NCBI GenBank assembly: GCA_916610825.1
Contig: OU744449.1
Coordinates: 1,240,001 to 1,304,000, forward strand
Source: Haliclystus octoradiatus
Taxonomy: Eukaryota; Cnidaria; Staurozoa; Stauromedusae; Haliclystidae
Reading direction: 5' to 3'
Length of the DNA: 64,000 bases
Shown here: piece after piece, positions 1 to 64,000 of the stretch
Layout: each line of letters begins with the position of its first letter
How positions within the stretch are numbered: the first letter of the stretch is position 1
Translations under genes and position numbers: made by a program
The notes under the pieces: model-generated
Seen by the model: the letters and a program-made list of their open reading frames with translations, nothing else
What the model was told of the DNA's origin: nothing
The model's database searches: none

Positions 1-177
1 CAGTTTGTGAATTTTTTTGCGGGTTCATGAACAGTCGCAAAGAGTTAATACGCATTTTAAGAAGTGGTTTATGAACTGGTTCAGTGAATGCGAAATTGCA
101 TGAAAGTTCATGAACAGTTCATGAACATTTGGGTAATTTCAAATTCATGAAATCATGAACTATTTTCACAGGGGAAG

Positions 178-319
178 ATATATTGACCACTATATGCAGA
201 TAACCTTTATATAGAGGGTTCAATCAATAGACAATGCTATTTTAGACATTGCAATATATAGTGACCACTATAGGCAGGTGGCCGCTGTATAGAAGTGACC
301 ACTCTACCAGGTTTGACTG
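178..319. mobile_element. TA-flanked MITE, family 1, 5'-truncated copy
   Basis: This is one of about ten copies of a MITE whose complete versions run from CAGTCAAACCTG to a CACTG or GACTG terminus between TA dinucleotides. The inside carries repeated phrases such as GACCACTATAG and GGTGGCC. TA target duplications suggest the Tc1/mariner/pogo group. Here only the right terminus is intact. No coding capacity. Confidence 0.7.
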
Positions 320-689
320 TGTTGTTGTCCCTTGCGAATCAATGTTTGTTAAGAACATAATGAAATAATGAACATGTTTCATGAACATTTTCATTCAAAC
401 TGTTTGTAAATTGATTAGGAAAACTTCACATCTTCACATTACCCTATTGAAGATTTCAAAGTAATTATGTGCTTTTTCAGTAGCATTAGTCTTTTGCAGT
501 ACCTTGAAATGTCATAATGTTATGTTCACGTGGCCTTATAATATATACAGGGCTGCATTATTTATAGGAAAATACAAATTAGAACATTGATGTTGTGAAT
601 GAATTGCGGTTTGTATAACGGCTATTGAGTAGCCAAGCTGTGTAGACTATATTATAAGCCTACAGACTTCCATAGGAGGAGGAGACAAG

Positions 690-905
690 GAGGATTAGCT
701 CAGATGGCAGACAACCAAACTTCATATCAGATCATATCTGATCGACTGTGGCTCAAATCCCCCGAAGGTTGACTTTATCTGAAACATCAAATGAGTACCA
801 TCTGAGGATGGCAGATGGAATGGTCCAGAGGGAATTGCATTGTAGGCTAGGTAGCTGCGGCGCATCGTTGCGTATTGACAATCGATACCTGTCTGCCATG
901 AAATC
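690..905 (+). mobile_element. tRNA-derived SINE, family 1
   Basis: The head carries a polymerase III A box (TTAGCTCAGATGG, 695-707) and a B-box-like GGCTCAAATCCC (750-761), followed by a roughly 140-bp tail. A second copy at 27590-27785 aligns over the whole length, and a degenerate one lies near 52055-52190. The tRNA-like head does not fold into a complete cloverleaf, so I call it a SINE and not a tRNA gene. The 62-codon ORF inside is incidental. Confidence 0.75.
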
Positions 906-1289
906 TGTTGAAATTGATCTGCAATGTCGCGGCTGAGATCAACAAAGAGCGTTTAAAATCATTGCTCTCAGCGAAAAGACCCACTTATCTAGAAATAGAG
1001 GAGTGGTACGGGTGCCTTCGGTACGGCGACACCGTCTACATTACTTTACTCTACTTACGTAGGTGTTAAAATAGTCCAAACTGTTACTTACTGGTTATCA
1101 TTCAATCGGTAACCGTTTTCAATTGAAAATATTTGCTTCACACTGTACACGCTAGCCCTTAAATGTGAAAAAATTCAATAATTATGATGTATACTGTTGA
1201 TGGTGTTGGGAACTACATGCAAAAATAGATCTGAGAAAAATCTCTAGTTCAACTCTAGTTCAACTAATATTTTTAATGAATTCTTGGTC

Positions 1290-1412
1290 AAACATCAACA
1301 AAAATTTCAGAAGAAAATTGATATTTTAACGATTTATTGGTCAAACATTGACAAAACAATTCAGTGATAATGTTGAAATGCCTCTAGGATTCCAGAAGGC
1401 TGAACCTTTTGT
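1290..1412. repeat. Dispersed repeat family B fragment
   Basis: The sequence contains ATTTATTGGTCAAACAT and CTCTAGGATTCCAGAAGGC. These phrases recur at 8589-8756, 17940-18050, 27788-27954, 35973-36249, 36640-36782 and 63113-63287. More complete copies have inverted ends resembling GTCTGACAAAAGT, so the family is probably a non-autonomous DNA transposon. This copy is partial. Confidence 0.55.
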
Positions 1413-2016
1413 CAGGACCTGATTATGTACGTAAGACGTTATTGTCATGCCATTTTGCATAGTAGGGTGCTCTTCAAAGAGATCACAGGGTTGGCGCCCA
1501 CAGAATATGCACCCCCAGTTAGTTTCTGGCAAAAATTTTGGCAGGCAGCTCAAGGAATTTGAAATGTTATCTCGGAGGTGGCTGCCAGATTGGAAATATT
1601 GCAATTTGCGTGCTTGAGAGGAAATTTGGTTGAAATCCTGCGTAGGAAAAGCTCTGCACCTGAGATCTCAAGGTCGCACAACAAAATTTACAGTCTTAGG
1701 CGGCTGTCCCGTACTTTGCAAACCGGTTGGAGGTATGTATGCTTACCGTACCACTGTACGCAATATATCGATGCAATCCAAATCGATCTATTCTTTTTAC
1801 TAATGTCCAATCTTGCTAATTAATATCCCGATATAATTTAACTTATTTCTAGTTTCGATTGTTCTCCATATAAATTATTTCCTTACTAGGCCTTATATTC
1901 TGCCTTGTTTGAATACTGCAATTTTCCTCTTTGACTCTTTTTATGTTCCACTATACATTTTCACAAGAGAAGATCCTTGTCCTGATCAAATATTGCATTA
2001 TTAACAAAAATGTTCA

Positions 2017-2175
<159 letters not shown>

Positions 2176-2322
2176 TCACTATTCAATTACACCTTTCTTG
2201 CAAATTCAAGAACGATATTTTTCGATAAGACAATCTTGAATCATTATTGTATTTTGTTTGAAACTGTTAAATTTTCTGTTTGCTGCAAGTGCAAGCTGAA
2301 AAGTGAAATGGAGCATCACTGG

Positions 2323-2373
2323 GAATATTCTCTAGGGAGCTATGGATAAAATCGAGGCTATTCCAGAAGGTTC
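2323..2373 (+). promoter_or_regulatory. Heat-shock elements upstream of CCT5
   Basis: TTCCAGAAGGTTC at 2361-2373 is a perfect three-pentamer heat-shock element (nTTCnnGAAnnTTCn). A second two-pentamer unit, GAATATTC, lies at 2323-2330. Both sit 150-200 bp before the CCT5 start codon. HSF1 is known to activate TRiC/CCT subunit genes in other animals. That these sites act here is inference. Confidence 0.6.
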
Positions 2374-2521
2374 CTTCGGGCGGGAAATGTGTTTTCTTCA
2401 AGCAGATAACAGAATCATGGGCCATCTGATTTTTGTGTAGAGGAATCCACTCGAAGTCAAAACATCATAACCAATAGAGCTTTTTAATACTCTGTGAATC
2501 CTTTTTCAAGGATCATTCACC

Positions 2522-5500
2522 ATGGCTCAACCACAATTACTCGGATTTGATGAATTTGGACGTCCAATTGTTGTTTTGAAAGATCAAGACCTCCAGACCA
2601 GAGTAACTGGTCTACAAGCTATAAAGGTGTGTTTTACGAAGGAAATACATGATGTATAATCGGTGACTGCATCTTTGACATGTAATGCATGTGAACTGAA
2701 ATGTAAAATTATTTATGTTGTTTGCAGTCTCACATTCTTGCTGGAAAGACTGTGGCAAAAACTCTGCGAACATCACTCGGCCCAAGAGGTTAGTTGAAGA
2801 CGAGGATTCATGGAATATTCTGGGTGAATTGTCCCTATTTCCCCGATTTAATTTGTAATTGTAGCTACTCTGAAGGTTGACTGAAGCATTTGCGTGCTAC
2901 TCGACATTTGAATTTGTGGATTGTGGACATCAGATATATCATAGTCAAGTCTGATTCTCAGTTAAAGTCTGCTTAAATCTGTCTAGCTAGACGGCCTAGG
3001 CATATTTATCTCTTGATAATTTTATTTTTGTGATCTCAAAAACCATTGAATAAAAACTACGCCACGGCTATTTGACCGTCCTGCCGGTCAAATAGCTGTA
3101 TAGGGCTATTTGACCGTCCAGTTATACGCATGCGCAGTAGGTCATATTAAATTATCTGATTGTTGATGTTGACCAATCAGAAGTCAATTGAGTTTCATAT
3201 CCGGAACAAATTTACAGACTGGACGGTCAAATAGCTCTGTGAACTATTTGACCGTCCAACGAAATCAACATGGTTTTTACTGTCATTTATCTGATGTAAA
3301 GGCTGGACGGTCAAATAGATCCATGAACTATTTGACCGTCCAACGAAATCAACATGGTTTTTACTGTTATTTATCTGATGTAAAGGCTGGACGGTCAAAT
3401 AGCTCTGTGAACTATTTGACCGTCCAACGAAATCAACATGGTTTTTACTGTTATTTATCTGATGTAAAGACTGGACGGTCAAATAGATCCATGAAATATG
3501 TGACCGTCCAACGAAATTAGCAGGAGTTTTTACTGTTTTATCTGATTTATTGGCTGGTCGGTCAAATAGTTCACAGAGCTATTCAGTTCACAGAGTGGCA
3601 GAGTCTAGCGAAATTAACATGGGTTTTTACAGTTCCGTATCTGAATTACAGGCTGGATGGTCAGGCATGCAAAATGACAAGTACCAGTAATGGTATAGCT
3701 ATTAAGGTAGTTACAGGTATAGCTATGTTACAAACATGAATCGACTCTCGCCACTTACATTTCAATAGGTAAAATGGACCTAGGATAAGTGACTGGTCAC
3801 TATAACAGGTCACATGATATGATGCCAAAACTGGATTTGATGATCAATATTGATGACTGCTTATATCATAATTTCACGTAGTCAAATTTCCCTGGTAGAG
3901 GTATTGCATTCAATTCCTTATCCCATTCAGTAAATATTGCATGAGGAGACTGAAGAGTGAAGTAGTATTTTACTGTGTAGCTGTATACTGTTCCCAGAAG
4001 GTGCATTATTTTCTCCATATTTATTATCATCTAAATTCATGCCAAATCAAAATATATTTTGTAAGTATAAATTGCAGTTAGTAGTAGTATTACACAGAAA
4101 TTGACACAGGAAATAGTAAGCATACACAATTCTATAAACACGCCTGTCTCAGGAAAAACATGGTAATGAATGTTTACATACAAGAAGACAAGAAGAAGCA
4201 AATACAATGTATCAGTGTAGACTCGCAGGAGCTTGCAATAATTACATTACAAGGATATAGAATTTCAAAACCAAATAACGGACCCTAAAATAAATGTTTT
4301 TAATCCATCGAGAGTTTCGATTTAGTTATTGTTGCTCAGAATTGATAAAAAATCAGTATATCAATGTAGTATCTATCTGTAAACCCATATACCGTATATT
4401 ACCTGTTGTGTAGTGATATTGGAATTTTTTTATCAACATGACTATGCTATATTGATATTAAAGCTTTACCCATCGCAGCATTCTCAAATTGATATTAAGA
4501 TATTCGGGTAAGCAAAAGCCTATCATTTTCTATCATCTGACCACTTGATGGGTATTTGCACTTCTTCAGAATATCTACTATATAGGCGTCACAAAATGTA
4601 AATCAAGTTAAAAGTGGAAAACTATGAATTCTGAATAAGAATTAAAGATTCTGAATAAGAATTAAAGCTTTGACAGACTAATGGGGGAAATGATGTTGAT
4701 AGTGAACAAATGATATGTGACTTAGTGAGAAATACTGTAAATACATAATTTTATATTAGCAACTGTATGCATATCTCACATTTATGTTTAATTAGATATC
4801 TGAAAAGTCAAATAAATGATGCAGGCAGAGTCAAATTACTTTTGTTTGCAAGCTAGGCAGGAGGTTTTCAAATAGTTTCTGAGAAAAGTTGTAATGAGTA
4901 CAGTGCACAGAAGTAGAAATTATTGTTTCCTCAAGTCAAAAGGTTGGATTATGATTTATGATATTTTATCTTAGGCTATGCATGATCAGATGCTCATTTC
5001 CCCAGGCATCTGTATCAGAAAAGGTGATTGTTTTGATTGCAAGCTAGGATGCATGAGCTGCATAATAAATAGGAATATCAGCAGTGTTCTTTTTTCACAA
5101 CCCTACAATGAAAAATTAAATAACATTTTCTAAATATTCTTCTGTCAGTAATAATAAACAAATCCTCAAAAATACAAATGGCTGGTATGCAAGATAAGGT
5201 CACTAAATTTTGAAATATTGAAGAAAATGAGTACAACATGCATTCCATGAATCCACACACAACATAGACATGATAACTAAGGATTAAACAGATATTTTAT
5301 CATGCACTTTAGTATAACAAAGGTTTAGTATCACACTATGTGATAATTCCAATGACTGTATGACGCAATTAAGAGTCAAGAGCTTGGTACTGCATGAGTG
5401 CATGTCATATGGTGTATAGCCTTTCAAACTATCATCCCTATATACCCTGTCCAGTGTCCAGCATCATATCGAAATTATCTTATATACATTTCATTCTAAA

Positions 5501-8500
5501 ATCAAATCGTCCTATAGTGCCAACAAACACCACTGCTGGTCTGGTTCTGACAGTGCATCAAAATGAAGAGCAACCACTAGGATAAGGATTATGTATGTAG
5601 TTGTAGATAAAATAGAATTAATAGCCCATGGTCATTGCTCACATCTAAGCCTGGTCTACATTTCACTTTTAATTCCACATCGTGGTCTACAGGCTACAGC
5701 CACAAAACACAAGGCAAACATTGCAAGGTAGGCTACACAACTTGCAATAGCTTATCAAATATCAATATTATATAATTTACATAGACTGATATGGAATAAA
5801 ACTTACCGGGAACTTTTAACATTGCCTGGTTAGTGCTGAAAACTTGAAAAGCTTACTTTGAAGTGCTCAATATATTGCAGCCATCATAGCATCATAGCTA
5901 GCATTTAAAAAACAAATTCCGCTGATGGCGAATCACGTTTTCCAATCGATGTTATCCCGATAAGCTCGTCTTTTCCGTTTATAGAGCAATCAAATTATAT
6001 TTCTGCGGTAGACGGTATCATCCTCAACATATAACGTAATAATATAGCTACATCCCTTAAATCCCATATCAAATCATGCTCCAAATGGACAGAAATTATC
6101 ACTAGACTTGCAGATGAACCCAAATGATCATAAGTTTTCTTTTCTCATGTGAGTAAAATCAGCTACTGCGCAAGCGTGAGCGATCCATAATGGCTTCCAG
6201 CTGACGTCACTGGACGGTCAAATAGACACTTCGTAAAAACTATGTATGTAAAAATGACAATTGCATGATGCCCATGAAACTAACTTAAACTATGGGCCTA
6301 CTAAATTTCACAGGTTTCTACTTTCGTTCATATTTTGGTCAAATTTATCTAATCTTCAGACTTCATACACTAAACTGAAGACAGTTGATTGTGTGCGTCT
6401 TCCATCTCGCAAAACAAGAATTTGAATATTGTCTATTTTATCTGACATTGAACTATTTCTCATGCAGTTTATTTACCTTTTTCCAACTACTCCGTAGATC
6501 AGCTAAAATGTAGCAGTATCGCTTTCAATTACAAAAGCTTGACAATATCATCAATATGTGTCATTCTTGTTACATGTTGTCTTGCATCATGATCATCATC
6601 GTTCTGGTTACCGGCTAAGGACAAGATCTATGCTAAACCAACTATCAGCTTAAACAAGTACCAGACTCGAAAGATTGTCTCTTGAATAAAATTATGCTGC
6701 ACATTCTGTAAACATATATGTATGCACGTATCATTTGGATTTGATGATCCAATATCTCTGATTGTAGTTTTACCATAGCAGAAAGTATAATTGTCAAATA
6801 AAATAATAGCTCAAGGTTTGTTTGAGAAACCATAGGGTCTGTGAAGGATTCATGCCCAGCGAAAATAACACCTGAATAGATGATCAACACTGATAAAACA
6901 CTTTCACAAACTATTGATTGTCATCTCTCCTCAAAGCTAAGCTAGCTGTCAAGCTTGCTGCCGCCATAATGAACTGAATAGGATAAAGAAATGCATACAA
7001 TTTTCTACAACTCAGTGGAATTTGTTTGGTGGAACATCATCCATGACACATTAGCTCACAAACCCTGTTTTCAAAAGAACGTCTAGGCTAGTACTCAGGC
7101 TAGTCAAGCCATTACATAATTCTTAAGTTATTTATGTTGCTTTATGCAGGACTTGACAAAATCCTTGTCAGCCCAGATGGCGAAGTAACAATTACAAATG
7201 ATGGCGCCACTATATTAGATATGATGGACGTGCAACATGAAATAGCCAAATTGATGGTTCAGTTATCCAAATCACAAGATGATGAAATTGGTGATGGTAC
7301 AACTGGTGTTGTTGTCCTAGCTGGTGCACTCTTAGAACAAGCTGAACAACTTATAGAAAGAGGAATTCACCCAATCCGAGTTGCTGATGGTTATGAAAAA
7401 GCTGCTCAGATTGCAATAAAACAATTAGATCAAATTAGTGAATTATTTCCTGTTGATAAGGAAAGCAAGGAACCACTTATACAAACTGCAATGACCACGT
7501 TAGGATCAAAAATGTGAGTACTATAACTATAGATTATGTAAACTTGAAACTTAAAAGGTAGTGGTAGGCTAAATATAGAAAATTGCTTTACAAGAACGTG
7601 CTATACCTCATTCACCTAATATTTTGCAACACAAATCACATACGTTATCCAGAATTACATAACAAGTTAAGGTGTATATATCGCCTTTCGGGACACCAAC
7701 TTGTTTTCTATCAGTACATGTCATTGTTGCGTTTTTGGATAGCGCGACTCTTCCCCCTTCAAAATTATTGGACATGGTATTTTGGAGATTCTCGAGTCCC
7801 ACTTTTTGAAACCAAAAATGGAAGAGAATCATTTACAACCTTGATTTTCTGCCAAATACCATACCATATAACCATATATCTTATACGTCCCTTGGGTGCA
7901 ACCATAATCATTAGGATTCAATAATCACATAATCCCCTGTTGTAGTTTTACCATAGCAGAAAAATATTTTATGTATTATTCTAACATGCATAGATCAGGA
8001 TTCCTTGGTGTTGGTCCTTCTGGTTACTCACTAAGGCCAAGGTCTATGCTAAACCAATTATCAGCTTAAAACGAGTACAGGAGATCTTTCAATATCTTCT
8101 GGACACAATAAGGTGACACAAATATTTTGCTATTCATGTTTTGTAGTGGTGATATAGCTATAAGTCATTGGAGGCCTGTCTTCAATTAATTTATTTTCCT
8201 TGCATTGACATGATTTAACTTGAATAGAATATCGACATTTTCATGGTTTGTGGGACATTTATGTACAGTCAAACCTGTTATAATGGTCACTCTTGCAATG
8301 TCTATGATAGTATTTTATATTGAATCAAACCTGTATATAAAGTCCACCTATCTATAATGGTCAATTTATCTACCTCTTGTAGCTGGCCGTTATATACAGG
8401 TTTCACTGTAACAGTTCCATTTCAAAGTATGAATTATGTGCGATCTTGAAATTTACTGTCTGAAGATATAGATCTGAAGTTATTACGCTGAGCGTAAGCT

Positions 8501-11500
8501 ACATGGTTCGGCCTCAACTTTGTCTCATATCTTGTATTAAGCTCTATTCTGAAAGAAATTTCACTCCTACATACATTCATGCACAGGGTCCGGCAAAATG
8601 GATCCTAGGATTCTAAATCCCGGAAGGCTAGATGAAAGTTAAAAGTAAATTGAGAATTTTCTTATTTATATTTCAAACCTCATGCAAATAAAAACAGAAA
8701 GAAAGTTAAACATATTCTAGGATTCCGGAAGGCTAAACATTTGTCAGACACTGTTTACGTGTATGATCAGAGGTCACACTCAAATTAGTTTTGATTAATT
8801 TATTTTAAATAAAATCCATTTTATTATATAGTGTCAATAAGTGCCAGCGTCAATTGGCTGAAATTGCTGTCGATGCAGTCTTGTCAGTTGCTGATCTTGA
8901 ACGAAGAGATGTTGATTTTGAACTTATAAAAATGCAAACTAAAGAAGGTGGACAAGTTGAAGATACAATGTTAATCAAAGGTGTCATTGTGGACAAAGAC
9001 ATGAGTCACCCTCAGATGCCAAAGGTGAGACTTAAATTTGATTGCCAATGAACTGTAATGCTTGCAATATGTTTGTTACATGGTTTCTGTAATGTCTTGC
9101 TAACGAACAACTTAATCATTTAGGCCAGATTCTGAGTTGCCACCATGTCACAGCTGAGAATCACAGAAAAGTAATTGTAATAGCTACCATGCATAGATCA
9201 GGATTCCTTAGTGTTGGTCCTTCTGGTTACTCACTAAGGCCAAGGTCTATGCTAAACCAATTATCAGCTTAAAACGAGTACAGGAGATTGTTCATTATTT
9301 TCTGGACACAATAAGGTGATACATATATAATATTTTCTTATATAGTTGAAGGTGAGCTATGTGACTGCGTTCTTTACAGTGTAACCCTATTATGGATTGG
9401 AGATATATATGTTGTAGTTTGGCTTTTCACAAATATATCTGCTACCTACTTTTGCCTTTCATGTCATCATTTTCAAAATTTTTGCAATATTATTTTCTTA
9501 ACAGGTTTTAAAAAATGCCAAACTAGCAATATTAACATGTCCATTTGAACCACCAAAACCCAAAACAAAACACAAACTTGATGTTACCTCAGTTGAGGAT
9601 TACAAGAAATTAAAACAGTATGAAACAGAAAAATTTACTGAAATGGTCAAACAAGTGAAAGATACCGGCGCAACACTTGCAATTTGCCAATGGGGCTTTG
9701 ATGACGAAGCCAACCATTTACTTCTTCAAAATGAATTGCCAGCTGTACGATGGGTTGGAGGTCCAGAAATCGAGGTTTGTTAAAGGGACAACATTAACAG
9801 GGGCTCGCTGCGAGCTTAATTTTATATAACGCTTAGCATAATTCTACATTGACATTGTTGTATTCCTATATATTAGACTATATTATTACAATGCCAATAT
9901 CTTAGCTATATAACAATATAGTCTAATATATAGGAATACAACATAGAAGGATTTTGATCATTACTGCAGGTGACTGATATATACAGTGGCTGTTTAATAG
10001 AGGTCATTGTTAGACCTAATTTGATTGGTATATAAAAATAGTAGTCTATTTTCATTCTTGTTTTTTTTTTTAAAAAAACATTTACTGCATTTACATTTTA
10101 AAGCACTGAAAAAAGATTCCAAGAAATGTAACTGTATGACAAAATGTTATCCCATTTCAAGATTATTATTTGTTTCGCTATATTATTATTATGCATAGAT
10201 CAGGATTCCTTAGTGTTGGTCCTTCTGGTTACTCACTAAGGCCAAGGTCTATGCTAAATCAATTATCAGCTTAAAACGAGTACAGGAGATCTTTCAATAT
10301 CTTTTGGACACAATAAGGTGATACATTTATAAAGGCTTTTCACAAACTCCAAATCATGTAATACCCTGCAATTTATATGCTTCTCATACATTTTTATGCT
10401 GTGATGGCACAGTATTTGGCTCGAAGGATGTTAGTCTGCTTAAAATTCCTGATCAATAGCCTAGTCTTGGCTTGATCCAAACTGCAAACGAGATCTATTT
10501 TCTGGTGACGGACGGAATAAATTTGCAATTAATATTCCAGGGCAATCAAATCCCGGTAAAAGCAGAATGGGAATTTGTTGTAATTAATGAATGCAGAATG
10601 GCAATTGAGATTAATGTTGAAATATTTTTGTTGTTTAGCTCATTGCAATTGCGACTGGTGGTAGAATTGTTCCCCGCTTCTCGGAATTGACAACTGAAAA
10701 ACTTGGCTCTGCTGGCATCGTGCGAGAGTTGACGTTCGGTACCACTAAAGATAGAATGCTTGTCATAGAAGACTGTAAAAATACCAGAGCTGTGACTATT
10801 TTCATTCGTGGTGGTAACAAAATGGTATGCTATCATTATTATGTTTAAAATTATATTTATTAGCTTGATCTGATACATGTTTTGTCCCTACCAAGGTACT
10901 CATTAGAGACCTTTTTGATGGTGTAGATTGTCAGGTATCAAAGTATGTTGTTTACCGGTAATATTATCTCAATCTTTTGAATTTTTCTATCGGCTTGTAG
11001 ATTGTACAAGAGGCCAAACGCAGTATACATGACGCCCTTTGTGTGATTAGAAATCTTGTAAGAGATGGTCGCATAGTTTACGGAGGTGGTGCTGCTGAAA
11101 TTGCATGCTCATTGGCTGTCAGTGCTGAAGCAGACCAGGTATATATCTATGTTGACATAATATGGAGGATGAGAATAATATGTCAAGTGTTTGATAAAAT
11201 AGGGGGGCAGGACTGCGAGTCCTGGAAGATTGATTTCCAGGAGAATTTGTAATGCACACTATGTCTTGAAAATAAATCACTATCTTAATACTCCATGTAC
11301 ACCTATATATACATACGTACTCTCCAGCGTAGTCATCGCCAACTTTATAAATATACATGGCCATTATCAATTAGTTTAATTTAATTCATTAAGATGTTGA
11401 TGTGCATCCTGTTCATATATTGTACATCACAATGATTAATCATTACATGTCTTGATATCTTCTTTCTTCTTTGAGAAACATAAATGATAATTTTGCACAT

Positions 11501-13501
11501 GTCGCTACTCTTCTGTTGATGAATTATTGTGATCAGAAATGTTTATACATGTGCAAGACAATGGTCTGTTATACCGATTGCATCGTACCTGCATCGTGTG
11601 GTATTTGCAAACTGATGACAGAGACATTTTAATGTGGATAATTTGTAAGGTTAGGTTTGATGGTAAATGGTAACAGTAAAAACAATGTAATATTATCTTT
11701 TACTTAGGTCTCATCCGTTGAACAATATGCAATGCACGCCTTTTCTGATGCACTTGATAGTGTTCCAATGGCACTAGCTGAAAACTCTGGACTCAGTCCA
11801 ATTGAAGCATTAGCTCATGTCAAAGCAATGCAAGTCTCTGATAAAAATCCTCGTCTAGGAATCGATTGCTTGGACAAAGGAACGCACGGTAAGATAACTT
11901 ATGATTTAACAACTGTCTGTTTAAAAAGCGAAATTGGTGTTAATGTCCTAGTGGAATAGTAAGATCAACAGGGATCAGCAGAAATTACGTAGACCCCTAG
12001 GAATGAAATTAAAACTGGTGAAATCATTTTTTTATGGAAAGTACATGATTATTTATAACTAGCAATGAGTTATCTGCTCAGCTTGGTTGGATTGGGCAGA
12101 CCTTTACGGGAATAAATGAAAGGAGAGTTATAAATCACTCTCCTCAAAATGTTTAGGAGAGCTGTAGGAGAGTGATTTTGGAAAAAAACAAATGTCAGTG
12201 TTCATAGATAACTGACATCAAAAATAGTAGATTTGGTTTGTTATTCATCAAACTATAATCATTGTACAATATTTTTTACAACAAATTAAAATAATTTGTC
12301 ACATTTAGCAGTTTAAAAAAAAGTTGCGCCTTGTAAAAAAAAGTTGTGAAAAATTTGTTTTTACTTTTTTGTGATGAAAATATTTATCCGATTTTCCTTC
12401 AAAAAGTTGTATGTCTTCAGGAGCTTTTTCTGCAAATTTAATTTTATGAAATCCACTCCATTCGTAAAACTCTCTACTGATTTGACTATAAGGTTAAAAA
12501 GTTTAAAACGAGAGAAAAATCTACGATAAACGCACGCGACATAAATTGTAAACAACATCATTCTATACGATTAACATTATTCGAAATCTATTGTTTGAGA
12601 ACAATAGCGCATGTATTCCCATAACAACGCGATCAAATTTCACGCTGTTAGTCGAGTGAAATTTTAATTGATGTCGAGTGGAAAAGACGTAGCCAAAGTT
12701 TTACATCGATATAATTATACACTGCTGATTAAATCATTATATTAAATAATTTATTAGTTTGGATTAAATTGTCTTCAGTTTGGCTAAAGACAATATATTT
12801 CTTACCAATTTTTGTTTTACTTCAACTTCAAGAAAACAACATGCTCTTAAGGTCGTTAGTCGTTCGATCGACTGTTGGATTTAGATTTTTCAAAATAGTT
12901 TTCTTTGAAATTGAACAGAGACAGTTTTGATAAATAATTTATTAACTAATTAGATAATTATTATACTATTATAAATAAGGAAAGTGTATTAATCTTTGTA
13001 AGAAATCACAGTATTAATTTGTCAAGGCGCTCTATTAAACGCTCTCCATAAGTGTAAACAAGGCGCTCGAAGGCGCGCGAGAGCGATCGCGCGCCTTTCC
13101 CGTAAAGGTCTGATTGGGGAGATCCCTCACAAACAATTACAGTTATGAAGTAAAGCCACAAAGACGGCAACACGTAAAAATACATTTTGTTTTGATACGA
13201 AGGGTAAAAAACAAAAAGAAAAGGATATAAAACCAAGATCTAAACACAGATTTGAATAATGTTATCACTAGATAATTGTACCGTGTGGTGGTATAATTGT
13301 ACAATCTATGAGGCACACTGTTCAGTCTCTGAATCCTAAATATATATTGTGCTATTTATTTTGATTTATGTTTCAGATATGAAAGAACAGCATGTGATTG
13401 AAACGCTACACGGAAAGAAGCAACAAATCAGCTTGGCTACACAATTAGTTAGAATGATCTTGAAAATTGATGACATCAGAGTACAAGGAGGAGGACAATA
13501 A
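2522..13501 (+). CDS. CCT5: T-complex protein 1 subunit epsilon (CCT5), nine exons, complete
   Basis: CCT5 is one of eight paralogous subunits of the cytosolic TRiC/CCT chaperonin, which folds actin, tubulin and many other proteins in an ATP-driven double ring. Exons read: 2522-2626, 2728-2788, 7150-7513, 8832-9024, 9505-9774, 10639-10824, 11001-11138, 11708-11888 and 13377-13501. All introns are GT-AG and all phases agree. They join into 540 residues, against 541 in human CCT5 as I remember it. The ATP-binding GDGTT lies at residues 103-107, TSLGPRGLDK near 50-59, and subunit-typical segments such as [16 protein letters not shown] and [16 protein letters not shown] are kept almost unchanged. 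The start codon is the first ATG in a CACCATGG context. Introns 3, 4 and 5 each carry an H/ACA snoRNA-like element, and intron 2 carries a divergent one. Introns 2 and 8 carry transposons. Identity is certain; only UTRs are undefined. Confidence 0.98.
3064..3660. repeat. 84-bp tandem array whose unit is itself a palindrome
   Basis: From 3219 an 84-bp unit repeats four times (starts near 3219, 3303, 3387, 3471), with decayed fifth and sixth units near 3553 and 3651. Each unit contains the inverted repeat TGGACGGTCAAATAG ... CTATTTGACCGTCCA around a 9-nt loop. The same inverted motif occurs in non-tandem form at 3071-3120 and singly near 6212. ORFs of 110 and 95 codons on opposite strands come from the repeat and are not genes. 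Confidence 0.85.
3104..6228. mobile_element. Probable non-coding DNA transposon filling CCT5 intron 2
   Basis: CTATTTGACCGTCCAGT near 3106 is matched in reverse near 6212-6228. Both ends also carry a nearby GCGCAGTAG-like phrase in opposing orientation (about 3133 and 6167). I read this as terminal inverted repeats of a roughly 3.1-kb element, with its left terminus amplified into the 84-bp array. I found no clear target duplication and no transposase. The interior is AT-rich and otherwise featureless. Confidence 0.45.
6584..6706 (+). ncRNA. Divergent H/ACA snoRNA-like copy in CCT5 intron 2
   Basis: From about 6604 to 6660 this segment aligns with the three elements in introns 3-5, including the stretch TCTATGCTAAACCAA with its H-box match AAACCA. 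The rest has diverged but can still form two hairpins: GCAT/ATGC plus GATC/GATC on the 5' side, and CAGC/GCTG with AGAC/GTCT on the 3' side. An ACA follows at 6701-6703, three bases before the proposed end. It could be a paralogous guide or a decayed copy. Confidence 0.45.
7988..8123 (+). ncRNA. Candidate box H/ACA snoRNA in CCT5 intron 3
   Basis: A 136-nt element with canonical H/ACA layout. Hairpin 1 has lower stem GCATAGA/TCTATGC, an internal pocket (TCAGGATT and CCAAGG), and upper stem CCTTGGTG/CACTAAGG. The hinge holds the H box AAACCA. Hairpin 2 has lower stem ATCAGCTTA/TAAGGTGAC, pocket AAACGAGTA and GACACAA, and upper stem CAGGAGAT/ATCTTCTG. ACA follows at 8118-8120 with three bases after it. 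Pocket-to-box distances are 14 and 16 nt, as the family requires. Near-identical copies of the same length lie in the next two introns. Excision from the host intron is the usual metazoan route. The target is unknown. Confidence 0.72.
8266..8408. mobile_element. TA-flanked MITE, family 1, complete short copy
   Basis: It begins CAGTCAAACCTG after TA (8264-8265) and ends TTTCACTG before TA (8409-8410). Length is 143 bp. It lies in CCT5 intron 3. Confidence 0.75.
8589..8756. repeat. Dispersed repeat family B copy
   Basis: The copy contains two CTAGGATTC...GGAAGGCTA phrases in the same orientation and ends near GTCAGACACTG. It lies in CCT5 intron 3 just before exon 4. Confidence 0.5.
9191..9326 (+). 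ncRNA. Candidate box H/ACA snoRNA in CCT5 intron 4
   Basis: Same 136-nt architecture as the element in intron 3. Substitutions keep pairing: hairpin 1 reads CCTTAGTG against CACTAAGG, replacing a G.U with an A-U pair, and hairpin 2 reads CAGGAGAT against ATTTTCTG, using wobble pairs. The H box is AAACCA, and ACA lies at 9321-9323 directly after TAAGGTGAT. Both pockets are the same as in the intron 3 copy, so both would guide the same sites. Confidence 0.72.
9857..9942. repeat. Perfect 28-bp inverted repeat
   Basis: The arms at 9857-9884 and 9915-9942 are exact reverse complements, separated by 30 bases. The arms are AT-rich and contain CTATATATTAGACTATA. No target duplication was seen. It lies early in CCT5 intron 5, before the snoRNA-like element. 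Confidence 0.85.
10193..10328 (+). ncRNA. Candidate box H/ACA snoRNA in CCT5 intron 5
   Basis: Third 136-nt copy, in the same orientation as the host gene. Hairpin 1 is GCATAGA/TCTATGC with CCTTAGTG/CACTAAGG. The H box is AAATCA, still fitting ANANNA. Hairpin 2 is ATCAGCTTA/TAAGGTGAT with CAGGAGAT/ATCTTTTG. ACA is at 10323-10325 with three bases after it. Similarity to the other copies stops at about the predicted RNA ends, as expected for a duplicated RNA gene. Confidence 0.72.
12097..13112. mobile_element. hAT-like non-autonomous transposon in CCT5 intron 8
   Basis: CAGACCTTTACGGGAA at 12097 is mirrored by TTCCCGTAAAGGTCTG ending at 13112. ATTGGG lies directly outside both ends (12091-12096 and 13113-13118) as a candidate 6-bp duplication; 8 bp would be usual for hAT. 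Length is 1016 bp. The left subterminal region has AATCACTCTCCT/AGGAGAGTGATT pairing, and the right one is a GC-rich palindromic block (GGCGCGCGAGAGCGATCGCG). No transposase. Confidence 0.65.
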
Positions 13502-13855
13502 ATAGCAAGCTAGAAGAAATTCATGCAATTCCTGTCTGTTCATCTAGCACTCGCTGCTAAGAATTGCGCTCGCTTCAGTAAAAGACCCTTGTGGTAACTT
13601 AACCAGTCAGATTGCCAACGAAGTTGAGAAATGAATAAGGTGTATTATTAGAAGCAACATTTACACTATGACAGAAACACATTAAGGTTGTAACAGCTTA
13701 TAATGTATGTACAAATTGTGCCAAAAATTTACAAACCAGAAATCGTCTAGTTTTGTTATCTTTTAATTTTGTATCTCAATATCTCTGGAATTGTGTTTTC
13801 AAGAATTATTAATTCAGGAGCTTTTATCATTCTACCATTTATTAGAACTTGCAAA

Positions 13856-16800
13856 TTACAAGCTGCTATCAGTTCCCCATTTTCGTAATTTACTTTCAAG
13901 AATCTTCCCCCACAATAAATTATAAGGATGGGCGAAAGATGTTGGTTTGTTACTATTGTCAACCATTGGTCTTCCTTCATTTGCCCATTTAAAAATACTC
14001 CCCTCCAGATTATAGATTTCTAATTGCGCTGTATTCATTTTCTTGCAAGTAATGCCGAGTTTTTGAGCAACTTTTGCTGACCGGTATCCTACTGAACAAT
14101 AGACAACCACCTTCTTTTTACCTGAATCGATTATGTCTGAAAGTGGAAAATGAAGTACACATCATTAAATGAGAATTTCCAGGCTAGATTAATTAGACTA
14201 TGCATAGGGAACACAGTTGGAATCAGCTTTCCGGTTCTAATATTCCAATACCTTGGTCAGCAACCAAGCGCTTAATGGTCACATGAACAGGGTGACTTAT
14301 ATTATTCTATTACCAGTACAGTATTTGTTACACCTCGTGAAAGGTTTTGCACCTGACCTTTTATTAGTTCATTGTGATCTTCCCCACTTGGTGATATTCT
14401 TCTAGCATTATTTAGATGGCTGACTTCAAACTCTTTAAGCTCTCGTGCATCCTAAAATTGAAAATGATTACTCCGAAGTCTGTAGGATATTCAGGATTGG
14501 AACTTCAGTGCACCAAGATAGTCAATTGCATTTTCACATTTATTAGTTTAGCCTACACTGCAACTCAATGTAAATCTAAATCTGATAAAACTCAACTATG
14601 TGTTGTAGGAACCTTCCTGAACCATCTAGAACATTCTAGAACATAGGAGAACCTACATGACTCCCCGCATGACTCACAATGACCATGCATGATCTAGCAG
14701 CTTCTAGCATTTATCTAAACACTATAAATACAGTCTACTATCAACATGTCAACTTGGAATTAATATTATTATTCATAAGAAGAAATATACAAATCAATTC
14801 AACCTACGTTGTTATTATTATTTCTTCAACATAATTCTACAGTTCTCATCAGTGTCACACTCTTGTAGTAGGCTAGGCAAATGTTCTATGGAATGGGAGG
14901 TGGTAGGCAAGAGCCTCTATCCCGTGTTCCGCTCCATGAAACTGAGAGTCGCTGCACTCGGGCTAGAGGAATTTCTTACTAAAAGTTGGCCCACCATTTC
15001 AGAATTTGGAAATGCCCAATCACATGCGACCTTGAGATCACGTGAAGCTGTAAGCCTTCTTGATTGGCTGAAATATTCCTAACGTCATGAAGTCTGACTC
15101 ATCACTTTTTCAATAATATCCAAAATTTCAAAAGTCTGCTTCCATGCTTCGAATCATTCGTTAAGTTTATTTAATTTGCCTGCCTATCCTGGAGAATTGA
15201 AACGCTATTTTCAGTATATTTAATTAGACTGAATTGCTGTCTTTACTTATTTCCTATAATGTTTAACAACGTGGACATTTAATGACTGGATTTGAATTAT
15301 AATAGAGTTTGTTCATGAGATAATATCTGGTGTTGGGTTTTAAACTTTGATAAGCCAATTCGTCAGAAGACTTCTGTTAGCCTCTGGCAGCTGCCTCGAA
15401 AAATTGGCAGTTAAGTTTGATAAAATCAGCCTATAAAGTACAAAGCATGTTGCATTATCATTTATATATACATATGGATGAGTGGCACTTGTATATTAGA
15501 TATTGACATTGTCATACAGTACTCTCGTTTGAATCAAGGATATGAAGCATCGTATTGTTTTTGATAATATTCCATAAATATGGGAGCGATGAACGCTAAT
15601 AGTTCATAACTTGAGAGATGAGCTTATGGCACTGTGTACAATCAGAATTATTTCGTTCATCTCACCCTTCTATGCATGATGTTGCATCGATCTAGCCTTG
15701 TTTTTTTGAGGCTCAATGATGATTTTCAAAGTGTTTAAACTCAATGACTGCACATGATTATAGATACCTACTTCCACAAATAGAGTCTTATGCCTACCAA
15801 ACTGTTTTCACGATCATGGTCGGTCTTCCAATCGCATCATGGTAAGTGCTTTATTTTGCATAATTCACATATGTTGGGAACAAAAATATAACAACACAGA
15901 GACAGAGTAAGGTTTGCTCGATGCCTATATCAACTTGCAGATGCTTTGAATCAAAATTGCTTTGTTGTAGAACTTGTTGCAGTCTCAACCATTTTCTTTG
16001 TATTATATCTGCAAGCATATCTCTTGGAGGTGATTTCCCTTTCTTCGTGTATCACTTATTGTTTCATATGTAGAAAAATTCAATATCAACTATTGTGTAA
16101 CTTTTTAGATTTCATATAAATATTCTATAAACTTGAAAACATTCCATTTCTGACTTGAAGATAAGATAATTTGGAATTAGTGCAAACCTGCCTACTGCCT
16201 CTGTTACAATGAGGATTATTTAAGCATGCTTAGCCTGGTGATCGAACAATGATGATCACCGTTTTCATATAGACCCAGCTTCCTCAGCCGCTAAGAACAC
16301 TACAGGTTGAGATGTTGGAATTCAAGTTTCTCCAAAATTATTTTCAGGTCTGTCCTGTTTTATGTGTTGCACGAAGGGTCACTTGTGCCTCAAATTTTAC
16401 CCCCCCCCCAGAAAACGTGAAACAATCCTCAACAGGAAAATGTTGCTGCTATTTAGTAACAATGCACACCAGATGTACAAAAGTACAGGATCTAGGTTCC
16501 GGCATACGAAATACATAATACTCAAAATACATCAAAGAGAGAAGTAAACAAATTGAAACAATATATCATTTCATCTTCAGCATTGTTTTGGGCAATTTCT
16601 AGGCTCATGTGTCTAAAAAGGAGTACAATAAATGTGATTTAGGCAATTACAGGACGCAAGCATTAGAATGTGAATTCATCTTTCTACAATAATAATAATT
16701 ACATAAATCGAATCCTATGCTATAAGCTCTAATAGTTAGTTACTCTATGTTCCAGTGTGGGTGACCAAGTGAATCCTCTGTCATGTAGGACACTAAATTA

Positions 16801-18945
16801 CATAGATGTTGATCTCTCTTTGCTCGATAGCCTACCTTATACCATTTTTTATGCAGATAAGAAAGAAGAGGCATGCTTCCAGACAAGCACACCAACTGAT
16901 GAAGTTCAGGGAAATCATGCAAAGCGTCCACAGAACAAATTTTCTGCTAGTCAGGCTGGCATGCTCTTTAAACGATTTTATGAAGAGAAAATGGAACTCT
17001 TCATTGTTCATGTAAACATTGAAATTCAAAATTCAATCGTCATCTTATTGGATATTTAATAACCTTTTAGGCAATTTTGTTGGTCCTGTTACAATTGAGG
17101 CTGCATCAAATAATAGTTCATTATTCATTGTATATTTATCTTGAAAATGAATATTATTTATTTATAATTTTGTAAATAAATGTTATTTTTAGCAACATAA
17201 CCAATGCAATATCAGTGTTATATAACATGTTCAATGAAGTATTTTGCTTACTACCAGACTGCAAATTATCCAAACTGTGCGCTCATGCTAAAATAACTTA
17301 CTGCTTTAACGCCAAAATTTGATAACATTAGCTTACCTCTATTTTTAAACTTGAAGGTTTCTTAACTAAAAAATATATGCTATAAACTCCATCACCAAGA
17401 GGATAAATAAGTCCTAGGTATTGTTACAAAGTTAGTCTCCATTGGCTTCCTATTATGAAAATCATGGGATAATGGAATACTTCCTATCGTGAAAATCATG
17501 GGATTATACACCAGAAATAGGATAACTTCTTTCTATCATAAGACATTAAATAAGATTGCCTTACGACCAATTAAGCCCTTGCGATTTGTAAATGACCTCA
17601 GTAAAAAAAATAGTATGCCTATAAATAAATACCCTTGAAGTTTTAGCAATTCATGTATAGTATCCGATGCTGCTGTACGCCGCAAGGAGAACATTTCAAC
17701 AATCAAAGAAGACGGCGGAAGACAAAGTAAGAGAGAAATCAGCGACTTAAACATATATCATGTATGTTCAAGTTTCAACCAATTCTTGATAATGACACTC
17801 ATCTATGTAGTACTTATCTGATTAAAGATGTAAAAGAGATTTACAAATGATCGATTAAATTTCCTGCGTATTGATTCACTTGATTCACGTAGGATAAAAT
17901 CTTACAGCTAGAGTTAGACAAAAGTAGGAATCAGAAGATTGGAGAAAATTCAAAAGGAAATTGATATTTTACCATTTATTGGTCAAACATCAACAAAAAA
18001 ATTGAAAAGAATGTTTAAGTGCCTCTGGGATTCCAGAATACTCTTTAGGCTTTATAACAACATATAAATAATATTAATAATAATTACTAGTATGTAAAGT
18101 GTGCTGTAGTATGCTACTTGGCCTAGGTTAATCTGAAGTATTAGTAGGTTAGAAGTCCTGAAAATGTGAAAAATGAAGAGAAGAAGACAAACAGATGGGC
18201 AATTGGGCATTGGCCAGCCTAGCATAAATGAGTCAGTATATGCATATGGATTAGTAAAGTTCAACGTTATGACAACAACAGACATAAGTTTTAGTTGATC
18301 AGTTGCAGTTGATCGTATTTACTGTCTTATTAATACCAACCTGGCTAGGTTCGGACCGTCACTCTGCGTCTGCGAAGCAACTTTCAGTTTCTGGTAAAGA
18401 AAAAGACTGCTTGCTTTATGATAAATTATGTTCTTACATTCAAAACACTTTGAGTTAAATTACCATCAAGAAAAAAATGATAATAGAGAGCATTTTGAGC
18501 TTTTAGAAATGAAACAGGATAACATATCAAGACGTCGAATTTGGCAATGTCGAACACTCATTTTGTTTTTACGTTTGTCATTTCAATAGCAGTCTCGGCT
18601 AGACTTAGGGTTTTAGCGAGGTTTTACGCATGCGCATTGAAAAACATGTTTCTTAGTGGGCCCGCTTTTTACCCTCATTGATGTTAGCCTGTATGAAATG
18701 GAGTTCTGACGTAATGCACACAGGCTGACGGCGTTTGACTAGGGAGGTGGCTAGTGCTACGGTCTACCACTATGTGATTCTTTGTTTACATTGCTTACCA
18801 GAATAACGAGCTCGGCTTCAACACAAGGATCTTCAATCCACTTCTGAAACTCACTGGTATTGATTTCCTTGACGTCACTGAAAGTCTTTCGAACCATGGC
18901 AGTTACAGTTCTCATCGAAAAACTTTCGTCATTATCTACAGCCAT
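13856..18945 (-). CDS. Single-domain rhodanese-like protein, three exons
   Basis: Rhodanese domains move sulfane sulfur through a persulfide on a loop cysteine. Exons on the minus strand: 18945-18799, 14451-14358 and 14136-13856, all with consensus splice sites and consistent phases. They give 173 residues. The domain reads in order: an N-terminal helix region, EFQKWIEDP, a strand ending LVILDARELKEFEVSHLNNA (about residues 45-64), a strand VVVYC, then the active-site loop CSVGYRS with the cysteine at residue 94, and the family-typical IYNLEGSIFKWANEGRP. There is no obvious signal or mitochondrial peptide and no second domain. AATAAA on the minus strand at 13843-13838 lies about 12 bases after the stop. 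The gene is tail-to-tail with CCT5 and head-to-head with SHPRH. The specific substrate cannot be told, so I give no symbol. Confidence 0.9.
14609..14730 (+). promoter_or_regulatory. Dense heat-shock element array followed by TATA box
   Basis: Starting at 14609 the pentamer register reads GAA, TTC, GAA, (ATC), GAA, TTC, GAA, (TAG), GAA every five bases to 14651: seven of nine positions fit nGAAn/nTTCn. A TATA box, CTATAAATA, follows at 14722-14730. This is the arrangement of a strong HSF-driven promoter facing right. It lies in rhodanese intron 1, on the opposite strand. No convincing gene follows. The stretch from about 14601 to 14843 begins TGT and ends ACA, so it might be a solo LTR, but I found no matching target duplication. 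Confidence 0.6.
14840..17930. other. Rhodanese intron 1, no recognised feature
   Basis: I see only short ORFs without family resemblance (for example 14852-15082 and 16757-17059), and CCAAT-like GATTGGCT near 15060. Several bidirectional overlapping ORFs near 16740-17060 do not carry splice context or a known motif. Confidence 0.4.
17940..18050. repeat. Dispersed repeat family B fragment
   Basis: It contains ATTTATTGGTCAAACATC and GCCTCTGGGATTCCAGAA, matching the other family B copies. It lies in the rhodanese intron. Confidence 0.5.
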
Positions 18946-19428
18946 TTTAAATCATATAATATTATCGACGTGGTTAGCCGTCCGTGGTTATTAACCGAAT
19001 CATAAAATATAATGAATTATCGTTGATCTACATAATTATAATATCGTTGACGTTGACCATGATTTGACCGAGTGAATTGTTGACCGTTCCACATATTGGC
19101 ATAAAGCAAGTAAGACAAGAAATATTAGTTGTGGTTTACTGATTTTAAATGCTCTTTCCCACAAGGTCCAAAATTCCTTGGACTCTGTACTCTCATGTCT
19201 CAAAGAACAGAATGAGGAGAGGTGAACATGTCATTTTATCATTTTGCCTCATGTATTTAAACTAAAACAAAATAAGGGAGGCTAACAGAAGATGACCTGT
19301 TTTTCAGTGTTTTTCCCGCGAAGAGCTTCATTTTCACACTAATAAAGCTGTTTAGAAGCCTTTCCTGACATGCAGCAGCGTGCTCAGTTGTTTTCGGGTA
19401 GCTAATCTACCTAAGCCTTGAACAAAAC
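18946..19428. promoter_or_regulatory. Bidirectional promoter between rhodanese and SHPRH
   Basis: The start codons of the two divergent genes are 483 bp apart, with no other gene between them. TTTTCCCGCGAA at 19311-19322 matches an E2F site (TTTSSCGC) and lies about 110 bp before the SHPRH start codon. No TATA box is evident on either side. Promoter function is inferred from gene arrangement. Confidence 0.55.
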
Positions 19429-22400
19429 ATGCCAGGTCGAAAGAGGCGTCTGCCAATTAAATGGACGGAGCAGAAAAGACAAGCTACCCAGAATTCAGAT
19501 GAAGAAATCCACTGTATTGATTATAAAGATGAAGTGATTGAAGTCCAAAGTGACAACGAAGAAGATGTCTCTATCGGTGACGAAACCATTCAAGAAGATT
19601 CTGGTGTCTTCGATGATACTGGATCATCTTCTTCAAAAGATAATGATAATCACGAAGAGAAAAATATGAAACCAATCAATAAATGTGTTAATATACCAAC
19701 CCTATTTGAAGAGCAAACTTTTAATCTAGGAATATATCAATTTAAGAAATGGGAACGGCTAGATCGTCCTGATGAATACACTACTTTAGGTTGTGAGTTT
19801 GATGTCCGTAAGAGTGAAGTCACAGCTGATAAGTACATGTTTGTTGGCTACTTGAAGCTTGATCATCAACCTGATGACCAACCGGGTAACGCGATTGGCC
19901 AGCCTTTCCACTACTCCAATCAATCTAAAGTTTCTAAACCTTTTGGAGTCATTCGATGCGGTAATCTCAGAGATGTATCAAAAAGACATTTAGAAACTTA
20001 TTTTATTTTGGAATCAATTCACAATAAGGATGGTCAAACTGCCTTTACGAAGGGAAATAGAAAAGCAGCCGAAGAACTTTTCTATGCTATCGGAACATTA
20101 AGAAATTCTGATTTGCTTATCCTAGATTTGAGATATATTCCAGACAATCAAACAAGCGACAAACATATTATAATGGATATTTATTTGAATAGCAAACTGG
20201 TGTTTAAAGAATCAATATCAGATCCACTCGATAGTGCGGTTTCTAATTCTTTTTCAAAGCTGCGTCGGAATGCCAATTCATTCATGCTATTATTTAAACA
20301 TTTGAATCTGTCATACGAGGAATCACCATGTCAACAATCAAACACAAAAAAGCAATCAACTTCATCTGAACTTTATAATAATTTAAAATCTTACCATCTT
20401 GAAAATGAAAACCGATATTCAATTGCTCAGATTGAAAGAAACAATATTATTGCAAAGAATGACTCTGCTCAACTTCAACATAGTATTGTTTCAACTAATG
20501 GTGATGTCCAGCATACGAGTTTGTTACCCATCTTATACCCATACCAATGTCAAGCTGTACGGTGGATGCTTTTTAGAGAGACAATCAACCCAGATAGCAA
20601 TGGTATGTAATTATATTATAGTTATGAAATAATTACAGTTAATTCTCTAATCATTGACCAATCCAAAGACTCACTGCTGTGTGCTGTGAACTCCAATTGA
20701 ACTTATGGGCAATTGAAATTATCTCAAACATGTTAACAAGTTGATAAATCTATCACGAAACAGCAGAGTTAAATTGATCAAAAACCGTGATTGTGATTGA
20801 CGTCGGGAAAATCACCTCTTTCCCTTCAGCCTCCTATCTTTTTGCAGCCCTCAGAGCTTCACATACAATAATTTTAATTTCAACCATGTTTGGATTGTTT
20901 AGGTCAAATCAGTCTATTTTGAACAACTGTTTTATGATAAACATATGGGAGATTCAGAACTAAATGTAAATAAATAAGCATTTTATTCTAGATTATTTGC
21001 AACCATTGCAAAGTAAATTCTACGCTAGAAAAGCCACGTACGATCGAAAATAAAAGAAAGGAGGCTTAATGTTTTGTGGTGAATTCCAATTTTCGTCTTT
21101 TGATCGATTAAACTCTGCTGTTTCGTGATTAATTTATCAACTTTTCTCGTTTTTAAGCTATTTTCATTCCTATGAGTTTGATTGAAGTTCATAGTACACA
21201 TCAAAGACTTTCTTCAAATGGAGGCTATACAATGCAGAACATTTTGTGAAATTTGCCTAATTTAAAAGAAAATGGTAGCAAAAGTTGATTAAGTCGGCGA
21301 TTCTGTAGGTCAACTTTTCTCACCCACCCCAAATTTGAGTAGCAAGTAGGGGGCCAATCATAAAGTGTGTATTCAGTTAAAAAGGGTAAAGCTAGATTAG
21401 ATTGCATGATGATCGCTTAGGCGTGAAACTTGAAGTAGCAAAAATGAATGTTTGATTTTTTGTGTTTTTCCATTTAATTCAATTATATATAGCTCTGCAT
21501 TTACAAATGTCACTGAGCACTATGGAAACAGTACAGACAACATAAGTAGGCCTACTAATATAAAAGTCAAACTACAGTCAAACCTGTAATAACGGTCACC
21601 TCTATACAGCGGCCACCTGTCTATAGTGGTCACTCTTGCAATGTCTAAAATAGTATTTTCTATTGAATCAAACCTGTATATAAAGGCCACCTGTCTATAG
21701 TGGTCAGTTTATCTACCTCTCGTAGCTGGCCGTTATATACAGGTTTCACTGTATAGATTAATTTACTAATCGTGAAAATGTGCGTTTTTCTAAATAACTT
21801 ATCGATTGCTGTACGTTTTTTAATGCATCGTATTTAACTATATAGTTTTGAGGCAATGCCGTGAATTCAAACTCAAACTTCAAACTCAAATTTATTCTAT
21901 CCGTCTCATATTACAGACTTCAAGCTACTCTCTCATCAACATATAACTCTTGAACAACTTATCAAATTTTAGCGGAAGATTCTGTTGATATCCAGGTTCC
22001 CTTATCCGAATCATGGTTGAGACAATTTTCACTTATTTTCCGAAAGTTTGAGTTGTCAGGAAATCATTACTGTTCGGAATTTTGACGTAAAATTTAGTTC
22101 TTCCGACTTCAATTAACAAATTTAGCTTTTGCAGTATACCAACCAAACGCTAACGAAATTTGAGACAGCGGACAGGGTGAGGGTCAAACTGTGTGATTTG
22201 CTATGGAATGACCCTAAAGTCTTTTACTCTGCACAACTGACAATATCGATAATTTATGCTGTGTTTTTACAGATGTTAATGTTATTTGGAAAAAGATAAA
22301 AACAATCGATGGTCAAGAATTTTTCTTCAATTGTTATGTTGGAAGGTTAGTTATTGTAGTACATAATGGTATCACCCTTACTATGACATCAGTTGTAATC

Positions 22401-25400
22401 TTCTATATGTAGATACCGATTTCCACTTAGAGGAGGTAGGATAGGTAAATGTCCATAATTACTATCAATATGAGGGGCGACGGCATTGCAAATCTGTTTC
22501 AGCTGAATATGTTCCTGTTTTTCCTGAAAATACAGCCTTGGTCAAGAAAAGGGTATAATTTCTTTTGTCATTATAATGTCTTTCTCAATAAGGCCGTAGT
22601 AAACTGTCTGATGATCGCAAAAATAAAATTCAGAGTAATGGAAAAGGCTTATTCCTCATCTTTGTTTCAATTTTATTATGTCTTTCTCAAAAACTCGTCA
22701 CTACTGCACTAGTAACTAGTATCCCTTTGAAATCTATGTGCAACAAAAGTTGTTAAGCTTTGATTTATTTCCCATGTTAGATTATCAAAGGAATGCCCAA
22801 CTTCAACTTTAAGTCCAACTGGAGGAATTCTAGCTGACGAAATGGGTTTAGGAAAGACTATTGAAGTTTTAGCTTGTATTCTTAATAATCCAAAACCAAC
22901 TCCAAAAGTCATTGCTCAGACTGAAAATGAGGTGTTAGGTATCGAAGAACTGAATCATACTGACGGCAGTACAAACTGTAGAGCCTCAACGAATTTAGAT
23001 AATCATGATGAAGATATTATCATGAGTTCAGATAAAGCCAAGACTGTATTATCAAATGAAAATGAGCAGGTAAACGTGCTTGATAGGAAAGATAGTACAG
23101 AAACTAGCAACTCAAAAAGTTTACAGAAACCTGGCGAAGATGTTATCATCATTACAGATAACAACGAAATTTCCGCATCGAATTCAAGTAATCTGCCTAA
23201 CACAAAACAAGAAGCTGATAAGCCTACCAAAGAAAGCTTAGATGCTTGTTATTCAGAGTGCAAACCAGAATCAAAAACCATTAAAGTGGTTACACATAAA
23301 GTAAACAACCCAAAGGATAATACGTGGCTGCAGAAAGCAAAGAAATGTGATATCCATCTTGATTTGTGTAGTGTCTGCTCTAGTCAGAGGGCTAAACTTG
23401 CTGAAGATGTTCTGCTGTATTGCATAGATTGCGCAAGACCTATACATGAGTCTTGTGCTGGTCTAATAAACAACGAAGCTATTGACGTAAAATGTCCACA
23501 ATGTGCAGCAAACGAGGTGAGTTTCTAATTTTAAGTAAAGTTTATTTTGATTTCTATTTTATTATTAATATTTCAATAATTTAATGTTTAATATTTTTAT
23601 TACTTGTAACTTTCTTTTGAAAAATTGAAAACTGTACAAAAGTTTTCAAAAGGGCCTATTCAAATTGTGGTCCCAAAGCACATGCTTCTAATGTCTAGTG
23701 TCTAGGGGGTGGGGGGTGGGGAGGGGTAAAACTACCCTGGGCCTACATAGGCCTATCTCTACATCATGCCAGTAAATTTCAGTGTTGTGAGTACTCGTTA
23801 CAAAAGTAATTTTGAAGTAATTTTAGGCGTAATTAATTACTTTTTTGAGGAAAGTAGTAACTAAGTAATTAATTACTTTTTCAAGTAACGAGTATTTGCA
23901 ACGATAAAGTAATTGACGTTACTTCCCGATTACTTTACGAAATAATTTATTCCCGATTTATTTACAAAAGATTTATTGTTTTGTTTATTAGTAAGTAGGC
24001 ATGAATGTTTTCAGTGCGATATTGTTAAGCCTGTCATTGTGAAGTCCCAAATAATTAGAAATGATTGTTGTTTGTGTGGGTTGGTTATTGTTTTATAAAT
24101 GTTTTGATTTTGAAATTATATTAGCAGCGGCAAGATTTTCGAAATAAACTATTTTATTGTTTACATAGAATTTATTCGTCACGCCATTTGACACTTCTAT
24201 TGTTCAAAAATGAAAATGTCAACACATTTGGAGTTGATGAGAAAAACATGCAAATATTTTTGACTTATGAATGAATCATTTGATATTTTATTGATGAAAA
24301 CTCATAATCTTTGCAACCATTTTTCGCCAGAAAATATCATGTTCAAAAACAAAAGTTGACACTAAGATTAATCACATTAATTTGACCAAACTATTCGGAA
24401 AAAGTTCATTTATTTAGTAATTTCTTTTTTACCTGTGTATATTTTTTTTTTGGTTGTTCAAAGTTTTGATTATTCCGATGTTGTTTGACTATGGTTCAGC
24501 TACTGACAGTAAACATATTATAATAAACGCTTTCTGTCTAGCCTAAAATACATATAATGTTGAATCTTTAAGGACAGAAATGTTTTGATAAATATTCCAA
24601 AAGTAACAAAGTAATAGTAATTAATTACTTTTTCGGCGTTGTAATTAGTAATTTGTAATTAATTACTTTTTTCGGAAATGTAATTAGTAATGTAATTTTT
24701 GAATTTTTAGTAAAAGTAATTTGTAATCTAATTAATTACTTTTTCAAGTAATTCTCACAACACTGGTAAATTTCAGCTTCCAAAATCCAAATTGTCATCC
24801 CTATCTTTCTTATGTAGGCCTTACTTGTTCCAATAGTTTGCTTGTAATCTACTGTAAGAAGATATGATATATAGCCTACTGTTAAGAGAACCTCAGTCTC
24901 ATGCAGGCATATATGTAGGCATATACTATTATGCGCATGCAATTTTCATCAAGTTAGCTACATGCAATTGTTATGTGCCAGCATCCATGAATTTCCTCGG
25001 CATAGGTACCGAATTATTTCCAGATATTTTCCGGCATCTTTGGGACATGATGTCAATTGGGTGGCGCAAGACACTCCTGCTCTACCTTTTGTTGTCCGCT
25101 TTTGTTTTGAAATACTTAGGACGATTTATAATAGTTTTTTGTAGATCCCTGCCAGTGTATATAGTAGGGGCCTATATAGGACCTCTGCAATAGTTTATAT
25201 TTTATTTTTTGTGTTTCTATTAAATAGATGATACCCAGTCATGCCACCCTTATTGTTGCTCCAGCTGCAATCGTTCATCAATGGACAGATGAGATTAAAA
25301 AACATGTGAAAGGCAATTCACTCAAAGTTAAAGTAAGCATGCGATATACATTCTTCTTAATGGTGATTGATGATTGATGTATTTGATAATATTAAATTAT

Positions 25401-28400
25401 ATTATAGCTACATGTAAATACAGGATATGTTATTTATAACGTTCTAATTACCCATCATCTCACACTTTGTGAATGTCTGGAATAGATGCTTTGTTGATGA
25501 GATTCTCATGTTTTGCTGTACATGCTCCAAATGAATGTACGCACTAAGCATTTGGCGCACAGTTGTCTATGAGCTATTGATATTTGGCGCTCGAGTTTGC
25601 ACGTAAGAAAAAAACAAGAAGGCATCAAGAAACTATGAGCCGCTGCGGCGAGTGAGTTTTGCCCTCAACTTATCTGCTGAAGTGACTCGAGTGTACCAAA
25701 TATTAATATCTCCTTGGAAACTGTGCGCTAATTGCTTTGTAGAATAGGTCACACAAGTTAATGTTTTTGAAAAGTCCTGATCTTGATGTGAAATTCCCAT
25801 TTGTGATATGAAGTTCTATTTGTAAGTTTGATTGTGTTTTCGAGGCTCGTTTTGTTCTTTGTTGGTATGATGATTTGGTGTCATAACTATAAACCAATCA
25901 GATTGATTGAATCAATTTCGTTTTGTAGATAATTTTGCATGGAATACAGTATAGTCTATTGGTTTCATTTTCAGGTATATCATGGTGTCTCTAAGGAATA
26001 TTTGCAACCATTTATTCTGGCTAGTTATGACATTGTTATCACTACATATCAAATACTAAGAACAGACTTGCATTATGTCCTAGCTAATGAAGGTAGGAGG
26101 ATTAGGCCTACTTGAGGGTTATGGAATCTTTTAAAATGTAATGCAGTATTTAAAACTGTGGAATGATTTATAAATTGCAATAAATTTTTGAAAAAAAAAC
26201 ACATCATATTGATGTGTTTTGCGTTTGGTGCTTAGAGGATGGGAGCGATATTGTTAAGATCTGCGTTAGACCAGCTATCGATCATGTCCTAACTAGCATA
26301 GTCGTCAAATCTTTTACCCAAGAAATAACATTTTTCGACTAGTATATAACAGGACTGAAAATGGATTAGAATAAATCAGTAACTAACTTAATCAATCGCA
26401 AGAAAAAAATTGTGAAAAAGTACTGTACTAGTTCCAATCCCTTTTGTCAAGATTTAGTAAGAAGATTCTAGAAGCACAAACGTGTACATTCTGTTTTAAC
26501 TGATTTTCAAAATTCTTTCTGCATCTGATACCTTGATACAATTACTGCAAATCTATCTCAAACTTTTTAAATAAAATGAGAAATAAAGATTAGAAGGTAT
26601 TCAACTTTGAAACTGCACGTGGCGGTAAACATTTCTGTTCTACGCTCTGTATGTTGAATAATAAGTACAAATGTGTTGATGATCTATTTTACTATTTTAG
26701 CAAAACGAAAACTCAGGGGTCAAAGAAAATACATTGTGTTACCCTCACCTTTAATTTCCATTGACTTTTGGAGGGTGAGTTACCTTGACATCAGCGTTGA
26801 CGAAATCCAATCTTGATAAAATATTTGAAAAAATAGACATTGTTTGAGCTTTAGACATAGCTTCAGAAATTGATACAAGGATTTGAGAAAATCTTTCTTT
26901 TTTAACAACAAAAAAAAATTCTGAAGATGACACATAAGTTATATCGAAAGCTCAGACAACGTCTATTTTATCGCTTGCTTTTATTACACAATTATTGTAA
27001 ATAAGCAATATTTGAATAAACTTATACAGACTAGAGCACCCATAAAGGTTAAATACATACATTGATTGATGACAATGTCCTCGTTTGATATCAGATACTG
27101 TTTATATTGTTCTTGCTTCGTAGGCCTATAGACTGAATGTAGATCAATATTTGTAGTACAGTCAAACATGTTAGAGTGGTCACGTCTATAAAGCGGCCAC
27201 CTTTCTCTAGCGGTCACTCTACAAATCTCTAAAATATCTTATTTTATATTGAATCAACCTTGATTAATATAAAAGACATCTGTTATAATGTTCAATAATG
27301 TTCAATTTATCTACCTTTTGCACTAAGCTGTTTCTCAATAGCATAATGTTCTATAGCCTACTGTCAAAATTATAAGATGTTTCATATTTCTTAATTGATT
27401 AGCTTTGCTTTGATGAAGCACAAATGGTTGAAGATCAAACAAGTCGAACAGCAGAAATGGCATTCAAGATCAATGCGGTGCACAGATGGTGCGTCACAGG
27501 AACCCCGCTTCCATCTGGTTTGAATAGTATGTTTCAGTTTTCAATTATTTTTATCATATGATGGCAGCTTGGTTTTGATTTTCATACAGGGAGTGTTAGC
27601 TCAGATGACAGAGCAACCGAATTTCAAATCGGATCATATCTGAACGACTGTGGTTCAAATCCCCTCAAAGGTCAACTCAGCCTAAACCTAAATATCAAAT
27701 CAGTGCCATATTGTGACGGTGGATAGAATGGTCTAGAGGGATTTTAATTGTTGGTTGCAGCAGGCTATCCTTGCGCATTGACAATAGACTGTCTGACAAA
27801 AGTTTTAGCCTGGATTCGTAGAACATTTTCAGCTTTTTCCTCTGAAGTTTTTGTTGAGGTTTGGCTCATAAATCATAAATATATCAATTTTCCTCCTCAA
27901 AAGTCCTCTGGGACCTAGGATTTCATGATCCTTACTTTTGTCTACCCTGACAGATGAGGCATTTCCTTGACTTAAACTTTATGTTTTACTTACTCCTTTG
28001 CTCCTTTGCACATGTATGTCCTTTTGAAAATAGGAACTTTTCGTAATGAGAAGGGCATTTAACTCATAAGTCCTATCAATCCAAAATTTTCATTTTACAG
28101 CTTACAGTGGATTTTTTTGGATCTCACATACATAATGATTTAATGACATAATGATAACAGTTTGATAAAAATTAAAGTATTGTTTAAAGTAAAAAGTATG
28201 TAATTATTTTTGTAAATATTACTCTAGTTAATGTCTACTCATTAATGGCTAAATTTAATTCAGCCTACAGTGAAACCTGTATGTAACAACCAGCTATGAG
28301 AGGTAGATAAACTTACTATCATCTGCAGGTGACCTTTATATACAGGGTTATTTCAATAGAAAATACTATTTTAGACATGCCAATAGTCGCTAACATAGAC

Positions 28401-31400
28401 AGATGGCCTTTGTATAGAGGTGGCTGTTAAAACAGGTTTGACTGTACTTGATTTTGAAAGCCAGTTCAATAGTTGCCACATCTCAGTTCTGTGTATGCTG
28501 AATGCTTTCTAATTTGGTCTTGGTTTTATGTCAACATGGTATATTTTAATTATAGGTACCCTAGGACTCTTTAGTAACATTGGTTTGTTTCCATATTTCC
28601 GTCGTTTTTGGTGGCATAAACTATTGATGGCACCAATATACCATCTTAATAATACTCAACCGTTATTTGATGCAATTTCAAAGTACATGTGGAGAGTGTC
28701 AATGAAAGATGTCGCTGACCAAGTAAGTACACCATTTGATAAATTTTTATCAACTGTATTATGACCAAATTATCAAATCTTGTGCAAAATGATATTTTAA
28801 AACATGCTATTGATATGAATGATTACCGTATAGAGTTCATGCATACATGGCAAGTGATCATTTTTAGATTAAGATCATTTTATCAAGTGATGAAAATATA
28901 AAAATTGCCAATTGAAAAAAATATACAATTTTTGCTGGCCTTCTGTAACTAATTCCCAAGTTCATTGAGCTCTGGCTGAAATGGTGTGTATGGTGTATGT
29001 CAATGCGTCGATAAAGGTGTTTGCAATATCAGACGAGAGATGTGCGTCCAATCAGATTTTCCCAAAATTGATCACAGGTACAAGCTATCTAAAATCCGAA
29101 TACAAATTTAAAGATTTAAAATTAATCAAATCCTATCAAAAATTGTTCATCCGAAATTCAAAAAATCTGAAATTCAATCTTTTATGACGTAAGACTTGTA
29201 ACATGCCTACAAAAGATTCTGGAAAATTTGTATGGCTCACCATAGCTTGTTCAGGTGAGTGTAGATCAGATCAGATCCAAATCATATTCAGATCAGATTC
29301 AGATCAGATTCAGATTCAGATTCAGATCAGATTCAGATTCAGATTCAAATCAGATTCAGATCAGATTCAGATTTAGATTCAGATTAGATCATATTCAGAT
29401 TTATTTCAGCTTCAGATTCAGATCAGCTTCAGATTCAGATTCAGATTCAGATTCAGATCAGATTCAGATTCAGATCAGATTCAAATCAGATTCAGATCAG
29501 ATTCAGATTCAGATTCAGATTCAGATCAGATTCAGATCAGCTTCAGATTCAGATTCAGATTCAGATCAGATTCAGATTCAGATCAGATTCAGATCAGATT
29601 CAGATTCAGATCAGATTCAGATTCAGATCAGATTCAGATTCAAATCAGATTCAGATCAGACCAGATCAGATTCAGATTCAGATTCAAATCAGATTCAGAT
29701 CAGATTCAGATCAGATTCAAATCAGATTCAGATTAATCATGTTCTTGGAGGAGGACTTGAAACTAATTTAATATATTCAAAGCAGTAATCTATTTCCTAT
29801 TTGTTTTTGTTAACACTAGATTGACATTCCACAGCAGAATGAAATTGTCCATTGGGTTTCATTTGGCCCTGCAGAACAACATTTGTATATTAGAGAACAA
29901 GATCAACTTTCACAATCTGCTTTCAAGGTAATCTCACAATAATCATCATCGTAAAAATTGACCATTGTTATTCTTATAAGTTTGTTTTTTCTGCATGACT
30001 GTCTGATTTGCATGCTTCAGTATTCAATTTGTTTTGTGACACCTGAAGTTAATGTGTTTTGAGATAAATTTTTCACAATAATTACAATTATTTGTTCATA
30101 TCTCCTTTTTTCGAATTGATAATTCATTGGTCTGTGTTTCAATCAATAAATCATAGCTATTTTCGATGGAGCATAGTCTTCAAATCTTTTGCACAAATGG
30201 TGACCTTTATCAACGGATATATTACAGGTCTGCAAATGATTACAATCAATTAGTACGTAACTTAGAGTTAATGACATGCCAAAAATTATAAGAAACTGCA
30301 TACCGGAACTAATCACTGGCCCTTATGTCGAAATTTACTCGGTGGTCTTGAAGCACAAACTTGAAACTTCAGTTTCAACCGATTCTCAAAATACTTTTTG
30401 TATCTGATACCTTGATGCAAGAAACGTTAGAAAAGGCAAAAACGTTTACCATCAAGTGCAGTTTCAAAGTTGAATAACTTTTTTATTTTCCCTCGTGTCG
30501 AAAAAGCTCTAGGTAGATCTGTTGTAAATGTATTAAAGTAACAGATTCAAAAATAATTATGAAAACCTGTTGGGTTCCATAATAACCAGCCAATCACAAC
30601 TAAGAACTACACTGCTTTATGCCATAAATATATGTATGATTTAGTGATTGTTCGTTGTAATGTTAATCAAATATGAACTTGATTTCAACAAGGTCAAGGT
30701 ATAGATTACATAACCCATATCCATCTATATTCTTTGTTTCGAATCATGTTGAAAATGAATTTTTATTTGTAGGAATTGAACCGTCATTCTATGAATTGTA
30801 CACTTCAGAATATTGGTCACAGAACTTTGTCAACGGTCAGTTATTGTATGCGAAAAATGTGCTGTCTTATAAAATTATGAAAATGTAATTCAAATTAATC
30901 AAGTCTCGTTTAGTAGTTGATTTAATAAATCTGAAAGAAACACTGTATTTCTTGGTGTGCATAAACCCTTTCATCATCAATTTCATGAACCATGAACAGC
31001 TCATGAATTCATAACCTATAAACCCCCCTCCCCCCAGTATAAATTAACAGCAGAAATATGTTAATTTATGACAGAAGAGTATATAAATTACTAATTTTAA
31101 ACATGAAATAAAATACCAAGGTCATATTGGGCAAAGGATATACATTTTGTGTGAATTAGGTAACATACATAGGTATGTAATGTTAACTTTCTATTTTAAC
31201 TACTTACTCATCCAAGCTAAAACAGAATAAGGGACACTCGCTTGTACCATCAGTCCATCGGTTTAGTTCTGTCACAGTGAGGGATATTCACTCAGGCCTA
31301 CATTCGTCAGGGTATCATCAGCGGGGAATAACTCCCTAAAATCCGTTGACGAGAAGGTTTTTTCATGATTTTGAATTAACAATTATATATATAATTAAAT

Positions 31401-34400
31401 ATATTCTTCTGTCCTAATTAGCATGTTCCTGATAGACAAATTCACCATCAATTGCCCAATTTTATACACAATTAAATTTGAGGGTAAATGCTATGATTTC
31501 TATCCTTCCTGTGATCTCGTTTGATGGCAATCTTGGCTACTTAAAAATTTTTTGGAAGAGACTTCAAGACTCGTTTGTTCTAAAATTGGGATTTTTAACA
31601 GTGTATTGCTGCTCCAGTTAATCACAGCACAAAATGGATTTTCACACCAAATTATTACTACTCAAAATTATATTGCTACAGTACCACTATAATGAATTTG
31701 CAAACGGGTTTTACGACCACATGTATCAAGATGTTGACATCTTGCATCCTTGTTGACAGCGCAATTGGAATTTTTACCACACGCTGGTTTTACCACTGCA
31801 CAGTTTGCACAAAGTGATTTTACCACAATTCAAAGTGGTTTTTGTACAGCACAAAATGGTTTTATACTTCCCAACTTATTTTTTAGCTACAGCTCTACTT
31901 GTGTATATCAATCAAAAATGATATTCAAATAAGTAAATTGCTACTAATCACAATTATCATTAAATTGACATGTGACTGCTCTATGATTATACTTTGCATT
32001 CACAGATAATGAATCCGTTGTTACGATTGAGGCAAGCATGTTGTCATCCACAAATTGTCTCAGGGAATACCCTTGGCATTGGAAAAAAGTATGTATCTAA
32101 TTCCAATACAGCAATCAAATATTTGAACAATTTATTCTAATTCCTTCATTTAAGTGCAATGAACAATTGTTAGGACACTCACTTGCATTTTGGGGTCTTT
32201 GTGTTATGGTAAGGGTGTTGGACCTATTTAAGTGGCTGCAATGAACAATTGTTAGGACACTCACTTGTATTTTGGGGTCTTTGTGTTATGGTCTTTGGGT
32301 GTTGGACCTATTTAAGTGCAATGAACAATTGTTAGGACACTCACTTACATTTTGGGGTCTTTGTGTTATGGTCTTTGGGTGTTGGACCTATTTAAGTGGC
32401 TGCAATGAACAATTGTTAGGACACTCACTTGCATTTTGGGGTCTTTGTCTTTGTGTTATGGTCTTTGGGTGTTGGACCTATTTAAGTGGCCCAAAGGATC
32501 ATGGATTCAATCCCTGACAAGAAGCACTATTGGTCGGCGTCAGGAAGGGCATGCGTCTTACGGCCATTAAAATCCCTGCACACACCTCTAAGAACACCCA
32601 CCCCAGTGAAAAAAGCTACTCACTTACCCCGTTTGTGGTGAAATGAGAAATGCAAACAGAAAATGCAGTTTCATGGGCTCAGTCCCTGGCAGCAGCACTG
32701 CTGGTAAAGCCTGCCTCCTTGTCTGCCTAGATAAATGAGAATGCTGTTTATCCAAATTCCACTTATGCTGGTTACACTGTAATTCCAAAGGGCTTTACTT
32801 CATGGTGCTTTGTTTTAACTTCAGAATGGTAACTATGGATACGTTGATTGATGGCCTCATCAGTAAAACAAGGATTGAAAGTATTGAAACGCATCGACAG
32901 ATTATTGCTAATTACAACGGTACGTAGAAAAATATCAACACATTAATATTTATAAGAATTAGGATTGTTTAAAACATCCAGCGTGGGAGCATTGAGCTTC
33001 AACTGGTAAGCCAATGTTATTCTCACAAATATTACAAAATTTCCTATATGTATATGCTGCATGACAAATAAGACTAATACCTAATAAAGTCCGTTGTTGA
33101 CGTTCAAGATTCAAATTAAACTATTTTCAATTTCCAGCATCCACTGTACTTGCAAAAGTGCTGCAAATACCAATGTTTCATTTTTATCGACATGGCAAGA
33201 ATAATAATTGAGCAAAAAGAATATTGATTGATGAACAACTGTATTGTTGTCCTGTTAAGCTATAACATATGTATTGACTCTGCTCCATTTTTTGTGAACA
33301 TTTCGGAAATATTTTTGTTGCAAATTCACCAATAAAATTGAATCTCAATCTCAATAATACCTGGACACCAAAAGTAAATGAATTCCGTAGTTTTGAAAGT
33401 AGAAACATGAATTTTTAAAGAGCAGTTCATAAATTAAATCTGTTTCCTTGAGTTTCTTAATCTTATACATTTACAGAATATTAATTGATGATCTTTTTCA
33501 TGTTTCAAAGGAATGGCCGGCATTTTTCAATTACTGAAACAAGTGAGTAAGTTAATTATTTTCGTGTTGTATACGCGATAGCTACGATTATTATTAATCG
33601 AGATTTTGAACTCCATTATGATCTTAACTAATAGAATGCAGATAGTTCCTAATGTTCGACGAATGATCCGGGATAATGGATTCGACATCGCGATGGAATA
33701 AAAGCTTCAATCTGACCTATTATCTCTACATATTAATTAACACCAACGTCAATCATCACATTGATTTCCTGACGTAGACATTTGGCTATAACTTTTTGTG
33801 GTTTGTTTACTAATATGAAGTTGCAGAAACTGATTTGTTACTTTATCTGAAAGTAGAAAGAGAGAATTTGTAGGATAGAAAGAAATACAAAAACACAGCA
33901 CGTATAACTCAACAATCTATAGCAGCGTTTGATCAATAGCTTTATAACTTTTCAGGAAGCAGAATGCAATTAACAAAGTGTTATACGAGTTAAATTGCTA
34001 CGTCTAACTTTTGCTTCCTTACATAATTAATGTGATGAATAATAAAACAAATATCAAACTTGTTATTCTGCGTGAAATTGAGAATTACTAGACTTCGATA
34101 CTCTATTAGCTATCTCAGTTTACACCTTTGGTAGATGATAGAGCCCTTCGCCTGATAATTCTCAATACTGCAACAAACACGTTTGATAATTGTTTATTAT
34201 ATAAAATCATAACTGTATCAGCATAACTCACTGATGTTGATATTAAGTTTACGTACTGTTATCAGTATATATATCTTATCAGATGATTTCAAAAATATCT
34301 TCTCAGCATCATATTACTCACTGTTGTGTTATGTTTAATTATGTCTATTTTGTGAAGTATGAAGATGCCGCAAAATGCTACAGAGAAGCTGTTGGATCAT

Positions 34401-37400
34401 GGGAAAACCAATCAGATCTTGCAACCGACTCAATTCAAGTGAGATTTTGAAAGTTGAATTACAGATTAAATTTCCCAACCCTGATATCACGTAGCTATCA
34501 TAATTCTCTTGTTTCTGTTTTATTTAGAAAATTCATACTCTTTACAACTTGAGAGAACTTTTAGATGTTGGACATGAGGACTGCAAACCACTTCCAACTG
34601 AAGTTGATCTCACGTCGTAGGTTATATTTTATACAAATCTTAAATTAGTTCAAATGATTTTAATAAGTAAATAATTATTTCTTCATTTTACTACCCCTGC
34701 AAAAACAGTTCATGAGTTCATGAACATTTCATGAATCTTAAATTGCCAATGCTTGATGATCTATTCAACAGTTCATAAAAATTCCATGCAAATTGGGCAT
34801 TTTAATGTTCATGAATTGTTGATGAACTCTTGAACTGTATTTTGCAGGGGCATCTTCAACTCCTTAAAATACATGAAATGTAAATTGCAAGTTAATTTCT
34901 ATTGAACAAGAACATAGATTATATCACAACTATGGCAAGAAATTGAGCTAACAAAATTGTTTTGATTCTTTTGGTCTCAAAAAGAAGATGACATGCTCAT
35001 GCCCTTCTAATTTTGTATGCAGTGAAACTTGTATATAACGGCCAGCTAAGAGAGGTAGATAAATTGACCACTATAGACAGGTGGCCTTTATATACAGGTT
35101 CAATTCAATAGAAAACACTATTTTAGACATTGCAAAGGTGACCACTATAGACAGGTGGCCGTTGTATAGAGGTGACCGTTATAACAGGTTTGACTGTATT
35201 TGTAATATTAAGCCCAACTGATCATGTGTCTTGTATTGACATTACCGAGATATCGCGATAACGATGCGTTGATTTGATTTATTCGTCATATAAAATCTAA
35301 CAGGCAAATACAGGGGATTAAATTCACAAATAATTCCACTTACATACAGCCTTGCGTTAGAAGGAAAGAGGAGTTGTCAGAAGAAGTGATAGTAAAGTTA
35401 ACGTGACAATATAGTTTATGCAAAATGTGTTTATTAGATTTATCAATACTATTGAATTGTTGATGAATATTTAATGAGTTTATTATATATTGTTATTATT
35501 GGATTGACTTGTGTATTTTATTGATGTTATACTTCGGAGCGGATTCTATTACAATATTGTATGTTACACACCAACACCAAGTGTCATGAAAACATCATGT
35601 AAAGGTTGAAAGCCATGAAAACATCTATAGTCATAATATTAAAATGTGAAAACGTCATGGAAACGGATTGAACTATCAAACTTTTTCATGGTCAGTAGTA
35701 TTACCTATGGTAGTATACCTATGGTAGTCTATAATTATAGGATTGTAATTATTAGCAATGAATCAACGTAATGGTTAAATATAGCCTATGTTAATATTGT
35801 CTGCCTTAGATTTCGTCAATGAGAGAAGGCTACATTCTTAAAGCCAATGGTGCATGCCAAGATAGCTACATCAATTATGCTGATATGCTTCTTGCAACTG
35901 CCGAATCAAAGGACAAGGTATGTAATGACTTCTGAGTGACTATGATACTTACACGCATGGTCTGACACAGGCTGTCACAAAGTGCGGGATCCTGGGAACC
36001 TGGTTCCCGGAAGGCCAGCACAAAATCAGAAGGTTTCCAATCTTATCATGATTATTTTCTTATTCAAAATTTATTATTTTTGGATTTCATATTTTTTATG
36101 TTTTGAAATCCATGCGACTTGCTTCAAAGTAAGACAAATTTCCGAAATCTTAAGATCAATTCTTCAAAACTATGAAGAATTATAAATTTAAGCCCAGAAG
36201 GTTTACAATCGAACAACACAGATCCCGGAAGATCAAAACTTTTGTGACACCCTGGTCTGACAGCAGTAGGTAGAGTTTTATTTCAACAATTTTAAGCATT
36301 ACATAGTGCAATTCCTAAACATTGTTGACGTCACCTCTTAAGCAGTATTACTTGTTAGTTTGAGGGACGCAAGGTTAGTTTACATGATTAATTGTTTAAA
36401 TAATTTTATTACAATCATATAATAATGTTACAAACAAATCATACTATTGTGTATACACATTAAAATGTAGATGTGAAACATTTATAATCAAATTGATGAT
36501 AATAATAATAGTTGGAAGACTTGAAATCAGATTGAAGTGGACGAAGAAAAGGTGCAAACATTGCAGTTTTTGATGATACATTGGCTATAATATTGATCAG
36601 TTATATAGGACCTCAAGTCTACTGGGAAGTGGAATCCCGCTGTCCTAGATTCCGGAAGGCTAGAGCAAACTCAGAAGGAAATTGACAGTTTTATAATTTA
36701 CGGGCCAAATTTCAACAAAATAATTCAGAAGAAAATATTTAAATGTTGTAGGTTTTCAGAAAGCTAATCCTTTTGATGGACACTGCTTACACCCTGATTG
36801 GTAATTGTTGTAAATATTCTTAACTTATTTTGTCAGACTGGCAGTAATCAAACAGAACTTATGTATATTTGGTTTGTTCTTTGTCATTTGCTGTATAAGA
36901 TTATTCATATTTTATGTAGAAAACTTCTATATGACAGCCATATGCTATATATTACGATCTGTGGTAATTGCCCACTGTAAAAAGGTGTTTAGGATTGTTT
37001 AGTGTAATAATAGTTAATGTATAATACAGCTAGAGTGCACACTATAGACAGGGTGCTACAATTGAAAAGTAATGCTTGTTAAACACATCGAAAGCATAAT
37101 AAGTATTATTTATATCACATGGATAACTTGCAACAATTATTGTTGGAAATATTCCATAAACAAAAATTAATTTTTTAGGTTGACTTTGTGGACACTCCAT
37201 GGTATTTTGTTGTCATTGACAATTGCATCAGATTAGGACTAGACATAAATTTGGATCTGTATAGTAGAGTACTTGAAACTATCCCTTCAAATCACGCAAG
37301 AGACAGCGGAGATCGTTTCAAAACTTGGTAAGTTAGCTATGATATGACTGAAATTTTCAAATATTTTGCTCTTGTAGGTAGCCTACAGACAGGCTTTTTC

Positions 37401-40400
37401 TTTGTATAGTCAGTTTGGGCATTAGCGTATTGATTGTTCTCTCCCTTACCATTATTTGGGTAATCTCTTGTGATTGGCGACAATGGCCAATACAGTACAT
37501 GAATAGAACAAGACAATTGCTAAGTATTTTTTGTAAATAATGAAAATTCAGTAATTCAGGAAACACACTTCATCTTTATTTATTTAATACAAATTCAGTT
37601 CAAACACTTGAAACGCAGTGCTCGACAAAAAATCCTGTCTGCACACAGGCTAAGTGCCAGCAAGATTGAATTTCTTTATCAATACGATCGTTGTTTTGTG
37701 GTCGCTGTATAGAGGTGACCGTTATAACAGGTTTGACAATACTGAATAAAAACCGTTTAATCTTTTCGTACAGTAGTATAATTTTGTCATAATACGGATA
37801 GCAGTCATTCAATATGTAGTAGATCATTTGTTGTTATTTTTAGGCTACGTGATTTTGAAAGTGTCAAACGGGCTGTCATGGTAACTATGCTAGAATTAGA
37901 GGTATTCACTTTGGCAATTTCGTCATTCAATACGATTCTTTCCTTATTTCTTATTACCTTTTTCCCTTTGTTGTTCTAATTTATAGTTTTCATATATTCT
38001 ATTTGTGATTTACAGGAAAAAAGGAAAACCACTGTTGATTGTTTTAAACGGTTGTATACAACACCTCCGCCACACATTGTTGATTCTGCTGCCGATTGCT
38101 GTCTACGTCCTGCAGATGGAATACCTAAACGAAGGTACGTAGCATGCACTTCAGTTTGTAACCATTTCAAACTTATAACCTGATCAAAAAACAAAACAAA
38201 AAATTATAATGATCATCGTATATAAGTTTATGTAATAATTAGGTTTCAAGTCCGATTCAGGATTAATTTACATTTGTGGATATTAGAAACATATTTTATT
38301 TGAAAATTTAATTGACATTTTTAAATGTTAAAATCATGATCTTCAGACAGTTTTTTGAACAGAACTGTTTGAACTTCAACCCAGTTCTGTTTATCAATTT
38401 TTTAACTTTAAAAATGTTGTTGGTTTCAAATCCAGTCATTTGAAAATTGCTGAAACGAAACTAATTGAAATATAAATAATTTTATGTGCAGTTTTTATGA
38501 AAGTACAACATCAATTTTATTTCTTGCAAGATCAAAATAAAGCAACAGATATTTGCTACATCATGATGTCCTCAGGCTGGCACAATTTTTCATTGCTTTC
38601 TGTTTTCTAATTTGATATTTCCACTATTATGATTGTTGGATTGCTGTTATTTTGTTCAATCTGCTTCTATGGCAATCATGATAAACATTTGTTTAGCAAA
38701 ACTTGAGAATCAAAACATTAAATCTCCATTGATTGAACCAAATTTGACATAGATTTATTCTTATAAGTGAGCTCAATTTTGAATGAAATTTTTAGTATAT
38801 CACGTTAAGAAAATATTTGCGTTTCTTGACATTCACAAATCAGTCCCACAATTCATAGCTCAGTCCAGACTATGCGCCTTGCGAATTAACTTTTATTCTA
38901 AAAATATAGCCTACGTCAAGACCTGCGTATAGCCTTCTTGATGAAAGTTTGGTAAAGTTCCTTAAGAAATGTTTTAGTTTGCACATAGGCTATAGAAACA
39001 TAGAAAACACTTGGAAATATTGTGTATACTCGCTTGTAATTTGTGGGAAATCAACCAGTTCTTAAATGATAAAACAATGATGGGTTGTCAATTATCAAAA
39101 TTAATGAGAGATCTTTATATTATTTTTTCAGTTGCCCGATTTGCTTGCTTGAGTCTCAACTCTGTGAATACGAAGCTCATGTTTACAATATTGAGTAAGA
39201 AAACTTATCTGTAGGCCTAGGCCTACTGTGTGTATACCTCATTTCATCTTGTACTTTTAATACACATTTAAACATGTATGTAATAAAATACTATTTTAGA
39301 CATTGCAAGAGTGACCACTATAGACAGGTGGTCACTATATAGAGGTGACCGTTATAATAGGTTTGACTGTATATGTGACATCGTCGCAAAATTAAAAAAT
39401 CAAAATTCACATTTTTTGTTATTGATAGTGTACAAGGTGTTGCACCAGGATTTCCCCGACAAGGAGCAAGGGGGCCAACTTCGCTGAAGATATTTGAAAT
39501 TCGCTTGAAGGAATAACGGTACTAAGATATTCCCCAACAGTCGAAAGTTTTTACTCCAACGAAAGGGCTGAGTATCTCCAACTGAGAATAGACAGGTGGC
39601 CTTTACATGCATGGTTTATTCAATATAATAACACTGAAATGGCCACTATCACAGGTGGCCACTATATTGAGGCAACTTATATTCCTTATGAAGGAGTATA
39701 TTTGAATTTCATGATGTATATAATTTTTTTATTTCAGATCCGATTCAACAAATTCAACGGTGGGACTGAGACCAGAATCAGCTTGCAATCGCGTGATTCG
39801 ACTTTTGCAAGGATTAACCAGACATCAGTATGGTAAGATGTCTTTTATGTGTATCCTGCCGTCTGCCACTTGACTCTGAATGTTTAATTCCAACAGACAA
39901 TCTGAAATGTAAATGTATTTGAAACATATTTTAGCAACTTACTTATTTTTGAATATCCCCATATAAACTAATTTCTAGTTTATACATTCTCCAATCTCCA
40001 TATAAACTCTCATATTGCTACTTTGCCTAATATGCTACTTTGCATCCGCAACGTAGGGGAATATTACCGTAAGCAAGTTAGACTTTTCTGACATGTTTTA
40101 TGAATGGATACCTATGCTTATTTCAACAAACATCAACTAAGTATTTCCTACTTAAATGTGTACAATGGAACGTGACATATTGAGCATAAATTGATCATAT
40201 CAAGCTGAACGTATTCTCTGTTTAAATAAGTTTACAAATCTTCATGATTAAATTAATTGTTTTCTAATGTACCACCATAACACAGACAGATGTTTAACCA
40301 ATGTTGTTTTGATGTTTCACAGCTTGCCATGGTGTAGATAAAATTCAAGAGCAAAGCCAATTGCATATAAAATATTTTGAACAAATTAAAAAAGAATTTA

Positions 40401-42613
40401 AGGTACGCTTAAATGGTTTACCATCGATTAAGTCTAAATAATTCACGATAAGTCAAGTCAATAAGATCCTACAGTCAAACCTGTTATAACGGTCACCTCT
40501 ATTCAGCGGTCCTCTGTCTATAGTGGTCACTCTTGCAATGTCTAAAATAGTATTTTCTATTGAATCCAACCGGTATATAAAGGCCACCTGTCGATAATGG
40601 TCAATTTATCTACCTCTAGTAGCTGGCTGTTATAGGCTACCACTATAGACAGAGGGCCGCTGAATAGAGGTGACCGTTATGATAGGTTTGACTGTATAAC
40701 CCATATTGCACAGAGAGTGTTTAATATTTGTATTCCTTAATACAGTGATCATTTTATTGGTGCGCAATGCGGATATAAGTTAAGTCAAAGACAAGACGTT
40801 GTAAATGTTTTGTAAATTTCAATACAGCAACTCACTGTAATTACTGCACAAAAAGGTATGTATGTTACGGCTGCTTTTTGCTTGCTATTAGTCTTTGGGC
40901 GATTAGGCTGATGAATGAGGTATATTTGATACGTGGTTTACATGGTAACGGAAAATTACACATGCATAGCATTAGCACATGGCTCAACTTTGTCACTGAT
41001 TTGAGATGATGTGAAACTCAAATTCAATTTTTTGTTTTAGATTTTCCGCGAAAGTTGGATTGCGCTCCGTGCTCGTGTTGCAGCATATGATGAGCTTGAT
41101 ATATGTACAATTAAAATGCGTTTATTGCAACCAGATGAAGCATTATCAAATGATGCCAATGTTTTCCGTGAATACGAGGTGAATCTTCAATTTATTTCTG
41201 ATTTCTCCCACATTGCTCTAATTTCTCAACTAATGAGAAATATCAGGAGCGTTTTACTTGGTCAATGTTCAATGAACAGTAATGTATAAGGGGCACATAA
41301 TTGTGCAACCTTCAGTTAATACTTTAGTATAACAAACAAATGTCACACATCAATTATTTTCTGTTTATCATTCTATCCGAAGCAACAAAAATAATTATTG
41401 TGTGTCTTAAAATAACATTAATTGATTACGTAAAATTAAAAGTCATTTATTTGTTGTTGCTGTTAATGAAATTAGAGGCATATGGCATTCGTTACGAACT
41501 TCTACAATGGATTTCTCAGTTCTTACTAGATAGAACGCAATGTGTTTCTGTTGGTAATTCGCTCTCTAGTTCTATACCTGTGCCAAGTGGAGTTCCTCAG
41601 GGTTCCGTACTTGGTCCGTTATTATTTATCATATATATTAATGATATCATTTCTTGTGTCGAGCCTCGTTGTGACATTAAATTATTTGCAGACGATGCAA
41701 AATTTTCAAGCTCAAGAGAGGATGATAACCATGAAACACTATCTAATACTGTTTAACTCACTGGTGTGCAACGTGGCAAATGAGAATATCTCTTCCAAAA
41801 AGCTACGTTTTCTCATTTGGCAATAACAATATATCTGAACAAGATTATTTTCTTAATGGTCACAAGTTCAGTAACGTCATCAAAATTAAAGACTTAGGCA
41901 TTTATCTGACGAGTGAATTAAAATTTTCTGTGCCCATTTGTCAGCAAAGGCTTCGTCTATGTGCTATTTTATCTTCAACACCTGTGTGGAGCCCGCATCT
42001 AGTGAAAGATATTGACTCTATCGAACATGTGCAACGGAAGTTCACCCGTCATATCTGTATTGTCGCAAATATTAAATATACTTCATATGAAGACAGATTA
42101 AAGATTTTAAATTTGGAACCATTAGAACTTCGTCGCCTTAAGCAAGACTTGTGTATGGTGGCCCATTGTTCTCATAGCATATTTCAACAAAAAACGATAG
42201 AAACAGAATTAAAATACAAAAAATTGTGGAATAAAAATGAAAATACAATGAAATAATGAAAAAAATAAATAAATAATAAAAAAATAAGTAAAAAATAAGT
42301 AAAAAATAAAAAAATATAAAATTAAATTAAATTAAATTAAATTAAAAAAAAAAAAAAAATAAAAAAAAAAAAATAAAAAAAAAATAAAATAAAAAATAAA
42401 AAAAAATAAAAAAATAAAAAAAAAAAATAAAAAAATAAAATAAAAAAATAAAAAATAAAAAAAAAATAAATGAAATAAAATAAATTAAATTAAATTAAAA
42501 AAAAATAAAAATAAAAAAAAATAAATAAATTAAAAAAATCAATAAATAAAAAAAAATAAATAAATAAAAAAAAATAAATAAAAAAAAAATAAAAAAAAAA
42601 AAAATAAATAAAA

Positions 42614-42647
<34 letters not shown>

Positions 42648-45600
42648 AAAAATAAAAAAAAATAAAAAACAAAAAAAAATAAAATAAATAAAATAAAAAA
42701 ACAGACATTGAAAACCGAAACACAACTTCTGTTTTCATTTCAAAATCAAAATCGGTTTTACCACTTCACAGCCCATTGTTCTCATAAGACTTCTGTTTTC
42801 ATTTCAAAATCAAAATCGGTTTTACCACTTCACAGCCCATTGCTCTCATAGCCTGCGGTCACGCAAGCTGCGGATTGTGTGGCTGCGTCCGTCGAGCTTC
42901 GTCTATTACCCTCCGTGACAATTTGTGACAATATTAAGGATATGCTTCGATCATTTGACAAATACATACGTCTTTCAAGGACAGAATATATTGCCAGCTG
43001 TTGGTGAAGTGTGCCAAAGGCAAACCCAGTCGTAGTCAGTAGAATATTTTAATAATTTACACTCAATCGCTTTGAATGAATGGTTCACAATACTTTATAG
43101 AATAATATCTACAGCAGTGCTCCCGATGTAAAATAGTGTCAAGGCAATGTGCATATAGAAGACGTAGTATAGGCATTATGTCACAATTTATATTATTTAA
43201 AAACATACTGATAAACTATAATAACTATTTGGTATGCCTCGGCTATATGACCGATTGACCACACACCCACGCGTAAGGCCGTCTTGCGTGACTACGTCTA
43301 CGAAGTATACCGCTGCTCTTGAGCGGCGTGCATATTATGCCGCACGCTATGAGAACGATGGGCTGCTAGCAACATTCGAAAATGAAAATGAAAATGAAAT
43401 GTTACTTAGCAGCCCATCGTTCTCATAGCCCGCGGTACGTTTGGTCAGCGCAAATAGCTGCTCACGGTACAGTTGCTCACGGTTTTATGCAACGTAGCTA
43501 TGCAGGGATTACTTTTGATTCGAAAGTAATTGGTTACAGTTACTTTTTCCGTTACTTTTTATGAATAAGTCCAAACACATCCAACAGAAGCAATGAGACA
43601 TATATGAAGTATTCAAATAATATTTCTGTATTTTCATCTGTGAATTAATCAAATGCTCTTGTTGACAATATAAATACGAAAACAGATACCCGACGAATAA
43701 TTCACAGCGAAAGATAATCTCAAGCTACGCGCCATTAGTTCTATTCCAGGCTTGGTTGCTATGACAATTAATTGATCGAACAGACATATAAGACATGAAA
43801 CCGTGAAGCGCTCGTTGAATCACTTGAATATTATAAACTCGGAAAAACAGATTGTCAAACAGAATGTCACTTCCCTGAATGTAATTTCCTTGACATCCAA
43901 ATTCATAACAGGATTTCCTGCAGTTGTAGGGAACTTTTTGTCTGTGTTTTTATTGTTCTTGGATGGTAACAATAAGAACATAAGATTTTGACTAATTGAA
44001 ACACAAAAGCGATCGAGAAGCTGCCAATTTTCAGCTATCTTTTGCAAAAAAAGTACGGAGTGGATAAATCTACGGCAGGAAGTTCTTTGTTTCTCTGTTT
44101 TGAAAGTTTCATCACAAAAATGGATTCTATTTTCAAGTCAAACTCCAGATAATAATAATACCAAGTTATAATATAATCATACCAAAACTGTTGTGATAAT
44201 TGTTTTTAAATATACTAATAATTAGAATCAATGTGTGTATTCATGTTCAAAACATTCTCTTCTCAAAAACTTCGAAAGAGATTGTATATAGTCAATCAAT
44301 TAATGATAATAGAATTAATTTGATGAAGGGTCAATTTCAATCAAGTGCGCATGCTCGGTAAATTTCCGTAGCTTTATCCAAACCGCTAAAGCTACGGCAA
44401 CCGTAGCTTTATCCTTGTCCAAAAAAGTAACGGAAGAAAGCGAAAATTTTGTGAAAAAGTAGCGAATAATCGTTACTTTACATTCAATCCTAAATGTAAC
44501 TAGTTACAAGTAGAAGTTACTTTTACAGAAAAGTAACTAGGGCCAAGTAGAAGTTACTAAAAAATTACTATTACCAGTAACGTCGTTACTTTTGTAATCG
44601 TTACTAACCCTTACTATCCCTGTCTATAATGCATGTATGTGTTAACTTTGTTATAATTATTGAAGGCTATCATATCCGTTTTTATTATTACGAAGCCTTT
44701 TTCACTCAAGTGGTTATCATATATGAATACACGCTATCACATGGATTTTTATATAACATGGAACATATTATTGTTAATCAGCTCATAAATCCACACTTGT
44801 ATTTAACCACGAATGAGCCAACATGCGAAAACAAGGTCACACCTAAAATCATATTTGCTTGAGCATTTGTGTATTTCTCTGTCTCCTCTGCACCGTGTAC
44901 ACTGACCCGAATTTTCACAAATCTGTCATTAGCTGTTGAAACTGTCATCTGTCTTTATGGCTAGCGAGATTAATCCCTGCATAGCAACGTTGCATGAAAC
45001 CGTGAGCAACTGTACCGTGAGCAGCTATTTGCGCTGACCAAACGTACCGCGGGCTATGAGAACGATGGGCTGCTAAGTAACATTTCATTTTCATTTTCAT
45101 TTTCGTATGTTGCTAGCAGCCCATCGTTCTCATAGCGTGCGGCATAATATGCACGCCGCTCAAGAGCAGCGGTATACTTCGTAGACGTAGTCACGCAAGA
45201 CGGCCTTACGCGAGGATGTGTGGTCAATCGGTCATATAGTCATAAGGCCGTCTTGCGTGACTACGTCTACGAAGTATACCGCTGCTCTTGAGCGGCGTGC
45301 ATATTATGCCGCACGCTATGAGAACGATGGGCTGCTAGCAACATACGAAAATGAAAATGAAAATGAAATGTTACTTAGCAGCCCATCGTTCTCATAGCCC
45401 GCGGTACGTTTGGTCAGCGCAAATAGCTGCTCACGGTACAGTTGCTCACGGTTTCATGCAACGTTGCTATGCAGGGATTAATCTCGCTAGCCATAAAGAC
45501 AGATGACAGTTTCAACAGCTAATGACAGATTTGTGAAAATTCGGGTCAGTGTACACGGTGCAGAGGAGACAGAGAAATACACAAATGCTCAAGCAAATAT

Positions 45601-48600
45601 GATTTTAGGTGTGACCTTGTTTTCGCATGTTGGCTCATTCGTGGTTAAATACAAGTGTGGATTTATGAGCTGATTAACAATAATATGTTCCATGTTATAT
45701 AAAAATCCATGTGATAGCGTGTATTCATATATGATAACCACGTGAGTGAAAAAGGCTTCGTAATAATAAAAACGGATATGATAGCCTTCAATAATTATAA
45801 CAAAGTTAACACATACATGCATTATAGACAGGGATAGTAAGGGTTAGTAACGATTACAAAAGTAACGACGTTACTGGTAATAGTAATTTTTTAGTAACTT
45901 CTACTTGGCCCTAGTTACTTTTCTGTAAAAGTAACTTCTACTTGTAACTAGTTACATTTAGGATTGAATGTAAAGTAACGATTATTCGCTACTTTTTCAC
46001 AAAATTTTCGCTTTCTTCCGTTACTTTTTTTGCAAAAGATAGCTGAAAATTGGCAGCTTCTCGATCGCTTTTGTGTTTCAATTAGTCAAAATCTTATGTT
46101 CTTATTGTTACCATCCAAGAACAATAAAAACACAGACAAAAAGTTCCCTACAACTGCAGGAAATCCTGTTATGAATTTGGATGTCAAGGAAATTACATTC
46201 AGGGAAGTGACATTCTGTTTGACAATCTGTTTTTCCGAGTTTATAATATTCAAGTGATTCAACGAGCGCTTCACGGTTTCATGTCTTATATGTCTGTTCG
46301 ATCAATTAATTGTCATAGCAACCAAGCCTGGAATAGAACTAATGGCGCGTAGCTTGAGATTATCTTTCGCTGTGAATTATTCGTCGGGTATCTGTTTTCG
46401 TATTTATATTGTCAACAAGAGCATTTGATTAATTCACAGATGAAAATACAGAAATATTATTTGAATACTTCATATATGTCTCATTGCTTCTGTTGGATGT
46501 GTTTGGACTTATTCATAAAAAGTAACGGAAAAAGTAACTGTAACCAATTACTTTCGAATCAAAAGTAATCCCTGCATAGCTACGTTGCATAAAACCGTGA
46601 GCAACTGTACCGTGAGCAGCTATTTGCGCTGACCAAACGTACCGCGGGCTATGAGAACGATGGGCTGCTAAGTAACATTTCATTTTCATTTTCATTTTCG
46701 AATGTTGCTAGCAGCCCATCGTTCTCATAGCGTGCGGCATAATATGCACGCCGCTCAAGAGCAGCGGTATACTTCGTAGACGTAGTCACGCAAGACGGCC
46801 TTACGCGTGGGTGTGTGGTCAATCGGTCATATAGCCGAGGCATACCAAATAGTTATTATAGTTTATCAGTATGTTTTTAAATAATATAAATTGTGACATA
46901 ATGCCTATACTACGTCTTCTATATGCACATTGCCTTGACACTATTTTACATCGGGAGCACTGCTGTAGATATTATTCTATAAAGTATTGTGAACCATTCA
47001 TTCAAAGCGATTGAGTGTAAATTATTAAAATATTCTACTGACTACGACTGGGTTTGCCTTTGGCACACTTCACCAACAGCTGGCAATATATTCTGTCCTT
47101 GAAAGACGTATGTATTTGTCAAATGATCGAAGCATATCCTTAATATTGTCACAAATTGTCACGGAGGGTAATAGACGAAGCTCGACGGACGCAGCCACAC
47201 AATCCGCAGCTTGCGTGACCGCAGGCTATGAGAGCAATGGGCTGTGAAGTGGTAAAACCGATTTTGATTTTGAAATGAAAACAGAAGTCTTATGAGAACA
47301 ATGGGCTGTGAAGTGGTAAAACCGATTTTGATTTTGAAATGAAAACAGAAGTTGTGTTTCGGTTTTCAATGTCTGTTTTTTTATTTTATTTATTTTATTT
47401 TTTTTTGTTTTTTGTTTTTTTTTATTTTTTATTTTTTTTTTATTTATTTATTTTTTTTTTTTTTTTTTTTTTTTTTTTATTTTTTTATTTTTTTTTATTT
47501 ATTGATTTTTTTAATTTATTTATTTTTTTTTATTTTTATTTTTTTTTAATTTAATTTAATTTATTTTATTTCATTTATTTTTTTTTCATTTTTTATTTTT
47601 TTATTTTATTTTTTTATTTTTTTTTTTTATTTTTTTATTTTTTTTTATTTTTTATTTTATTTTTTTTTTATTTTTTTTTTTTTATTTTTTTTTTTTTTTT
47701 TATTTAATTTAATTTAATTTAATTTTATATTTTTTTATTTTTTACTTATTTTTTACTTATTTTTTTATTATTTATTTATTTTTTTCATTATTTCATTGTA
47801 TTTTCATTTTTATTCCACAATTTTTTGTATTTTAATTCTGTTTCTATCGTTTTTTGTTGAAATATGCTATGAGAACAATGGGCCACCATACTTGTGCCTT
47901 GTATTTAAAATTTTAAATGGCCTAATAGATGTAGACTTTACAGATATGTTTTCAATTAAGTCATCCAAATATGCCCTTCGTGGCCATTCTATGATGCTGC
48001 AAAGTAACATCATACCTCGTCTTGAGATAGTCAAACATTCCATTGCCTTGAGAGTCATTCCTTGGTGGAATTGTCTTCCAGACTCTATAGTTCTCAATAA
48101 AAATTTAAATAAATTCCGTACAGATTTGGATATTGTAAATTTCAGCACCTATTGCAAATATTCCTAAATTTTAGTTTTATATTAGGCTGTACATAAGCGG
48201 TATCACTAACCTTTTACCCTGTATTCTACCTATCATGGAATTTTTATTTACTTTTTGTCATGCAAATTAAATCTATCTAATTAAATCTATCTATTTGATT
48301 TCATCTACTGCATTCTATGACCATGGGAACTTATTTTACCGTTATGGTTGTTATCGTAAGTATGTAGTTTTCATTATGGAATTATTCTGTTTGAGAGTGG
48401 GTATACAGCTATTTTATTAAATGTTTTCCACTGTAATAGAATGGGATAGAACGAACTGTATTGTTAACTTTAAACTGTCTCTTTGTCTTACAAAACTAAT
48501 TTCTTTCAGTATCGACACATACAATTGATACACACTAATTGTAATTCATTATTGTGTATTAATTCAAATCCATTTACAATTTTATAACTTCAGCTTCGCC

Positions 48601-51600
48601 CCAATCTAATTTCACTTGAGCACAATGGTACTGCCTTGAAGCAAGAGTTACATAGTAAACTAGGGCATTTGACATATCTGAAGAATCTTTTGAAGGTAAG
48701 TTTGAGCTTACTGTATTACCATCCAAAGTTTGAGATGAAAATCATTGTCTATATCGCATATGATGTTCTTTGACATTTGGTGCTTGTTTGGTGGGACTCA
48801 GAATCGCTAATAGTAGAACACATTCATATTCTATAAATAGAAACAAAAACTATTTGAGAGAAAATAATTATTTAAATGAAATTGCCAGTAAACAGACGAA
48901 ATTGATTGGCCATTTGCCGATGGCCAACCGCTATATTGTTCTCCGGTTAAGTCAGTGGAATAGCTAGTATACCTACCTTCCCTGTATTATAGTGAGGGAG
49001 GTTGTGGTACCTTAAACTGGGATGCGACACAGCAACCCCTAGAAATGCAGCACTACGCTTTACCAACCATCTTAGTCTTATGTGCAACACTGCACAGATG
49101 TACAATCAAATCAATAAAATTTAAAACAAAAATGCAGCACTGCATATAACAACTATAGCAACATATAACAACATATGAATACCGAATCAACTGGTTAATA
49201 AAATAACCAAGATTAACATCAACAATGATCAGCAAATTAATAAAAACAATCTCAGATTCAAATTCAATTCAATTGGGAAATTCAAAAGTAGCTAGCACGT
49301 TAAGCAACTGTGCTATAGTATACAGGTAATAAGTTGGCTGTATAAATTATGCTTAATCAAAAGCACACTCAACATCTATATATAACTAGCAATTTATTTA
49401 TTTTTTTCTTTTAGTCGGAGAGAGGTAACGCAAGTAAAAATGAAGAACCGTGCCCAGTGTGTTGCGTTGAACTTGGTTCACAGGTAATATTTACATGTAT
49501 TTGATGGGACGTCTGTCTGTCTTCCTGCCATCCCTCATATGATATGGTGTGTATAAGTTTTGTCGTCTTAGTTGGTCAAACCTAAAAACTTTCAGCCCGT
49601 ATTCAATGGTTCCTACACACAGAAACCCTTCTATAAAATAACACAAATGCATACTGTTGATATTACGTCTGTCTGTATTCTATCAACTCTCCAGTCTCCT
49701 GACAGTTATTGTACGCATCTGCTCTGGATAGACAATATTCCTAATGTCATTAAAAAGCTGTATGATAAAGCATAAATTTTTGCAGCCTTTATACTATTTT
49801 CTCAACATGTGATGGTATAAGCGGGCTATTTTTATATAATTTGCTGCTTATATCTGTCATTGTGACTAAGTTAAGTTATTCAGAATGTACAGAAGTGGCT
49901 TACACCACTTTTCTAACAAAGATGATCTACAGGCACTTGTTTTATGACCCTCTCTTCTTCTTCTACAATGCAATCTAGTTAAGTTTTTGATAAAGCCGTC
50001 TTTTGATACGTTTTTTACAGTGGTCTGTGTTTGAGTGTGGGCATTGTGTCTGCAGTGGTTGCTCGCTGAGGTTAAAAGAAGATGCCGCTAGATACAATCG
50101 CAGAACCATAAGATGTCCAATCTGCCGTGCTGTTACATACTATCATAAAGTGTATCAGGTGGCCACAAGAAAGCATGTTCAATATCAAGGAGATGGGATT
50201 GAAATCAAGGTTTGTGTCATTCAATGAGCTTATTGTTATTATTAATCACCACCAGACAGTAAAAAGAGGACAATTAAAAAGGGTTTCGTACAATGGTGGC
50301 ATGTAGATTTTGTTTGACATTTGAAAGGAAATTAATTACATTATTGCCTTATTGGAATAACTATACTTTAATGAGAGGCTCACTGTTGATCATCTCTTAC
50401 TGGAGCAATATTGGTTGATGCCAGGAATCGAATCTCTCCATGAAACGCACACACACTTGAAATTCTAATCAATTAACCAATTACTACTCTGTTGAAAATA
50501 TGTTTCTAGTTTCTGATCAAATAGCTCATGGATAGGTTGAGAATGAAAAATAAAGTTACTCGATGGAAGACATTAACAATAGCCTACTTTAAATGACATC
50601 ACCAAATACGAAATAATACCTTGAACAAAAAATTATAATAATAATGATAATAATAATAATATGCATTTATATAGAGCCATTTCTTAAGAGAATCCAATGG
50701 CGCTTTGGCACATTCTAATACATAGACGTAGTAATGAATAATTCAGGGTCCTAATTTTAATATGTAATTCAAAAAATAGTTAATTTTAATATTGTTTAGT
50801 CTGTTGAGTTTGATTTTTTTATTGTCTGCTGTTACCAGGGTCATTATTCTGCAAAGATAGATGCTGTACTCAGGAGTGTTTTGGGAATTCTCAGAGATGA
50901 TTGCACGGCAAAATTGGTTGTGTTCTCAGCGGTATGCCTACTATTTCGGTTGTTCATATTTTGATAAAATTAATAGTTTCATGCTATTACACAATCATTA
51001 AACTTATATTGTATTACATGATTATAATTTATTTTTCATCTATGGGATATTTGTTTATTTCATTTTGATTATGATTTTATTATTTATTGTCATTTTGATT
51101 ATTTTTAGTGGGAATCTATTTTAAAACTTCTTGTTACGGCATTTGAACAACATGAAATCAACCACCGATATACGTTTGGAGGAATGAAAAAGTTTAATGT
51201 AAGTATCTATGGTACATACCGTACTTGTCAAGAGACAATAGACAAGTGAACGGCAACATCCAACAAACAATTTCTTACTTATTGAATGTATCAAACAATT
51301 TAATCAAGATAATGGCAATATGGCAATTGACGTATTGATGACTCAACGTTTTTCTGTAATTGATATTTAATACGTATTATGTATGATATTTAATACGTAT
51401 TACGTAAAACTAAAGGAACAAGATATCAGGTAATGAGTAATTACTTCTGTATTTGCACTACAAATTAATCTTGGTTTCCAGTGTAAGGTCCTTCCTTGAG
51501 GGGAGACTTACAACAATTAACTGTTACTGATTATGACACTTTAATACAACACAGCATACTGCAGCGCTATAGTCACATGGCTATAGGCGCTGACGTAACG

Positions 51601-53984
51601 AAGGAATAATTTTATTAATTATTAAATCCAAAATAAGCAAATAGGTTGTGATATTATCAGTAGTGGTATGAAACAAGTTGTACACTGTAGTGGCGTAACC
51701 CAAATGGTCTTAAAAAGTTATCTTCAATTACTGAATTCTCAGATGTTGACAGTTTTTGAGTTACTTTGTTATGTTTCTACCAACAGCTTTCAGTTGATGA
51801 ATTCAAGGCAGAGCCTTCTGTTAGTGTTCTGCTGATGCCTCTTCTCTCTGGTAGCAAAGGATTAAATCTGGTTCAAGCAAATCATGTGCTCCTAGTTGAA
51901 CCATCACTCAATCCATCTAATGAACAACAAGCGATTGGAAGAATTCACAGGATTGGTCAAACAAGGTTAGTTAGCATTAATGTCATTGTTAGACTGTCTA
52001 ATGTCTATTGATATCATTCAGTAAATGACAATTGAGATGAGGAATTTACTCTAATACATCTGAGGATCTGCAGTTCAAATCCCCCTAGCTTCAGGTCTAC
52101 TTAAGGTTGACTTTTTCTAAACATTAAATGAGGAGCACCACCATGCCTTATAATTGTTGCTAGGAAATGCCTGTAGACTGCCATGCTTTAACAATCGGGG
52201 AATATCTCCTATTAAATATGTTATTTGATATGATTTGTGATATCAAAACTCAGTAATGAGCAATCGAGCATTCTTCGTCATTGCCACTCCTCTAAGAATT
52301 CTAGAACGGCGTGGATGGCTTTAATAGGACAATAGGAATAACACTGCTTTGATGTTTTATATAAGTTGGTGTAATTTCATACTATATTAGAAATTTAATC
52401 TTATGATAAGTATATATCATGTTTTTGTGTATGATGTTGATTGACATTATTTCATTTAGATCAACTTGGGTTCATAGATTTCTTATCCGTGGGACGGTTG
52501 AAGAGAGAATTTTCAAACTGGCGCCATCAAAACCTTCCTCAACAAGGTATTTGTCAACCTTTTCTTTCTTTCTGTTTAGAAATCATGGATTATCTAGCCT
52601 ATGATGTAATTTAACATAGTAACTCATATGCAGATACATCATAGCAGATGTTTGTAGAATACTAAGCTTTATCCAGTAAGAGGTTTCCTTTATCAAGTTC
52701 TATAATCCATATTCCCAGGCGAGATAGTCTGTGTCACAGACCGCAATCCAATCACGAAGGAATAAGATTTTTTATTCTTTTGTGAATGAAATGCTGTCGT
52801 TGACGCAGACTAGGGCAAAGCTTATACCAGCTGTTTGTAAAAAAGTTCATAAGTTCATGAACGTAAAATTGATCAATAGCCAATAGGGTTTCTGCTGAAA
52901 AATTTTTTGGAACCGATCCGTTAAGGAATGACGAAGATATCAACGTTTTAAAGCGTTTATTCTTCCGAGCGTTTATTTTCATGACGTAAATTTTCAAATT
53001 TGTCTCGGACTACCGAGTGCTACTGATAGGCGCTGGATTACGGTAATTGAAAATAATATTGAATACTAAAAGGTTAAATATTTATGCCACGAAAATGAAC
53101 CCACGGCAGAATAGATGCTTTAAAACATTGACATCTCCAACATTTTTTATCAAATCAGCTTCAAACTTTTACCACTCAATTTTTTCAGTTGATATTCATC
53201 AGAATCAATAATTTATTTGTGAAATAAATTTTCAGTAAATTCCTTGTTGTTCATTAACTCTTTGTGAACAGTTCAAGGACAGTTTAGTTTGTGAACACTT
53301 CACGAACTCTTTGTCATCACTTTATGAATAGTTGAAGAAATGTTCAGGAAAATTTGAGCAATTTCTCGTTCATAAACCGCTTAGAACTGGAAATGTTCAT
53401 AAACTTGTGAACTTTTTTTCCAGGGGTGTTAAGACATTGCATTGCAAAATCATACGTTTCCTGAATACCAGATTGCAAAGAGTCATTCTGGATGGGTTAA
53501 AACTTTTGGATTTTGTTTGAAGCATAGTTAGACAGGCACGCACATCATGCACATATTAATATATGAATAACGTCTAATGTTCTCTTAAAATTTCTGATGA
53601 AGTCCTTGAATTCTGCTAACTACAACTTCATAAGCTTATCTATCAGACATGAGATTTTCCAGACCATTTTCACTCTTTTGAACTCGTGTTATTGCCTTTT
53701 CTTATTACAGTCATTAGACCTACAAATGATCTAAATATCCTGGATTTCAGACTGTTTTAGAAAATTTGATTCTCATGTAATTTTGAACTTCTAATACGCA
53801 TTCACATGCTGTTTCGTTGAAATATATATCACGTTACATTACATTACATGACAATGACATTACATTAAATTATATGCCACTAATAATTAATCATTTTGTA
53901 ATTTTTAGCGATCAAGATATGAATTACAAATTGACGTTAGCTGAAGTTGGATTGTTATTCGCGCAATCTGACGAACAAGATTAG
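19429..53984 (+). CDS. SHPRH: E3 ubiquitin ligase SHPRH (SNF2 helicase with PHD and RING), about 30 exons
   Basis: SHPRH is a nuclear SNF2-family translocase and RING E3 ligase, a Rad5-like enzyme that polyubiquitinates PCNA in DNA-damage tolerance. Exons: 19429-20602, 22273-22345, 22781-23516, 25228-25332, 25975-26092, 26701-26774, 27403-27526, 28556-28722, 29820-29927, 32006-32088, 32825-32919, 33511-33542, 34358-34438, 34528-34602 or -34616, 35810 or 35824-35917, 37179-37327, 37844-37901, 38016-38134, 39132-39194, 39738-39832, 40323-40402, 41041-41178, 48594-48695, 49415-49483, 50021-50209, 50839-50931, 51109-51198, 51787-51965, 52460-52546, 53909-53984. Phases agree throughout, giving about 1579 aa (human about 1683). 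Motif I is ADEMGLGKT (434-442), DEAQ 764-767, motif III VTGTP, then the RING, and motif [20 protein letters not shown] at 54009 ends a very short 3' UTR. The ATG at 19429 opens a basic stretch. The gene converges on SUPT7L. Confidence 0.97.
20738..21143. mobile_element. Short inverted-repeat element (MITE) in SHPRH intron 1
   Basis: About 45 bp at the left, beginning AAGTTGATAAATC and including CGAAACAGCAGAGTT, are mirrored at the right by AACTCTGCTGTTTCG...TTATCAACTT with few mismatches. Length is about 406 bp. There is no ORF of note and no clear target duplication. Confidence 0.7.
21575..21751. mobile_element. TA-flanked MITE, family 1, complete copy
   Basis: It begins CAGTCAAACCTG after TA (21573-21574) and ends TTTCACTG before TA (21752-21753). 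Length is 177 bp. It contains two GTCTATAGTGGTCA phrases. It lies in SHPRH intron 1. Confidence 0.8.
22781..23516 (+). other. SHPRH: SHPRH exon 3: Walker A, acidic linker and PHD finger
   Basis: This single exon encodes residues 416-661. It opens with helicase motif I ([13 protein letters not shown]), runs through about 160 Ser/Asn/Asp/Glu-rich residues, and ends with a PHD finger. The zinc ligands read Cys612, 615, 630, 633, His638, Cys641, 654, 657, a Cys4-His-Cys3 pattern. In vertebrate SHPRH a histone H1/H5-like domain lies between motif I and the PHD finger. I cannot recognise it here. Confidence 0.85.
23780..24765. mobile_element. hAT non-autonomous element with 8-bp target duplication
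   Basis: Termini CAGTGTTGTGAG and CTCACAACACTG are perfect inverted repeats. GTAAATTT flanks both ends exactly (23772-23779 and 24766-24773), the 8-bp duplication typical of hAT transposition. The subterminal regions are crowded with GTAATTAATTACTTTTT-type repeats, as in many animal hAT MITEs. It is 986 bp long with no transposase. It lies in SHPRH intron 3. Confidence 0.9.
26200..26640. repeat. Diverged interspersed repeat, copy 1
   Basis: Blocks shared with 30160-30500 in the same order include CAAATCTTTT, ATATAACAGG/ATATTACAGG, GAAGCACAAAC and GCATCTGATACCTTGAT. The copies are clearly related but poorly conserved. No terminal structure is recognised. They lie in SHPRH introns 5 and 9. Confidence 0.5.
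27159..27325. mobile_element. TA-flanked MITE, family 1, right-truncated copy
   Basis: The left end CAGTCAAACATG follows TA, and the internal GCGGCCACC and CAATTTATCTACCT phrases are present. The right terminus is missing. Confidence 0.6.
27590..27785 (+). mobile_element. tRNA-derived SINE, family 1, second copy
   Basis: A box GTTAGCTCAGATGAC and B box GGTTCAAATCC (27652-27662) are better conserved than in the 690-905 copy. The tails of the two copies align to GCGCATTGACAAT. It sits directly against a family B repeat in SHPRH intron 7. Confidence 0.8.
27788..27954. mobile_element. Family B MITE with inverted ends
   Basis: It begins GTCTGACAAAAGTTTTAGCC and ends ACTTTTGTCTACCCTGACAG, so the termini are imperfect inverted repeats. 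The interior contains CTCATAAATCATAAATATATC, the reverse of the TTGGTCAAACAT side of other copies. Confidence 0.55.
28268..28444. mobile_element. TA-flanked MITE, family 1, complete copy
   Basis: It begins CAGTGAAACCTGTATG after TA and ends GGTTTGACTG before TA, the reverse orientation of the copy at 21575. Length is 177 bp. It lies in SHPRH intron 7, just upstream of exon 8. Confidence 0.75.
29262..29735 (+). repeat. TTCAGA/TCAGA minisatellite
   Basis: About 470 bp of alternating CAGATT and CAGATCAGATT units in SHPRH intron 8, ending about 85 bp before exon 9. It keeps one frame open for 177 codons rich in Arg, Phe, Ser, Asp, Gln and Ile. This follows from the repeat and is not a gene. Confidence 0.9.
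30160..30500. repeat. Diverged interspersed repeat, copy 2
   Basis: Pairs with 26200-26640; see that entry for the shared blocks. The remainder of this intron up to 31980 shows no gene. Positions 31600-31870 repeat short phrases of the type TTTTACCAC with AAAGTGGTTTT and look like a decayed tandem array. Confidence 0.5.
32156..32590 (+). mobile_element. tRNA-derived SINE (family 2) with tandemly repeated 5' head
   Basis: An approximately 82-bp unit starting GAACAATTGTTAGGACACTC repeats four times (32161, 32243, 32323, 32407). The last unit runs into a B-box-like GGATTCAATCCC and then GTCAGGAAGGGCATGCG. An element at 57380-57488 on the minus strand has the same order once: GTTGTTAGGATGTTGGACC, GGTTCAATTCC, GTCAGGAAGGGCATG. 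The array is therefore a multiplied SINE head. It lies in SHPRH intron 10. Confidence 0.65.
32920..34357. other. SHPRH introns 11-12, nothing recognised
   Basis: Apart from the 32-bp exon 12 (33511-33542) I see no repeat copies, RNA-like structure or coding signal here. Confidence 0.4.
34694..34850. mobile_element. Short element built from TTCATGAAC motifs
   Basis: Termini CCCCTGCAAAAACAGTTCA and TGAACTGTATTTTGCAGGGG are inverted repeats around a roughly 120-bp AT-rich core with many TTCATGAAC-type words. The same words occur at 1-165, 52835-53430 and 55440-55610. No target duplication is evident. It lies in SHPRH intron 14. Confidence 0.65.
35020..35196. mobile_element. TA-flanked MITE, family 1, complete copy
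   Basis: It begins CAGTGAAACTTG and ends GGTTTGACTG before TA (35197-35198). The left TA is mutated to TG. Length is 177 bp, as in other full copies. It lies in SHPRH intron 14. Confidence 0.75.
35973..36249. mobile_element. Family B MITE, long copy
   Basis: Ends TGTCACAAAGTGCGGGATC and GATCCCGGAAG...AACTTTTGTGACA are inverted repeats. Two GGAAGGCC/CCAGAAGGTT phrases match other family B copies. It lies in SHPRH intron 15. Confidence 0.6.
36640..36782. repeat. Dispersed repeat family B copy
   Basis: It contains CCTAGATTCCGGAAGGCTAG and AGAAGGAAATTGACAG, and ends near TTTTGATGGACACTG. It lies in SHPRH intron 15, downstream of the longer copy. Confidence 0.5.
37680..37735. repeat. Family 1 MITE fragment
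   Basis: Only the right end remains: GTCGCTGTATAGAGGTGACC and then AACAGGTTTGACA. It lies in SHPRH intron 16. Confidence 0.55.
38135..39131. other. SHPRH intron 18, nothing recognised
   Basis: About 1 kb of AT-rich intron between exons 18 and 19. No repeat copy or structure stood out. Confidence 0.4.
39288..39369. repeat. Family 1 MITE, right half
   Basis: It contains TTTTAGACATTGCAAGAGTG and GTTATAATAGGTTTGACTG followed by TA. The left half is missing. More degenerate related sequence lies at 39585-39665, still within SHPRH intron 19. Confidence 0.6.
40472..40694. mobile_element. TA-flanked MITE, family 1, palindromic variant
   Basis: It begins CAGTCAAACCTG after TA and ends CAGGTTTGACTG-like before TA (40695-40696). 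Unlike the 177-bp copies, both ends are the CAGTCAAACCTG type, and CTATAGACAGAGGGCCGCTG mirrors CAGCGGTCCTCTGTCTATAG near the left end. At 223 bp it looks like a fusion of two left halves. It lies in SHPRH intron 21. Confidence 0.7.
42257..42700. repeat. A-rich low-complexity tract, left arm
   Basis: Nearly only A and T in AAATAAAA-type words. It is mirrored by 47375-47790 in the right arm. Minus-strand frames read as long Phe/Tyr/Ile runs, which are artefacts. Its length differs slightly between the arms. Confidence 0.9.
43258..43510. repeat. Nested unit A of the fold-back element (four copies)
   Basis: The unit starts near ACGCGTAAGGCCGTCTTGCG and runs to CTATGCAGGGATTA. Further copies lie at about 44975-45220 (reverse), 45240-45478 (forward) and 46570-46822 (reverse). 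Inside each is a smaller hairpin: GCTATGAGAACGATGGGCTG pairs with CAGCCCATCGTTCTCATAGC around a GAAAATGAAAATG loop. Confidence 0.85.
47375..47790. repeat. T-rich low-complexity tract, right arm
   Basis: Reverse complement of the A-rich tract at 42257-42700. The plus-strand ORFs of Phe and Tyr runs are not genes. Confidence 0.9.
48696..49414. other. SHPRH intron 23, nothing recognised
   Basis: Short AT-rich ORFs only. No repeat family or RNA-like structure was seen. Confidence 0.35.
49415..50209 (+). other. SHPRH: SHPRH exons 24-25: RING finger
   Basis: The two exons (49415-49483 and 50021-50209) share one RING finger. Ligands are Cys1332, 1335, 1348, His1350, Cys1353, 1356, 1374 and 1377, with spacing C-x2-C-x12-C-x-H-x2-C-x2-C-x17-C-x2-C (C3HC4). 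The RING recruits the E2 for PCNA ubiquitination. Its place between the two helicase lobes is the Rad5/HLTF/SHPRH arrangement. Intron 24 between them (49484-50020) shows nothing else. Confidence 0.9.
50632..50725. repeat. Interspersed repeat fragment with AAT-rich head
   Basis: An AAT-type microsatellite precedes TTTATATAGAGCCATTTC and CCAATGGCGCTTTGGCA. This resembles a dispersed element common in marine invertebrates. The identification is from memory and weak. It lies in SHPRH intron 25. Confidence 0.35.
52055..52190 (+). repeat. Degenerate SINE family 1 copy
   Basis: B-box-like AGTTCAAATCCCC is followed by AAGGTTGACTTTTTCTAAACA and GAGCACCACCATG, which align with the tails of the copies at 690 and 27590. 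The A-box half is lost. Confidence 0.5.
52835..53430. repeat. TTCATGAAC-family region in SHPRH intron 29
   Basis: TTCATAAGTTCATGAAC near 52846 and GTTCATAAACTTGTGAAC near 53394 bound a roughly 600-bp stretch ending CTTTTTTTCCAGGGG, comparable to the CAGGGG end of the element at 34694-34850. The interior is unique AT-rich sequence. Confidence 0.4.
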
Positions 53985-54936
53985 AAATAATATCATACAG
54001 TAGTTACAAATAAAGAATTTAATAAATAATGTATATCAATCGCAAGTTTCACATTTTTTATCCACAAACCAAATCACTTCTGTTTTATATTTTGTTATTT
54101 AATATTCAAAGTTAATGGTACTAATCAAGTACTATGAATTGATTATCTCCTGTGTACATAGTTAATAAGATCCTAATTTACATGATAATAATAATATATA
54201 TGCCTGCTTCACGTTAAACATAATCTCAACTGTTTTTTCTCACGTTATATATATATATATATTCTATCAATGTCAAAAGCCATGGATGCTTTTTCAATTT
54301 GATAAGTTCTTTTGCATGCCGATTGATTCCTGACGATAGAAAAATATATTTGTAATTCATCATCACGTGTGAAGTGTGAATGACAGTTAATGGACATTAA
54401 ATTTATTCACTTAAATATTTGAATAATAAAAGCATGACGTTTGTATTCAGAGACGAGGATAAACATTTTAGGGTCTGAGTATGTTTGCAAATACAGTGTA
54501 ACTTGCTTAAGCGCAAGTCAAAATTGACAACGGTTTTCATTGCATTTATCCGAATTTGCAGTTATCCGAAATTGTTTACCAAGGACTTGACCAGAAATTT
54601 GTTTAACAGATTTCAAAGCCAGGTTGCAGATAAGCGGGAATTTTACTTATCCGAATTGCACATAAGCGGGTTACACTGTATGCACCTTAAATTTTTGTTT
54701 CGTACCAATCAAAAACTTTTTTCCAATATAATATCATATTTGCAATTAAAATGCAGCAACAACATCTTGAGTGGCCCTGCATCTTGCATACGTGATTTTC
54801 CACAGAGCAAGAGGATTTCAATTGCCTGGTAGCCTCCGACCAATATCTAGATATACTGACTGTCTCAAAACTTGGCACAATAAATTAATATTAGTGTGAA
54901 TGACTTCAATTGCAGAGTTATGAAGACAGTATCGCT
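53985..54936. other. Intergenic region between convergent SHPRH and SUPT7L
   Basis: AATAAA at 54009 and again at 54021 lie just after the SHPRH stop. The rest holds a TA-flanked MITE at 54494-54678 and AT-rich sequence. No gene is seen. The ORF at 54485-54832 overlaps the MITE. Confidence 0.6.
54494..54678. mobile_element. TA-flanked MITE, family 3
   Basis: Begins CAGTGTAACTTGCTTA and ends TAAGCGGGTTACACTG, with TA on both sides (54492-54493, 54679-54680). Length is 185 bp. Internal TTATCCGAA words repeat. The TA duplication and CAGTGTAAC termini suggest a Tc1/mariner or pogo relative. Confidence 0.85.
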
Positions 54937-57900
54937 CTAATAAAGGCACCTTCTATTTCCAGAGGAGCGTATCTTTTCTTCGCTCTAAACAAAAAGAACT
55001 CTTATCTCAAGCATCGCACATCAATTTCAACAAATCTCATGTCAGATAGTCATAGATTTCCTCCAAACAAGATTGATTAGGAAAGTTTTAGAACTGTATG
55101 ACTTACCTTTAATGAATTGTATTCATCGAGTAAATCCAAACTTTCTTGTTCGAGTTGGATGGTTGCTTGTTTCATATTATTGTCCCAATGGTCTTGCAAC
55201 ATTAAAATGTCAGTTATACCAAATTCTTTCAGTGTATGTGATAAAGCAGCCTGTAGGAAAGAAACAATTTGCAAAAATTAAAATATAGCATTGCCATAAT
55301 TGTATCTCATCCATTTAAAGGATAGGTATATAATAATTTATATAATAATTTATCCGATAAAACAGTTCTCCCAGATCAATAAATGATAGGATTGCATGTA
55401 TGAAAATAAATAACGTTTTGAAATAATAGATCTTTCATCAAAAAATTAATAGGTTAATGAGCTTTTCATTAACTTCAAAAACTATTTATAAAGCTCTAAT
55501 TATAGAACTTTATAAAGATTCATTAACTCTTTATGAAATATTCATAAATAGTTCATGAAGAGTTCATGAACACTAAATTTGAATTGCATGTTTATATTTA
55601 AACAACCTTTTCATGAATTGACCATTATTAACTTCTGTATTCAAGAAACATCGAGAAGCTGTTTTACGCCTGCTTGGGAAAAAATATTTGTTCGCAAAGT
55701 TCATGAAAACAATGCGGACGTGAAGGACCTCCCCAACTTAACTTTGTTCACATTAAATCCAGCAACCAAGCTAACGTAACTCATTGCTAGTATATAATGA
55801 ATAAGATATCAACCTCCTGGATTTGCATTGGTAATTCGGAAACCACGTTCTCACATAGGCTATTATTAATCTTCATTTTGACTTACAAGAGTCTGTTCGT
55901 GAGTTGTTGCTCGCTTGTTATCTGTGTGCATTTTGAATAAGCGACACATTTTTAGCATGTGCTCCACAAAGACGTCTGTTAAAGTGTGAATCGCAGTTTC
56001 GTTTGCATCTAAACAAGATTATGTTATGATTACATTACATGATTAAATCCAATGTCATAATAATAATAATAATAGCATATTGTTAACAAAGTTAATTGGC
56101 AACAGATTTTTATTCGTCACTACGTTTCGACGTAACATTACGTCATCTTCAGGTGTATAAAAATGAATTTTTATTTTACAGCGTTATATTTATATGATTA
56201 AAAAAAAAACTTTTAACAATGTACATTACTATCAAGGGAAAATCTAAAAACAACTGAAATATAAACTTGCTTATTACCTATGCTTAACTAAAATAGAAAA
56301 TTAAAAGACCTATTCAAATTAATTGTAAAGTTTGGATTTTACGGAATCCTTTTGTGTATTTAGCGATGGTTTTAGATCTCTTATGAAGAGCATTTCATGG
56401 ATCAAACAGTCAAATTTGTTTTTGCATTTTCGTAAAATTGTAAAGTTCTTTGTTTGTTCGTCGTATTCTTGGTTGTGATGTTTAACGATATGATTACCAA
56501 TAGCAAAATTCTTGTGTTCTGGAATCCGTTCATGTAGATGCCGGCAAGTATAGCCGACATAACCTGCATCGCACAGGTCACACTGATATTTATATACTAC
56601 TGTATGAGTCGCAAAAGTTGCTGATGATGTACGTTTTAGGGAAGAACAGCCAAAAGAAATTACCGCTCATACAGTAGTATATAAATATCAGTGTGACCTG
56701 TGCGATGCAGGTTATGTCGGCTATACTTGCCGGCATCTACATGAACGGATTCCAGAACACAAGAATTTTGCAATTGGTAATCATATCGTTAAACATCACA
56801 ACCAAGAATACGACGAACAAACAAAGAACTTTACAATTTTACGAAAATGCAAAAACAAATTTGACTGTTTGATCCATGAAATGCTCTTCATAAGAGATCT
56901 AAAACCATCGCTAAATACACAAAAGGATTCCGTAAAATCCAAACTTTACAATTAATTTGAATAGGTCTTTTAATTTTCTATTTTAGTTAAGCATAGGTAA
57001 TAAGCAAGTTTATATTTCAGTTGTTTTTAGATTTTCCCTTGATAGTAATGTACATTGTTAAAAGTGTTTTTTTTAATCATATAAATAACGCTGTAAAATA
57101 AAAATTCATTTTTATACACCTGAAGATGACGTAATGTTACGTCGAAACGTAGTGACGAATAAAAATCTGTTGCCAATTAACTTTGTTATCAAATGTGTAA
57201 GCCATCGGCTTCTTATAAATAATAGCATATTGATCTGACAATTTAAATTTAATAAGCAATATTAGCCTACTTTTTTACTCTCTTTTTGCATTTATCATTT
57301 AGCCACAGACCGGGTAAACTAGTAGCTTTTTATTGGGGTGGTTGATTAGTCTTTGTCTTTTTTGGAGCCTATATGAGTTCATTGTTTACATGCCCTTCCT
57401 GACCAACAATAATGTTCCTGCCAGGAATTGAACCCGAGACCCTGCGGGCCAAGGTCCAACATCCTAACAACTGCACTATGGCACCTTGATTCGTAGGTAA
57501 GATACACGCATGCCAGACAATGCCCCCTAGCCATTTCAAATAGTGGTTGAAAAAGCATGTTTTTGATGATATAAAACCACCCTTTTTATGTTGATATCCT
57601 CATCTCTAAGAATATGTGTATGTATAATTGCATATGTATGTTCATCTTAATTAAGCTTGAATATAGGACAATATATATATATATATCTGTTGTCAATCCT
57701 ACATTTTATATTTATCAACAATTTCAGGCTAAGCTTTATTGATAAAAGAAGTCCCTTTTACCGTAAACAGATTGATATTATAAAAAATCTAATACAGACA
57801 AGGAGAGCTGTTATAAATTGTGAAACAATTAGTGATATCACCAACTCTCTCCATGCTGCTCTTGCTCATTAAGAACAATTATTTTATGAATATTTATTTT

Positions 57901-58730
57901 CAGGCACTAGCTTATATAGAGCAGAATTAAATGTTGCTGGATGAAGATCAAAAAGACGCTTGTCTTTTAAGATTTCAAACTTCGACATATCTGTATCTAT
58001 TTGACTTGTTAACAATTCGTAATAATTACTTACTTTCAAAACCAGAGAATGCAGTAATACCAGCCACTGCTCTTAACGATAACTGCCTGGCAGCAAATGA
58101 ATCTAAATTAACATTAGATGTATAAGGAGATGAATTTTGTTTCGGTTGATCTTTGTGAATTTCACAACTGCTATCTGATTCATCATTATTAATTTTGAAG
58201 CAAGAGCACGAATGTTGTGGTATTTTAACTCTTCCTGATGCTGAACAGAAACGTTTTGGAGGCGGTGGTGGAAAAGGTAATGAGGCATTTTCAGCAGAAC
58301 CACCTTTCTAGACCACAAAAACACAAAAACACAAATGATAACAACACAAATAATAACAACAAAAATAATAACAACAAAAATACTGAACTGGATTCAGAAC
58401 CTATCAACATTTGGGAGAGGAAAATATTTAGATCCACAAGATCTCTAACAACAATCTCGGTGGCCTCATTTACGATATGGATTTCCATTTGTTGTAAGGG
58501 AACTTGTAGGTTTAAATTCCAGTAACCCACTTATCCTTCTTATACTTATAGGACACTTTGGTTATAATTCTATTTTCCTTTAACAAGCCAAGTTTCATAA
58601 AACTTACCATCAATTCTGTTTGGTGAGAATGGGCAGCAGCAAGCATGTAACGCATTCTCCGTTTGTAATGCTGCAGATCAATACTATGTAAAATGAAATT
58701 CTGACCAAAATGATCCGTTGGCGCCTTCAT
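54937..58730 (-). CDS. SUPT7L: SUPT7L / STAF65gamma, SAGA (STAGA) complex subunit, five exons
   Basis: SUPT7L is a histone-fold subunit of the SAGA/STAGA histone acetyltransferase co-activator, thought to pair with a TAF-like partner. Minus-strand exons: 58730-58608, 58307-58034, 56008-55887, 55250-55107 and 54984-54937. All have GT-AG sites and phases agree, giving 236 residues. The family N-terminal motif reads SIDLQHYKRRMRYMLAAAHS (about 17-36), followed by a Pro-rich PFPPPPKRF. The histone fold is AARQLSLRAVAGITAFSGF then ANETAIHTLTDVFVEHMLK (about 115-165), and after it comes GITDILMLQDHWDNNMKQAT. Human SUPT7L (about 414 aa) has a long acidic and basic C-terminus. Here the last exon adds only 15 residues, so either the protein is short or another 3' exon was missed. 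Intron 2 holds Penelope and SINE elements. Confidence 0.92.
55440..55610. repeat. TTCATGAAC-family sequence in SUPT7L intron 3
   Basis: GAGCTTTTCATTAACTTC and AGTTCATGAAGAGTTCATG belong to the same repeated-word family as 1-165 and 34694-34850. No clear termini. Confidence 0.4.
56083..57217. mobile_element. Head-to-head pair of Penelope-like element 3' ends
   Basis: Arms of about 520 bp (about 56087-56608 and 56665-57190) are near-perfect reverse complements around a 56-bp unique centre. AATAATAGCATATTG (15 bp) flanks the whole at 56068-56082 and 57218-57232, a likely target duplication. Each arm codes outward for the C-terminal domain of a Penelope retroelement. The outer ends contain GACGTAATGTTACGTC, a hairpin, followed by GAAACG. 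It lies in SUPT7L intron 2. Confidence 0.82.
56608..56955 (+). CDS. Penelope-like GIY-YIG-type endonuclease domain, C-terminal fragment
   Basis: This 115-codon open frame lacks its own ATG and is the 3' end of a longer retroelement ORF. It reads VVYKYQCDLCDAGYVGYTCR and continues HLHERIPEHK, with a CxxC zinc motif before GYVGYT and R-x3-H-x-R-x2-EH, as in the endonuclease of Penelope-like elements. Further on come LIHEMLFIRDLKPSLNTQ and a stop. The mirrored arm encodes the same residues from about 56587 leftward on the minus strand. No reverse transcriptase is present, so the copy is non-autonomous. The intact frame in both arms suggests recent origin. It is not a host gene. Confidence 0.8.
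   Translation, partial: VAKVADDVRFREEQPKEITAHTVVYKYQCDLCDAGYVGYTCRHLHERIPEHKNFAIGNHIVKHHNQEYDEQTKNFTILRKCKNKFDCLIHEMLFIRDLKPSLNTQKDSVKSKLYN
57380..57488 (-). mobile_element. tRNA-derived SINE, family 2
   Basis: On the minus strand: GTGCAGTTGTTAGGATGTTG (A-box side), GGTTCAATTCC (B box) and then GTCAGGAAGGGCATG. The tRNA-like part is better preserved than in the 32156-32590 copy, but the arms do not all pair and the tail is SINE-like. A functional tRNA is unlikely. Confidence 0.65.
57728..57870 (+). other. Unidentified exon-like ORF in SUPT7L intron 2
   Basis: AATTTCAG at 57720-57727 looks like an acceptor. The open frame begins LSFIDKRSPFYRKQIDIIKN and ends NSLHAALAH before TAA. Amino-acid composition is protein-like, unlike the surrounding AT-rich noise, but I recognise no family. 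No partner exon was found on the plus strand nearby. It may be a remnant of a pseudogene or a retroelement. Confidence 0.3.
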
Positions 58731-59019
58731 TGATAATGCTGACTTCTTGCTCCTAATTAATGTACAGCAATTTCATTAAAACTAAAATAAAAACACAACT
58801 CAGGTACAGTGAAACCTGAATGTAACAGCCTATGCGTATACATTTAAGAAAACAGTTTTCAGAATCAAAACTTTTCGTAATTATTCCTGAGAAATTTTTA
58901 TCATTTTGAGTAATCAAATTCGGATTTGGTCATATCGGATTAAGAGAATCTTATTCTGAATTGTTTGAATTTTTTCAGGATTGTTCAAATTTTAATAGAC
59001 TGATTCTGAAAACTGTGTA

Positions 59020-59176
59020 CAGTGAAACCTGTATACAATAGCCAGGTAGAAGAGGTAGATAAATTAACCCTTACGTGCAGGTGGCCTTTACATATAGGGT
59101 TGATTCAACAGAAAATACTATTTTGTGCATTGCTAGAGTGACCACTATAGTAAGGTGGTCGCTGCATAGAGGTGAA
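59020..59176. mobile_element. TA-flanked MITE, family 1, split by an LTR element
   Basis: It starts CAGTGAAACCTG after TA and runs to GCATAGAGGTGAA. The missing right end resumes at 61115 as GTGAACATTTTAACAGGT. A further fragment (CAGTGAAACCTGAATG) lies at 58804. Splitting shows that the MITE was present before the LTR element. Confidence 0.7.
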
Positions 59177-59403
59177 TGTAGTAATATAACTAAGAAAAAT
59201 GACACTTGATAAGTAAAAGTAATATGTATAATATAATCAACTATCAACTTTCGTCCAACACATGGAACAACTCAACACCAACACATGGATTAAGTACACT
59301 AACTCAATATTAGTTATACAGCGCTATTTATACAAGACCTAGCCTCCTTTATGGAGTCTCACTTTCATGTATACGTATGAAACAATAACGCATTATCATT
59401 ACA
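59177..59403 (-). repeat. 3' long terminal repeat
   Basis: 227 bp bounded by TG and CA, next to the polypurine tract. The matching 5' LTR remnant is at 61065-61114. The two agree over their 50 shared bases. Confidence 0.85.
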
Positions 59404-59539
59404 CTTCCCCTAGATATCTAAATCTCATCAAACAAAATATATACAAAACATATGCTAAAAAACTCTAGCTAAAATAAATTCAGAAAACAGTAAGTTATAC
59501 AATGTATATAACAAAAAACTTAAATCTAAACATAATAGC

Positions 59540-61030
59540 CTACTCATGTTGCCATGCGGGCGGTCGTCGTAAACGAGACGGATATCGTCGGATGGAAGTA
59601 TCATTGTTAATATTACCAGTTGGTAATTCTAATTCACTATTATCAGTATCTAAAGACGACTCTGAATCAGAACATTCAGATGCAACATTATCGTTAATAA
59701 TATCAGTAGGCCTACTGTTACTAGCATCATCATTCATTTCATTCTCATTAACAGTACGCTTTCTCAAATGATAAACATGTCTAGGGTTAATAATCCCATT
59801 TATACTAACGTCAACTTTATAATGAGATATTTGTTTAATTACTATTCCTTCTTTCCATTTCGTTGTACATTTAACGCTATTATCAGGTTTCACCCAAACA
59901 AGATCATCTTTTTCATACACATTATCATACACTTCGGATTGTTCATTTGGCGAAGCAATAACTTTCAACCGGGGAATATAAGAATAAATAATCCTTGCAG
60001 GAGACATACTAGTATTTTTACAAGTTGGAACATTATTATACCAGTAAACAGCATCTAAAACTCCATTCCCTGTTTTTTCTGCACGTGATTTTACCGTACG
60101 GTGATTCCTTTCGACTATACCGTTACCACTTGCTTTATACGCAGCTCTTGGATTTAAACGTACATTCCAATTAACGCAGAACTGTTTCATTTTTGTGGAT
60201 TTAAAAGATGAATAATTATCTAACAATAATTCTTGAGGAGGACCTCGTTCACTGAATATATTAGGCCTACTAAGTTGTGCTATAATATCAGCATCGCCTT
60301 CACTTCGAATTTTTCGCCATATGGCAAACCGTGAAGGGCCGCAATCAACAATAGTAAGAAACTTTTCATGTTTGTACTTTGTGACATCTACACTTAGCCG
60401 TTTCCAATTTTCTGTAACTGTCAAATGTCCTTTTTCAATAGGTTTCACGCCAGACGGGTCTACTGACTGGCATTCTTCACATTTTGATATCACATCTTTA
60501 ATTAAATTTCTAGGCACATTAACAACATTCATTTCATCCAGTAACCATTTCGTTTGTTTATATCCGCCATGAATTAAACGATGAGCATCTTCTACAGTAG
60601 AACGTTCAGACGTTGACACAGTTGCAGAACATACATTTATACTATCTAAATTGGTACTGTTCACTAATTTTAACCAAGTAGTCGGTACGCGAGTAAGAAT
60701 ATCAGCCAAATTTTTATTTGCTTTAACTAAATCAATAGACAATTCTAAATTATATTCTCTCACAAGAGATTCAATTAATTCTAATCTTCGTTGAATAAGA
60801 AGTTCACTTACAGCCTTGGTTTTAACTCGTTGTCGGCTGGTTAACACATCACGTACCCATCCATGTACAGTAGATGAATCAGTTTTAATTTTAATACGTT
60901 TTAATGACCACACAATAGCAAGATTTAAGCCCTTGATTACAGACTCCAATTCTGCTAAATTAATATGAGCTGCATCTTTTCGTAACCAAGAGGCGTCTTC
61001 AATGGTATCTCCGTTTACTTGAATACACAC
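59540..61030 (-). CDS. LTR retrotransposon pol fragment: RNase H end plus integrase
   Basis: A 496-codon open frame, truncated at the 5' end, from the retroelement at 59177-61114. It starts inside RNase H: LAELESVIKGLNLA carries the acidic helix and KIKTDSSTVHGWV the second acidic site. Then follows the integrase zinc finger, HRLIH with CEEC (H-x3-H, C-x2-C), then the DDE core: LSVDVTKYKHEKFLTIVD, LLLDNYSSF, and GNGIVERNHR with the final glutamate. A basic tail ends RRYPSRLRRPPAWQHE. Domain order RNase H then integrase fits Ty3/Gypsy or BEL/Pao. I lean to Ty3/Gypsy without proof. There are no stops, so it is young or selected, but it cannot move alone without reverse transcriptase. Confidence 0.85.
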   Translation of the reverse strand: MCIQVNGDTIEDASWLRKDAAHINLAELESVIKGLNLAIVWSLKRIKIKTDSSTVHGWVRDVLTSRQRVKTKAVSELLIQRRLELIESLVREYNLELSIDLVKANKNLADILTRVPTTWLKLVNSTNLDSINVCSATVSTSERSTVEDAHRLIHGGYKQTKWLLDEMNVVNVPRNLIKDVISKCEECQSVDPSGVKPIEKGHLTVTENWKRLSVDVTKYKHEKFLTIVDCGPSRFAIWRKIRSEGDADIIAQLSRPNIFSERGPPQELLLDNYSSFKSTKMKQFCVNWNVRLNPRAAYKASGNGIVERNHRTVKSRAEKTGNGVLDAVYWYNNVPTCKNTSMSPARIIYSYIPRLKVIASPNEQSEVYDNVYEKDDLVWVKPDNSVKCTTKWKEGIVIKQISHYKVDVSINGIINPRHVYHLRKRTVNENEMNDDASNSRPTDIINDNVASECSDSESSLDTDNSELELPTGNINNDTSIRRYPSRLRRPPAWQHE

Positions 61031-61114
61031 ACCAGTGGCTATAGAGCTGGCATCACAGCAAACTGAGTCTCACTTTCATGTATACGTATGAAACAATAAC
61101 GCATTATCATTACA

Positions 61115-61368
61115 GTGAACATTTTAACAGGTATTCACAATAGAAAAATGAAAGAAAATACCTTCATCCTATATTGTACCGTTCTTCATTTTACTTGTTT
61201 TTGGGAAAAAATTAAATATTTTATTTTATAGACGTGTGGCACCAGCCCTTCAGACTGTGACACAGTCACACAGAGACTGAGCTGAGGAGCTGCTGAGCTG
61301 AGGAAGAGACTCTGAGAATCACAGTTCACAGACAGTCACAGCATTGTTTGTCATCCAGTCTGCAAATA
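61115..61368. other. Gap between LTR element and next ORF
   Basis: It holds the right end of the split MITE (61115-61140), then a short GAGCTGAGGA-type direct repetition near 61277-61305 just before the ORF at 61369. Possible promoter region; no motif is decisive. Confidence 0.4.
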
Positions 61369-61662
61369 ATGGCAATCTCGACGAGTTACCTATCTATTAC
61401 AGTTATATTGATATACCATGCATACTTTACTTACTCTTTCTTTGAATCTAATCCTTTGGCAGAAGGAGTGTGGATTAAAACATTTTCAAGGGGGCATAAA
61501 GATGGTAAGGTTAGTTCTTCTTGTTCATTTGAAGTATCGTCAGCCATCTCTCCCCACAGCACATCAGTGCAAGAAAAATCTTCATTAATCATTACTAATG
61601 AGCGTATATTTCAACGTACATTTTGTTTCCAAAGGTATGCTACTTTATATGTAACAATCTGA
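61369..61662 (+). CDS. Unidentified short membrane-anchored protein or first exon
   Basis: The frame from the ATG at 61369 encodes 97 residues. It starts MAISTSYLSITVILIYHAYF, a hydrophobic N-terminus that could be a signal anchor. A soluble Ser-rich part follows: ESNPLAEGVWIKTFSRGHKD and SFEVSSAISPHS. Composition looks protein-like. Consensus donors occur at 61505 (GATG|GTAAGG) and 61635 (CAAAG|GTATGC), so the real product may be longer and spliced. ABITRAM begins only 215 bp after the stop in the same orientation, which leaves little room for more exons unless the genes overlap. I do not recognise the family. An upstream in-frame TTG at 61348 is ignored. Confidence 0.45.
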   Translation: MAISTSYLSITVILIYHAYFTYSFFESNPLAEGVWIKTFSRGHKDGKVSSSCSFEVSSAISPHSTSVQEKSSLIITNERIFQRTFCFQRYATLYVTI

Positions 61663-61876
61663 ACTTTTTAATGACTATAACTTTTGTTAAAACAAAAGAA
61701 AATATAAGAATTGTAGCATTTCCCAAATGCCTCAGTCTTTTTAAAGTTTGAGAGACTGCTACAACAGGGCGGAAAACCGAACCAAAAGTACATAAACAAT
61801 TCATCGCATATTCGCATTGCAAGTTGCAAAGAGCCGAAAGCTTATATTTACATGTGCTTGTAGATCTGTTTCTTCG

Positions 61877-62854
61877 ATGGCAAAAATATTACCCTCAGTT
61901 GTTGACCGCTACTTCACTCGATACTTTTGGATAGGTGAGTAGGGTGGGTAAGGATCAAAGCAATTATTGGCAGAGTTTATTAACATGAGTCATGAAGGAT
62001 AAATCAGAAGGAAACAACAGTTTTGTTACTAAACGTTTGAACTTTCCTATTAGTTTATACTTTAGGCTATAGGGCGTAGTTAAATCAATGTTATGATTTG
62101 ACTTAAACTTGAAAGTGTAGAGGCTTCACACTGAGGACGGATTCACTGGTAACAGATTCAGTGAGACTATGTCACTCACATTCTCACAATGACTGTATCA
62201 AAATCAAACCAAATGTCAAATTGTCAGATGATAGCCATTGATAGGATGATTCTAGTTTTTTAACCCAAGTCTGGTATAAACGCGCACATTTTTTTGTTAG
62301 TTTTTCATCCGCCACGCGAAATACAAGAATTCCAGTCTGGGCCATCACCACCCCAAGATAAAAAAAATTTAAGTCTCTCAAGCCGCCCACAAAATTTTTA
62401 ACAGAAATCCTTTGAACACTATATAGATTCAGATTAGAATAAACCATTTCGTTTGTCTATTTATCTACAAAAAAAGAATCTGTTTTCCATTATAGTTATG
62501 TTATTTTGCTAATGAAGGTTGTTCATGTGACGAGATATAAGATGTGCCAGTTACATGAACATACCATCTTTCAACTTTGGAAGATGTGATACTGTTTTTA
62601 TATTTTGTTGAAACTTGGTGTTAATGATGTAACAGGAAATGTAAACTGTGTTAATTATGTTTAATTATGTTAAAGAATGTTTAATTATGTTAAAAAGCTT
62701 GTTCAAAGTCTGCCATTACAAAGCATACATAATAAAGTTCAGACCTAGAAGAAGTATTTTGTTTCTTGTCTCCTTACATGAACAAACTATTTCTTTTGGT
62801 AGACATTAATAAAAAAATTGGTGAAGATCAATGTATTTTGGTACATTCCAATCG
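61877..62854 (+). CDS. ABITRAM: ABITRAM (Simiate/FAM206A), first two coding exons; gene continues beyond window
   Basis: ABITRAM is a small conserved actin-regulating protein of nucleus and cytoplasm with a glycine-cleavage-H-like fold. Exon 1 is 61877-61934 (MAKILPSVVDRYFTRYFWI) and exon 2 is 62803-62854 (DINKKIGEDQCILVHSNR). The splice sites are consensus and phase 1 carries over. VDRYFTR and EDxCIL-HSNR are the family signature at the N-terminus. The start is the first ATG in frame, and its position matches the family. I could not find exon 3 before 64000, so the gene runs off the window. The other frame of exon 1 is also open but ends in TAG at the splice site. Confidence 0.87.
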
Positions 62855-63112
62855 GTAAGTCACACTGTTTTCTATTTTGTGAACTTAGTTTGACCTTAGT
62901 TTGCTAATTAGCTTAGGGTCACAGACTTGTCAGTATATTGCAACAAAATCAAATATCATCAAAATATTATTATGTAGGCCTATGAATTTTATTTTGCCCA
63001 TGCCCACTAGATGCGAATCATAACATTTCTTAAATGTTTTAATAAATATTTTCTTTTCCAAATGAGTGTGTTGATTTGACATGGAAAGTACCAATACATG
63101 GGCTACATGAAG

Positions 63113-63287
63113 GGTCTGACAACAGGTTCAGCCACCTGTAATCAGTCTAGAGCCATTTTGCAGCTTTCTTCTGAATTTTTTGTTGAGCTTTGACCAATAA
63201 ATCATAAAAGTATCAATTTTCTTCTGAATTTGTTCTAACCTTCCGGAATCTAAGATTCCAGGATTCCTACTTAAATTGTTAGACCCT
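63113..63287. mobile_element. Family B MITE
   Basis: It begins GGGTCTGACAACAGG and ends AAATTGTTAGACCCTGG, imperfect inverted repeats. The interior has TTTGACCAATAAATCATAAA and CTTCCGGAATCTAAGATTCC as in other copies. Confidence 0.6.
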
Positions 63288-63377
63288 GGTTACATGAGGT
63301 GTTGATGATACGACTGTTCATAATCGTTTCATAAACGTTGTTTTCATATAATAAACTATAACATTTTCATATAACGT

Positions 63378-63560
63378 AACCCAGCAAACACGGAGACGTC
63401 CCTGCAACGTCAGGAGACGTCTACGAAGGTCGATGGACAGTCTCCGAGACGTCCGTTTGGACGTCTATCGACAGTGTACCAGTAGACAATTATTTACGTC
63501 CCGGTGACGTTATCAGATCGTCTAAGAGACCTTCATGGAGACCCTCCGGTGACTAAACTC
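63378..63560. repeat. GACGTC-rich repeat block
   Basis: It opens ACCCAGCAAACACGGAGACG and contains about ten variants of GAGACGTC and TCGAC/TCGTC words, with much higher GC than its surroundings. The head AACCCAGCAAACAC resembles ends of some DNA transposons. No target duplication or second terminus was found. Confidence 0.5.
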
Positions 63561-64000
63561 TGACATTGATTTGCGAGATATTTGCCTCGCCTTTGGCAAT
63601 ATATGCCACGCATGAAGGTCACAGTTCACACTATTCTGTTTAAAAGTATTTAACATGAAAGAACTACAAAGTGTTGTGTTTTCAAACGCATTCAATTTAT
63701 TAAACATAAAATAAAACGTTCATAGTTGAATTCAAATGATAGTTATGAGATCTTTCTTACAAGTGTTTATCTTCTACCGTTCAAGTTAGTTAAAGGAATT
63801 CCTTTAATGAATGTTGATAAATTTCACGCAAATTGTCAATACAAATAATATATTCGATACGCCATTAGTAGCTTAATCCACACGTAGTTTCGTTGTGATA
63901 ACCAAATCCGTAAACAATGTCTGCTAATAATATAAATCCCAGATTTTATAACCATATTTTGTAATAATAATCCAACATCGAAGTTCTAATTAGTAGCTGT

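Follow-up and report, generated by a model that had tools for sequence, protein, structure and literature searches.

The window analysed here, a 64,000-nt stretch of chromosome 4 in Haliclystus octoradiatus, a stalked jellyfish, contains three nearly identical 136-nt elements in successive introns of a chaperonin gene, which raises the question whether they are guide RNA genes, as the initial annotation proposed, or copies of a repeat. Sequence, structure and genomic context place them in the H/ACA class, and we consider them very probably to be paralogous, intron-encoded box H/ACA snoRNA genes. This reading draws on their two-hairpin geometry, on the Rfam family that scores best for all three copies, and on a genome-wide set of five copies unlike a SINE.

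The CCT5 locus and its intronic elements

The host gene is CCT5, encoding chaperonin CCT epsilon (2522..13501, + strand), whose spliced protein reaches 950.7 bits in the comparison with CCT epsilon, above the cut-off of 710.5. Its nine coding exons, called from sequence, lie at 2522-2626, 2728-2788, 7150-7513, 8832-9024, 9505-9774, 10639-10824, 11001-11138, 11708-11888 and 13377-13501 on the + strand, with the stop codon TAA at 13499-13501 and AG/GT present at all eight internal boundaries. Copy 1 of the element occupies 7988..8123 in intron 3 (7514-8831), copy 2 9191..9326 in intron 4 (9025-9504) and copy 3 10193..10328 in intron 5 (9775-10638). All three are on the + strand and hence sense to CCT5; the coordinates, host gene, introns and orientation given in the initial annotation were all confirmed. 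The position within the intron is not fixed: the 5′ splice site is 166-474 nt away and the 3′ splice site 178-708 nt.

Pairwise identity among the three copies is 94.9-97.0% over 133-136 aligned nt. Outside the elements it falls to 0.4-0.6 in the first 10 bases on each side and to 0.0-0.6 beyond, in agreement with the earlier observation that similarity stops at about the predicted RNA ends. Two extra 5′ bases (AT) are common to all three copies, and the RNA from copy 1 may start 2 nt earlier, at 7986.

An intronic, sense position in an expressed host is the usual habit of metazoan snoRNAs, and CCT5 introns 3-5, with one sense copy each, follow the metazoan pattern of one copy per intron of a housekeeping gene that had been pointed out for this locus. 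Genes for CCT subunits are known as hosts: H/ACA snoRNAs have been described in chicken TCP1 and CCT6A (PMC2653536) and in human CCT6A (PMC6466398). Intragenic or ‘cis-duplicated’ paralogues of snoRNAs, which occupy successive introns of the same host, have likewise been described (PMC2653536, PMC8178906). The present family resembles these in its near-identical sense copies, one per intron of a single host, together with a copy in a second host, and differs in that the host is staurozoan. Such a clustered layout is less usual for H/ACA RNAs, since, among human H/ACA families that have at least two expressed members, only 7.3% are confined to a single host gene (PMC8178906).

Fold, geometry and resemblance to known families

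Each of copies 1-3 was folded by RNAfold into a hairpin, an H box hinge, a second hairpin and an ACA tail. The folds are far more stable than expected from composition, with z scores of -4.31, -4.54 and -4.45 for copies 1, 2 and 3 and 0/200 shuffles as stable in each case. Box H (criterion ANANNA) is unpaired between the two hairpins in all copies, reading AAACCA at 8051-8056, AAACCA at 9254-9259 and AAATCA at 10256-10261. The ACA triplets (8118-8120, 9321-9323 and 10323-10325, all + strand) are likewise unpaired and are followed by AAT, TAT and TTT, so that ACA stands three bases from a 3′ end that is itself placed where the similarity between copies stops. When helices under 3 bp are ignored, the upper stems lie 14 and 16 nt upstream of their boxes in all three copies. 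Both the full box H/ACA form and the stem-to-box distances claimed for the elements were thus recovered.

We also scanned all 2,834 ACA-ended segments on both strands of the window with three forms of a geometry filter. A loose form passed 31 of them, the four most stable of which correspond to the three loci. The first strict form passed none of the real segments and none of 8,502 shuffles; it missed the copies because partly closed pockets were not counted, and the hairpin-1 pocket is partly closed by two pairs in the minimum-energy fold. A relaxed strict form, adjusted after the copies had been seen and missed by the first version, passed four of the 2,834 segments, all at the three loci, and none of 11,336 shuffles.

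Sequence differences between the copies contribute less than had been thought. Ten substitutions distinguish them, four in base pairs; the claim that such differences keep the stems paired holds for three of these four, which retain pairing through G.U (P = 0.18), and fails for T130C in copy 1, which breaks an A-U pair. No base pair is altered on both sides, and we do not count compensatory change as support for the fold.

At gathering scores, no Rfam family matched anywhere in the window. Among 4,227 families, RF00406 (SNORA42/SNORA80) was the best for each of the three copies, covering all 136/136 model positions with match ends that coincide with the proposed element ends, at scores of 25.3, 17.8 and 24.6 bits for copies 1, 2 and 3, far under the curated cut-off of 70. 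Sub-threshold scores of this size also arise by chance, as illustrated by SNORA72, which scored 20.6 bits on 8706-8816, an interval that overlaps none of the copies; we take this match to be such a case. A wider low-threshold search over 7950-10360 (E up to 10) gave 16 matches, the foremost being microRNA families at an inverted repeat (9856-9943). Among the others were SNORA50 on copy 3 and SNORA35 on copy 2, with no H/ACA family on copy 1.

The elements share with RF00406 the two-hairpin architecture and an equally placed GGAU in hairpin 1 (in the alignment of copy 3), and differ from it, by eye, in the 3′ half of the hairpin-1 pocket. Orthology to SNORA42 was rejected on the scores of 17.8-25.3 bits against 70 and on a genome search that returned no SNORA42 match among the 42 of 5,767 candidates scored; the likeness is treated as one of class. 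Human SNORA15 lies in a CCT6A intron and is assigned to 18S-1367 (PMC6466398), and offers a second comparison: it is an intronic H/ACA snoRNA of a CCT-subunit gene, and 18S U1367 is among two 18S sites for the hairpin-1 pocket of our elements. Their fit at this site does not exceed chance expectation (P 0.23). SNORA15 is absent from the Rfam matches listed for the copies at E up to 10, the lists for copies 2 and 3 each omitting one weaker match from a clan already present. Its orthology was rejected because the genome carries a distinct SNORA15-like family, with four matches on another contig, three of them above cut-off; two were assigned to introns of one coatomer-alpha-like gene, identified by visual inspection of exon peptides.

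Copies across the genome and alternative origins

When the 262-Mb genome was searched for the hinge core, written as an IUPAC pattern and allowing up to 3 mismatches, five copies were found: the three intact ones, a fourth in intron 2 of CCT5 and a fifth in a vigilin-like gene. All five are sense and in introns of their host genes, with no antisense copy within 3 mismatches of the core and no genomic match to a reversed control pattern. The count of three, one per CCT5 intron, stands for the intact copies, and the initial annotation had missed the other two. The degraded fourth copy (6599-6661, + strand; 86% over 64 aligned nt) keeps the 3′ arm of hairpin 1, the hinge and the start of hairpin 2, its 5′ arm being unrecognisable; the fold of the corresponding 136-nt segment (6575-6710) is not more stable than that of shuffles (z +1.12). 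The vigilin-intron copy, on another chromosome, is without the upper stem of hairpin 2.

Sharp copy ends and unlike flanks would fit RNA-mediated copying, and could point to a non-autonomous mobile element, a snoRNA-derived retroposon or SINE, recently inserted into CCT5 without guide function and with a fold inherited from its parent RNA. The likeness of the three intact copies could then stem from recency alone, and the state of the other two would also be in keeping. Against this, five copies were found within 3 mismatches of the core, none antisense, and similarity search found no fuller copy elsewhere. In the four copies examined (all except that in CCT5 intron 2), there is no exact 6-12 nt repeat between the 30 bases upstream and the 40 downstream and no A-run above 3, so that neither a target-site duplication nor an A-tail was detected. 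The many copies with SINE-like tails that would mark a random repeat were looked for and not found, and the intact copies occupy successive introns of one gene; we regard a mobile element as very unlikely. A CCT5-specific intronic structure regulating CCT5 splicing, which one sense copy in each of three successive introns might suggest, is scarcely credible given the copy in the unrelated vigilin-like gene, the variable distances to the splice sites and the H/ACA geometry of the fold.

As an H/ACA family, the elements probably moved from intron to intron as copies of the RNA unit itself; three copies probably stayed intact in CCT5, and those in CCT5 intron 2 and the vigilin intron decayed. With intact copies next to decaying ones, the locus makes the turnover of H/ACA gene copies visible. 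Both the kind of RNA and its arrangement are well known, the family being a new example, and the view of how H/ACA RNAs work is left unchanged. The family adds a well-supported candidate from a staurozoan genome, in the intronic multi-copy organisation described for vertebrates; among the titles listed by a literature search on cnidarian and Nematostella snoRNAs there was no cnidarian snoRNA catalogue.

Predicted biogenesis and candidate targets

From general knowledge of the class, the elements would be transcribed as part of the CCT5 pre-mRNA, exonucleases would trim the excised introns to release them, and a dyskerin-NHP2-NOP10-GAR1 core would protect the RNA at its two boxes, H and ACA. 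Hairpin 1 at least, with the pocket AGGAUU ... CCAA, would then guide uridine isomerisation in rRNA or another RNA.

Because complete H. octoradiatus 18S and 28S were not found, we scanned human 18S and yeast 25S as references together with rDNA fragments of the species, using three pocket definitions. A single 5.8S match (39 of 9,336 candidates scored) lies within a rearranged rDNA unit; searches with two rDNA pieces returned this unit and short fragments, and eight 10-kb stretches around the fragments and the rearranged unit gave no Rfam match.

Neither hairpin has a convincing rRNA target, hairpin 1 being marginal. Hairpin 2 found no site better than shuffled guides (P 0.93 and 0.40). The best single match, yeast 25S U2059 (-20.7, equalled by 3% of shuffled guides), was set aside because it falls in what we take to be a yeast-specific expansion segment, and yeast 25S U1720 (-13.6) was unremarkable. 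On human 18S, hairpin 1 pairs at U1367 over 11 bp with one mismatch (P 0.23); the equivalent sequence, taken from the rearranged 18S piece of H. octoradiatus itself, is ...TTCGGTTAATTCCGTTAAC, where pairs are lost on both arms by eye. At human 18S U8 hairpin 1 forms 10 bp (P 0.03, with three pockets tried). We know of no animal in which U8 is pseudouridylated, and the 5′ end of 18S rRNA is, to our knowledge, universally conserved. A stalked jellyfish (or cnidarian) H/ACA family whose hairpin 1 pairs with this 5′ end around U8, as guide of a new modification or as an RNA that folds pre-18S, with the triple amplification in CCT5 as a dosage adaptation, is conceivable and in our judgement unlikely.

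As side observations, a search of viral contigs gave no match, and the single match among genome contigs, within a bacterial MAG, consisted of eukaryotic 28S fragments surrounding an R2-like element.

H/ACA anatomy of the CCT5 intron copies

Introns 3, 4 and 5 of CCT5 each hold, in the sense orientation and at varying distances from the splice sites, one ungapped copy of a single 136-nt unit (copies 1–3 at 7988–8123, 9191–9326 and 10193–10328; pairwise identity 94.9–97.0%, ten substitutions in total). The host gene assignment of the initial annotation is confirmed: the exons read from the sequence encode a 540-residue protein whose match to CCT epsilon reaches 950.7 bits, above the cut-off of 710.5. 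Pairwise flank identity between copies is 0.4–0.6 in the first 10 bases on either side and 0.0–0.6 beyond, so that similarity, apart from an AT shared directly upstream, stops at about the proposed RNA ends.

Folding reproduced the proposed H/ACA form in all three copies. Hairpin 1 comprises a lower stem (GCAUAGAUC/GGUCUAUGC) and an upper stem (CCUURGUG/CACUAAGG), followed by a hinge containing AAACCA or AAATCA, a second hairpin and ACA plus three bases. Each copy alone folds at −40.5 to −41.6 kcal/mol, a stability reached by 0 of 200 dinucleotide shuffles of each. For a uniqueness scan, every 136-nt segment ending in ACANNN on both strands of the window was folded (n = 2,834). A loose geometry filter retained 31 segments, the four most stable of which lie at the three loci. 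A first strict filter found no segment, copies 1–3 included, as the minimum-energy fold leaves the hairpin-1 pocket (the putative guide region) partly closed by two pairs. The final strict filter, relaxed to accommodate this closure, required a pocket in both hairpins and 12–17 nt from upper stem to box; it was passed by 4 of the 2,834 segments, all at the three loci (one counted twice, having two possible ACA boxes), and by 0 of 11,336 shuffles, figures that describe uniqueness and are not a blind test, since the filter was relaxed after its first version.

The suggestion that differences between copies keep the stems paired stands in part. Paired positions hold four of the ten differences: three retain the pair through G·U, and the fourth, in copy 1, disrupts an A-U pair in the lower stem of hairpin 2. 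No pair changed on both sides among the copies, pairing showed no excess over column shuffles, and random placement of the differences matched the observed retention in 18% of trials.

With 160 nt around each copy as input, the best Rfam family in all three cases was SNORA42/SNORA80 (H/ACA), covering model positions 1–136 of 136 and ending exactly where the initial annotation had placed the RNA ends. Scores were far under curated cut-offs, with E values that apply to this small search: 25.3 bits for copy 1 (E = 0.00099), 17.8 bits for copy 2 (E = 0.077) and 24.6 bits for copy 3 (E = 0.0015). The second-ranked family was also H/ACA in each (SNORA50, SNORA35 and SNORA50, respectively). A search of 7950–10360 returned SNORA50 on copy 3, SNORA35 on copy 2 and no H/ACA family on copy 1, as well as a 20.6-bit SNORA72 match at 8706–8816, outside the copies, so scores of this size do arise by chance. 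Across the whole window, no family reached its curated cut-off. As covariance-model matches, these results modestly support the H/ACA class. Orthology to SNORA42 was rejected, given the low scores and a genome search without a match among 42 scored of 5,767 candidates.

The best reading is that copies 1–3, H/ACA RNAs by their anatomy, are intron-encoded guide RNAs; they would be processed out of the CCT5 introns, assembled with the dyskerin core and act as guides. In vertebrates, snoRNA paralogues occur in different introns of the same gene (PMC2653536, PMC8178906), and H/ACA RNAs are hosted by the chicken CCT subunit genes TCP1 and CCT6A (PMC2653536) and by human CCT6A (PMC6466398). Among the titles listed by literature searches that did not name Staurozoa or Haliclystus, none concerned a snoRNA in a CCT5 intron or a catalogue of cnidarian snoRNAs; absence from print is not claimed.

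Candidate targets and the SNORA15-like family

Scanned against human 18S (1,869 nt), the hairpin-1 pocket fits two sites. U8, at the universal 18S 5' end, forms 7+3 pairs; 3% of pockets equal this fit after shuffling, as do 8 of 1,000 pockets drawn at random from the window. U1367 forms 8+3 pairs with one mismatch, equalled by 23% of shuffles. For hairpin 2, neither of two registers exceeded chance, the fit being equalled by 93% and 40% of shuffles.

The interest of U1367 lies in a review table that gives 18S-1367 as the site of human SNORA15, located in CCT6A (PMC6466398). The genome has a separate SNORA15-like family, so the CCT5 family is probably not SNORA15. The Rfam model gives four matches (39.6–50.8 bits, three above the cut-off of 47; contig C2 at 38424696, 38426378, 38222648 and 38226519, inspected as L034–L037), and a DNA search returns the same places. 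Judged by eye from exon peptides, a coatomer-alpha-like gene holds two of them in its introns, and a third lies near FF-domain-like exons. This family suggests that H/ACA-type RNAs of H. octoradiatus occur as several intronic copies.

Genomic distribution and origin of the copies

The window lies on chromosome 4 (1,240,001–1,304,000) of this stalked jellyfish (Cnidaria, Staurozoa), whose assembly jrHalOcto1.1 is described as comprising 33 scaffolds, with a mitochondrial genome of 18.3 kb and a span of 261,898,343 (PMC9975415). We searched 261,861,806 bases (~262 Mb), with repeat counts as lower bounds, and found the element in at least five places. A conserved-hinge pattern (≤3 mismatches) returned the same five, all forward, with no reverse match and none for the reversed control pattern. 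The fourth copy, in CCT5 intron 2 (6599–6661), has lost its 5' arm and lacks a stable fold. The fifth, on another chromosome, is intronic to a gene that matches vigilin in its KH-domain exons; this copy has lost ~20 nt forming the hairpin-2 upper stem, has four unpaired positions in hairpin 1 and shows no H/ACA fold. The next vigilin intron contains a 28-nt piece of the element's 5' end (local search, E 0.003–0.021).

Many copies with SINE-like tails, which the initial annotation had named as evidence against guide RNAs, did not appear: around the four copies examined there was no A-tail and no exact target-site duplication of 6–12 nt. On sequence comparison, the dissimilar flanks suggest that the RNA unit itself was copied; an old DNA duplication with since-decayed flanks may also explain the copies. 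Since RNA-mediated copying gives unrelated flanks from the start, 95–97% identity cannot tell purifying selection from recency.

Other elements

A dispersed element, perhaps a SINE, was seen by eye at ~690–1060 of the window and ~1660–2010 (reverse) of the inspected stretch L004; its start (GGATTAGCTCAGATGGC...) resembles a tRNA, and one copy lies ~40 nt downstream of the vigilin copy. CCT5 intron 2 contains tandem 84-bp repeats (3202–3583) with the palindrome TGGACGGTCAAATAG...CTATTTGACCGTCCA, and intron 5 an inverted repeat (9856–9943; 42-nt arms, 4-nt gap), perhaps a MITE, that attracts sub-threshold microRNA matches in Rfam. On the mitochondrial contig, COX1 contains eight in-frame TGA codons and ARAGORN finds two tRNA genes, as expected of a medusozoan. 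The single 5.8S match returned (39 of 9,336 candidates scored) lies in a rearranged rDNA unit at C5:18942000–18947700 (L007, L008), ordered 5.8S, ITS2, 5' 28S, then displaced 18S pieces broken up by other sequence; the flanking exons resemble a Cys-loop receptor by eye. In the Mucilaginibacter MAG contig JAMFSA010000192.1 (L030), eukaryotic 28S pieces surround R2-type retrotransposon-like sequence (by eye); this contig is eukaryotic contamination in a bacterial genome record.
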